Shown one piece after another: positions 1 to 64,000 of a DNA stretch of 64,000 nt. The position numbers were made by a program, and so were the translations under genes. Position 1 is the first letter of the stretch. Each line of letters opens with the position of its first letter. This DNA is from Lanius collurio (taxonomy: Eukaryota; Chordata; Aves; Passeriformes; Laniidae), in the NCBI GenBank assembly GCA_020086605.1, contig JACBWW010000015.1, forward strand, positions 21,069,819 to 21,133,818, read 5' to 3'. Below the pieces are notes generated by a model. The model saw nothing but the letters and a program-made list of their open reading frames with translations, ran no database searches and was not told where the DNA came from.

Positions 1-15
1 CAAGCATTTAATCCA

Positions 16-119
16 GAGGCTAAAAAAGGCAGTAACCCTAGAGACTGGTGGTGTAAAGGGCTATAAAGATTTCTGAGGTAAAAAGTCATCTTTAACCCTA
101 GGGAATGGACTGTAAAGGC
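16..119. repeat. Degenerate ~60-bp tandem duplication
   Basis: Two similar segments lie about 60 bp apart, at about 17-60 and about 75-119. Both run GAGG, then an A-rich run, then AACCCTAG, a G-rich stretch and TGTAAAGG. They differ by several substitutions and small gaps, so this is an old local duplication. The AACCCTAG core resembles a telomere unit, but it occurs once per copy and is not an array. Confidence 0.5.
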
Positions 120-3100
120 AGAAGGGGATATTATTAAAATCTTTAATTAAGCATTTATTTTACTCCTTTATTTGGCATTGAATCAATTTGTCATTAGTTG
201 TTTTATTATTTAATTAGTGTGCTTAATTACTGTAAATACTATTAGGGCTAAATCCTGCAAGTTGACATTCCTAGGGATGTCAATTAAAATTCACACCATT
301 ACCCAGGTTTAGAAAAATACAGAGTTTCTTTTGAGGTACTGCTTATGACAACCAAAATATTACTGTAAAAATTTTTTTGTTCCTGGAATGACTTGAGTGC
401 AAAGTAACAGAGGTTGTTTGAAGCACAAGGAGCCATTGTGACTACATGAAGTTGGTGGAAATTTTAATTAGACTTCATTGGGGTAATTGCTGTGTCCTTG
501 GAAATGGAACACTCTGAAAAAGAGCACAGAATTTGGCCTTCTTGTTATGGGAGAATATCACAGAAAATTTAATGCAATTCATTACTGAAGTGAGACACTG
601 CACTGGAGCTCACAAGATGGTGGCCTCAAGTGCAATGGGATGTGGGCAGCATTATTTGGAGAATGCAGTAACAATTATTCCAGTCTTGTACTAGATTGAA
701 ATATCAAGGGAATACCTCAACCAAAAATAAAACAAAATTCAATGGTAGAGCAACAGCAACCCTGTCTTTTTTTTTTCTTTTTCATTTTCACATCTACAGA
801 AGAACTGCATGATTGGGAAGGTTCTCAGGTAGAAAAGGGGTAGTTAGTGTTTTGGAATAACATCAAATAAGTGAGTAATTTATTCACTACAAAAAAAAAA
901 ATGTTTTGGGGTTATTAACATGATCATTGACCTGGGAAAAAAAATTATTTAGAGAAAGCTGCCTATATTATTTCCTGAAAGGCAAAATAATTCACTGTGT
1001 TATTTCCAAAAGAGGGAGGTTTAACTTCTGTTTTGACATGATTTTTTATTTTAATTAAAAACTAAAACCCTAGTGAAACAAAACATTTTACTTTCATTCC
1101 CATAATATTTAATGCAAGATTATGTTCCTGTTTTATTTTCTGGCTGAGTGAGGGAAAAAAATAGAGAAAATGCTGTCTTAGATTAATCCAAACCAAAAAT
1201 TTTTCGCAGGTTTTCTTTTGAGCTACTGACCTGAGCAGTTTCCATTCCTCGCAGCTTTCCCCTTCCCTGCTCTCTTAAGGTGCTTGGCAAAGTGCAGGAA
1301 GTGAGAGGAGAGATGATGCACAGACAAGATCCTAACTGTTGAGAGGTCAGAGCTGAAATTTGAGTCCAGGCATAGCTGAAGGGAGGAGAGATAGCAGGGG
1401 GCAGGAGGCAAAGCCAAATAAAGTCAGTGGGAGATTCTCCATTGACTTCAGCGGATGTTGAATCCAAACCAAACCAACAGAGAAGTGTGAAAAATGAACA
1501 ATGGGGCATGAGGAAGGAAAGGACAGAGAGTGATGTGAAGTGGGGGAAAATACCATCTGCTCTACTTGCTGCAGCCCTGGGAAAGCAGGTATAATTTTTT
1601 TTGGCTGTCAGCACAAGCTCAACATCCCCCTCTAACTTTGTGAAGTGTAACACTGAGCACATCAGGGAGATGTAGGATTTTTCAGTGGATGCTAACAGCA
1701 TTCTTGCTCAAGCTGAGGAAGTTGTTCACATATAATACAGTACCATTTCCCCATGCATCTACTATAAAAAATGTAATCTAAAAGCTTCCACCGAGATAAA
1801 TAGATGAAGCAGATGGACAGGGAAATTAAAAGAAATTGGCAAGGTAGAAAAGATAAATGGTCAACTGAGATTTGAAATGAAGAAGAGAGTCAATGAGGCA
1901 GAGAGACACAGTGAAGCTATTCCAGATGGTAGAGGCTGCGGAGAAGGCGGCTCTTAAAACATTTGAGAAATTCAGACTGAGAGAGGTCCGGTGGCAACGA
2001 GAGCATGGAGAGTCAGAAGCCACCTAAACCTGGATGATGTCGGGGCCAGAAAAGAGGTCACAGCCCAAGAGGACTTCAGCGACTCAGCAGAGGCCAAGCT
2101 GCTTCTCTCAGACTTCAACATCTCAGCCTGTACATTGCACCTGCCATTCTCTGCCTACTGTTGAGCTGCTTGCTACATCACCTTTTCCTCATGAATCAAG
2201 GGACAGGATCAGAATCAGAAAAGGTCAGAAACAGCTGTCCAGATGCAAACAACTCTGAAAAATGGGATTGTTTAAAACCCAGTCTCTTCATCCTGATATA
2301 GCTGTGCAATCTCTCCTTGCCTGGATCTGAATTCCTTTTCTTCAGAGTGGCTTTTTCTTCTGGCCAAACAGAAAAATTTGCTGAAGTTGCTGTTTCTTGT
2401 GTCCTGTGTGTTATCTAGACCTGTGTGTTATTGCTGCAAAGAGAAAACTGTACCGAGGGATAACAATTGCTAAGTTACAAAGGGTTTTTTGAATGTGTAT
2501 TGGCTTTAACAACTGCAGGTTAGTTGTCCAAGAGCAGTCCACAGAACCCATTGATGTGAATATTTTAAGACATTATCCCTGCCCTCTATGGAGCAAAGGT
2601 GCTCAGCTTTTGAGGATCTTAAAGCAAGAATTGTCACCCTAAACCTTCCTCAGTGGCCGGCTATATTCTGCAATAAAGTGCAGCACTTGGCTCCAAACCC
2701 TCTTCTTTTCATTAGCTATACTGAAGTAATGTTATAGGAATGAGAGACTGAGGTTTACTTCTAATTTTTGGTACTATTTTTGGGAGCAATCTTAATAAGA
2801 CGAGGGGTTATACTGTCAAAGTCTGTTGCATCAACTGTACAATTTTACAGCTCCATTTTGTGGTAAGATCCACGTAATTGAAACTTCAACATCAATTTAC
2901 TTGATTATAAGTCTGTGTCACTGAGCAAATGGCCATCAAAAGCCTCTCCTCCTACTTCTGATTTCCTGAACTTCAAAATGGAATATTAAGTGCCATTTAG
3001 CCACTGACAGTTGCAATACCCCATTTATCAGCCTATTAGGTACAGCAAGTAACACTAATGGGGGTGAATGTAAAATAACAAAAGACTAGCACCCATGTTG

Positions 3101-6085
3101 CTTTTCCCTGCTGAAAGGGATAATTCAGTAATTACTGAGCATGCCTCATTTAGTACCCAGGCCAGAGGAAGGGAAATGGGTTATTCTCAAGGTTTCAGGT
3201 GGCTAAATTAAACAGCTGCTAATATATTTTTTAGCTTAATTTTATCTTTTTGCATATTCTAATAGGCAGATTTCACAGAAGAAAGATATTTTAATGAAAT
3301 TTACATGGGAATCACTAGATTTCTCATACACACTTAAGTCAGAACAACATACCTAAGACACAACCTGTCATTCTCCACACCTGAAGGTGCTGTGAAGCTT
3401 GTTTTCAGTCAGTTTGATGAATTACTACTTTGTTGAAGTGAATGTTGCAATCCATACCAAAATACAACTCTGAATAAGGGATCTTCCATTTATGATGGCT
3501 TCCAAAGCAGGAAACTGCACTAAATATTATGCACAGCATAATATTTTTAAATTAACAAGCAGATTGTCAGTTAAAGTAAATAATTCTGCTTATTTGAAGT
3601 AGAAGGCCTTTGCTAATTGGTACCATAAATATATCTAAATATTTATATATTGATATTAAATCTGGCCTTATGGGAAGCTGAGTACACTGAGGAGATGGTG
3701 TTGAAATACCTTTACATTTGCTGTTCTACCAAAAAGATTTACACCCCGCACCTCCTGTTAATGAATTGTCCCTCTCTGAGTTTGTATCACAGGTGGCCTT
3801 AGCACAAACTGGATTTATGTTTCTTCAAACTGAACTAAAATAACTGCCCCAGGGCTTCACCTGATATGCTCTCTAAAGGGCACTGTGGGACTGGAGCTTG
3901 AAGCAGTGCGAAGTGAATCCCTTGAAATATGTGCACTGTGGACCTTTCTGGACAAGACTGCTCATACAGGCTGCAGTATTTGCTAAAATAGATATGGTTT
4001 GAGTGTACTAAACCCAAATACTAAATTACAAACATAAAGTGGTGGCAGTACAGCAATCGAAAGCCAGGATAGCAAGGAGATGTACCATTTCCTGGAAAAA
4101 CCTGACTGCAACAAATATGAAGCTTATATGACTAAGTGAAAATTTTGGCTTGGGTTAAAGAAAATAAATAAAAATATTTAAGGAATAAAGGAATTCACTA
4201 GCATAATCAGTATTATCACAGGACAGAAGATGTTAGTCACCAGCCTTTGATGCTTGATAAAATGTCATCAGCACCTGGAGTTTTGAACTACAGCATAGCT
4301 CTCACCTCCAGTTCCCCCAATTAATTATCCAGATTTCTGGAATATCAATTTCCTGCAGAGAGAGTTTACAGTTTCAAATCAACAAGGTGATATTTATTTA
4401 CAAAAACAATTAAGTTCCATCTTTTTTGCTGAAAAAGATAGAAATCAATTACAATAAAAAAAAAAAGCCTGATTGAGGCTCATCCAGCCAGTGCTACAGC
4501 CAAAAAGAAAACTCAGCTGGGCTGTGGATCAGGCCTGAATTTTAAACTTTTGACCTCAACCTTGCTGGATTTTTTTTGAGCAAAAGAAATGTATATCAGA
4601 CTAATTTAATTCCCTTCTGCACAAACAGATGATATATCTATGTTTTTTTGAGATTTTACAATATTCTCATATAAAATTACAATTTTTCACTTTTTGTTTT
4701 TAATTCCACTGCAACAAATGAAAGCAAATAGAGAACTTTTTTCTCTTCCCTGAAATCTTTTTTTCAGAATAATCACACGTAGTATATTTTGCATGTCCCA
4801 TTTTAAAAATTAAAGGGTAATTGAAGGACTATTGTCACAACAAAACAAAACTGTGGCTGTAATATACAACAGTATTCTGCTAATAAACTTTTAACAAGTA
4901 CAGATGTTAATTACAAAGATCAAACATAGAAAAGGAACAAGGGAAAAATTCTCAGGAAGTGCTAAAGAGAGTCCATCATTGGGATTCTGATTTTCCATCA
5001 CAAAAACTTGACTTTAAAAGGAGTAAAGCTACAGGAACATTATTTACAGTAAAAAACATTTTCAGCGAATACTTGCTGTGAGGGTACAATAAGAAAAACA
5101 AATCTCACTACACAGAAGTAGATAAAAGACAAGGAATATTAGACTGACAGACATTGGTAACCCACAGATAGCAGCTAATCCAACGGGATTTTTATAATTT
5201 GGCTTTGGAATTACACAGCCCTCCACAAGAAACATTAGGTCTTTTAAGCTTTGCTCTTTCTCATCCTAGTTTGGTAATTTTTCAATACTTTCTGAGTTTA
5301 GAAGAGTTTACAATTTTACTTAAGTCCCCCATAGGGAATTCCTGAAGTGTAGCCATTAAGGCAGTATCATGATGTGATATGTCATCTGGAAATGTTTAGG
5401 AAATAAGAACTCTGGTGTTCCTAACTCCTGGCTTTCCTCCTTCTACCCTCACCTCCTCTTTCTAGAAAATGCCAAGAACTCCTGAAAATTTTTATTTGCC
5501 CTTGAAACAATGATGATCCAACAAAATAACTGAAGGAAACACTGACATGGATACTGCTCATGGTGTCCAGTGTTCCCAGGAGCTGTGTCCTTCAGGAGTC
5601 GGTCAGGCTGTGAGGGCTGGAGGACAGCTGTGGTGCAAGGACGCACATCTGGGATGCTAGCACTAGAGGGTGGTAGGGAAAGAAGGGAGCTTCTTGAAAT
5701 GAGTGCTTTTCTTTCCCTAGCTCTTCCACTTCATCACCTGAACATCATAATTCTTCTCTCCTTATTTTTCAGGCCCAAGAGGAGAGATAAAACAATTTTT
5801 TAGAGAGACCACACAAGTTAAAGCTGTGTGTTCAAGTAGGTTGCAATGTAGCAAACTAACCATCTACAAAATAAAAATACATGTGTGAATTGAGGGTTCA
5901 GAGAGTAACTCTATATTTTTCCTCCCATGTTAGAGATAAGTCCACATTTATGGTAAGAGTCAATTTTGCCCTGAGTAACGCAAGATGTCTAAAGACTTAG
6001 ATAATGGCAGAATTCTGTATTGGCTATTTGATCTTGAGGATTCATAGTCCAGCTAGAAAATAAACTCAGTATCCTCTTCCCAGTC
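120..6085. other. AT-rich non-coding stretch
   Basis: I see no supported gene here. The open frames are short, or are low-complexity readings of one strand. The part at about 120-330 is unusually dense in TAATTA/ATTA homeodomain-type cores and could be a conserved non-coding element, which cannot be judged without other genomes. A small inverted repeat at 1421-1448 is listed separately. Confidence 0.6.
1421..1448. repeat. Imperfect inverted repeat, 13-14 bp arms
   Basis: The left arm, AAGTCAGTGGGAGA, is almost the reverse complement of the right arm, TCTCCATTGACTT, with nearly no spacer. From memory, similar 'CATTGACTTCAATGG' segments recur in amniote genomes, so this may be a relic of an ancient dispersed repeat. 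I cannot name the family. Confidence 0.45.
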
Positions 6086-6105
6086 ACCATGTTTGCAAAC
6101 ATGGT
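6086..6105. repeat. Perfect 20-bp palindrome with forkhead-like core
   Basis: The 20 bases read identically on both strands and are centred between 6095 and 6096. The core TGTTTGCAAACA holds two head-to-head TGTTTGC forkhead-type motifs. Function is unknown. A dimeric binding site is possible, but a chance palindrome in 64 kb is not excluded. Confidence 0.55.
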
Positions 6106-9100
6106 CAGAGACTTTCATTTATCCTTCATGAAGGAGTTGTTGCACAGCTACACACAGTATATAACCATGCATACAATGTAACTATTGTGTATTCACCTCA
6201 TATACACACTTTTTATTTTCCCATATTTTCCTGAATAAATTAGGCAAGAGTCTCTCACTTTTAGCTTGCAGGCACATATTTTAGCTACTGCAGGCACATT
6301 CTTGGCTCCAAGGTACAGAATCTAGCTAAGCAGAAGACTGCTTCTCACAAGGAATCATAAAGGAAGTGGCACATTAAACAGAGGTTTGTGCATGGAAGTT
6401 TCATCTTTAGAAAGAAAAACTGGCAAGATTTATGAAATGTTTTGTATTCAGTCAGAAAAGGGGTTGATCATTTCTTCTAGATTCAATCCTGACATGTTTA
6501 AATTTAATGATTAACATCTACAGAAATTCAAAGACCATGGCAATCAATCATTCCATATTTTTGCAGGAGAAGCTATTGTAGCTGATGCTACAGTTCAAAT
6601 TAATATAAATCTAGCTTTCCCCCCTTTCATTTCTTTCTTATTTATAGCAAGTTACTACTTGGTTACATCACAGTCAAGCTTTTATGTTGTTTCTCAACAC
6701 TCTGTGGAACAAAGATTTCAGTCCAGATATCAAGAAAGTAAAGTGAATATGGAGTTAATTTTCACCTCTTTTTCTACAGAAATTAGACTTTTATGTTCTC
6801 CACAAAAACAGATATTTAAGAAATATGGCAGTTCACACTTGAACAGCAGTAAGTTCAGTAGATGTTGATTTTAATTAGAATACTTTTAGTGGAAGAAGTT
6901 CCAAGAACAAACAGAAATGAAATAAAATCTAATTTTAATTAAATAAACCCAAACAAATAAAGCTATATTTCTAATTTGAGAATTGTCATTAGTTTGTTTA
7001 TTTGGGGGCTTTATCCCCAGTTCTGAAAAAAAAAGGCCAATACAGTTTATTAAATTTGATATTATCAGGAAGTTATAAAAAGGTCCTAATTTAATGAAAA
7101 TGACTACACAAATACTAATTTATTTGCTCTTCAGGAGCAACTCCCAAGTCCCAGTTTCAAAACACTTAGCAAATATTACACTATAAACCTCACACCAGTA
7201 CTGTTATCACACTGCATACTATTAGATCCTGCAACTGCCAGCAAAAGTGCCTGAGGCAGAGAGATGCAACAACTTAGTGGGACAGGGCTCATCAGTACTT
7301 CTAAAGACTATGAGTATTGAATCTTCATTTGAAAAATTGCACAAAGCCAGTTAAATAAGTGGGTTAAATTTATTTGGTCTCAGATGTCATAAACAGTAAT
7401 CACAGTAAAGAGTCCATCAAGATCTTAGCTGTGAGAGTGCAAGAAAGGGAAGCCTCGCATATCGATGCATGAATACATCTCATTCCAGTTCATTCACAAC
7501 ATAACCCCTTACTCTAGGAATTCAAATCCTGCTCCTCTTCCAGCAGCAGGTACGACAACTGAAATGAATGGGATCATTCATCCACATCAGAAAGAGGGCA
7601 GAATTTGCTTTGCAATAATGAAAGGAATTCTTTTCTTCCAGCCTATCACCACATGCTTCACTTGCAGCAAAGGGACAATTTAACGGTACCAGCTCTTCCC
7701 ACATTCACCGGCAGAAACCCGCTCATCTCAGGGGGACTGCGACTTGAAGGACTGACCTCTATTATCTGAAATGTCAAACTGTCATAAATTTGCCTGCTTG
7801 ATCCCCTCCCTCCATAGCTGTGGCAGCTCCTGACCCAGCAGAGCTCTCGGGCATTTCCACATCATTTCTACAAAACACAGTCCTGAAAAGAGATCAGTGA
7901 GAGATGGGGATGAATGTGTGGAAATGCACACAGTCTGTACGGTCCAGAAGGACTCATTTTCAGAGTAAAAAATTGAAAATAACATTTCGTATTTTGCCTT
8001 TTATCTGTTGAAATAAACATGACACTTTTTTTTTCTGATGTACATTTCTTGGGAATAAAACATTTGATTTCAGTCAAAATACAAAGGAAGTGTCTCCATC
8101 TTTCTCCCTCTCATACCCAGGCTTGTGGGCACACGCTTATGTGCTGTTGTCTGAGAATAGGTAGCAGCAGCAGAAAAGCCTGACAGCTCTGTTTTAGCCA
8201 AACATACTTAGTATTTTTTTTAAGTACCACACACCCAGTTATCTCCAGTTAAGGGACTTAAACCGCTAATGAAGTTTTATGTGGCTCTCCATGAAAATGG
8301 CACCCTAAATTGTAAAAAGCTACAGTGCAACTTAAAATTCTTCAACCACAAAAGGACAAACATTTACAAGAATGCACCTGAACATGAGGAAGTTGATAGA
8401 GTGCAAGTAAATGTTTACTATAGTAAATCAAGGACCACATATGCATTGCCATAAGGAACACCAACCTAGCTTACTCCATTACCTTATCAGAATGGATAGA
8501 ACTGATATCTGTTTTATTGACCCATATCTTTAGAATCTCTGAGGTGGTATTTGGGAGAAATATCCTTTGTCCCATCAGAAATTTCAAATGTTTTCCCCTT
8601 CCCCAACGACTGAGAAGGTCCCCTATGCATAAAGTGTTGCAATATTATTTGTTGTGATTTAGGAATGGTATTCCCCAATTTAGTGTTCCTGTCAAACAAC
8701 TCCAAATCTTGTGCCACCTGCCGAGTCCCACACTCCCTCCTCCTGCACAAAAGGTAAAGATCATGGGTTGAGATGAGAGAAATTTACTGGAAACAGCAAT
8801 GGAATCAGAAAATGAACAGTAGCAGCTGCAGTGTCAATAACAAAGGGCACAAGAGAGGCAAACAATTCACACAAAATTGCTCATCATGGAACTGGAACTA
8901 CCCAGTCAGCCTCTCCTCCACCTTACGTGACTGGAAGGGACCTTTTCCCCCCACCACCCCTTGGCAATGAGGAGTGATGGTACAGAATAACCTCTGTGTC
9001 CTTGCCATGTCCCTTGAGGCTACTGCAAAAATGAACCCTGTCCTTCCTGGAACCAGGACATTATGACATTTCATGTTCCAGTAACAGTAACCAGTACCAG

Positions 9101-10178
9101 CAGACGTATGGGAGACATGCAGTGCAGATGCAGAAAAAAAATGTATAGTCACTGCTTGAAAGATAGAGAGGGAAATACTCCAGAGGGTCAGCCCAAGCCC
9201 AACACACTGCAAACTGGTTATACAAGCCCAAAGGCTTGATCTTGACTTTTAGCAAAGAATAAATTTCGGTCCAAATGAGTGACTCTCATAAAACAGTACT
9301 TCTGCCATTCTACTGCCCTGAGAGTGGTTGTGTTAACTTGGAGAAAGGGGATATTTTGTTAGGAAATGTTTTGCCATGGCTATGATTGTAGTAGCTCAAG
9401 AACAGTGAATCGCAGTGTATAATAACAGTGCTCTGAGAAAGGAAAGAACAGAGATTTAAATAAGTCAGGCTTGCTTAGATTGATCAAGATATGTCTGAGA
9501 ATGAGAAAGGATATATAAAAGCTGCATAACTCTGAATCTAGGCTGAAATTATATCTCTAAAGACAAAATGATACTGAAAAGGCATTGAGTTTATAAGCTT
9601 TCTCTTAAGTCTACAAACTACTGTTAGATGAAGCTTTGAAATCAGATATTGGTTTCAAGGAAAGTTTCAAGAAGGTTGGTTATTTTTCATATTGGTTCTC
9701 TTGAAGTATAATCCATGAGCTGTTAAGAAAAAAAGGCATTTTGCATAACCCACAGGCTTTGCTCCTTTTCGGTTAAAGGAAAAAAGATCAGCTGTTGAAA
9801 GAAAACTCTGTTGAAAGCCCATATAGCTAAGTGCTACATACAACAAAATCCAAAGAGGAAAGCTGGGAAGAAAGGGCACGATTTTTTGTGGTTTTATGTT
9901 CTTCTCTCCCAGTTCTAGAATGAAGACTGTGTAAGTTTCCCAATAACTGGATGGTGTCAGCTTTTGCAATTTTGCTTTTAATTTAGTAGTACTTATTTCC
10001 TAATCTATCCCTGCATCCATGTGCTACAACATTCTCATTAATCATTCTCATAGATTTCCTAGGCAACTGGTTCACTTAGTTTTGGAGTCAAAACAAACTT
10101 TTACCTCTAGTCATTACCCCTTCTTTTCCACAAAGGTGTCTTTCACTGCCTGTTTTAATTTCTGCCACAAGTTAGACC
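6106..10178. other. Non-coding stretch upstream of the LTR element
   Basis: I find no supported gene. Several 60-100 codon frames occur on both strands at about 7465-9970, but none has recognisable domain content. The segment at about 8510-9060 is a little richer in G+C and could hold an old, unrecognised LTR or transposon relic. I could not define ends or target duplications for it. Confidence 0.5.
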
Positions 10179-10184
10179 TAGCAG
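10179..10184. repeat. Left target-site duplication TAGCAG
   Basis: TAGCAG lies directly before the TG of the 5' LTR and is repeated exactly after the CA of the 3' LTR at 12663-12668. A 6-bp duplication is typical of class II (ERVK/betaretrovirus-like) integrases. It shows that the whole 10185-12662 unit went in as one integration. Confidence 0.9.
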
Positions 10185-10480
10185 TGTGGAAGTGCCTTCC
10201 CCTGAAATCCTGGGGGGAGGGACCCTGCAGGGTACAGGTTTGTCCCTGTCCCTGCTCCCATGTCACGTGTGCCCCATACCTGTTCCTGATTGGGTGGTTT
10301 TGGGTGCCTGGGACCAGGGAGGAGAGCAGGTCCCATGACTGGAAATTGGCCTGGGAACTACAGCCATGCGGCTGGAGGAATAAAATAATCCCTGAACATC
10401 TACAAAAATATTGCTTCATCTTTCCTTCCAAGTTCATCGCTGTCTTATACATGTTGTAAATGATTCCCCTCATTACAACA
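10185..10480 (+). repeat. 5' LTR of the Y-box-carrying element
   Basis: This 296-bp LTR begins TGTGGA and ends ACAACA, and aligns along its length with the 3' LTR at 12381-12662. Visible promoter-type motifs are an E-box CACGTG at 10264-10269, which the 3' copy lacks, and an inverted CCAAT box (ATTGG) at 10289-10293. The polyadenylation signal AATAAA is at 10379-10384, with a conserved T/C-rich stretch after it. No clear TATA box was seen. Confidence 0.9.
10379..10384 (+). promoter_or_regulatory. AATAAA polyadenylation signal in 5' LTR
   Basis: AATAAA follows the conserved CCATGCGGCTG block and is retained at the matching place in the 3' LTR (12562-12567). It marks the R region, with U5 after it. 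Confidence 0.7.
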
Positions 10481-10482
10481 AA

Positions 10483-10500
10483 TGGTGGAGAAATGCTGGC
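10483..10500 (+). promoter_or_regulatory. Probable tRNA primer binding site
   Basis: An 18-nt stretch beginning TGGTGGAG lies two bases after the LTR end. Retroviral primer sites begin TGG, complementary to the tRNA 3' CCA, so position and start fit. I could not assign the tRNA. An ATG (10482-10484) overlaps the site and opens a short frame that runs to the splice donor at 10526. Confidence 0.6.
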
Positions 10501-10525
10501 AAATGATCCCTGGAGAAGATAATTC

Positions 10526-10531
10526 GTAAGT
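10526..10531 (+). promoter_or_regulatory. Candidate leader splice donor GTAAGT
   Basis: GTAAGT, a full match to the intron-side donor consensus, lies in the leader between the primer site and the gag ATG, where retroviruses keep their major donor. The frame opened at 10482 stays open to this point and ends in phase 2. AG dinucleotides ending at 11615 and 11627 would join it in frame with the cold-shock reading frame. Confidence 0.45.
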
Positions 10532-10581
10532 AACTCTCGATATTTCTTCTTGGTTTCATTTTGTTGTCCCATCTCTGAACG

Positions 10582-10989
10582 ATGGAGAACTCATGGAAGG
10601 ATTCATGGCTGTCCGAACCACAAAGAGACATTTACCTTAAACATAAAAAGGTTCTTGAACAGCAATGCGTAGATTTTAGCTTAATTCAAGCTCAGAAAGA
10701 ACTAAGACACTTTTTGGTATGGCTGTTTAAAAATTTCGTCAATGTTTCCTGGGATTTGATTCTTATCAAGGACTTTTGGAAGAATGTTTGGACACAGTTA
10801 ATTTCCCAATCAAAAAACGTGCCGATGCAAGACTGTTTCTGTGACTATTACCTGATTTCAGAGACTGTTGAGCAATATCGGCTGTGTTCTGCTATGGTTT
10901 CAGCAGCGACCACGTGGTCGAGCAGCGCAAGATTTGCAGGGTCTACTCCGCCACCCCGGAGACTGTGCGGCCCTGGCCGTGGGCGCTGA
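10582..10989 (+). pseudogene. gag: Gag remnant, matrix (MA) region, truncated
   Basis: This frame starts at the first good ATG after the leader and stays open for 135 codons. The first 95 or so residues look like a betaretrovirus-type matrix domain: a short polar N-terminus, then alternating amphipathic helices with a tyrosine after a charged stretch, a double-leucine/tryptophan block and a second tryptophan-containing helix. From about 10875 the frame runs into CpG-rich DNA and becomes Ser/Arg/Pro-rich until the TGA at 10987-10989. A different frame is open over about 10872-11270, which suggests a frameshift near the junction. There is no capsid major homology region and no CCHC zinc knuckle. 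In a working virus, Gag MA targets the polyprotein to membranes. Here only the start survives. The assignment rests on pattern and position, not alignment. Confidence 0.65.
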
Positions 10990-11598
10990 GTGCATTGCGG
11001 GCGGCAGCGAGGGAGCTCCAGTGCATGGGAGAGCCAGTGAGGCCAGGCATGGCGGGAGCAGAGCCGGCGGGGAGACCGGAGGCGGCGGGAGTGGAGCCAG
11101 GAGCGACGCGGCGGCGCAGGCCCGGTGGTGTTCGCCCTGAGGCAGCGGTGAGGGCGGTGGCGGCTGAGGCGCGTCCTGGCAATGGCCATGCCGTGTGGCG
11201 AGCGATGGTTCAAGCTCCACACCGAGAAAGGCAACGGCGATTGTGGCAGTCGCTATGGCGGCCGTGGTGAGCCACGCCGAGCAGAGCCAGAGGGGCGTGG
11301 GGGCGAGAAGGGAACCGTGCTAGCCCACGGCCACACAGCCAACAGCAGCAGCGGCAGTGCCGGCGGTACAAAGCCGCAAACACGCAAACACCTCTCAGGG
11401 CACGGCCGTGCAGCTGCGCGAACGCCCAGAGAGCGTGGAGCCGTCACACGGAGCTCCAGAGGGGGAGTGAGCATGGCACCAAACGGTGGTGTGGAGGTGG
11501 CCGAAGGCGGAGCAGCCAGCAGGGTCAGCGTGCAGCAGCACAGCCTGACCAGACCCGCACGGCCCTGCACACGATCCCAAAGAGTCCAGACCCCGTGA
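10900..11598 (+). other. CpG-rich, frame-broken linker between gag start and cold-shock frame
   Basis: This stretch is strikingly rich in G+C and CpG compared with the flanking DNA. Plus-strand frames open in turn (about 10872-11267, then 11182-11595) and encode Ala/Arg/Pro/Gly-rich sequence with no recognisable fold. It may combine a proline/alanine-rich Gag spacer with the low-complexity N-terminus of the captured Y-box gene, since Y-box proteins have Ala/Pro/Gly-rich N-termini. The last segment (11182-11595) is in the same frame as the cold-shock domain and is separated from it by one TGA at 11596-11598. The long antisense frames here are composition artefacts. Confidence 0.5.
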
Positions 11599-12141
11599 CA
11601 GGAACGCACTGGCAGCCCTAGCCCCAGTGGTCCCGGCTGTGGCAGCTCCGACAAGAGAGTTAGTAAACCCGAAAGTGAAAGCAAGAACAAAGGAACTCGG
11701 AAAAATGAAAAGGTTATCACAGCTAGGGTTTTTGGAACTGTAAAATGGTATAATGTAAAGAAAAATTACGGTTTCTTGTTGAAAAATGATAGTGGAGGAA
11801 GTATTTTTGTCCATAAATCTGCTATTGTAAAAAATAACCCCAAAAGTGATGTTCCAAGCTTAGAAGAAGGAGAAAGAGCAGAATTTAACATTGTGCAAGG
11901 AAGGAAGGGCCCACAGGCCGCCTGTGTTACAGGCCCTGAGGGTGTCCCTGTCAAAGGCAGTAGATATGCTGGACAATATCCCCATAATCCCTATCCTCTG
12001 CCCTATCCCACCTTCCCCTTTTATCCCATACCCCTTTATCCCCCATATATGCCCAGCTCAAATTCCCCTTTCTGGTTCCCCTCACAAAACCATGCTTTTT
12101 CATTTGTCATGAGTCCCTTTGCAGTGCCGATGGGGCAATGA
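11599..12141 (+). CDS. Captured Y-box cold-shock domain protein (no in-frame ATG near its start)
   Basis: This 180-codon frame runs from after the TGA at 11596-11598 to the TGA at 12139-12141. Residues 1-37 are Ser/Lys/Glu-rich. Residues 38-124 (11710-11970) form a complete Y-box-type cold-shock domain, a five-stranded beta barrel that binds single-stranded RNA/DNA. Family marks are the GTVKWYN strand (Trp at 11746), NYGF in the RNP1 position (11764-11775, with Asn for the usual Gly), IFVH as RNP2 (11803-11814), the KNNP loop and GVPVKGSRYA at the end. The nucleic-acid-stacking Trp, Phe and His are kept. The domain is intronless, whereas vertebrate YBX genes split it over several exons, so it came from mRNA. 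Residues 125-180 form a Pro/Tyr/Phe-rich tail with no Lys or Arg, unlike the basic/acidic islands of YBX1-3. Expression would need splicing, readthrough or a non-ATG start. A degraded relic is the alternative, but the whole domain is open. Confidence 0.8.
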   Translation, partial: QERTGSPSPSGPGCGSSDKRVSKPESESKNKGTRKNEKVITARVFGTVKWYNVKKNYGFLLKNDSGGSIFVHKSAIVKNNPKSDVPSLEEGERAEFNIVQGRKGPQAACVTGPEGVPVKGSRYAGQYPHNPYPLPYPTFPFYPIPLYPPYMPSSNSPFWFPSQNHAFSFVMSPFAVPMGQ

Positions 12142-12160
12142 AAAGGAGGGAGGGAAGAAA
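12141..12160 (+). other. All-purine run after the cold-shock stop codon
   Basis: Twenty consecutive purines with GGAGGGAGGG-like content follow the stop codon. The run could be a relic of a second polypurine tract or simply part of the 3' untranslated region of the captured gene. Confidence 0.35.
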
Positions 12161-12363
12161 TTAACTGTCATTTTCTTAGATTCCAACAGGTACAGAAAGA
12201 AAAATCCTCTCCTCAGTTATCATCTGAAGCATGCTCAAGTCCTATCTCCCTTCTGATGCTCCAAAGGAAATCTGTTTGGACATTTGGGGACTCAAGACAG
12301 TGGCTTCCTTTCCTTTGAAATTGTTTTGTTGTTTATCCAACTGTTTCCAGTGTTGTTTTATTT
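12161..12363 (+). other. Element 3' region, possible 3' UTR or env-tail relic
   Basis: About 200 bp between the cold-shock gene and the 3' LTR. In one frame the last part (about 12300-12375) encodes a hydrophobic, Phe/Leu-rich stretch followed by a basic cluster next to the purine tract. That is where a retroviral env transmembrane tail would end. The identification is tentative. The rest could be 3' untranslated sequence from the captured mRNA. Confidence 0.3.
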
Positions 12364-12380
12364 AATAAGAAAGGGTGAGA
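12364..12380 (+). promoter_or_regulatory. Polypurine tract before 3' LTR
   Basis: A nearly pure purine stretch (two T interruptions) with AAGAAAGGG lies immediately before the TGTGGA of the 3' LTR. This is the position of the primer for plus-strand DNA synthesis in retroelements. Confidence 0.7.
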
Positions 12381-12662
12381 TGTGGAGGTGCCTTCCTCTT
12401 GGGGGAAGGGACCCTGCAGGGTACGGGTCTGTCCCTGTCCCCCTGTCCCCCGTGCCCCATACCTGTGCTTGATTGGTTGGGTTTGGGTGCCCGGGGCCAG
12501 GGAGGAGAGCAGGGTCCCATGACTGGAGTCTGCCTGGGAACTTCAGCCATGCGGCTGAAGGAATAAAATAATCCCTGAATATCATCAAAAATATCACTTA
12601 ATCTTTCCTTCCAAGTTCATCACTGTCTTATTTATGTTGTAAGGATTCCCCTCATTACAACA
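12381..12662 (+). repeat. 3' LTR of the Y-box-carrying element
   Basis: This 282-bp LTR has the same TG...CA ends as the 5' copy. It differs by scattered substitutions and a few short gaps (near the start, in the middle T/C-rich part and near the end), roughly one site in ten by eye. It keeps the inverted CCAAT box (ATTGG, 12472-12476) and AATAAA (12562-12567) but lacks the CACGTG E-box of the 5' copy. Confidence 0.9.
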
Positions 12663-12668
12663 TAGCAG
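12663..12668. repeat. Right target-site duplication TAGCAG
   Basis: An exact match to 10179-10184, directly after the terminal CA of the 3' LTR. It confirms the right end of the element. Confidence 0.9.
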
Positions 12669-15600
12669 ATCTCATTAGATGGGTGCTCTTCAAAAAACCA
12701 TAGATTTATTTTACTGTATGCTTTTTGTAAGCTTTCTGTTTTCATTTAATATCTCTATAGGTTGTCATGAAGACTACAGCCTCTTTGCAACAGACTTTAC
12801 AGGCTCCAGGAAATATCAGCTCTTCTCAAAGTCATGCTAAATTTAGCTGATTTGTCTTTGTCACCTACATCATTTATGTCTCTATAATTGTTAGAGTCAA
12901 ACTTCTGTAATGCCCTCATCTCCTGCTTGCTGCAAGTGATTTTGACCCAGATGGGTGGTATTGCTGACAATCTATTCCTGTATTAACACACACCAGGGTC
13001 TCTACTTTATTTTTCTCTTTCCTTTATATAATGTATCCCACAGTATATGTATCCATATTTCTGCTATCCTGTGACACTCAATTTCACATTTTCCACCAGC
13101 AAATCTCTTTCTTCCACCTTTTTGCCCATTTGTCTTGCATCATTACAAAAAACATTTCAGTTGTTTTTGAAAGCCAGTAAAGAAACAACTCTTAATTTTC
13201 ATTCACTGCATCTATCTTATCATGACAAGAAAGACACAAGAACTACAGCTTTTTCCCTGATCATCTTTCTACTCTCCAGTATCTTTCACCCTTTGTTATA
13301 TGTTTCTTATTTCTCCCTCTGCTTATTTAACTGTGTTTACCAGCCATGCCTACCTCACCCTCAGAAAGGTACTAGCCCTGCTACTCCAGTGGAGTCCATC
13401 TGTCTGGAGGAACTCTTGTTCCATGAATGCTTCCTAATGGTCAGACATCCTCAGACTTTCCTCACAGCATTTATCCTTGAGCCACCTGCTCATCTTTGCC
13501 ATCTCACCATGCCTTTGCCTTCCTTTTCTGAGGACTGGAAAGCTTCCACTGAATGCTATGCACATGGAAATACCATTGTCACCTGGCAGAAAGAAAATGT
13601 CTTCCATCTTGTGGATATTACACCATTTTAAAATGAAACCGTGTTTACAATGAAGACTATAGGCTTCCCACACCCAAATCTTCATTCTGCCAGTGGCTAC
13701 TGGGCCAGATAAGTGGGGCCACTTTCCCAGCTGCTTTTTTGCAATCTTATTAGAGATTAAGTCAAGAAAACCAAAACTGAAGAAAGATGCTGGCAGCAAT
13801 ATTACCAGGGGAGGAAAGAGCAGATATCCTAGAACAAGATGCAATTTTTCTGTAATTATTTACAGGTAATATGTATTTGGGGTTGGAAAAATATACTTAC
13901 TGTGACCTTGTTGGGCAGCATAGTGCTGTTCTTTTATAGCAGATCTTATAAATGGGAATATGGAAAAAGGTAATAAATATCCTCAGGTAAATCCCAGCCA
14001 AAGTCAAATCAGTAAATACTTTTTCTTGTATTTAAACATGGGTGAGATTTCACATCCATTATTTAGGTGCACAGTCTTTAAAACAGTAAAGAGAGAAACG
14101 GAGACAAAAAGACAGTGCTTGGAATGCTTTCCTGTCAGACTCAACAGTCCTGGTTCAGGGGCCTAATAGTTTTCCGAGTTTAAGGACTTTTATCTCACTG
14201 CATTGAAACCACTTTCACATCGGAAACTGCCCCAACGTTATGTTGGCACAGCTTATCTGATGGCGGATCACATCACCCTACAGCAACAAGGGGCGCTGCA
14301 GGCAGCTACAAGGGGAGAGCAGCTCTGCCCTCATCCCACCCAGCCCGTACAACCCAGCCCAAACCCACAGGCTGGGTTAGGATGTTACCAGGAGGCTAAG
14401 GCTCGACAGCTTCGCTATCCTGTGTTTAGCTGACCTCAGCTCAGCACCCTGGCTGCAGGGCTCCTGCTCACCTTGGACACTAGGCAGAGTACAGACAATT
14501 TAGACCAAAGATTGCTGCTCTAAACCAATATGGCAGCTCTTGAACTATACATTTTCACACCTGTTTTCATAGATAAATAATAGCAGTTCTTATGCACTGC
14601 CATTCTGGACATATTTAAACCTTTAAAATATTTTCTATTGTTTTTAAAAGGACAAAAATTAACACTTTGTTTTCTCAACAGGGGGCTTTTCCTACCTAGC
14701 AGCACTATGCAGAGTATTGTTTTCTATTTTGCTGTGCCAACTTTTCTGAAAATGGGGTGCACATAAACACAGCCTGGTAATTTTCTTACCCTTCTCTTAT
14801 CCCTCTCTATGTCACTATTCAACAAGCAGTAACCACTTAGCATTAAGTCTGCCCCGCCCTTAACAGCCACACAGCACAATTCAGGTGCAAGGGCCATGTT
14901 TGATGCAGCTGAAGTGCAGCTCCATCACAGCACTAAAGCAAGATGAGCAACTTGACAAGAGTGAGCCATCACTGAGAAGCTAGGCAGGGGTTTAAGAGCA
15001 CAAAGCTATTCTCTGACTTAATAAATGAACTGCAGTGTTGCATGGCCACACTTGTTTCAGTACTAGGAGATGTAGACAGTGTTTACATCTAAGGAATTAT
15101 GTCAACTTCACTGCATAAATGAGTGAGAACCTAAAGAGTTTTGCACTTTTATAAGTTCTTGAAGAATATACAGGAAGAAAATATGAACTACCCCAAACTG
15201 GAAAAATATAAAAGACTTTGCTCTAGTTAATGTTTCAAAAGACAAGCAGTTTTCTTTGTATTTACTTCTATGCCTGCAGCTATAATGAATTATTTAAGCA
15301 ATATCTGTAGAGTACAGGATCTGTGCTTTTATTTTATTTATTTGTCTATTTTATCACAGGCTACTTACAAGGGCAAGTGTGCTGTGTCAACACAGGCGTA
15401 AATCACTGCACTTTTCCTTTAATCAGCTGAACTAGGCAAACTGACACCCATCACAAAGCTGACCCAATATATTTAGTGTAGAACAGTTTCCTATTATGTA
15501 ATTAATAATGGACTTGTTTATTACTATTTCTCAAACAACAAGATTGGCAAGGTGTATTTCTTCCATCTCCCTCCTTTTTTTACCTTCTCATTTCATTTTA

Positions 15601-16542
15601 ATAGCACTAAACCCTGGAATTGTCCAATGCATCTAACCAATTCCTAATTTAACTCACAGTACACACCACCTTTGGAAAGGACTCTCCAGGTAGACCCAGC
15701 ACTGTAAAATGTGCTGCAACACAGAAGGCTTTAATCTACTTCTAAATGACCTGGTAGAGCCACTTGGCAGAGCACTTCAGTACAGAGAAGTGTCAGGTTG
15801 GTTTCTAAAAGCAGCGACGTTACATCAGTGCTGCCTCCTGCCAGGACTAACCGGGTCAGCACCCCCTGAAGGTGGCCATGTGGTTTGCAGCTCTAGAGAT
15901 CGTTGTTTCAGAGCCAGGTCCCCCTCTGCATAGTGCTCACTCTCCCACCTTAAGGTCTAGATCCTCAGCTGATTACTCCATTCATAGTTCAGCATTAAGT
16001 CTCACAAGTTAACTTCATTTATGTAAAAAGATCTCCGCGTTCTGTATTTTTTACAGGATAATAAGAAGCTTCAATAAGTTACATGCTATCAAACCCCATG
16101 GTAGAAATGTGATAACTTTTGAAATTACCTCCACCAGAGAACAAAAAAATATATGTCTATACTTCCCACTGGTAAACTTGCATGGCACAGAAAAAGAACC
16201 AGGGGAAAGGGTAACAAAATTGTTTAAGTGGCTTGTTCCCAAGTCCTAAAGTAATCTGTGAAAGGCAATTCTGCCTCCTATCAATACTTTCTTGGCACTA
16301 GGAGGCAAAATCTGTAGACAGGAGACAGGGCATAAGTCCAGAGTCACTGTTCCAGGTAATGTTGGCTGGCATGAAAAGCCCTTGAAACTGTAACCAGCTA
16401 TTATTGTTTGCAGCAGCACTAAGAATAGAGAAGCCTCAGACATACAAATCACACCTGATAGTCTGGAGCTGATAGTCCGGGCCCTTAAATTGTTCTGTGT
16501 TGTTTATAGACATGTATTAAAGACTATTTGTACAAGCTACAT
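12669..16542. other. AT-rich non-coding stretch
   Basis: I see no supported gene. The longest frame, 13047-13631 on the plus strand (194 codons), lies in pyrimidine-rich DNA and reads as Ser/Leu/Phe/His-rich sequence with no domain pattern, so it is treated as chance. The other frames are under 80 codons, apart from an antisense frame overlapping the first. Confidence 0.6.
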
Positions 16543-16926
16543 TTATACAGGTGTTTTAAAATATGAGCTGCAGTAATACTGCTTTCGGGTAAATCCTTTA
16601 CTTGAATTAGTGACTGAAGGATCTGAGCCTAGATCAGTAGAATATAAAATGTATAGACCTCCAGGTATTATCACTGAATGAGAGTAAGTTGGTTTATTAA
16701 CTTGCCATAGCTGCCCTTCACTTGCTTCCTGTAACACACACAGGGGGTCAATAGCCTGACTTTGGTCACTGCACATGAAATGAATTCTAACTATCTTGCT
16801 GATATTTCCAGGCACGTTGAGACATATTTCCTTATGAGTTTTTGGAGCTGGAAACAATGCTATCACTATTGTTGTCTGAGGTCCAAAAAGACCATGGTTG
16901 TTGTGTAGGTCCTGCAGAGTTTTTCC
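16543..16926 (-). other. Candidate terminal coding exon, unknown product
   Basis: On the minus strand an AG preceded by a T-rich stretch (edge at about 16926) is followed by 127 open codons ending in TAA at 16543-16545. The translation has mixed, protein-like composition, including blocks such as VIALFPAPKTHKE and IPGGLYILYSTD. I cannot place it in a family. The splice site is short of pyrimidines, no clear polyadenylation signal follows and no partner exon was identified. It could be a real last exon, a pseudogene fragment or chance. Confidence 0.2.
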
Positions 16927-19745
16927 TAAAATAAATCAGTTCCAGGATCCTTTGAGATATGAACTGTAAGGTATCTGCCTGTCTGTGCACATCTTTCCAA
17001 CAATGTGACGCCCAAAATGATTAATGCAGGACTGATAACAGATCTAGGACTGTTGGCCAGTAATATCAGCAACATATTGTAACTTTGCTGGAGGTTTCAG
17101 CTTTGAGATGACGGAGCATGAATTTGGAGGCAGTCAGAAAGGGAATCCTGCTTTATTCAGGTCAGTAATTCTGATCTGAACTTACCTGGCTAAGGTTTTT
17201 CCCTAACGTGAAGGTGGAATCCATTACATTGCCGCTCATCAAAAAGCAAACAAACCCTGAACAAAACCATATCCCAAAACCCTGAATCAACAAATCTGCA
17301 GATTTCAATTTAACATAGTCCACGTTTTCAGGAAAGTTCAGGACAGCTGCCTAGTCATTTAACTGTAACAAGCAAGAGAAAGTACAAATGAAAGGGCAAA
17401 AAAACCAGGGTGCCTATTAATTCCACACTTTCAGTTTGATGCCATTTTGCAAAATGTAGGAATAAAGCTTTAATTCTAGTTATTCAGGACTCTGAGATCA
17501 GAAGCAGCTTTTGGCACCTGAAGAGCAAGTTCAAGTTTGTGCCCTGTAAAACACAAAGGCAGAAAAGCAAAAAGACCAAAACTTTGTTCCAGTCAACATC
17601 TTTCCAAACATTTTGAACTGAAAGGAAGTAGCAGGGTTTTAGGCTCCTGATATTAAGGCTAAATCGTATACACTCAGAGTTTACACACAGATGCACAGGT
17701 ACCTAGGTGTTTCACAATATTGTTTTGACTGAGTAGTTGAGTTCTTCAAACTAAAATGCAAATTAATTCAAATTCAGCACCTCATGCAGCATTAGATTAA
17801 AACTAGATTTAGAACAAGATCCCAAAGGCTACAAGAAAAAGAGACTTGTATGCTGCTGCTAAGACTAATACAGTCATAGTTTATTAATGTAGATGGTAAT
17901 GCATAATGAAATGTCATTAATTCTCACATGTAATATTGGTTTCTAATTTGAGGAATTGTGTCCAATTTTCTGTAGTTTAGTTATTTAGATTTATAACTTG
18001 GCAAGTCAGAACAGGAAAGTGCTGAATTCTCTGTTACCTGGGAAGTCTGAAAAATAAAATACTTGTTTCTTATAAGGACAACCTGTATATTTCCCAAGTC
18101 TTTTTGTTCTGGATTTATGATTCACTTCTTCAAGGGAGTCGATGAAAAGCCCTTTGGTAACATTCTCAGTATGCCTCATCCCAGATCTTTTCTCTGTCTA
18201 TTAAGGCTTTTATCTGTAAAAGGGCATTTTATTTCAGTGCCACTCTTAGGGTTGACTGTTGCTCTAGTGCTCAAAGGCATCTTCATAAAAAATTTGTCAG
18301 GCTTTCTATCAGTTATGAAGGTCACCAAGCTGATGTTTAACATCTCAGGCCATGCCTTTCTATCAGGCAACTAAGGATGTATTAACATAACATCAGCCAA
18401 GATAGTACTTGTAATAGCCAAGGGTCATTTTTAAAAAAATGCTCATTGGCACTTCATTTATTCTGCTCCCTACCAGAATCCAGGGACACTCTGAAGTTCT
18501 TTGCTGAAATAGGTCAAGAATTGGATACTTTAAACAAAAAAAATCTCAATCATTCCCCATAGAAAGCGCTGCTGATCTCAGCTGCAAGTCTTCCTCAGCC
18601 TGCTCAGCAGGGAAGCATGAAGATGTCAGGTAAACATAATCATGCTATTTGTGGAAAGTGTGAGATGAGAAAGAGGGAGGGTAATGAAGCACAGACAGAG
18701 CAATTCAGTTTCCCAGCCTATTTAGGTAGATTGTCTTTCTCTAATTGTTTTTCTCCCTGGAGGTACAAACACAGTGAATTTCAATACCATAAAGTTAAGC
18801 TTTATTATTGCAGCTTTCATTTCTTTCTCAAAGAAATATGTACTGTATTACAGCAGCGCCTAGTAGCAATGCTATAGTTAAAGATGTATCAGCAGTTGTG
18901 CTACAAACCTCTATTTTTCCATGAGAAGCAAAAACTTGTGTTAGGCTAAAACAATGCACATAAGGTAGGTGTCTAGTTTCATATCAATTCATAGAAAAAA
19001 AGAAATCCTAGGCACATTCTCTGGTAAGATGATAACAGTCTATCTAAAAGCCCAAAGAAATAATCCCCTCCCCCCCCCAAAAAATACCCTGATACAATAT
19101 CATCTATATTACAAAAATTTGGATAGATACAAGTTAAACGTGTAATTTTGCAAATGTTTAAATACTGCCCCAAGTGACTACAGTCATTATCTTCAAGATT
19201 AAAGGAATTTCATCTCAGTACAGAAAAAGACCTAAATTTTAATGGATTTTGTCCAGCAGAAGCCAGTCCAACAAAGCATATATTTCTCTCATTGACGCTG
19301 AAATACATGAACAGCTCATTTGAAACCATCATGACAATATTGTTCATCACCTTGCAGGGCAAGTTCAGAAGAAAACAAAATGAAGATGTACTTTAAAACT
19401 CATGCAGACATGCAATATTTCTGTGCTCAGTTTTATATTGGAAATTAGCAACATTAGGAACTAAAGAGTTTATAAAAGTCCTTAGGCAGACAACAAATAC
19501 TTGAAGAAAGATTTTTCTAAAAAGTAAGAGCAGTAGGCATGTGTTTACATTTAGACACATGCACTAAGATCCAAAGTTGTAGCTACACAAGTGCAAGACA
19601 CCAGTAATTGACTTCGGAGTAACAAAGAAGAAAGTCAACCCTGAAGACAAATGTAGAGACTGACAGGAAAGCAAATTAATGATGAATTAGGAAAGTCTAA
19701 CTCTTATATTGTCTACTTCTGACTGGAACTTAAGACAGCTTTCCA
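16927..19745. other. AT-rich non-coding stretch
   Basis: Nothing was recognised. There are short frames only, plus a C-homopolymer next to an A-run near 19070-19085. Confidence 0.6.
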
Positions 19746-19749
19746 AGCA

Positions 19750-19860
19750 AGTTGATAGCATTACCCACATGGCACAGAGAGGGAAAGCAACAAAAAGGCA
19801 GATTAAGAGATTTAGCCAAGGTCACCTATCAGGCCGATGACAGGAGTAAGGAACAGAGGC
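19750..19860 (-). repeat. Possible MIR-like SINE core fragment
   Basis: The plus strand reads CAGAGAGG, then TAAGAGATTTAGCCAAGGTCAC, then a GACAGG...GAACAGAGGCCC segment. In order this resembles the reverse complement of the MIR SINE core (GAGAGGTTAAG...CCAAGGTCAC...). The match is degenerate and from memory, and MIR is rare in birds. Chance or another ancient SINE is possible. Confidence 0.3.
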
Positions 19861-19914
19861 CCAGCAGGCGAGTTCAGTTGCCCTTTCTGTTGCAGCTCCT
19901 GTGATGGTTTTTCC

Positions 19915-20330
19915 CGCAGCAGAGAAGCGGTGCAGCTCCGATGCCCAGAACCCAGAGCAGGAGCGGCTCCTTGAGCCACGGCCCGGGGAGGCACCCGAGC
20001 CGCCAGCAGTGACCCCGCCACGCCTCCGCTGCCTCCTGCCAGCCCCGGCCGCCCGCTCTCACTCCTGCGTTTGATAAAAACAGACAATCGCCGGCTGCTT
20101 AGCACTTACTACAAAGCGCAGGAACCTGCCCTGGGGTGGTTACTGTGGCAGAGGGGACGCAGAGCAACTAGCTGGCCCGGCGTAAATTGGCCCAAGGTGT
20201 GCGCTCCTCTCCCGTGTCCCCAGAGTGTCCCAGCTCCTCTCACAGCCGCAGTCGCACCGGTACCTGTCGGACCCCTGAGTCAGAGGCAGGGCTTGCACCC
20301 CTGCCCACACACGGGGCAGAAGTGGAGGGG
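19915..20330. promoter_or_regulatory. CpG-rich patch, possible CpG-island promoter
   Basis: About 400 bp has many CpGs (for example in CGGCCCGGGG, CCGCCACGCC and CCCGGCCGCC) in otherwise CpG-poor, AT-rich DNA. Such patches in vertebrates usually mark unmethylated promoters or exon 1. No convincing first exon or donor could be assigned. The Ala/Gly/Arg-rich frames on both strands reflect base composition. It could also be a GC-rich old repeat. Confidence 0.45.
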
Positions 20331-23300
20331 AGGGCAACCAGGGGCACACAGTAGGAAGGAAGTGGACATATGACAGAGAGGTTTCTATGGTGACACACTC
20401 AGGAAAAAAAAAATCATAAAAGATCAAAGCATGGGGCTAGGGGGAACAAAATGAAACTGGAGGACAAAAGATACCATGAGTTGCTGGAGATGAGTACAGG
20501 CTGTGCTGGCACACAATAGCAGGGGCTGTGGTGGCACACGATTTCAAAGTGTCTGGAGATACGTACAAGGAAACAGCAGCAGGGAGCCTAGAGGGTCAGA
20601 CCAAATGCTAATAGACACCATTATTTAGAGGACTATGCTAGAGGATGTAGAAACCTGGGCTTTTGCATGGGCAGCAGATGGAGTCCCCTGAGTGAGCTGA
20701 CCCCTAGATCTCATGGAAAGAGAGTAACAAGACTGTTTCATTAGCAACGGGCCCTTAATGGTACATGTATTTGAATTGCATAATGATAGATCAGAGAATA
20801 ATTTTGACTATCCTCTCCAAAGCCATTAGCTTTGGAGACAGAAATACTATTTAGTTTCTAAAAAAATACTCCTGCAGAAAGGATTGAGAAACAGAAATAA
20901 AGGCTACAGTTGAAGTATACCGGAAAGAGAACAGATCAAAAGAAATTATATCACTTTCTCAGAGATCCTCCCACAAGGACTACACCATTGCTCAATTCTG
21001 AGGTCCTCACTAGTGCAAAGTGTCAAAGACTAAACAGGTTAATGAAGAGAGTTTGGCATTTTACCCGTCTGGTTGAGGGTATGATGCATTGCCTTAGCAC
21101 ATTGCCCACAACATTTTGCAGTTGCTGTATTGCTCTTGCAAATTCACCATGTGGCATTTTAATGCAATGACCTTCCAGCTCTTTTAGGTGTAAAGCACCT
21201 GAAAGCATAAGGACAATCCACAAACAGATTGTAAAAAAAAATGAAAAAATACTTATCCAGATGCCTTTTTTTTTTTTACCAGGTTTTCTCATTAATTATC
21301 TTGTGACCTGTGAACTACAGCAAGATAGTTTTTCAATAGAATAACTGTGTTCAACAAAAGTGTTTTCAGGCTGCCAACAGCAGAGTCAAGATTTCTGTTA
21401 GTCCTGATTTTTTATTTTAGGTTTTGCCTTTCACATTCCCTTTCTCTTACAGAATCTCATTTGCAACCATGAACAAACAAGTAATTTAGAACACATTTAG
21501 AAGCATTCACATTGGCAAAAATGTCAGGTTGAAAAGAAACCAACTCACTTAAACTAGAGGTTAGTGGACTAAAATTCTGCAGGATGATCTCCTGCAAAAT
21601 AGTATTATCCTAAAATATAAAATGACAAAATTCTCTGATTTATGGTTTGTTTTAAACAAGAAACATTGAACTCTTGCAGTAATGATAGGTATTTCAGTTG
21701 TTATGCACATATATGTCTGTGTAAATATATGTACACACATCCTGTTATACATCTGAGAAGAAAATATCGAGTTAGAGAGCTACAATTCCCTTTACCCCTC
21801 CCAGCTATCCAGGAAGAGCAAACATTAGTTCAGCAGGTAGTAGCACATGTATGAGGTTAAAAAATTCCTGACAGGACACAGTATGTGATTTACATGAAGT
21901 GCACAGATGGAACACTCAGTTTATGCAGCCAGTTGTCAGCACTTGTTGGAATATTTTGATGACTTTACTTTGTCCCCTGCAAAGGGGCTGGCAGCTTAGT
22001 GCAAAGCATTTTGTGTGACACCAGAGTGTTTCTGCAGTTGCTGTAAACTGGCATCATTCTTTAAAGTAACAGAGGCACACCCGTGTATAGGAACTGAAGA
22101 CTTCGCATCATGTTTGCTTTCCTTAAAAACATGGCAAGAATTTCTTCACAGATAACAGGAACTGCTTGAGAATTTTATAGCAAACCTTACCAGGCTACAA
22201 ATTTTTTAATTGAGTATTCACAGAACTATATTAGAATATTAAATTGTTATCTCCATTTTTCATTTGTTCTATAAGTTTTTGAGGAAAAAATGAAGCCGTC
22301 AAACCAATCAATTTTAAATAGTCAAGAGTTAAAAACTCAACAAAACGTATTCCTCAGTGATGTCATGAGATACATACACTAAAAAATTAATGAGAATGTC
22401 ATGAGTTAAAGGCAGTATTTTGAGGCTATCATACTGTGTACAATAACATGCATTTCTAAAGGAGAATATACCTAGCTGACAAGACCAAAAAAATCAGATT
22501 AAAGTGGCACTTTGCTTTGACTCCACTGAATCCTAAATCCGTGTCTATATAATGGCAAGCAATGAATAGTTTATGAAAATGACATGCTAGATCATACAAG
22601 AAAGATTCTCTTCTCTACCTGGCAGACAGTGCTTTTGTAATCAGGAAGAATAATTGCAACTTTTCTCTTAAGTGCACAGGCATTTGGAAATCTTAAAATG
22701 CAACTCCTGTCAAGCTGCAGAGCGCCCATTGTGTGCATATTTTTGGCAGTGAGGCATTTAGACTTGTGATTAAGAATGTACAGTTCACTACATTTGAATC
22801 CAGCAGCAATAAGTATTGATTTTGAACTGATGTGATTTCTTTCTGTACTAAAAAAAACCCCATAGCTTTTGTAGCATATGTTTTATTGCTATGTTTGCTA
22901 GTTAGCATCCATTTTACATTCCTATTGACATATACTTCCCCTCACACTGGCTGGCAGCTTCAAATATGTATGTGTGTCTTCTACATTTTAGTGATTGTTT
23001 CACTTCAAACTACAGTATTGGTTGTGCTGAGAAGTCAGTTTTACATCATCTTGGAAACAACTTTCTAAAACAAAATTCAGAGTAGGAGCAGGTAGAAACT
23101 CCACAGGGATTCTATTTCTTGTGGAGCTGTTTTCAAGCTATTCCTATTTAATTATTGAAGGGGAGGACTTGCATTTGCACAGATTTTGTCTACCACCAGC
23201 TCTGTTCCTTTGATAAGACAACAGAAAGTTCCCTTCCAACTTCTATACTTGCTGCTATTAGAAAACACAGACTCCATAAGAGCCAAGAGTGAGATGGCTC

Positions 23301-24529
23301 CATTTATAAATCTAGAGATGTCAGGAAGGGTCACTTTCAATAATTCAGGACTTTTCATCCTAAATCCATATATTTAAAAAATGCTGATTTATCCTATTAT
23401 GAGGATTTGAAACAAACAACAACAACAGAAAAGTACAAAATTTTCTCTGCACCTTAATTTAGTAGATGAAAACAGTATTTCCTACCTGCTTAATATTCAC
23501 TGAATTTCTTATAAGAACAGTACAGTTTCACACGGGATGCAATGTAGAATTACTGGAGACAGGTAAATTAAAAAATTGCAAAGTCAGAAATCATAAAATA
23601 TTTAGAAAACTCAGAAACATGAAGAAATATACCAGCTAATCTGACCTCTTATGCAGTATTAACTACTGTGCAGTGTTATTGTTATTGCTGAGGTGCTTAC
23701 ACAATTATTACTCCAGGAAATTACTGAAAGAGGTCTTGATGGAAAATAAAGAATTAATGTATCAAATGCTTTTAAAAATACATCATTGATTAATAGATAC
23801 AACAGTAATGCTATAAAAGCTATATGCTATATCTGAATGCCAGTACACAAAGGCTGAGATGTAGCTTAAGACTTATATTTCCTTTCAAATATGAACAATA
23901 AACATTTTAAAAATTAATGTAGTGAAACTGGGTTTATAGTAATTTATCCTGCAGAGAAGTTCATATTACCATGAACATGGTAGATACTGTAAAAAAGAAA
24001 AGAAAAAAGCAGCTTTTTTTCCCCCAAGAGTAGCTCAGAAATGGCACATTCTGTCAGCACCATCATTCAGTATATCACAGGCCTGACTGTGTGTTACCTC
24101 ATATTTTATTCCTACAACTTGCAATTGCTGTTTTGCTTCTCATACTGTGCAATGCTGTCTAGTTGATGCCCATTAGAAAAAGTCAACTTATTGACACTAA
24201 GAATTTGTTAGAAAGCTATCAATATTGACAGCAAACAGTGTCCAAAGAAATAATGCTGGCTTAGCTACTAAAAGGAATGAATCAATTTCTGTTTTGCCTT
24301 AAATAACAGCTTATTTTCATATATGATGTAGCATGAAATAGAAACAGGTATTGTGACAGCAGTTTAGGCCTCTGTAAGTATCTGCAGAAATCATAAAAGA
24401 ACATAAATCAGGCTGGAACAGCTTAGAAATTCTGGATAGAAGAGGAACATTTCCAGAAGAGAGAAAGTTGTTATATTTATAACACTGGACAGTGGTTTAT
24501 AGCTTTTTATTGACACAGTAGGGTTTAAG
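20331..24529. other. AT-rich non-coding stretch
   Basis: I see no supported gene. A short degenerate direct repeat (GGCTGTGCTGGCACACAATA-like, two copies) occurs at about 20496-20545. The remaining frames are short. Confidence 0.55.
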
Positions 24530-24537
24530 GTGTCAAA

Positions 24538-24744
24538 ATGAGTGGTGATTTTACTGAAGAACTGAATAAGTATTGTGAAAGACATGAGCCACTTCAGCAT
24601 CCATCTCTGGGTACTTTAGCTGAGCATCTAAAATCTCAGATGGAGGCTCTGAAATTTGAAGCCAAGCTATAGAAATTTCGACCACCTGTCCTAGAAGAAG
24701 GGCTCTTTTCCTTGTGCCAGCATAGATCAAATCATTGTTCATAA
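24538..24744 (+). other. Coding-like segment with one internal stop, unknown
   Basis: From the ATG at 24538 the frame encodes a charged, helix-favouring 44-residue segment (FTEELNKYCERH near the start, LAEHLKSQMEALKFEAKL near the end). It meets TAG at 24670-24672 and continues open to TAA at 24742-24744. The composition resembles a coiled-coil exon. The TAG is one base from a sense codon, so this could be a decayed exon. No donor fits, and only a modest acceptor precedes it. Family unknown. Confidence 0.22.
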
Positions 24745-25950
24745 CTAACTATATTTTCATATCCTTATCCTATATGTGAATAGCAGTAGCTTTCAAAGTA
24801 TTTTAAAAAGTGACAAGCAGAATAAGTGATTCTACCTGACATAGTTAAGAGAATGACAGAGCACATTTCTGAGTTGCTAGGTGAGATACTAGGTTTGCTT
24901 GTAAAAGCTCCAACTTTTTCCTTTTATCTGTTTTCAAAAGTACATGAAGCTAGCTCATTATAAGAAAACATCTTTCAAATAGTGCTGAGTGGGTAAAATC
25001 TCCTCCACAAAATGACTTTAATAATAATTTTCCATTAGTTTTAATCTTTAAACCCTCAGGTCAATTTTTATTTATTCACATCCAGTAAACCTTTGTAAAA
25101 ACGTTCCCAGTGACTTCTAGACAAAAAATGCACGTGGACCAAAATTCAGACAGCCTCAGACACAGAAGAGTGGCACCACTTGAAATTTTATATGAAGCTT
25201 AGATCATTTTCCCATCACAGTTTTAGTGCTGCTCTACAATTGCCCATCAGATGTTGAAAGGCAATGAAAACACTATGGTGCAGATGACTACAAATCGAGT
25301 ATGGGGGGGGTCTTACACTAAGGTCAGTGCCAAAATAAAGCAATATACTGCTAGCAGTGTTTCTTATTTCACATATAGGCTGTATTTCAAAAGGAGAGTG
25401 GTAATACAGATAAAAATCAGCAATATACTCCCTTTCGTTTTTCTTTTTCTTTTCTCCTATGGTGTGCTGCACATGCATGGCCAACAAAGGAGATAGCTTA
25501 AGGTTTCATGACAGAACCAAATAAAACAATGTTGTGATTTTGTGGTTTCAAAATAAAAAAAAAAACCAAAAACCATGAAAATCAATAACTTTAAGGTTTA
25601 GCTTAACCAAGGTATGAAAAATCCAATTCCATCAGTTACATAGGTAGAACAATTCAGTAATAATCGAGCTCTGTATTGTGGATGCTACCCAAACCTGAAA
25701 GTCACTGTGAACTAGGATCTCAACAGATTGAGTCCTTTCAGATCAAAGAGCCTTGCAAAAATATTGGTAAAAAATGTTTGTGTGGTAAATATGTCAAGTT
25801 TGGTTGTCCTGTTAGTTTACCAAACAGAATATTTTTCCCTGAGAATGACACACTGAGAATAATATTTTTTTAAATCAAGGATTTTCATGCCAGCTCATTT
25901 ATAAAGTCTTAGTTTTGAGGATAGTCTTGTGTATTTTTGCTGTTTCATAG

Positions 25951-26199
25951 CAGCAGCTGGAGCCTAGCAATAAGACAACCCACAGACTGAGCTGTCCTGC
26001 CCATCTGCAAGTGATTGACTTGCAGAGATGCATTTTTAAGCATACAGTTCCCCATGTCCAACAAAATAATCTGCTAGAAGAACATTTTTTCCTTCCAGAG
26101 CAGTTTGTTGCACATTCTAATGCAAAGGTAGCAAGAAGTTCTTCTGAAGTTACACTCATATCTAGCAAACCTAGAGTTTGGACTGTAGATTTTAGAAAT
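25951..26199 (+). other. Candidate internal coding exon (1 of a phase-consistent chain)
   Basis: A strong acceptor (T-rich tract then CATAG, edge at 25950) is followed by exactly 83 open codons. The donor AAT/GTAAGA at 26200 closes it, with phase 0 at both ends. The translation is mixed and protein-like, with LLEEHFFLPEQFVAHS in the middle and KPRVWTVDFRN at the end. I do not recognise a family. It joins in phase to the open segment at 26372. A long antisense frame also covers this region, so coding bias is not decisive. Confidence 0.3.
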
Positions 26200-26371
26200 G
26201 TAAGACTTTTTCTGCAACTGCAACAGTATCTACAGCATTGTGAATACATTTGATGTTTGTTACTGCTCTCTTCTTTAAGCATGAGGATTTGTGACCATGC
26301 CAGTATCTCAGTCAATAGCACTCCTACTGTTTCAAGTACCACGCTTCCTTCTTTTTCTTTTCTCTTTGCAG

Positions 26372-26461
26372 CCAAATAGATGGAAGATGAATCTCCATTT
26401 ATGCTTTAAATGGATTCAAACTTACACAAGGACCTTCCAGTCTCTGAAGAAAGAGCTGAGA
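26372..26461 (+). other. Candidate internal coding exon (2 of chain)
   Basis: An excellent pyrimidine tract and CAG precede 26372. Thirty open codons in phase 0 (Trp-, Lys- and Leu-rich, ending in SLKKELR) lead to an A/GTAAAT donor at 26462. If that donor is not used, the frame stops at 26489-26491. The intron before it would be 172 bp. The product is unrecognised. Confidence 0.27.
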
Positions 26462-27158
26462 GTAAATAATGGTGGACCATATGCCTCATAAGTGCAATTA
26501 TTTTCTATTGGAAAATGTGGTAAAATTTTTTATTGTTTAATTTATTGTATATTTACAATTGGTACCTTTATGGATGCTGTGAAGTCTAGTACTATAAAAA
26601 TACTGTATTGTAACATAGCCAGCTATCAAGCTACCAACCTTTTGATTTCTCTTCCTTGCATCTTTGTTTCAAACTCTGCAAAAAAATGAAACTGTTCTGT
26701 GTTCTAGTAAGAAGGAATAGCTCAGAGTCAACCAGAAGGGACTGAAGCACACCACTTTTCTTTTCACTGAGCACAAAGATCTCCATCCACTTTTTGGAGT
26801 GAAACTATGATTTAGGTTTGCTGAACATGGTACAAATTGCTGTTTGTCCATATATTCACTTTTGTACTTACTTGTCTTGTAAAGCACTTTGGTACTCCAT
26901 GGGTAGGAAAATATATCATACAAGACTAAAATTAAATTGTCTGTTCTGTTGAAGATGAAACATGCTCTTAAATGTTTATCCTACTACAGACTTAGAGCTG
27001 TGCAGAGATAAGGGAGTGTTTTATAAATACTAAGCTTGAATTCTACTGTCAGTTTTATATGTTTAATAATATATCAAAATGTTTAGATCCATGGGGTGCC
27101 GTATAAAGACAGAGAAATAAAACACAGACCTCATTAAGTCGTGTTTTGTTCTTTACAG

Positions 27159-27182
27159 GATCTTGCTACTATCCAGTACTGA
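27159..27182 (+). other. Candidate terminal coding segment (3 of chain)
   Basis: A strong acceptor (TTTTGTTCTTTACAG) precedes 27159. In phase 0 it encodes seven residues and TGA. In another phase, starting at 27160, the same exon would be open for about 42 codons to the TAA at 27286-27288, with a protein-like SASENESTLPQAVFENPY stretch. Which phase, if either, is used is unknown. Confidence 0.22.
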
Positions 27183-27639
27183 AACTTGCCTGAAGAGTTC
27201 AAATGGCACTTTGTCAGAGAAATCCGCATCTGAAAATGAGTCCACCCTGCCTCAAGCTGTTTTTGAAAATCCTTATCAGCCTTTATAAACACTATTCGAG
27301 ATTCAGAAGTTTAGAATAAGTAATGTAATTTCAGCTGCCTACAGAATTTGAGGAAAGCTATTAAAATATGCCCAAGTATCAGCCTTTTATTTCTTTCCAT
27401 TAGTGGTGACACTGCAGTGGCTCTTGCAAGTGACCTTTGTGTGTCAGCAGCAGGAAAATAATGTATTTCGTTTACCTTAATGGACAGCAGTAGGAATACC
27501 AATTAGAACTTCAGCAACCTCCTTTGCAGTTATTATCGTCTACTAATTTAGGGGCACGGAGGACATATAAAACTTTTTTCAGACTTGCACAGCCATAATG
27601 TAATGGCTTTCTTTGTTTCTGTTCTGTATCACCAAAAAG

Positions 27640-27706
27640 ATGGAGAATACACCTGCAGAGGGAATGCTCATGGTCTGCTTTCTCTGCTCTGATGACAGAA
27701 CAACAG
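27640..27706 (+). other. Candidate small exon with consensus donor
   Basis: A T-rich tract and AAAAAG precede ATG at 27640. The 67-nt segment is open from that ATG and ends in a near-perfect donor, CAG/GTAAGTGA, at 27707. An overlapping frame gives an immunoglobulin-like DGEYTC motif but soon meets two stops. Not recognised. The splice signals are the only strong evidence. Confidence 0.2.
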
Positions 27707-27709
27707 GTA

Positions 27710-28713
27710 AGTGAATTAACTACAGAAACTGAACTGTATGAGTTATGAATTCAAGAGCAGGACGACCTTATCTCTCAGAGTTTAAGTTTACAGGATGACT
27801 CAAAAGATTCACTCTGCTTAACATGCTTGCAGTATGCAGACTAATTAAGAGGCAAAGAGAAAAGACACAAATGGAGAATGCATTATAAGAAAATGAAAAT
27901 TTAGTTCCTTTCTATAGAAAAAAACCCAAAAAACCCAGCTACTAGCTAAGTACCTAATGCATTTATGAAAATTGGTGTATTCCAGCTGATGCTGGACAAT
28001 ATGGCTCTAATGCTTCCCATGGAGTTTACTTATCATCAAGAGCCCCTAAAAATCAGTGAAGAGATTTGACTCTTTTAGAACTACTACATTAAGTTTCTTA
28101 CTGGCTCCAGTTTTCCCCACATATTTTCAGGATACAAAACTATCCACTCCAAATCTTTAATTTTCTCAAGGATTCAATCACATTTGAGGTCCATTTCAAT
28201 AGTTATTTTCCTGTCAGAAATTTGAACTGTCGTGCCCTTGAACTGTTCTCACTATGAAGAAAATGCCATGACAAAACCCCAGCATGGGCAAGAAAAAAAA
28301 AAAAAGGAATTCTTCACTGGAGTTTGCAGTCAGAATACTGAAGATAAATACAGATAGCTGCAGGACAGTCATTAATTCAAACAGTGAGAAAAGGAGAGAT
28401 GCGATATTCTGTGAAATTATTCTAAAACTCAGTGAACATTCAAAATAAAAAGTAATGCACTACAGAAATGCATAACCATGGCGGGGTTCAGAGGCAGTAA
28501 AAGATCCTGGATAAGGAATATTGCTAAACAATCTCATGCTTTGATTTTGTTATCAGAAACAAGAGGAACACAACATGAACTGAATAACATTTTCAGAAGT
28601 TATGAAGTTATCAGCCCTGTAACTCTGATTCTGACTCCAGGTTTGTTCAGAAAACATGGATACTGACTAATCTAAGAAAAAGGGAGGCTATAAGTGACAC
28701 AGGAAATAAGACT
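27710..28713. other. Non-coding stretch
   Basis: No supported feature. One 62-codon frame at 28478-28666 has no recognisable content. Confidence 0.6.
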
Positions 28714-28870
28714 TTTGGAAAAAAACAAACCAAACAACAAACCAGAAGCTGACAAAACAACAAATAAAGAAACAAACAAAAAAAAACACAAAAAGAAACC
28801 ACCCATCTAAAAGCCCCCACAACAACAACAAATCAAACCAAACACCCAAAACCAGAAACAGAAGCAGCAA
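28714..28870. repeat. A/C-rich, strand-asymmetric low-complexity tract
   Basis: About 150 bases on the plus strand are built mainly of A and C, with repeated AACAAA/CAAAC units and only scattered T and G. The minus-strand frame through it reads as a false hydrophobic Phe/Val/Leu protein and is not a gene. Confidence 0.75.
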
Positions 28871-29178
28871 AGACAATACTCTTCAAAGGCAAGAGTGAAG
28901 TGACATAAATAATGCCTTTTACAAACATTGAGTTTGCTGGTAGAAAAGTACAAGTCACAAGAGAGCTCTATTATAAATATACTTTTCTCAAATCAGAGGT
29001 GTTAGAAAAAGCATCCTGGGATCACTCAGCCAAACGAATAAGAAGAATATCTCCAAGCAAAGATAGAGGGCCAATTTCCTAAGCTCTTTTTCCAGAAATA
29101 CTTTCTTAAGTAGCCTTGAACCAATACCTCACAGTAAAATTAACATTCATAATGCATCTATTAAAAAAAAACTTTCAG

Positions 29179-29348
29179 GCAGATGAAAACAGAATTTCTG
29201 AAGAGTCTTTGATAGAAGCACCAGCTCTAAGTGAGGCAGACCTGAGGTGGCATTCACTGACCCAGGGGAGTGCAAACACTATCTGTTTCACTTCCATAAT
29301 AGCTACTGCAGCAAGAACAAAATTTTTGGTTGATGAGGCAAATCACAG
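29179..29348 (+). other. Candidate coding exon, unknown product
   Basis: TTTCAG precedes 29179 and CAG/GTAGTA follows 29348. The 170-nt segment is open throughout (56 codons plus two bases), acidic at first (ADENRISEESLIEAP) and mixed later. The stretch before the acceptor is A-rich rather than pyrimidine-rich, which weakens the case. It does not join in phase to the 27640 segment. No family recognised. Confidence 0.2.
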
Positions 29349-29349
29349 G

Positions 29350-32300
29350 TAGTAGGGAAGTGACCATAAAATAGCCTATTGTAAAAAGCCACTAAAATTA
29401 ATAAAGCATTTCCTTTTTTCTTTTGACTTGTGGAAAGTGCACCGGGGAAACCTGGACAGTGTTTTGTGAAGAGTTTCAAACTACCAATCATTCAAGAATC
29501 AACACTCAGATAATTTATAGTAGAGAAGTATAGTACAACCAGCTCAGAAGCATTTGTATTTAGTGGCCAAAAAGTGTTGCTCCTTATTTATCGTTCAGAG
29601 AGAAAAAGAGTGGAATATGATTTTCTCCCTAAGAAACTGTTCTAAAAACTCATATGCTCTCTGGAAGACTAGAGATAAAACTGCCACTTTATTCCACAAT
29701 TCTATGACTTTCTTTAAAACAAAAGCCAAACCTGTTATCAAGACTTCCATAAGACTGTAAGCATCCACGTTTATCTGAAATCTTATACATACACAAATTT
29801 TGGATTTTTTTTTCACAAGAAAATTTCAGTGACCCAGAAAATTGGGCAGTGTGCAGATGACAGGGAGACCTTTATAAAAACCAAAGCAAGACAATTTACC
29901 AATATATCAGCAATGTTCTAAATGGAGCATGACTGAGATTAGTGGAAGATAATTTGCCTTAATTAAGAAGAGAGAAAATCACTAGCATCAAGACTGAAGA
30001 GTACTGTATAATATGTTACATCTATAACATCTATAAGAGTTAAATTTCCCAATTTTTCAGTGGAGTGCCTTGCACAGCTAAGCCCCAACTTCCTTCACCA
30101 TAGTAAAAAAGCCTTCAATTTCCAGAAGACACAAATTTTTCACACACACAGAGCAGCACAGGAAAGTTTTATTTATCTACATGACTTCAAATTCATGTGA
30201 ACTGCATTCAACTGATGGGAAAATATATGTAAGCCAACCAAAAATCCACACAGTCTGAGCCTATCTGTCCCTCATTGAAGCTGACTTGCTGTCAGCTGCA
30301 GGCAAAACCCTCGAAATTTGTGCCCCAGTTTACCTACCTATAAACTGGGTTTTAATAACGCTGTTTTCTGCACACACCGAGACTTGTGAATTAGCACACA
30401 TAAAGTGGAAGAAAATAAATGATAAATCATTACATAAGACTAAGTGCTACTATTCTGAATTTGTACAGTGATAATAATTTGTTTTTATAGACTAGTAAAA
30501 TCATGAGATCATGGGAATGAATTTAAATTAGCACATGTCAGAGGGCCACAGAAGACTAGATAAGGTGACATTATTGGCTTAATCTTCCAAAAAGCATTTT
30601 GCATAGCAAAATCTGTTTTTGTGTCATATAAAAAATAAAATTTATTTCTTTGCAGATTATAGACAATCTTAATAGAAACAGCTTTTCCTGAGAAACAGTA
30701 ATAATTTCAAATATCAATTATTCATATTTTTCAATATATATCAAAAAATTCAATAAACTTTGAAAAATAAAACTAAGTATCACAACAAGTCTGTGAAAGG
30801 GGAAATATTACATTGCTTTAAATTATGTAAAGAATTGGTTAAGCTATCTGTCTTTAACTTACTATCTGTTCTTCAGAAGAATATAAATTCAGAGATCTTC
30901 CTTCATTCCTTACTCTATATGATGCTTTCCATCAAAAGCCATATTGATGAGGTACACCCCAGCTATGTGATCACAAGAAGGACTTAGGTGTAAATTCCTC
31001 CAGGTATGGTTTGGAGAGAAAGGGAATAACCTCATAAGGAGCAATGATACCTTTCAGCAAGGCAGCATTTTGGCCAGATATTCTTATGCAAAACAGGTGC
31101 AGATGTGAAGTTAAGCACATGTACTGGATTAAAGAAATTACTGGGATTTCAGCAAAGGAACACAGTCCTGTGAAAGTGGCTGTAAGAGTGGTCTATCACT
31201 CAAAGAAAATGCTGGTGAAGACAGGAGATTAAGTCAGAGGGGAAGATTAAGAAGATGCCTTTCTCCTACTCATTGGTGGACATGGAGCAGTGACCAGCCC
31301 ACTGCAGCAAAACCAAACTGCATTTTGCTGAGAAGGAGCCTAGAAAGTCCTGTTTGATTCTGAGGAGTTGCCTGTCACAGCAATGAAGCACTGCTCCAGT
31401 AAAATATGTACGTATTTATATCCTCAGTTACACACCTGTCCACATATGCAGTTACATTCAGGGCAGATGTTAAATGGAGTTAAACAATAAACTGGGTAGT
31501 CTGAATCAGCTGGGTTGTTCTAAGACACAGGAAAGAAGTTATCACTGCCCTCTGTTCTTCCCAGTTCCACACATTTAAGACACTTGTGTGTACACGGACA
31601 AAAATACTTTATTTATGACCCAAGTCCATCATGGGAGGTACTGCATTAGCAAAGTAGGATTTTTTGGTCACAATCCAGGTGAGCTAAAAACATTTTCAAA
31701 CACAAACAAAATCTCTCTTCTCCCAAAGACTTGCAATTTAACTAAACATGTGTTTCTCTGGGTTTTGCTTGATATTTTGATTCCATTTTCCAGTTAAGTA
31801 AAAAATCTATGCTTGCACCTGTTTAATTAATAATCTCCTTAAAAAACTACTACTTTTATGGAACAAGGCACTGTATACCTTCTCTGATACTGACATTTGC
31901 CCTCATCAATCAGATTTATAAAGTACCCATTCCACAAAAAAAGATGGAAACTAAGATTGTATTGATGATAGCATTTGCTTTTCTTTTTGCCTATTTCCCC
32001 CTCAAAAATTATCTGTAAACAACCAGTAACATTTCCACAATGGAGGAAGCAATATTTTTTCGGGTCTACCAGATATAGACAAGCTCCTACTTTAAACCCT
32101 ATGATGAAGAAGTGATATTGTGAAGTTTATTTCCATTTTGTCAGAAAGCCTTGCTCTGACTTGAACCTAGAAGTTCTGTTGCCACTGGTTTTTTGTGTAT
32201 ATTTGAGAGAATTATTGGGCTAGGGAGAATAGATTTAGTTATAGTCCTTGCCATACAGTGACTTTGACCATATCACAAAAAAGTTATACCAAGGCAATAA

Positions 32301-33540
32301 AGGTCTTCTTTCTTCCTTTTTTTTTTTTAATAGGATGAAGGGTGCCTAGAAGGAAGAGGGAATTTGCAAGGGGAAAAAATACATTGTGTAGTACAGAAAA
32401 AATGGAGGCAATACCTCACAGAACAGATAGAGCGAAACAGACATGCAATTCCAAAGTAAATACAAAACCACCACATTAAAGGGTTATAAAAGCAAAAAAG
32501 TACAAGTAACCAAACTTTGAAAACAACCACACTCTATTGGAAAAGTCGTCAAAGAAAAGGAACTGGTGAAGACCACAGTTAAAAACTAAATTTAATAGTT
32601 TTTTACTGATTTGAAATGAGTGGGACTGTATCTACAGAAAATACAAAATAACAAAAGAAATGTCTAAGAATCAAAAATACATGAATTGTGTATTGGTTTA
32701 ATATAAAACATGTTTTCAGCAAATGAACGGCTTGTCTAAACAGTAGTTTGTTGACAAGTGTTTAAACTTTAAATACTGCTTGCCAAATTCTCTAGAGGGG
32801 CTTGTGGAAGGTAGTCTGAACAACTTTTGATATTAGTTTTGATAATTTGCCACCAAAATGTAGAATATTTCAAACTACAACTGAAATATGCTGATCTGAA
32901 ACTACTAAAAGAATGGGTCATTATCCTACATAAAAATCATGAGAGAGAAAACTGTCTCAGTCTCTTATTTCCTTTCAACTTCTTCCCTAAGTTAGTTCTG
33001 GAGAAAGGATAAAAAAGAAAAGATCTAAATCCCATCATGGACATTTGGTCACTGATATAAAAAAATCCCCACCTATATTTGCCAAAAAAGCTATTTCTCT
33101 AGGAGGGGGCCGTATGCAGCTGACACTTATAGTTAATACAACTGTGTTCTATCACAACTGTATTGTGGTTCATAATAAGCACACAACAGCAGTTGTAAAA
33201 GATTTAGAGTAGAATTACACCAAAATAGGTTGCTGGAAAACATCCTGGACAAACCCCTGATGCAGTTACCAATGGCCACAGTGGATGTCTCCTGCCATAC
33301 ACTTAGCAAAGTTTTATCTATTTTTAAGGAACAAAACAATCTATATGTTGCAATTGGTAATACCTTCAAACAAAGCAGATTTTTATTTTTTCAAAGAACA
33401 TTCATGCCTCCAACCTCCAAAAAAAAAAGGAAAATTAAACTTAAAAAAAAAAATTTGCTGTTAATCAGTGCTTGACAAACAAAGCAATTATCAGATACTT
33501 CACAACCCTTAGAAGAACTTGTTAGAACAAAGATGTATTA
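29350..33540. other. AT-rich non-coding stretch
   Basis: I see no supported gene. Short frames at 30760-31232 have loosely protein-like readings but no convincing splice pairs. Confidence 0.55.
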
Positions 33541-33545
33541 AATTT

Positions 33546-33780
33546 TCAGCAACAACAGTAATGGTCCCAAGAGGGACCCCTGGGGGACACCACTTGTCAC
33601 CAATGTCCACCTGGACCCTGAGCCACTGACCACTCCCTCCAGACGTGATTGTCCCAGCAATTGTTCATCCACCTAACAATCCATCCTTCAAATCTACACC
33701 TCTCCACTTTAGAGGGAAGGATGTTGTGGGGGGCCATGTCAAAGGCCCCCAGAAGTCCAGATATACAATATACAAAACTC
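33546..33780 (-). mobile_element. CR1 LINE fragment, reverse-transcriptase region, degraded
   Basis: Read on the minus strand this encodes hallmark CR1/LINE reverse-transcriptase blocks: a degraded DF..AFD...HNIL segment, then a WIVRW block, then TSGVPQGSLLGPL. They span two frames with damaged residues and stops. Antisense reads on the plus strand include the CCTGGGGGACACCACT block familiar from bird CR1. Only about 230 bp remain and both ends are lost, so it is an inactive fossil. Confidence 0.85.
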
Positions 33781-33790
33781 ACAGTCAATT

Positions 33791-34175
33791 ACTTTCAGAA
33801 ATATTTTTACCAAAGATTTAACAAACCCCACTTCAACAGATATATTCAGACATAAGAAAAACACTTTTTACGTACATTTATGCAAAACTACGTTATAGTA
33901 TGTTTGCTAAAAAAAATGTAATTTAAAAAAATAATAAAATTTTTATTTCACTGCCCAAAATTACAGAGACCTAAATCTGTCAGAAGGGCAATCAGCATTC
34001 CCAGAACCAATAAAAAAGAACCTGTACATAATACTCTTTTGTTAAGGCTTTAAAACACCTACAGAAAATTGTCATAAACAGTTCCCCATTATCATTCTCA
34101 TTGGTCTGACTAAATTCTCTCCCCCAGATACTTTGCTTCATAGCTATTTCCATCCTTGTAAAACTGGCTACTCAT
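33791..34175. other. AT-rich non-coding stretch
   Basis: Nothing recognised. A/T-rich runs only. Confidence 0.6.
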
Positions 34176-34177
34176 AA

Positions 34178-34210
<33 letters not shown>

Positions 34211-34219
34211 TATATATAT
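34176..34219. repeat. Compound AT/AC/AT microsatellite
   Basis: An alternating AT run is followed by an AC run and a second AT run, all in alternating purine-pyrimidine register. The two AT arms can pair with each other around the AC loop. Confidence 0.95.
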
Positions 34220-37200
34220 TTGCATTTAAAGTGGTGTGCTTAGTTTCTGGGCTTAGCTTCATACTGTTTTTGTGTAATTGCATAACCAGCGTTCAGAGTA
34301 GCTGTAAAGTAGCTCTACCTACGTAGATGTACTTATATATTGTATTAAATGATGTTTACACACCATTCTTACTGCCCTGATGTCACAGGAGCCACAGATT
34401 GCAAGAATAACAGAAGGCAGAAGTAGCTGTGCAAGGAACTAATGGAGAAGAGGTGTCCACAGGCACACCTCAAGAAGTTGGGAAACCCCAAAGGAACAAG
34501 CACACCAGAGATCCCTGTGAATCTGAACCAGCAGGAGCCTGCTGGAAATGCCTTCAAAAGCACAAATTCTTCATTCTTTAGAAATACAGCTAAAACAAAA
34601 GGTTTTCAGTAACAGTCACCAATGATCAACATTAAGCAGAAGACAATAAATATATAAACTACCACTTCCACAAAAGTCATATTTCTGGTCTATTTCTGAG
34701 AAAAGCTCACAAAAAATGTACAAGGACAAATGTGGGATGTCCATGCACACACCCATGGGAAACCAGTAATCAGTGGGAGAAATTCCTGACCCAATATGAA
34801 TGCCTATTGAATATTCTGATCGTGAGAAAGTGCCATGAATTCCAGAAATGGAAAAGCACTGTACTGAAATTGTTGCATGCATGCAACTGATTTGTAACAA
34901 TTAAAAAGAAAAAAAACCCCACACAAACTCCTCAGTACTTTGCAACAACAATAATGAAAAAAAAGGAAGGGGAGAGATCAATATTTTCACCAAAAAGAAA
35001 GCTCAATCATTTAATGATTCAGAGACTAAATTAGGATTTATTCATCATAAAATGTCAATGCATTAGATGGAACTCATCTCACCAATTCTTGTTAAAAGGA
35101 GCTGAAAACTCTCACCTATGACCAATGCTTCCAGAACTTGACAGGAGGGTAGAGGGGGAGAGAAGAAAAGCATAAGCACACATTTAATCCCTATCTCCTG
35201 CTAGAGAGGGAGAGTTATAAATTTAGGCCATCACAGAGATGCAGTGGGAAACATTAGAGTTTTAAAAAGATGCTAAAGGTCAATCCATTCAAGAAATTTA
35301 TGGAAAATTTGATAATACTGAGCTACCCCAACCAATCCCTCACATTCAGGCCAAATTTCAATTATTGAGAGACCTTTATGTCAGGGGAAAATAATTCCCA
35401 GCATTGGTAGCATATGCCCTGTCAACATAAATCACAAAAACTGGATATATATGCGTCCATGTGTAGTTCTCAAGTCTGCAGTTAGAAATCTTTGAAAATA
35501 CCATACTCTACTTCCAGAGCTTAAGGAATGTCCTTGATCCTCTTGCTTGACTGCATTAGCTTTATTAGCTCTCTCAATATTAGAACATTTGACAAAATAT
35601 TGTACAATTTTGTTACTCTGCAAAATCTCTGCCATCTCTCTAATGGAATTACGAAAGCTTTCCTTTGGATCCATAAGTAAACTACTTTTCAAACCAGAGA
35701 CATTTAGACTCCCTTGTAATATAATATGGAAAAAGCTTAATGACAAAAACTTTCTTGCTTTCTTGTCCCATTTGTCCCAAGGTCCTGCAGTTTAACCTCA
35801 TGGAGGAACAGGAAAAGATGGAAATAAATTCAGAGGTTTGGCATGTATAACATTTAAATAATGTGCAATAAAATCAAACTTACAGAGGTATTATAGATTC
35901 AAGGTTTTTTTCCTTGATTTATGTTTAATGTGCTTTAACTGAAAGCATTAAAAACACACCCCAGGAAATACACAATACCAGCATGTGACAATGCCTTGAT
36001 TATCACACCTTGGTAAAGAATACATGCTGCACACTCCAGAGGTTTTAGAGAGAGGCAGATTCATTTTCTGCATGAAGGAAAGCATCCTGGGGGCTTCCTC
36101 ATATGCCAAAAAAGCCGACCTGAAGTACCATCCCCACTGTCTTAAAGGGATTTCTAGCAGTGAAGTGGAGGTCTCCTGGCTGCAGTACTGCCTTCTCTGT
36201 AATGTCACCTGGTGATGGAATGTGCAGCAGCAGCAGCCAGGGAGAACAAAAGCTGGAGCCGAAATGACTGACCTTTTGGGGAAGTGTTTGACAAGAGCCA
36301 CTGTGTTACTTAAGGGAAATATTGGTGGTGGTGTGTGTTATGAAAATGTGCAAAGAGCTTCTTCCACAAATGTCAATTTAGAAAGCTGCATCTGTCACAT
36401 TTGAGTCCATTTTCACTCCTGTTTACAGTTGAATTTAACAATTAGCATCAAAGAAAGGAAATGCACCCATCACAAATTTTCTAGCAGAGAGAGGCTGCAT
36501 TAGAGAAAAAAGCACATTCCCACTAAAATAATAATTACAATAACGGAAATACTCAGGACATTACCTATTAAAATCTGAACATATTTGATGCACAGTGAAC
36601 AGCTCTTGAGCTTCACAACACACCCCTTCTCAGCAATGTTTGGAATTTTTGCATAACACCCATAAAAACTCCAATAGTGATGTCCTAAAACATGTGATAC
36701 TGTAAGGTTTCACTTTAAAACTATTAGCTGAAATAATAGATGCAAAAATCCAGAGAAAATTTTTGGAGTTGCATGGTCCAAACTTTAACACTAAATAACA
36801 GAGACAGCAGAAACATACTCAATTACTGCAGACATTGCTTATCATCCCTTACAGGCCAAGGTGCAAAACATTGACTGCTTTGGACAGCTGAAAGCTAAAA
36901 TCCAGTGCAAGTGTATTATACAGCCCAGCTTTGGTTGCATAAAACAAAAAGATACTAAACAACACGAGTAGGTCAGGTTTGAAAACCACAGTGCAGGAGT
37001 AGTTCCTTAAACACGTTAAAATGAAGTTGCAGCAAACTTTCTTGTTCACCAAGAAGCTCAAACATCAGTTTGTCAGCAAAACCTTATCTTTGATGGGATT
37101 TTCCTACTTCATTAAATAATTTTAGTTATGTATGTTTTATTAAAGCAGGCCAGTTCCTACAAACAAATCGAGCCCGGAGGAACAGCGCTGGAGGTGCCCG

Positions 37201-40200
37201 TGAATGTTACAGCCTGCAGGAGAGCAGAGCTCCAGGCTCAGGTTTGCCTGCATTTTCTCAGACTGAAGGCTTCTGAAGTTTGTTCTCAAAATCCTAGTTG
37301 ATAGCCAAAGGTGGATACCAATGTATGAAACATTGTTTCCTTATTGTAATAAGAAATAACATTCTTGATTGTTATTTGTAAAATAGGTCTTCTAATTGGG
37401 AAATATTGGATAATCCAGGTGGTGTTGGTCAAAAGTCTAGTCTTTGGGGTATGAGCTCTGTACTTATGATATGGATATTGGTTATTCTTTTACTACTATT
37501 CCGTAACAAAGTACAGAACATGCATAAAAAATTCTTTATCTACATGAAGAAAATTAAAATTCTATTCCAGCTTGACATGGATAGAGAGCTGCAGTGTTTT
37601 TTCCACTGGAATGATCTGCTGTAGGAGTTGGCCACATGCTTTAAATGTGACTGACATATCTCTGAATTTAATGTGTCATCTGCTGAGTTCAGGATCTGCT
37701 GTCTATCTCTCAATGTGTAAAAAATGAATTGCTTCAAAATGATTTATTACCAGCAAAATAGAATGTGAAAACAACAAAAGAAACAGTGTTGTAAAGGTAT
37801 CCTACATTTAATAGCACTGTTTGATGAGTAAATTATTTCAGAAATATAATCAAACATTCTTACTATGAAACTCTCAGACTTGATAAAGCTCTTGCACAGT
37901 CTGGTATCTGCTTCCTGAGTCATAGAGGGCTAATGTCATTAAGAACATGGACAAATGCAGCATTAAATCCCAGGTTTCCAGTGCTGTTTGTAAATCCACG
38001 TGGAAAACACAGGGCTGTATTTTCAGTACCCATCTGTGGAATTAATCTCTTTGCTTTTATCTTTTGTGCTTTTTTTCCTGTCCTGTGAAATATCTACAGA
38101 GGCATCTTTAATAAAGGATTTTCATTTCTTTTTTTTTTTCTACAAACGGGAGGCTTGCTTTATAAGTCTCATCCGTGTACAAGCTAGCAAAAGCTTCATA
38201 TATAGAACTATTTTCAAAATATCGTGGGTGATCCCTCAAAAATAATTGATTATCCTTCAAAAATGTTAAAAATTCAATAGATTGGTATTAATGCTTAATA
38301 TTTTTCCTTCAGAAAGATTAACATAAATGTTAAAAATCAGTGATGACTGGAGGTAAAAGCTCCAATTAGTTGAGAAGTTAAAGCATAACTATAATTGAAC
38401 ATGAGGACTATTATGCTTACAAGCAGCTTAAAATGAAATACATCACATTGCATATTGAATCACACTCAGCTTTCAAAAGCACAAATCCAGTAAACCTCCA
38501 CAAAGAATTTTTATGTCCTTTAAAAGTGAAGTGTAAATGTTTATCTCCTTCTTTAGACTGCATCCATACCACTGTTATTCACCAGAGCCATTCCTAGGAC
38601 ACGTACAGATGATACTCAGATAAAACTACTTTCCTCTTTTCTTGCAATCTATGTCACCAAAAATACTACCAGTAAGAAAAACAAGTGCTGCACTTGTTTT
38701 AGGTGTCCCTTGGCTGTTAACATAATCCAGTTTGGTTTGCTTTTAATCTGGAGTAAAGTAACTCTTTGCTCACTAGTGGTTAAATGAGTCAAGATTTTAG
38801 CCAGCATTGCTACTGGACCCTCCACCCTCCCCTTCAGAAGCCTTCTGTCCAATAGTTGGGATTATAAATTCTAAGATTATAAAAATGTGGTTGGACCTAT
38901 TAAAAAACCTGAGTTGGACACGAGCAAAGAGTATAAAATGGTTTTGCTTAGGTTTTTTCCTCTTCTAGTAATTATCTGTGTTTACTTTTCACTTTCTTCT
39001 ACTAATTACTAGTGAGGGGGAACACAAACCATTCCTGTGTTTAAGGGTCATTTTGCCTGAAATGGTTTGTTGCTCTTTGGTTTTACAAGAAGCAGAAGTA
39101 GTGAATACAAATGTTAGTGGTAGCTTGCCAAGCCATGGCAGGTTATTTTAAATATTGACAACACCCAGCTTCTTGACAGGAATTAAATACATCCACTGCC
39201 TTTCATGACATTTTTTTCCCTGTTTTTTGAATATTATCACACTATTTTACCTGCAGAGGAAATCTGACATTTTAATGACTATTAATCACAGAAACAAGAC
39301 TGGAAGCAGAAAGGGAAGATCATCTTTCTGAAATATTTATCTCTTTTTTTCAGACGTGTGCAGAAGTTTGTGGGGAGCCACCTGTTTGTTTCTGATCTTC
39401 AGGCAGCTAATAACCCCTGGGGGTAAACAGATACTGCCTAGGCCTCCAGTATTAGTTAAGGCTTCAAAGGGCAATTGGAATCACTTGTGACGCATGACAC
39501 CTAATTATTGTGAAACTTTACTCTAGAAGACTTCAAATACAGGCAATTTTGGAAAGAGAAATGCAAACAAACAGAGAATAACAGACCAGTGCAGTGATTT
39601 GCCAAGAGTTATGCATAAGGTTAATTACAAACTTGACCATTCAATGTTGAACTGAAGGTTGAAATGGTTTGCTGAACCTTAGGTTCTATCTGGAGTAGTC
39701 TGCCCAGTCACACATTACTTGTAACCACCAGATGTGCATCCCATAGCAAGGTTACTTAAAGGTACAGATGATCTACAGCCACATTTCTACATGACACAGA
39801 AGTACTCAGCACAAACAAGGACTAATATTGGACAACATGATTACGACTTGGATGTGATTCCAAAATTAACTTTGGGAATAAGCAGTTCATAACTGTACTG
39901 GTGGTGATTTCCCTTTCACTTTTGTACCTTGAAGGACAAAGGCTGTTCCCAATCTCCCCCTGTTTGAGATTGTAAAGGATTTCCTTATCAGAATGAGAGT
40001 ATCGCATTTTTGATGCTGAATATATTCTCTTAAGGCACAAAGAAGCCTATTGAAATGTTTGATAGAACATGAAACAAACTCATTTGACTTCAGAACATAA
40101 ATCTTAACATTTTATTATATACAGGTCACCATGTTGCTGTGAGAATACAGAGCAGAGATCACTGAAATCTGGTTTGAATTTGTGACCTGTTACTGCTCAC

Positions 40201-41779
40201 TCCTTTTTCCCCACCTGCTTCAGAAAGGCTACAGTTTGGAATCAGAGCTTTCTGTTTCCTGCACCCAGTTTCAGCTGCTGGCAATGGAATCACCATTCTC
40301 AGTGTAAAAGCCTAAGCTTAATATTCAGAGGTAAATTTAATGTGTAAAAACCAGGAAAAGTGAAGTTTGGGAGTGAATTTTACCTTCTTTCATTAAAATG
40401 CAGAGGGACTGGATAAAGCACAGAGGATTTATTTCCAAACACTAAGTTATAACAATATTACACTTTATTAAAACTAAACATTACCCCAAAGTGGTTTGGA
40501 TCTCCAGGGAGCAGTCCAGCACTGCATGCACACAGCAGCAGTAGCTATCCCATGCACACCCCAAGATCCATCACTGCAGAAGTACAGCAAAAAGACTGGC
40601 AGCAGGATCTGTGCCACGTGGGTTAGAGGCTGGGCCTGCACACATCATTGCCAAGTTACTGAAGAATCCACAGACAGCTGTCTGCAGCACTACTGTGCTA
40701 GAACAATTCTTTTATAGCTGAGCTGCCTCCTCAAATACAGGAATTAGATTAAACACAGAATTTGAAAACAAGTTTTTACCTTGAAAAGCATTTTTTTTTC
40801 TTTTCCTGTTCCCTTTTCCTTACCGTTCTCTATAGGTAAGGCTCCAGAGCCTCTGATTATGAGTTCATCACAGTAATTGCAGTTTTGCCATTTCTCTTCT
40901 TTACTGCAATATACCTGGCTCTGAAGTCAAAACCTTTCATTTTGCTCCATTGCTTTTTAACCACTTTAAAAAAAGGAAATTAAAAAATTAAAATTATATT
41001 CATTGCCCTCAGAGGAGACTCTGATGGTCTGGACAGATAAGTTTTTTGCTCACCAGCAAGACTGGACAGCAGGCTATATTATGAGTTCTAATGCACTGAA
41101 GTTTTAAGAGTCTGAAATAACTTCAGTGTTTGTATTTAACTCCTGTCATTAACCAGGTTGTATTTTTGCAGCACTTTTAACTCATGGAAAGCTTGAAAAT
41201 CAATTGACTATCACAAGAAATTGCCAATAATAGATTTTATCAGTTTCAGCATTTAGCAGTAGAGAGCAGTCCCAAATAGATAGATTATTATATATGTGTT
41301 CACCTGCATTAATCTTAGAAAGAATTCTGTGATTTCCATGTCAGATGCAATTTTCTTACAAGACCTCTGACATAAGGGGATATTAAACAATAAAGAAGTT
41401 TATTTCACACAGTTATTTAAGAACAATCTTTGTTAGCTGTAAAAATATAAAGATATACAAAAACAGGGGACAGGAAGACATTCATCTACCTACCCATCTA
41501 TCGGGGTAGAGAGGTAGGTGTTATCCAAAGTGAAATAACAGTCTCTAGAACAGAACAGACAAATTCTGGGATTGCAATTGGATACATGGTGAGTGGTAGA
41601 AAATTATGTCTCCTAATACTCAAAAAAGAGCTAGAATAATTAGAGTTATATATTTTCAAGTCATACAAGTAAATAAATGGGTTTCTCAGCTCTGCTTTGT
41701 GGAAACATTGCCAGCTTAATTATGAATACATTTTTGAGAACAGGAAGATTAAGCAAGCATAAAATTACCTCTTGCATGT
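34220..41779. other. AT-rich non-coding stretch
   Basis: I see no supported gene. Minus-strand frames at 35432-35746 (104 codons) and 35948-36301 (117 codons) have no domain match I recognise. A short imperfect hairpin occurs at about 41484-41521. The segment at about 39380-39620 looks unusually free of low-complexity runs and may be conserved non-coding DNA. Confidence 0.5.
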
Positions 41780-42260
41780 CCCTGCCAGCATGCTCAAGCA
41801 CAGTGCTTTTCCCACCTTCCGTGTCAGGGGAGGTCACTCCAGTTCACTGTGTCAGGGAGCAGCCAGAGCAGCAATGCTCCATGAGCAGGGGAGGAGCCCG
41901 GAGCGGAGGGAATGCCATGCCAGCTTCAGCCAGAGGGAATCCCCTGGGGATGGCGGCCAGGTCCAAACAGAAGTCCAGCTCAGAAGGTGGTGGGGTGGGT
42001 CTGCAGTCAAACAGAAATCCATCCCTCAGGATGAGCGCTGGATCAATGGGGGCACCCACACAACACAGCCCAGGAAAGGAGCAGCAGCCTCAGGCTGAGC
42101 TTAAGGGACGCTCAGGGTGGAGGAGGAGGGGATGGCTGTGGGGAGGCACAGGTGAGGCTGATCAGGGCCATCAAGGCTTATTGGAGCACTCGGGGCTGCA
42201 CTCGGTAGGGTCTGTTTGCCTTCGGAGCACTGCTCTGGCCAGCAGGACCAACTATGAGAC
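41780..42260. other. GC-rich block with low-complexity open frames
   Basis: About 480 bp is G+C-richer than its surroundings, with runs such as GGAGGAGGGGATGG. Frames are open on both strands (the longest, 196 codons, spans 41677-42267 on the plus strand), but their Gly/Ser/Arg/Gln composition follows the base composition. It may be an old repeat or a regulatory patch. CpG is only moderate. Confidence 0.4.
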
Positions 42261-45200
42261 AATGTGATTTGATGTGTTATTTTATTGTGGGGGAGGCTGT
42301 ACATAAACTACAGAATATGTGCACTCCTTTTCTAAAAAAAAGACTTATTTTTCTGCAGAAGCAGAATGAGGAAAATTGCACAGGCTTGATTTTTGCCATG
42401 GTGGCTGCAGATAACTTGTAGGTAGCATTTTGGCAAAGCAAAACGTGTTTTGTTAGAGACACAAAATATGGCACACTACTGTATCTACCCACCCAACAAC
42501 CAAGGCTAGAGATGGAAAAATACATTAACAATGTCATTCCACATTTGGATATAAAATCCTGGAGGTAGTAAGCCATAAGTTACCTTGCTAATATATTTCA
42601 TACAGACCCATAGGGTGATTTTGTATATTATTATATGATATTATTGGAGAAAACCTAAAATTTGAATTAAAAAAAAAATTCTTTCAGCTTCAGCAATGTT
42701 AACCACTCACATTAACCCAGTTACTTTCAACTATTTTTTCAAGGAGGATCAATAAATGCCTGTGTTTTTTTACAGAAGTGTACTGCCTGATTGCTGTATC
42801 TCTTAAATACTCTCACAAATTAATAAGAGATTAAACACATTAAACCGACAAATGAAAACATTTGTGAGGCATTAATCGATAAATGTGAATCACAGTTATA
42901 CTTCAAGATGATATGGTTTTGTATATAATTTAATAGGCATAAGATTTCTAATAAATGCTATAATGTTTAATCATTATAACCGTGCTAGGTGCTGGATTGT
43001 ACAGGCGAAGGCTGGTTTGAATGTGCTGCCATGTTAGACATACTTGCCAGTATTAAACAGACTGTGACTATTATCTGTACATTTGTCTCTCTCTGGGGGA
43101 TTTTTAAGAATTTTTTTAATTAGCTTTTGTTTCCAAGCAGTGCTTTCATTTTTCTTGATAAAGCTTTTGTTTTTCCAGGGTTCTGTTGAACTCAGAGTAG
43201 GTTCTACGTTTTCTCTAGTCATTACAATAAGAATAGGAAGCTTATAATAATATATGAAAACTAGCAATGACAAGTATTTTACAGTGTTTTCAAATCCAGT
43301 TAAGAATAAAATTGTTTAATGGTTACTTTCTTTTCTTGTTTTAATTTTGGCACTATCTTGTAGAAACAGTGTTTCCCATTAGAAAATTCAAATAATAGAA
43401 GCCAATGAAAAATGAATGAGAGGTTGCTCACCATGACAGAGATGTACTCTATGACATATGTGCTAATCTTATCCCAGTTACTCTACTTTTCATGATCAAG
43501 GAAGAAGGCCCTTGTCTGAGAGTTATATTAATTTACTTTTGTTGTGTTTGTCTCTATTTAGGAGTAAATATAACTATGCTAACTTATGAAAAGAGGAACT
43601 ATATTCCATATGCTGCCAAGAAGATATAAATCAAGGCATGGCCAGAATATAGTTTAGGATGATTTCTATCTTCTCTGAACTCTTGAGAGCCTGTTGCGAT
43701 GCTCTGAGCCTTCTGTGCAAACTTTGCAGATTTGGATACCCTTGAGACTCAATGTGCCAGTCTGCACCTCTTTCCTTTGTTCCTTATAGCCAATTTTTCC
43801 AACTGACTCCAAATAGAGCAACAAATTTGGTGACAAAAGTTTTAACCTATTGTTTTGTACCAGCAGAGTTAAGTCAGTGGTTATGAACAAATAAAATTCA
43901 CAGAAAATTAAAGTAACCAAGCAAGAGTCATTTACCTTTAAGGATACTAATAGTGGGTTTACCAAGCAATATTCACTATTATCTTATAAAAAATGATGTT
44001 TTCATCACCTCTCACAGCAGGCTTCCTCATCCTAATTTGCTATAATGATTAAGTCAGCATCAGATTTTAAGAACGAAGATTATCATTATTCACTACAGTA
44101 CTCCAGCAAAGCTTCACTGGGAAGCAATAAAGAACAAAATGTGTTATTTTTTTATGCGTTATTTATGTTTCAAAGATCATTATTTTCCCTTAAATACTTG
44201 AATTAAGTTGCAGACAGTGGTTTTCTGAAAACTGAGTTATGTCCTACAGCAATGCTTCTGAAGAAGTTCATCCTTCCTGGAAATTGAGTTCTGATTTGCC
44301 TGTGAGTTTTTAACAGAGCCTTCTGATATTCTGCAGCTGTAGCTGCTGCTGGATTTTGCATTCTGGCATGGGGATTCTTTCTGTTGCCAGAGAGAATGAT
44401 AAATAGTTGTCTGAGTAGCTCCGAGCACATACTTATTTCCTCTTCAATAAGAACAACAGTCAATATCGTTTAGGCACAGGAAAACATCATTACAACACAA
44501 CAAATCCAAGGAATGCTTTCTTTTTTACTGCTGGTTCTGCCTACTAAATTGTAGCTTTTTCAGAACTTATTTTGTATTGCTGCTGTGCTCCATTCAGCAG
44601 GTATGCTTAGAAAAATTATGGGCCTTCAAATACCCTAACATCATAAACTGAAACTCTTCTAAAGATGTAGGATTCTTTCACTCCAATATGAATCTAATTT
44701 TAGTGACAACAACACAGAATTCATACCAACAGAATTTGAAGCATGCAAGGACCACTATGTGTCTCGGTCAAAAGCTGTTTAAAGTCTTTTACACTGAAAA
44801 AAAGTCAAATTTTTGGAACAGAGAAGTTTTCAAATCTCAGTGCTTTTGATAAATTTCATTACTTTAAACTTTTGTTTGTCTGGGGAAAGAGTTGTAAAGC
44901 GGTAAACCAGCCTGTTTTTACAATTTCAAGATGAAAACCTCTAAGGATAATTTATTAGACATGAACTTTCTTGAGAGAGACTGAAATGAAAAGGAAAAAG
45001 CTTGAGCTTAAAATAAATAATTTGCAATGGCCTAAATGAAACATTTATGTTTTCAGCTTACAGAAATCTGCAACACATTTAATGTCTTCTTTTGTTAATA
45101 TCCCACAGCGAGCTACAGGAAAAAAACCCAAACCTTAACATTTCTTGAAATGTCTGTATCACTAAAGGGGTATTACTTAGAAATGAGTTCACAGACTTGC

Positions 45201-45261
45201 ATCCTATTGGCAAGGATCACTGTGTTTTTAACCACAGCACATTAAATAAAGGTTTCTTGCT

Positions 45262-45279
45262 AATCACTGATCAGTGATT
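45262..45279. repeat. Perfect 18-bp palindrome
   Basis: AATCACTGA is followed directly by its reverse complement TCAGTGATT. It is centred on TGATCA. No function assigned. Confidence 0.6.
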
Positions 45280-48200
45280 TCTATGAAAGATCCCATGGCT
45301 GAAGGGATTAATGAAGCCCAGAACACTATATAGAGTATTCTGGAGCCTGAGGTTATGATGTAGCTTTGTATAATACATCAGCAAGCATGTGTCTGCTCTT
45401 AAATTACCTATTGTGCTAACCAGAAATTCTAAATATCTTCTCAATTAAAATCAAGAAAATTTAATTCTGTGACTATAAAACAAAAATAAAGATCAGCAAC
45501 CAGCTTCAGGCTTTCTATTTTCCTACCATTCTGTGGCGGTAGTCCCTAGACAATGTGTCAGAAGATTTAAGAGCTCATGATCAGCTATATTGTTGATAAA
45601 TTGTTAAAAATAATAATTTTCATCACTGCAACCAACGAACTGTAGGGTATGACTTGTAGTGCAATTGTTTAAAGCTCTGTGGTGCTCAGTACCTTCTTGT
45701 ATGGTGCACAAACATTTCGTTACCTCTATCCACTCAAGAGTAAAGATGAGAATCTATTGCTTTCATTCAGTGCAATATTAATATTTTTTTAAAAAAGAGG
45801 AAAAATTTTAAAATGGTTCTACATCCAGATTAGGGCATAGAATGGAATCGTGAGCAGAAGGAAATTAGACACAAAAAACCTGTGCATGAGAGCCCCCTCT
45901 GCCTTCACAAGAGTCAAACCCACCCCTGGTCTCTGCAATCTGTGTCCCAGATAGCCTTAGATTTAGTGTTCTCTGCCTACAACCCCTCCCCCTAATTTTA
46001 AAGCAGGGCAGCTCTGGCTGGGCTGGGCTGTGCCTGCGTGGCACAGCAGCCTCCTTTTGTGTACTCAGTAAACAGAAAAACACGAGAAAAGTCCAAGATT
46101 TACAAACCTGGCAAAATCTGCTTCCAGGGCTCTGCCTCCTGTGCAGAACTGGGTAATAACTTGGGCCAAGTGAATAATGTATACATTTTCTGTTAATTTG
46201 AAATTTTAAATGAACCCACTCTGGCTGTTGCTGCACCTGTACGGCTGCCACTGGAGCCAGTGCACTCTCAACCAAAGGGAAAAGAAAAAAAGATTAACTC
46301 TGTCTAGTCCTTCTTTTTTTTTTAAGATGAGACAGCCTGAAAACTAAGGTGCTTTTCACAGCATCATCATGTGCCTTGTACACTAAAAATTTCCCATATT
46401 GTTCCTGGTCATTGATAATCCATTTTCAGAATGGTGTTACACCACTGCCACTTCCATCTGGTATTTAGCAGTTTGTAACAATATCAGCCACGGAGTATCT
46501 AATTAGCAGCTAAACATGCATTCTCACACAGATGCTTTTTAAAACAATAACAAAAGAAAACAAAAGAAATGGAAGAAAGGATCACATGCCTGATTTACAG
46601 TTGCATTTAAAAAACTTTTATTGGTAAGCTGACTAACATAAGCTCCATTTTGAGAGTCAGCATTCCTACAGTTTGGGATCTAAGGGAAGATGGCACTCTC
46701 TAGCTATAAGTCATTACAGAGCAGCTGAGAAACAGAGCCCTTCAGCAGGGGTGCGGGAAGTGACTTCTGAGCATCTGGGAGCCTACAGGCTGCACACTGC
46801 CAAAACAACACTCCTTTGTCAGGACACATTCATCTTCCCATTTCCCATTCCCCTGCACAGCCAAGCAGTTTCCTGGACGCTGTACCAAGAGATGCAAGCA
46901 GCACAGTCGAAGCACTGTGTCACATGTACTGCTTGTTTTCTCTCTCAGAAGGCCACCAGAGCCCTGAGGACACTGAGAGGGTGATGAAACCCATCCCCAG
47001 CTCTCCAGGCATCAGGCACCCCTGTCCCCTTATGCAAGCGGTAGCTGGGAAGTGGGAAACACCCCATTTCTTCACAAGTGCACTGCACTGCTGGCTGAAG
47101 GCCAGGCACATCTCAGCAGGGCAGGTGTTTCGTTTTTAGGTCAAATCTTCCTAGGCTTTTTTTTGTTTTCTTTTGGAAAGCTCTCCTGCATGCATATCTA
47201 GTGCAGCATTTCAAAAGGAGTCTGTTAGAAGAAAATATGCTCTTGACATGAAGCAAACTTTACAGTACCCTTTGATATGTCAAAATATATCAGTGAATAT
47301 CAATGATATTCTCCAAAACAGCATGCTTTTAATACTTGAAGTTCTTGGCAGAAGTATGCCAAAGTTGCTATTAACAACTTCCTAAAAAATAAAAAATAAA
47401 ATAATTAAAAGAAGGAGTTTTGCAGATATATTTTCATGTCTGTCAAGTTTCCTGGCAAATTATCTGTGTTTGTGAATTTTTAGGATACTGAAAATAAAAT
47501 GTACTCAGAAAATCTAAATCAGTAATTCACATAAAACACAAGACAGTTATGTCCTTTTAGGACATAGGGGGGAAAAAGTCTTATTTAATTTCTCCTCCCA
47601 GTGAGACCTGGATTGGTTGGGAAGATGAGCTAGTACAGAGATGCTGAATTATCTCAACATTCAGTCCAGGCAGATTGCCATGATTTGATGAGTCTCTCTT
47701 AGAGACCTTCTCTGTAAAAAAATGATGTCATGTTATCCACTATTCAGTGCCAGGATTTGTATTAACATTGATTTACTCTTGAGGTTGGACAAAGTCCTCC
47801 CAGGTATTGAGTTCCTCATGATGACTTTCTTGAGGGTTTATTACTTGTTGCTTGACTAGTTGCCACCACAGGATCCCTCATTTGATCATTTTATTTTTTA
47901 TTAAATGGTTGACAAGGTCAAAAGCACAAAAATGTCACCCTTTTCACCTACTTCCTCTTCAACCACAGTGGTCAATATCCTCTGTCGAAAGTCAGTGGTG
48001 GCACTGACAAGTCAACTGAAATATTTGAGATATGTCAGACAACACCTACTTAGTTGAAGATGAAAAGGAGGCTATGCTTCTCAGATTTCTGATGATTTTT
48101 TTTTTCTTACTAATGAGTACATTTACACTGGAAAGATTAATGGGTTATGTTTTGACATGTAATGGAAAGAACTTTCACTTTACGAATGTATGGAGCTCGT

Positions 48201-49292
48201 CAAGCAACAGTACAATTTAATTAGTACCTGAGATGTCTAAAATGCATAATTTAATTCATATTTTTTTAAAAAAAAATATCCCAAACCCCTCAGCACCTAC
48301 CAAGCCCTTTCAAAAGTATATATGACTTAGCTGATTTTCAATGTACTGTAACAGAGGGCTGTTTCAAACTCCTGTGTTGAACTGCTTACCACACAAGGTT
48401 CATTAACTGTAACTTGGAAAAAACAACTTTTTAACAGTGTATATGGATAGCTGGCATGAGAAACAGCACTGTGAGAATAAACCAGGTTGGAAAAGAGTGA
48501 CACACTGCCACAGCTCATCTGAGAACATAGGGATTGTTTACGCTACTTGAGAAATTGTTCTACACAATATACTAACCTAGGGCTGTTTCAAACCTCTGTT
48601 GAAAAATTCAAGCTCAACTTACAGCTTTTCTCCTGTTCTCTGTTATAGGGAAGTCTTGCTATCCTCTTGTGAACTCAGGGCTGTTGGTTTCTTTCTTATT
48701 GCTACTTTTATTTGTTATCTTACTTCCTGATTTATTTCATCAGGAAACGGGAGTTCAAAAAGACCTCAAGATAGGGTATTGCATCAATAGTTCTAAATAG
48801 AATTAGGAAGTGGTAGGATCGTGCCACAAATTCAATTTCAGCCCTCTCCAGTTGCTAGCTCAGTACTGAAGACCTCCCAGTTTTGTTGTGTTTTTCTGCC
48901 TGCCACAGAGAAAAGAAAAGAGGCCCAAGAGAGTAAATGTCATCAGGGAACACAGTCAGTCATATCTGCACATTATGCTGGCTTTCACCAACAGAAACCA
49001 AAGACCAATGTAGAAGGATCCAAGACTGAATCTAGGGAGCCAAAGGTTTCCTGGGCTCTTTATCTGATTTGTTATTTCAGATTTTGCCTCCATTTTGCTT
49101 CTTTCTTGGCCTGTATGCCTGGCAGTTAAATTTGTGGCTCCCTGTGAAATGGGTTTGGAATTATAATCTTAAAAATGCTATGAAATAACAAAAAAGAAAA
49201 ATGTGAGCTAGAACCAATAGTAGCATTTCCACCACTGTAAGCCCTATTACTCAGTCTTACTTATTATGAGACTTATGTCCAAGCAAAACACT

Positions 49293-49316
49293 TAAAATTT
49301 AAATGTTTAAATTTTA
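49293..49316. repeat. AT-rich inverted repeat, 11-bp arms
   Basis: TAAAATTTAAA and its exact reverse complement are separated by TG. Made only of A and T, so chance is likely, though it could extrude as a small hairpin. Confidence 0.5.
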
Positions 49317-49354
49317 TAATCAGTGCTGAAATCATGCATTTGCCTTTCTCACAG

Positions 49355-49589
49355 CCTTCATATTTTTGTGGTTGGACGTTTCTAATAACTGCTCTTCTAC
49401 AAGATGCTAAGAATGGCACCACATCCCAGTTAACATTCACAGAATGGTGCTTTAGAAAACAGGGCACAAAATGTATTTGTGTGTCTGCTACAGCAACTTG
49501 CTTGAGCTCGAATATCTCTCTAACAGTGCTTGTTGGAAAGAACATTTTTTGGAGCTGTTTCAGCAAGTGTTGTGCTAGTGGTTCGACAG
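49355..49589 (+). other. Candidate coding exon, Cys-rich, unknown product
   Basis: A clear acceptor (TTTGCCTTTCTCACAG) precedes 49355, and CGACAG/GTAGTT closes the segment. All 78 codons are open. The translation is rich in Cys, Ser and Thr (for example TSQLTFTEWCFRKQGTKCIC), suggestive of a secreted or extracellular domain if real. No partner exons or family were recognised, and an antisense frame is also open. Confidence 0.18.
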
Positions 49590-52500
49590 GTAGTTAAATG
49601 AATGCTTTTGTTCCACCTCTAGCTACATTTGCAAAATGAATGAATTACTATCAACCTTTCTCTTCTAGGCAGCAGCACCCTTACTCACAGCTCACACACA
49701 GGACAGAAGTGAAGACTGATACTTTCTGTTACTTTTCTATAATTAGCTTTCTGTACTAATGGTATGGAATAAATACAAAAAAGTAATTTCAGATCTTACT
49801 GATCTGAAGGAATCTGATATATCTGAGTGATATGTCAGGAACACAGGCAGAAACACTGTTCTGGTGTCCAGACACTTGTTAAACATCTGCATGGCACAAA
49901 GCTTCAGCCAAGAGGTACCTTTCTTAAAGCAACACTTAAAATCTGCCTCTGAAGTGCTGAGCTGAGGGCTGCTTTTCTTAGGGGAGTCGATTTTTTTATA
50001 TATATGATGTAGACACAGGGGAAACAACTGCTTATAAAAGTGTTAGCAGGGAACTACATTGTTTGAATTGACATACATTAATAGTTCAATTTAACTACAA
50101 TAAAACATTTTGTGGTTACTATTTAATGCATGGAAAGGTCAAAAATGCTTTTCATGTGGAACCTGTTGTAGCCTACATCATAACTCAGAGAGAAAGATCA
50201 AGGGTCTGATAAAAAGCCTGAAAAGCTGTTAGCTGAGGCTTTAATACAGAGCTGCCTCCTGATCTTATTGTCCTGTAAATAGTGTTCATCACAGTGTGGC
50301 CTTTTACTTGTCAGGATAAGCAATGAGCTTCAACATTACTTGCAAGGGCTTTTTATTTATAGACATCTCTGACTATTAACATCTAAAACCATCATGTGCT
50401 ATGTCATATTCTTCCACATAATGAGTGTATAAAGCAAATAGGCCTTCTGTTCAGAGAAAAGCCAGTGTGTGGTATCTGCACAAGGGTTTCCAAAGATAAG
50501 TGGCGTTACTAAAATGAATTAAAAATGCAATTAGTGTCTCTAGAGACATATTTGGCAACGTCTGTACACATGGAGAAAAACTGTAACAAGTCAGAGAAGT
50601 CTTAAGTTAAATACAGAAGAGACAAAATGGGAGGCTGGATGCTGTATAATGGGCAAAAATACAACCCAAGGGATGATTTATTTTAACAGCTGTGTTTTGT
50701 AAGTGCTATGGAGCAAGCTGTACCTACCACAAATAGCCCTGAAGGATCTTAGGCCATGAGGCCTGTCATTTCTTGTCTGTCTCCTCTTCTATTGGAAAGG
50801 TTGGGCTTCATTTTAAAGAAAACTCAGACTCAAATAGGTTGCTTCTCCCAAATATCAGGTAGAAACTGCACCACTGCATAAAAACAGCAACAACAGCAGT
50901 AACAAACTCAAGAAGCAAGCTGAAAACATTACTATGCAAAACCCCCAAAGTACAAAAATAAATCCAGTTGGCAAAAACGTCTGTAGCTGTGCTGTTTGGA
51001 TTCTGACTACTCTCTGTGAATGGAGTGTGTGTGTGTCCCAAACTTAAGAATAAATTTTGTTCATTCAGGTTCGTGTATGACAGGGTAAGGAACACGTAGG
51101 TGTCTCACAGACAGAGACTAATAGAGCAAACTCAGAAGTCAATTAGTTCATATGTTTAAAGTCAGTCAGTTAGTTCAGATGTTTCTCAGCTTCCCCTCTG
51201 TACATCCTGGATTGCACTGGCATATGACCCTCTGTTAGAAAAGTACAGATGATATTACCCAAAACAAGTTTAGCCAGCTTTAATCAGCACTTTCTTGTAG
51301 AGGTCCTGAGCCCTGACTTGCAGGAAGACTTGCTCCAGGGACCTCTTGCAGCAGGGAGTTTGCAGAAAGCCACTCAATACTGCGAGCTAAGATACTTTAC
51401 TTGGCACAAACTACTCCCCCTACCCAGTTGCCTTCAACGTCTAGAAACATTCAGAAGAATGCTAGATTTACATTAATGTATAGCCCAAGGGCTTGTTTTG
51501 AGGGACTGTGAAATTTCTACACAGGCAAGCAAGCAGAAAAAAAATGAACCATAAAAAAATCAGACTAATATTTATTTGACTGTAAATGAAAATCACCATG
51601 GTGACACTGCAGTAGGATAATGCAGTAAGTCTGTCATTGTGTCTTCTAAATTCTGGACACTTTGTATGAGCCATACCTCTGCTCTACAGTGAAGAAACAA
51701 AGGGAAGAAGTATGAGGAGCTTTTTGTGACCCACTGCAAGTCTGAACAGGGCTTCAGTAACCCTCTCAGAAATTGAAAGTGCACTAGGCTTCTCCATCCC
51801 TGCTTCAGCACAGGTGCCTAATGCTCCACAGAGCGTTCCTATTGCAACTCACCAGCAGGCATAATAATGATGTGACCCCCCTTCAAACAGAAAATGAGTT
51901 GTTTAGATAGAAAAGTGTTGTTTCAACATTCCTCAATTTCTTGAATGGAATTTTTGGCCTACATGTGAAATTTCTTGTAGACCAAACATCAGCAATGAAA
52001 ACTGGGTAGGAATGTAAAAAGGAAACCAGTAGCTATATAAATAAACAGCTCTGTTTGGTAATCCCATTTTCATTGTCCTGTGTTCTTAACCTGAAGCCCA
52101 GCCCTTCAGAAATCTAACACTTTGCACGTGACCCAGCCTCTCTGTTCTGTACGACAGCCAGGGAATTAAAAGCCTACTGAGGCAATGCTTGACTTCAGCC
52201 CAGCACAGGCAAAACACACAGAGCACATGAAGGATGTTCTCATTACTAAAGAGCCATATAGGTCATGTCATTGTCATCACCCCACTTTAGCGCTGCTCAG
52301 TTAAGCAGAAATGTGCTCACTCTCCTTCCTTTCATCTCCTCTTTCTTTCATAGGACACTGCCTGATGTTTAGGATTTTTCCCTTTCTTTTAGGATGACTT
52401 CAAAACTCCTGCTGAGCCAGTTCCTACACCTCAATTAATTCAAGTTCAATTGGCAACTGCATTGGAGCTCAGCTAGTCTGAAAATACTGCTTAGTCAAGC

Positions 52501-55500
52501 ATATACCTTGTTTCTGATCTCTGATCAGGATTGAAGTCTTGCTCTTCAGAGGAGTCTGTAGACCCAGACCAGTGATTTGTGTAGGCCTGGGTTGGTGCCC
52601 AGATGAATGCAAAGAATAGTGAACTCCCTAAATAAAGGGAGGCAGTGGGGACTAACTGTAAATATGTGAATATACTACTAGAAATGGCATATGTGTGTTA
52701 CTTCTATCACTTTTCCGTGCCTTCCACGCCTCGGATCCCATAGCTCAGCTCACAACTGCTTTGCTTGCACAGTAGTTGCATGCACAGAGTGGGTCACCAG
52801 TTGGATGTCTACTGTGGAGGTGACACAAAGTAAAATGCAGTGTGGAAGGCTATAATAAATGCAACAATGAAGAAAAAAGAAAAAGACATGAAAATGCCTT
52901 CATATAATTTAAATTGACATTTCTGTAAACATTTGTCCATCCAACTTGTTATTACCAGGTTGGGAAGAATTCTGGACAAAAGATAAAGCTTAATCTCTTC
53001 ATGTGGCCTTTCACAGGAATGAAAGTAGCAATACGTGTTATTTTAGTATCAATTAAGTAAAATGAAACAGTTAAAAGCAGATGAAAATCACAGAACCACT
53101 GATAAATTGCAATGTAACTTCCATCTGTTTACTTACTGAATCTTAGAATTCTGAGTAAGGATCCACAAGCAGATTTGAATAAACTTGTAGCAAAAAACTG
53201 TTCACACTATAACACAGCATTTATTAATTTCTTATCTATGAAATTAATTCCTTGTTCCAATGGATAAAGGTTTTGGATAATTTTATTTTGAAGAAAAGTG
53301 ACCCATCAGTGAATAAATCATTCATTCTTTTTTATTGGTTTCAGTCACAGCTGTTAACACATCTGACCCCTGGAACCCTTTCTGTACCTACAGCAGAACT
53401 CTATCTTAAATTGGATAGCAAATATGGAATTTCAGCTTTTGTGTATCAAATTTAATTTTTTTTTCCAGAGCTAAGCAGATCTAAGCCAAAAAAAAAAAAA
53501 AAACCACCCTAAAAAACAACCCAGAAACTCACAACATTCAGAAACAGCAACCTTAGAAACAGCAGGAGTTACTCTGTTAAAAGGGTGCTATAGCCCCTGT
53601 TTCCAGTAACTTAACTTTAGCTTTGAGATGACATCAAGAAATTTTGTATATAGCAAACAGTGATATTATATTACTAAACTCAAAAGAATTTGGCAAGTAT
53701 GAGGAAGACCATTCAGGGAAATGCTAACAACTGCCAAAGCTCATGGGCAGCCCAGGAAGAGTCCCTAAGGATAAAGAAGGTGGAAAAAGCTTTTGATGAT
53801 TTCCTGTGTCTTTGATGTTAAGCCACACAGAACTGGATGTGTGTGTTCTCTTTAATGTTACCCAGGAGAAGTGTTTTTCCTACTGACTTTTAGGGCAGTT
53901 ACTTAGACCGTCTTGTGTGGCACTTTCCCCCCAAAAAATGAAAATTAAAGCAATGATGTCAGTAATAAGAGAGCACTGAAGACAAAATTCAGAAATCAGT
54001 ACCCATGCTGGGGAACATGCTGTTCAGAGAGTGATTTCATTGGAAAAGGAAAGCCATGTAAGCCTCTGCCAAGTGAAGCACAATCACAGTGGGGATCAGA
54101 AGGGAAATATCACTCTAGTAGGTGGTCAGTCCTGCCCAAGAGACAGAAAGTGTGTAAAATCACAGTGACTTAGTGATGAGCCAGACTCAAACTGTTTTAG
54201 ACTCTCTCCTGTCCAACACCTAAAAAAATATAAGGATTACAGTTAGCCCAGAGTTTCTCAGCTATAATATTTTCTCTGCCCATCCTGTCCTCTTCCATTA
54301 CCCATTTCCCACTTCAGCAGGCTGACATGGTCACGTGTGTTGTGTGTCTGTGTATGTCCATGCCTGTATGCATTTGGATGTGTGTGTTTCTAACTCACAG
54401 ACCTTTCCAAACATGAGAGGTTTCAAGGATAAATTAATTTGTGCAAGTTTAAATACCATAGGCAGCTGTGTGGACATGGATTGTCCATGCTCTACCAGGG
54501 GGAAGAACAACAGTGTGACCTTGAGCCCACTGGTTATTAAGCATTCCAGAGCAGGAGAAAAATTTGGTACATGCTCAAGCCCCTATGCTAAGTTTACTTT
54601 ATTATAAACCATAGTCACAAAATAAAACTGAGTGGTTTTGGTTCCAGTCTCCTCAAAGCATCTTGTTCATGGTGTGTTCTTTTACTGCATGTAGCAATCC
54701 TCAAAAAGGCCTGATGTGTACAGCTCCTTAGCATGAGCAACAGCGTCTCAGGTTCTAAAGTGCAAACCACTAACACAAGTACAAGGTTATGGGCTCTAGG
54801 GAACCATTAAAATTTGATAAATCTCAGTCAAGGTAAGGAAGGAGCTGAATAATTTGGTCATAATTTAATTTCTTTTGTTCCTAGTTGTTGCCTTCATACA
54901 TTTGCTTAGAACAAAACCAATTTGACTTTTATTAAGGATTTACAAATCTTGACCCCGTCGAAAATTTATTGTGATTGCAATTTCATCCAATGAAACCGAA
55001 GGATACTAACTATGTGCAAAATGTATGTCCATTTTCTCACAGATGTAACAGTTCTAGTTTCAAAAATACATGACAAGGTTATAGGGGAAAAAAAATCAAC
55101 ATCATCCTCCCCCCTCGCCCTGATTAAGGTCTCTTAAATTCTGAACTGTGAATTATTTGATGTCAAAGACCAATTATGGTTCTTCAGGTTTAGATGTCAA
55201 CTATAATGCTGCCAGATAATAATGAATGCCTTTCTGTTTGAACCAGATTCAATATGAAATAAAAGCTAGCTTCAAAACAGTCAGCTCAGGAAGCAGATGA
55301 TCTAGCAAAAAAAAACCTCCTTGTTTTTCAGATCAGTTTTTTTTTTTCTTACTGATGAAAGGTTATTACTTAGAAAGTAAAATCTTGTTTTCAGAGAGAT
55401 GGAATATTTCCCAGACCTACTTACAGTACTGGGAGTTAGGGCTCATGTTTGTCGCTTCTGAAAACCCACCTTTGACAAAAGGAAAAACACAGACAAGTAA

Positions 55501-58500
55501 AGGAGCCAGACTCTGTGCAACCCATGATTTCAGAAGGCAGAAGGCAAGATTAAATATAGTAGACCATTTTTAGTGTCAGAATCTGTGATGCTAAGTTGCT
55601 TGCTGCACTCTGACAGCTTTCCTTGCTCACCTGTTGCCTAAGTGTTCATGTTCTCACAGAGTGCAGCCGGGAAACCTTCTCGTGGCAGTGTGCAAGATGA
55701 TGTAACCACCATCATGCTTTAGCTGAGGGTTAATTTAGGATGTAACCTCTTTTCTAGATTACATGCGAGTCTGTTGGCCACATTTCAAGGTAATATGCAA
55801 AGGTGAAAATGTTATGGAAAAAGTTGTTACAGGACTTTGTATTCAAATGAGTACGACTGTGTATCACCATGACAGACTGAAAGGATAAAAAAGCATGTGG
55901 GAGCTCTCCCAAACTGTACCCTTCTAAAGCACAGTGTTACCTTGAATAAATATGTCTAAATTCCTGGACAAGTAGGTCAGTAGGGAAAATGTCTAGGATT
56001 TTTCAGACCTAGCAATAAGTTTGATCATCAAGTATATTCTTACTCACTCCCTCTCTCAGGCCACTGTAGCTATTTCAGTGAACAATATAGAGAAGGTACA
56101 ATGCTTTTCACTGGAGTGCTAGCTCTGGTAAAGGGAAAGTATTTGATTTCCAAACCCACACATAGTTCTTAATATCAAGCGGTTGGAATGGCTAGGCCGG
56201 GTGCCAGACTGGATCTTTAGGAATTTATGTCATTTCCTCACCCACAGGCATCAAGAGTTTATGCAGCTGTCCCCTCGCAGTGACCCACTCATTTGTCTCC
56301 TCTCTTGTGGCCAAGAGGTTTCTTCCAAGAGGGGGACATAGTTCATATCCAACCCACATTTGTCAGTGGCCCTCTCAGATGCTCTGATGAACAAGAGCAC
56401 TTGTAATCGTGGCTCTTGATTAAAAGCAGTTAAGCCATAAGAACAAAGCAACAGCATTAATTTGTTTCATAAAAGCCAGCCCAAAGCTTGTCTTCAGTTG
56501 CTACCACACTGGGACAGATCTGGACTTGCAAAACTAAGTAAATGTGTACATTTTAAAATACTTAAGCCACCCAACTTTATATGGAAGAACAAATTTTTAT
56601 TTATCTATAACTATTTTTTTAAAAAGGGAAACTACAGATTATGAAATGCTGTTCTTCTCCTTGATCTTTTTTTTTTTCACTTTATGACAGCACAATATTT
56701 CTAAAGCAGCTCAGACAGGAAAAGAATAAAGTAGACATCTTAGACATTAGTTTTAAATTTTTTTTTTTAATCTTGTCACCACATCAGGATTTCTAATAAT
56801 CATATACCAGATGCAAAATAATTAGGCCTATTACGCCTATGCCTGTTTGTAAGATAGGGGATAATTGAGGCGATGACAACCTAAAGCTTTTCTATTATAA
56901 GAAAAAATGGACATATTGACTCATGGAGAGCTGGATCTCTTGCTAGACTGGATTTTATTTTCACACATTCATATAACCTAAGGAATTCTCCTTCAGCTAT
57001 CAGCACAGGATCTAGATATTTAGAAGAGATTTAGTCAGGGAAACTAAAAATTCCTCTGTGTGTGCAGGGTAAAAGATGCCATACAAGAACTTCAGAACCT
57101 GAGTAAAACAATTATCAGGTGAAAGGAAAAAAATAATTCTTTTTCTACTGTAAAAACCAAAATAACACTTACAAAATCAATTGGTACTAGCAAAATCAGT
57201 CAAGATCTCCTGTAACATTTGTCTTCATTTTCAAAGTCGCACATGTAGTACCTAAAAAAGAGCCTGAAGTTTCAAGAAAATTAACACATTTTGATTCATT
57301 GAACAAAGCTGTATTTCCTAAGGCTCTACTGAATCCTTTCACTCTCCATTCCCTTTTTCTCTCATCTGGAGAGTTACCAGTTCCCTGGCTTATTCTGTGC
57401 TGAGCGTGCGAGATCCCTACCCTTAGTCCAAAACTAATCACCAGCAGTTCCTCCTAACAATCTCCCTGTCCATTAAGGTCACTCCCGATGTCATTAAGAT
57501 AGTGTTTCTTTATTACTGCCCTCAAAGCATCAGTGCTGATAAAGACAGAGCCAAGGGAGGCAGAAAGTGATTCCTCCCATTCATGTTAGCAGGGATTAGC
57601 AGGGGAATAAAATTAGACTCAGGGCATAGCTGCCTGGCCTGGAATGCTCTAAATAGGAAAAGAGGCTATTTCTCCCTCCTAGTTGCAGCATTGCCTGAAC
57701 CTCAACGGTGTAATTGATATAGAAAAAAAACCCTCCAGCTGAAAACACCTAAAAAAACCCCACCAATGCTAAAAATGCTCCTCTTCAAACCAAAGAAAAT
57801 TAACAGGAAGTATTAGTAACTTTATCTGAGTGAAGAAATTTTGTCTGATCACTCAATCAAAAATAAATCAGATAATACATTCTAAACTGATTCCAGTGAA
57901 TTAGTACTCAGGAGTTTCCGATTAATTCCTGCCAGCCAGCCAGAAAATAAGTCTTCTGTAGTGTTAATTTTTATTCAAAAAGAAAATTACACTTCCAAGG
58001 GAAGCATTTCTGTGTCTTCAGCACTGTTATCAGAAGTGTCTTATTACACAAGGTTAAAGCAACTGGCATTTTGCACTACAGACAGATCAGACGGGTGAGA
58101 GGAGTTATGGGAGAAGAGGGAAGTAAAAAAGCTGTCTCCTTATCTTCATATTAAACCATGAAAAACAATTAAATCTTTAATCGTCATCTTTCAAAAAAAT
58201 GTGTGGGGGGATGAATCTTTGAGAAGTGATAAAAGTCATTAAAAAATGACTTTTTCTCATAATAGAGACTACATGATCTGCTGGGCTGAACATAAGAACA
58301 ACATAGAATTTCACCAGACTTTGAAACACATCTATATTTCAGAAACACCACTGTATTTGTCTGTGGCATCATTTTCTCAAAGCAGTAACATTGACACTAC
58401 TCCCTCGCAGAAGAAATGGGGATGCTGGGTAACATAGCCATAGAGGAGAAAAATGGTCTGTGGTGTTTGAAAGTATACCTAGAGCTGGAATTAGCCCACA

Positions 58501-59111
58501 GCGCAGTTAAGTTGACAGTGTACAGCCAATTCCTGTGCCTCACTGCTGAGGTTCACTCAACAAATTGTCAGTAAGGACCTTTCCTATGTAGAAGAAAAAG
58601 CCCAATCAAAAGCAGAGGCATAAACCACAGAGGAACAATCTTAATCATTCTATAATAACTATGAAACTGGCAACTGAAAACAACAGCCTCCTTTCATGGC
58701 AACACAGTTTGGAGTACTCAGCTCCACCTTGTATTGACTGTCCAACTCAGAAAATAATTCCTCTGGAAAAGAGAAACAAAATAATTTCTGCTCTTTTTTT
58801 TAATGATTACAATACATTACCATGTTTTGATACTTTATTCTGTCCATAAAATGACTTGCAATAAGAGCTAATTCAAAAGCTTGTCCATTGTTGTACAGGC
58901 AACTGCTGCAACATGGCTGGACAGTGCTAAAAGAGATCATCTCTTAGCGATGTTAGTACTTGTTTCCCCAAGTATATCACAGCTGTATAATCAAAATATG
59001 CCATTCAGTCATAATATAAAATATTTGTATACCTAGAAACACTACAGAATGTATATGCTATATAATAACTAGCTTTGTAATCACTATGTGCCCTCCCGGC
59101 CCAGCCTTTTA
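49590..59111. other. AT-rich non-coding stretch
   Basis: I see no supported gene. There is a short GT run near 51025-51037, a direct repeat (GTCAATTAGTTCATATGTTT / GTCAGTTAGTTCAGATGTTT type) at about 51138-51182, an A-run near 53488-53504 and a TG-rich stretch near 54335-54390. The segment at about 50230-50460 has a conserved-element-like texture. Confidence 0.5.
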
Positions 59112-59252
59112 CAGAGAATCCCAGGATATTCTGAGTTGGAAGGGATGCACAAGGATCAAGTCCAGCTCTTAACTGAATGGCTCTCACAGGGATCAAACTC
59201 ACACGCTTGACATTATCAGTACCAAGTTGTAAACAATGGAGCTAAACATCCC
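59112..59252 (-). mobile_element. tRNA-Ile/CR1-tail SINE (TguSINE1-like), degraded
   Basis: On the plus strand, an antisense CR1 3' end (GAATCCCAGGATATTCTGAG, then TTGGAAGGGA...CACAAGGATCAAGTCCA) is followed by an antisense tRNA-like part. That part (GGCTCTCACAGGGATCAAAC, the ATTATCAGTACCA anticodon-arm region and AATGGAGCTAA) aligns position by position with the reverse complement of tRNA-Ile. A tRNA-Ile head joined to a CR1 tail is the design of TguSINE1, a passerine SINE mobilised by CR1. The tRNA half has several changes in the A and B boxes, so it is an old copy. The edges are approximate. Confidence 0.8.
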
Positions 59253-62200
59253 ATTGTTCTTAAGCCACAAATTCAGAATAGGCAAGTTGCTCCTACCAGA
59301 CCTGCTCCTTAACTTGCAATCATACTTATTTCATACAGAGACACTGATATTTGTGATTAACTCTGTGCACATCTGCAAACCCTCCTGCACTGCACATGAG
59401 CACAAACAACACTTTCATCAAATATCTCTTTGCACAAAGGAACCCTCTGGAAAGGTGCATACACAGTGCATTGTGCTTTAAGCTCAGTCTGTTCCCTAAG
59501 CTTCTAAATACAGGAAAATATCCCCACAGTGAACAAAAGAGTAACATAATAACTGCAAAATTATTCTGAAATTTGATGGAAAGGTTCCCTACAGCCCCCT
59601 CTAAATTTCTGCCACCATTAACATCACTCAGAGGAGCCAGCCACAGGCTCAACAGGTGGCCAGTGGGATTAGAATGGTCCTGTAGAATTGCTATGGCTGG
59701 TTCTCAAGTCAGGAGACAGGCCCTCAGAAAAGTCAGAGAGAAAGGGAAAAAACCCCACATATGCTGTGAAAGTTTTATTTATAATACTGAATAATCACAA
59801 TCACGGTCAGGAGGAATAATATTTGTTAAAAAGAATACCAAAGGAGGCCCTTCCCTCTCTTTTTCTCCCTTCTTCCTCTCTTTCCCTTAATTATAATTTT
59901 TAGGAAAGAGGAAAGCAATTTTTTATGAAAACTGGAATTAATCGTCCTGGTCAAAGAGAAGGAAGAGGGATGTAGAGCACCTGCATTAGTAATGGATTCT
60001 GAACTCCTGCCCTCAGTTCTGCCACTCTGGTCCACAACTTTTGTTTCAATGTATTTGCTGCAAATTTACCTTGGAGCAAGAGACAAGAAGCATGCTCCAA
60101 GGATGAACTCAGAGGAAGAGGGCAAGTTTGTCAGTCTTTCAGCTTTGTACCTTAATTGCTACTCCAAAGTGAAGTCACCTGCACTACATCCCAATCTCTG
60201 CAGACATCCAAAGTCAACAGTCTGGATTCAAAACATCTTCCACTGTTTCCCATTCTCCTCAAACCATCAATCTTCAACTGGAGTCACTCAATTCTATTCA
60301 AGCTAGAGTTTCTCCATATTGAGCAACAATGTTTTGACACCTGCAGGACCTGTGCACATCTGTACTTCATCAGCAAGCAACAGAAGCAGCAAAAAAACTC
60401 TGCATTGTCAAGGAATAATTCTTGGAAATAAATTACAATAATTTTAAATTTGGAAAATACATGCGTTTTCAAAAAAATCTGCAAGTATTTAAATATATAT
60501 GGTGCTGGAAGAAAATTGCTCTATGTATTTCAGTTTCTTGTTTTATTCAATGAAGCATTTGGTTCAATTAAAGAAAGGCTTAAGAAATCTCACCTATGTC
60601 ATAAAAAATCACAGATTATAAAAAGCTTCAAAGCAAATCTCTTGCTTCTTACACTTCATTCTCACATGCAGGTCCGGCTGCAGTCACTGGAGTGCAATAC
60701 TACAGCTATTTTTTGCCATCCTCTGGGGTGATTACTGTTAACAATGTTGGAAAGGGATATTTCTATTTTAGTTATGACATTTTAGATTTTAAATAAAGCA
60801 TTTGACAGGCAGTTTTGAACATGAAGTCATTATAAACTTGCAAGTTGTTACTTGAGAATTAAACACTGGTGTTTCCTCATACAGTTGGACAAGTCTCCTT
60901 TCCTAAAGGTTTTGAATGCTTTTTTTTCAGTTCTCATGTTGAAATCAAGCATAGCAGCTTTTACTTTTGTTATCTCTAGGCCTGTAGCACTCAAGGCATC
61001 ATATAACATCCAGTGAATAATTTTAGCTCTGGCCAGACTATTATGTCTATACCCATACATTACAAGACTCCAAAGTGGACCTTATCAGTTGGTAAAGCAA
61101 GAACCCTGGAGGCCTAATATTACTGGGAATGTATTTGCAAATGTTTAAAGATGCAAAGCTCAAAGCGGAATCCTAACAAATCAGACAGATGTTCTCCTGC
61201 ATAAAAGCCAGCGGAGATACCAAATTATGGACAGATGATACCCTTGAAAGCCATATTAAATAAGTAGCGACTATTCACCAGGAGTGCAGCAACCACAGGA
61301 AACCAGTTAACCAATCTGCACAACAGTTTGCCTTGAAAATACTATATATTAATTCTTGTGATTCAATTCAGAGACTCTCAGCAAATATGACACCACTGGA
61401 CACCTATATTCTACAATAAAAAGATCACTGAAAATTTACTAAGATGCCTTTGAAAATCTTTGTATTATGTTTGCAGAGGCCAATCTGTGATGCAGAGCAG
61501 TGAGGCAAACATGCCTGAGGTTTGGGAAAAGCAGCTGAACAAGAAGCACTTCTTCACACACACAGGTGCTTTCCACAATACAGTTTCTGAGGAAGAAAAT
61601 TCAAATGAAACTGTAGTTGAATTTTGCATAAACGTAACACTTCTAGTGTTTTGCTTTCTATGAGAAGTGTCTTCCAGAGAGAAAAAGGAAAAAAAGGGCT
61701 CTCACTTAGCTACTTATTAGTTGTGAGGAAATCTGAAAAGGTCAGAACCTCGGCCACAGTTATTGGCTGTCTGGCCGGGTGTGTTGATGCTGCAGGCTGC
61801 ATTGTGGTCCCAGATAAAGCCAGTTACTGAGCTAGTTCAGACATCAAAAACAATCCAGCCAGAGCAACAAAGGCCTCAGAATGATCTCATTTACTCGGTT
61901 TTGCCTTTGTTTCTAATATGTGTTTGATGTTTTTTACAGTATTCAAAGGAACACCACAATAATGAGAAAATAATAGTCCACAGGCTTTTTTCTCCTCATG
62001 TTGACATTTTAAAGAACATAGTGATAATATGACATTGCAATTACAGAACCATTAGGCCCAGTTCTGAAGTTCTGACTTGGTTTCTGGTTCAGGAAAACAG
62101 ACCAATTTCTGAGGTCTGACGAGTAATGAACTCAATTCAGCATTATTTTTTGTTTTTTTAATAAAATATGCTGAACAGAAAAACATGAACAACAAAAAAA

Positions 62201-64000
62201 AGTTGTATTGTAAAACCCTGTCACAAAACTTGATTCCTCTCTGCAGCAATATACATTAAGGCATATGCAAAAGCACATGAGAGTCACTCAGTTATTCAAG
62301 AATCTTTCTGTTTATTTGACTCATCTGGAAACAATAACATGAGGGGAAAGTAAGCAGAAAACAATGCTTCCTTTCTGCTCATTCTCTCCATATATCCCCT
62401 CTGCCAAAAGAACAGGTGCTGCTGCTCTCATGGGCGCCACTGAAAACCTGGGCTCTGCAGAGATAGAGCTCCCCAGAAAGAACATTCTGAGCAGTCCTTT
62501 CACTTGAGTAAAAAATGGTTATTTGACAGGAAGCCCTGCAAAACCAGGGATATGAATGTGGGTATTTTTAAAGGATAAAAAAGTTAAAAATACATGAGCT
62601 GATGGAGCCTGGATTTAGGTGCTATAACTTATTTTTGACAATAATGCAGGTGGGTGTAAGAGCTGTGCCTGCACACAGACACACACACTTCCCCTGCCAA
62701 GGAAGGGCAGCAACAATTGCTCCCCAACCTATTTCTGCCTAGGTGAGATTTGTTATGGATAGAAAAAGGACATCAGCAAGGCTGTCCTGGCCTCACACAG
62801 ACATCAGCATCAGCTGACTGACAGAAACTCCCTTGTGGAGAGCTCTGTTTGCAGCTCTGTGTTATGCTCAGATTCACTTATGTAGATACATGTTAGGTAT
62901 TCACAACATGTTTCTGTAAGGCGTGCTTTGTACGTGGTGTGAGGTAGCCAATCAACCACAGAGTGGCCATGTTGACCATGGTTAGCTGAACTACAATAAT
63001 TCACTGGCCAGCATTTCAGGGAGTCTCAGCTGACACAGGTGAAGAAGGTGTCACAAAATGTCTGTTATAGAAATCCCCATGACCATCTAGACAGTCAATG
63101 GCCAGCCTGTTAATGGCATTCCCTATGTGAGAATTAACCTTTGCAGATGATCCCAATAAATCAGTTTCCTTAGCCAACAGTCTGTGCACAAGTATTTGAG
63201 CAGCATGCCAGTAGAGAAACAATCTTAGCTGGGATATGACCCAGATTGTGTGATATGGAGTAGCAGGAGTTTTCCAAGGAGAAAAAGGAAGGTTGTTCAG
63301 CTAAAGTTTCAGCTTTAGCTCAAGGCTTAGGAGACAAGTTTAATCCCCTGCTCTAGCTATTTTCTTCCTATATCATTTTTGGAAAATATCAAGACAATAA
63401 ATATCTAAGTACCTTTAGTAGTGCACTGTTAATTTTCCTGTAATTCAATTCTTCATTTCTACATTGACTATTGTAGTAATTCTTCATCTTGTGGGGATAT
63501 TTTGAAGGGCAAGTGCACAGAAGGTGGTCAGGTGCTCAGGAATTGCACTGGTGAGGGCCACGAAAACACCTGGCTCATAATCTGTTGATGTGGCTCCTGC
63601 CTGTGAGACTAGAACAAATCCTTCCAACTCTTAGAACCTCATTTCATTTCACAACTAGGAGAATATTTTTCTACTCCCTTTCCAGATTATATTAAAGCAG
63701 CACTCATTAATGCTAAAATGAGATGAGTAAAATAATGATGAGGAGCTTTTGAAAGCTTATAAATAAACAAAACATACCCTTGTAATCAGGATCTGTGATA
63801 GCTTTACTATGAAAGGAGACTGTAAACAACCAGAGGAAGCACAGCCTGTACTAAAACCCAAGGGAATGAATGGATTTATGTTTTAGGTTCCTTGATATCA
63901 TGCAGATAAAGAAATAAGACTGCTTAAGAAAAAGTTAAGACCTTATCATCTCAGTATAAGATTGAGATCATCTATGCATTCTGAACACTAGGAACTTGGG
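59253..64000. other. AT-rich non-coding stretch
   Basis: I see no supported gene. Frames of 60-108 codons on both strands lack domain patterns and good splice pairs. A short CA-rich run occurs near 62680-62700. Confidence 0.55.

What the first reader, a model, noticed from the sequence alone, without database searches (positions are those of the whole stretch)
10185..12662. Endogenous retroelement that has captured a host Y-box cold-shock gene
Seen: two LTRs with TG...CA ends, an exact 6-bp target duplication, a primer-site-like leader, a gag matrix start, and then a complete Y-box cold-shock domain where capsid, pol and env should be. Known: retroviruses sometimes swap their own genes for host cDNA, and class II elements make 6-bp duplications. 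Inference: a defective element carrying an RNA-binding regulator, moved by a helper. A cold-shock protein as retroviral cargo would be unusual. It could package or stabilise element RNA, or be a co-opted gene.
Basis: partly seen in the sequence, partly recalled or inferred. Interest (0 to 1): 0.88.

Follow-up and report, generated by a model that had tools for sequence, protein, structure and literature searches.

The report
Retroelement family carrying Y-box cold-shock gene
A genome, probably a songbird's, holds many copies of a small LTR retroelement whose single protein joins an element-specific front part to a Y-box cold-shock RNA-binding domain, which was likely captured from a host messenger RNA and is predicted to help the element's RNA spread with enzymes borrowed from another retroelement.

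Summary
10185-12662 has paired TG...CA LTRs inside an exact 6-bp duplication (TAGCAG) and a complete Y-box cold-shock domain (CSD). Of six more recent copies, three hold the whole chimera in one 503-507-residue open frame and one has LTRs without a substitution. Three New Caledonian crow database proteins have the same make-up. Changes shared between copies lean towards synonymous, private ones look neutral; between subfamilies CSD dN/dS is 0.28 (0.69 in a neutral simulation). So the protein was probably selected while the element moved, and copies decay after landing. None of the 37 copies with both LTRs has room for pol; movement by a helper is inferred and no helper was found. The 'gag matrix' is a matrix by position only: Pfam, PDB and a small sample of Gag-bearing ERVs gave no match. 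The window copy is an old, broken member (four in-frame stops).

The parts
10179..10184 (.). left target-site duplication TAGCAG
   Evidence: exact match to 12663-12668
10185..10480 (+). 5' LTR, TGTGG...ACAACA
   Evidence: direct repeat of 12381-12662, 84.5% identity with gaps
10481..10581 (+). leader; PBS-like TGGTGGAGAAATGC from 10483
   Evidence: same 14-mer in 15 of 43 copies, 15 more in the four next commonest variants; tRNA not assigned
10582..10887 (+). N-terminal domain ('MA-like' by position), type A
   Evidence: open frame; matches the N-terminal part of crow proteins P0152-P0154; no Pfam or PDB match
10888..11706 (+). GC-rich linker; in three recent copies with an open frame it codes about 245-250 residues rich in Gly/Arg/Ala/Pro with net positive charge; in this copy the frame has four TGA stops, between 10987 and 11598
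   Evidence: composition, frame, recent copies
11599..12141 (+). open frame holding the cold-shock domain and tail, same frame as 10582, no ATG before the CSD
11707..11973 (+). Y-box type cold-shock domain with the RNA-contact residues W, YGF, FVH
   Evidence: Pfam CSD 1.5e-18; YB-1 structures 3.7e-29; residue counts in copies
11974..12138 (+). Pro/Phe/Tyr-rich tail ending the open frame
12142..12380 (+). 3' non-coding region ending in purine tract AATAAGAAAGGGTGAGA (12364-12380)
   Evidence: region present in 40 of 40 copies; purine tract in 6 of 6 recent copies
12381..12662 (+). 3' LTR
12663..12668 (.). right target-site duplication TAGCAG

Best explanation
This is an old, broken copy of a multi-copy, non-autonomous LTR retroelement family whose one long reading frame fuses an element-specific N-terminal domain and a basic linker to a Y-box cold-shock domain that was likely captured once from a spliced host messenger RNA, and the fusion protein likely binds the element's own RNA and escorts it into reverse transcription and integration that a helper would perform. 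SHOWN: repeated mobility (same layout, different 6-bp duplications), open frames in some recent copies, coding bias of changes made before insertion, neutral change after it, retained RNA-contact residues, one element clade, no room for pol in the 37 copies with both LTRs. INFERRED: the RNA-escort role (the CSD standing where a nucleocapsid would act), preference for its own RNA, a class II (ERVK-like) helper.
For: Same order of linker through 3' LTR in 40 of 40 copies. 20 of 37 LTR pairs with exact and different 6-bp duplications at the expected place, five more exact within 3 bp, four with 5 of 6, eight with less; 6 of 6 more recent copies exact (ends allowed to shift by up to 8 bp), one with 0 substitutions in 242 compared LTR positions. 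Open frames of 503, 507 and 506 residues in 3 of those 6; 15 of 150 listed N-terminal matches lie, without a stop, in open frames of 499-509. Crow proteins P0152-P0154 match the N-terminal piece and carry Pfam CSD. Selection: synonymous:nonsynonymous for changes shared by 3 or more copies 13:15 (CSD) and 15:15 (N-terminal), private changes 27:77 and 29:75, neutral expectation 1:2.6 and 1:2.8; both domains pooled Fisher p=0.004, CSD alone p=0.06, N-terminal alone p=0.03. Between-subfamily CSD dN/dS 0.28 (15 against 41 copies, 599 of 615 pairs usable) against 0.69 in neutral simulation. RNA-contact residues W 55, F 56, F 55, H 55 of 57 places. All 20 element CSDs in the tree on one side of a branch, 100/98. 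Host YBX1 has an intron inside the CSD, the element none. Elements with both LTRs are 2.07-2.64 kb. Precedent: MMTV Gag interacts with cellular YB-1 in foci with viral RNA, and YB-1 knockdown lowers particle production (PMC6797609, passage); YB-1 depletion lowers HIV-1 production through viral RNA metabolism (PMC6040738, abstract).
Against: No expression, binding or mobility data. No helper was found; six sampled Gag_p24 stretches do not match the N-terminal domain (best E 0.10), and in at least two of them the LTR lies outside the stretch. The N-terminal domain is not recognisably a retroviral matrix. No capsid, zinc knuckle or PPxY/PTAP motif, so particle entry would have to be through a helper Gag. 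Selection evidence is moderate: changes in exactly two copies are intermediate (8:16 CSD, 7:14 N-terminal), the tail shows little (7:16 shared, 13:49 private, expectation 1:2.8), cells are not independent, and most YBX-like subfamily rows were picked by protein similarity, which favours low dN. Pairwise dN/dS between the three open recent copies is higher for the CSD (0.48-0.81) than for the N-terminal domain (0.18-0.38). Three of the six recent copies, fetched because long frames were listed for them, proved to be interrupted. No structure model could be made.
Confidence: 0.6

Rival explanations
1. Passive passenger: LTRs, primer site and packaging signals alone let helper enzymes move the RNA; the fused frame is incidental cargo.
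For: Other vertebrate elements without coding capacity (ETn, VL30; recalled) move this way; 135 of 150 listed N-terminal matches are not in a full-length stop-free frame; private changes are neutral.
Against: Coding bias of shared changes, low between-subfamily dN/dS, long open frames in some recent copies, retained RNA-contact residues.
Confidence: 0.2
2. Host-acting effector: the Y-box fusion changes host RNA translation or silencing in germ cells and so favours the element indirectly.
For: Y-box proteins are general mRNA-binding translation regulators, YBX2 germ-cell specific (recalled); several element CSDs share K-G-S-R-Y-A-x-N with YBX2 rows; same selection evidence.
Against: No data on targets; a gain shared by all elements in the cell would not by itself select for the frame in cis.
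Confidence: 0.15
3. Nested processed pseudogene: a YBX retrocopy landed inside an unrelated LTR element.
For: The CSD is intronless.
Against: Same junction in 40 of 40 copies; in three recent copies both parts share one open frame. Crow proteins have both parts. In the window there is no poly(A) run after the tail and no direct repeat of 14 bp or more around the CSD; shorter repeats were not scanned.
Confidence: 0.01
4. Co-opted host gene at this locus.
For: The CSD frame is still open in the window copy; 27 of 40 copies have an open CSD core.
Against: Four in-frame stops upstream and no ATG before the CSD; private changes of copies neutral.
Confidence: 0.03

Closest known systems
Maize Bs1 retroelement (passages of PMC13317346)
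   Same: LTR element with host gene segments transduced into it; the title of a paper cited there describes a hybrid open reading frame
   Different: Plant; segments of three different host genes, none full length; low copy number (recalled). Here one RNA-binding domain, many copies in a bird-like genome, signs of selection on the frame, recent movement
Oncogene-transducing (acutely transforming) retroviruses of birds (recalled)
   Same: host cDNA replaces viral genes, fused to an N-terminal viral part, moved by a helper
   Different: those are sporadic exogenous viruses; this is a diversified germline family whose cargo is an RNA-binding domain and shows signs of constraint
Non-autonomous ERVs such as ETn and VL30 (recalled)
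   Same: LTRs without own enzymes, high copy number
   Different: those keep no long selected frame; this family does in some recent copies
Use of cellular YB-1 by MMTV and HIV-1 (PMC6797609 passages; PMC6040738 abstract)
   Same: Y-box protein that helps retrovirus production, with MMTV together with Gag and viral RNA
   Different: there the host supplies YB-1 in trans; here a Y-box domain is encoded by the element and fused to its own protein
Host YBX1/YBX2/YBX3
   Same: complete CSD, 57-66% identical to the YBX1 CSD in the three crow proteins, up to 73% in element copies
   Different: Pro/Phe/Tyr tail and a different N-terminus in place of the long YBX C-terminus (recalled); intronless where host YBX1 has an intron

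Membership tests
LTR retroelement / endogenous retrovirus, class II-like | paired LTRs with TG...CA ends | tested here: met
   further copies (some copies have mutated ends)
LTR retroelement / endogenous retrovirus, class II-like | 6-bp target-site duplication | tested here: met
   window exact; 20 of 37 pairs exact; 6 of 6 recent copies and 4 of 8 YBX-like subfamily loci exact, two of these four without TG...CA ends
LTR retroelement / endogenous retrovirus, class II-like | primer-binding site and polypurine tract | tested here: inconclusive
   recurring PBS-like and purine tracts; no tRNA matched
LTR retroelement / endogenous retrovirus, class II-like | own protease, reverse transcriptase, integrase (autonomous member) | tested here: not met
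   37 copies with both LTRs are 2.07-2.64 kb; one long frame in three recent copies; so non-autonomous only
LTR retroelement / endogenous retrovirus, class II-like | place in an RT phylogeny (class II) | not testable with these tools
   no RT in the element, helper unknown; 'class II' rests on the 6-bp duplication alone
Retroviral Gag | matrix fold or recognised matrix family at the N-terminus | tested here: inconclusive
   no Pfam or PDB hit; no significant match to six sampled ERV stretches upstream of Gag_p24 (hhalign on two); structure prediction switched off
Retroviral Gag | capsid and CCHC nucleocapsid | tested here: not met
   Pfam finds only CSD above cut-off in 6 of 6 fusion proteins; no CCHC motif in the 3 open recent copies
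Y-box cold-shock domain proteins | CSD with RNP motifs and the Y-box-specific extension | tested here: met
Y-box cold-shock domain proteins | descent from one identified paralog (YBX1, 2 or 3) | tested here: inconclusive
   element group 100/98, paralog not resolved; motif K-G-S-R-Y-A-x-N as in YBX2 rows in several copies; YBX3 row recalled, no bird YBX2 or YBX3 in the tree
Host-gene-transducing LTR element | spliced host sequence inside a hybrid frame, copied with the element | tested here: met
   spliced origin tested against host YBX1 only
Processed pseudogene | own poly(A) and flanking duplication around the CSD | tested here: not met
   no poly(A) run after the tail; no direct repeat of 14 bp or more around the CSD, shorter not scanned; shared junction
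Domesticated host gene | locus-specific constraint after insertion | tested here: not met
   private changes neutral as a class; window frame interrupted; orthologues in other species not available

The most novel reading that the evidence does not exclude
A vertebrate LTR retroelement lineage has replaced the RNA-binding business end of Gag with a captured Y-box RNA chaperone: it codes only its own RNA-escort protein, borrows every enzyme, has spread and diversified into several subfamilies under selection, exchanged or diverged its N-terminal domain (two types), and has moved recently.
Probability: 0.45. Interest if true: 0.92.

Novelty: new variant of a known kind. Interest (0 to 1): 0.85.

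Why it matters
Capture of host genes by retroviruses is mostly known from single isolates (recalled). Here a captured RNA-binding domain became part of a prolific germline element and appears to have been kept by selection across subfamilies. Retroviruses are known to lean on cellular YB-1; this family gives a natural experiment in which a Y-box domain has been built into the element, so whether a cold-shock domain can stand in for nucleocapsid, and how a non-autonomous element favours its own RNA, becomes directly testable. It also explains three uncharacterised CSD protein clusters from a crow genome. In ten literature searches of the open library no listed title or abstract start describes such an element; several listings were capped below the number of papers found, and subscription papers, preprints and repeat databases were not searched.

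Tried and rejected
Splicing of an upstream ATG exon onto the CSD (GTAAGT at 10526): present in the first 110 bases of leader in 1 of 43 copies, dropped. Nested pseudogene: rejected by the shared junction. Co-option of this copy: rejected (stops, neutral private changes). Matrix identity by Pfam, PDB profile and comparison with stretches upstream of Gag_p24 in ERVs: no match. Six such stretches of about 1.3 kb were fetched of 150 Gag_p24 matches listed; upstream of p24 the frame was open for 303 or more residues in 5 and for 60 in 1, and in two the frame's first ATG lies within 26 bases of the stretch's start, so their LTR and leader were not covered. hhalign was completed for two; a third was mis-framed and not repeated. 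Viral contigs: 6 stretches matched a pattern, none encodes a relative. The RT family search for a helper did not complete. One search used a wrong frame for CSD and tail and is superseded; searches also used a wrong frame. could not see the crow proteins because of its length band (up to 315 residues), and the wider one search did not have them among its best 120 of 139; one search found them through the N-terminal piece. First dN/dS run (end of script failed) counted three places twice (L051, L052, L053 are the same places as L068, L063, L064); one search repeats it without them, ratio unchanged at 0.28. Rows dropped before those counts: 6 of 66 loci with incomplete CSD, L050 assigned to neither group, 16 of 615 pairs not usable for dS.
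Full report
WHAT IS THERE. The window element runs 10185-12662. Its two LTRs (296 and 282 bp) are 84.5% identical with gaps, begin TG and end CA, and sit between exact copies of TAGCAG. Two bases after the 5' LTR comes a PBS-like TGGTGGAGAAATGC, and AATAAGAAAGGGTGAGA precedes the 3' LTR. A frame starts at 10582 and codes an N-terminal domain of about 102 residues; the same frame runs into a GC-rich stretch and then a complete cold-shock domain with a Pro/Phe/Tyr-rich tail ending at 12141. Four TGA codons interrupt it here between 10987 and 11598, and no ATG precedes the CSD after the last of them. The CSD matches Pfam CSD at 1.5e-18 and Y-box protein structures at 3.7e-29. No other copy of any piece was found in the 64-kb window at E 0.01.

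IT IS A MOBILE FAMILY. The host genome (1.097 Gb, unnamed; probably a songbird by size and by the crow relatives, an inference) was searched with the CSD DNA: 40 matches scored of 1046 first-look candidates, the window itself and 39 others at 92-94%. I fetched the 39. In 40 of 40 the linker, CSD, tail, 3' region and 3' LTR follow in the same order. The N-terminal domain is of the window's type in 27, of a second type (34-44% identical to it over the matched part) in 11 and not found in the fetched span in 2. Of 40 copies 37 showed both LTRs in the fetched span. Of these 37, 20 have an exact 6-bp duplication at the expected place, all 20 different; five more have an exact one within 3 bp, four have 5 of 6 and eight less. 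LTR-LTR distance has median 0.108, range 0.028-0.168; the window pair scores 0.158 there, in an alignment with a misaligned patch, and the BLAST alignment (30 mismatches in 297 columns) gives a lower value. Six more recent copies, picked for the long frames listed there, all have exact duplications (ends allowed to shift by up to 8 bp) and LTR distances of 0-0.083; one pair has one gap and no substitution in 242 positions. With a recalled neutral rate of about 2e-9 per site per year the window copy would be some tens of millions of years old and the youngest under a few million. All these copies were found through the CSD or the fusion protein, so copies of the LTR family without it are not represented.

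THE PROTEIN. In 3 of those 6 recent copies the whole chimera is one open frame of 503, 507 and 506 residues; the other three are interrupted. In these three: about 108 residues of N-terminal domain, about 245-250 of Gly/Arg/Ala/Pro-rich linker with net charge +17 to +25, 85 of CSD and 66 of tail; no CCHC, PPxY or P[TS]AP motif. Of 150 N-terminal matches listed genome-wide (1217 candidates), 15 lie without a stop in open frames of 499-509 residues. A search with the N-terminal piece alone found three protein clusters with E up to 10, all from Corvus moneduloides, one holding 24 sequences, and all three carry a CSD. So the fusion exists as uncharacterised crow proteins of 369-440 residues. The RNA-contact residues of the CSD are kept at most of 57 places: W 55, YGF phenylalanine 56, FVH phenylalanine 55, histidine 55.

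SELECTION. In the 40 window-like copies changes private to one copy are neutral (synonymous:nonsynonymous 27:77 in the CSD, 29:75 in the N-terminal domain of 27 copies; expectation 1:2.6 and 1:2.8), changes seen in two copies 8:16 and 7:14, and changes shared by three or more 13:15 and 15:15. Pooled over both domains, shared by three or more against private, Fisher p=0.004; CSD alone 0.06, N-terminal alone 0.03; the tail (7:16 against 13:49) shows little by itself, and with it p is 0.003. The cells are not independent, so the p values are guides. Between 15 YBX-like and 41 window-like CSDs the NG86 dN/dS is 0.28, within the groups 0.25 and 0.35, against 0.69 for simulated neutral change of the between-group size. 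Most YBX-like rows came from searches by protein similarity, which biases dN down. Mean pairwise difference is 0.059 in the CSD, 0.076 in the tail, 0.079 in the N-terminal domain, 0.070 in the 3' region and 0.133 in the 3' LTR, but the copies were chosen by CSD similarity. Against the simple picture, the three open recent copies show CSD dN/dS of 0.48-0.81 pairwise, linker 0.63-0.98 and tail 0.62-1.03, and the N-terminal domain is the tightest, 0.18-0.38. My reading: the protein matters to the element while it moves, and copies decay freely afterwards.

ORIGIN OF THE CSD. All 20 element CSDs in a 32-row tree fall on one side of a branch (100/98), apart from vertebrate YBX1, YBX2, YBX3 (recalled) and invertebrate Y-box proteins; crow P0154 and copy L048 group nearest the cellular proteins (89/85, not strong). 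The paralog is unresolved; the motif K-G-S-R-Y-A-x-N, as in the YBX2 rows, occurs in P0154 and several copies. The genome's YBX1 gene has a 3' splice site directly before GAEAANVTGP, inside the CSD, whereas the element runs through without a break. This supports capture from spliced RNA, tested on YBX1 only.

WHAT IS NOT SHOWN. The N-terminal domain is called matrix only because of its place. None of 16 members matches a Pfam family at a meaningful score (best 0.037, an unrelated family) and its profile matches no PDB chain (best E 0.44). The genome holds many ERVs with Gag_p24 (150 scored of 261 candidates, many with open frames of 500-800 residues). Stretches of about 1.3 kb upstream of six were fetched; the best N-terminal match has E 0.10, and no LTR or leader match beyond a 10-base one was seen, though in at least two the LTR lies outside the stretch; hhalign on two found nothing. 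So there are plausible sources of enzymes in this genome but no identified helper. First-look counts (1046 to 3706 in different searches) are not copy numbers, and some contigs appear to be duplicate haplotypes.

MECHANISM. The most likely reading is a non-autonomous element that codes its own RNA-binding escort. The Y-box domain, with a basic linker, would coat or select the element's RNA; the N-terminal domain may connect it to a helper Gag or membrane; reverse transcriptase and integrase would come from the helper. Signs of constraint on both domains favour this over a passive passenger. The idea fits work on cellular YB-1: MMTV Gag interacts with YB-1 in foci with viral RNA, and knockdown lowers particle output (passage of PMC6797609 citing Bann 2014, which I did not read); YB-1 depletion reduces HIV-1 production through viral RNA metabolism (abstract of PMC6040738). 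Each step from RNA binding onward is inference.

COMPARISON. Maize Bs1 is the nearest published analogue I saw (passages of PMC13317346): an LTR element with transduced host segments. The present family differs in host, cargo, copy number (Bs1's recalled), constraint and recent movement. In two papers on bird LTR elements a term search found no cold shock ('cold' in PMC6523648) and no non-autonomous element, and nothing on gene capture by bird elements. I file it as a new variant of a known kind.

Noticed in passing
G000 C15:21194514-21194940 (L006, L013): Another copy of the same family, opposite strand, about 113 kb from the window copy on the same contig.
   Followed up: partly
L015, L019, L021, L031, L033, L034, L035, L039, L040, L046, L047 (11 of the 40 window-like copies): A second, divergent N-terminal domain type (34-44% identical to the window's over the matched part) is joined to the same CSD half, suggesting exchange of the 5' part between lineages or a deep split.
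   Followed up: partly
own genome: Many ERVs with Gag_p24 and long open Gag frames (several of 600-815 residues), often on small contigs; possible source of helper enzymes.
   Followed up: partly
C40/C42, C45/C46 and C900 (two places): Pairs of hits with identical scores on different contigs (or twice on one) suggest duplicate haplotypes or segmental duplications in the assembly, so copy counts are somewhat inflated.
   Followed up: no
window 10526-10531: GTAAGT donor-like hexamer in the leader is found only in the window copy (1 of 43).
   Followed up: yes
window 13032-13631, + strand: A 199-codon stop-to-stop frame just downstream of the element; not examined.
   Followed up: no
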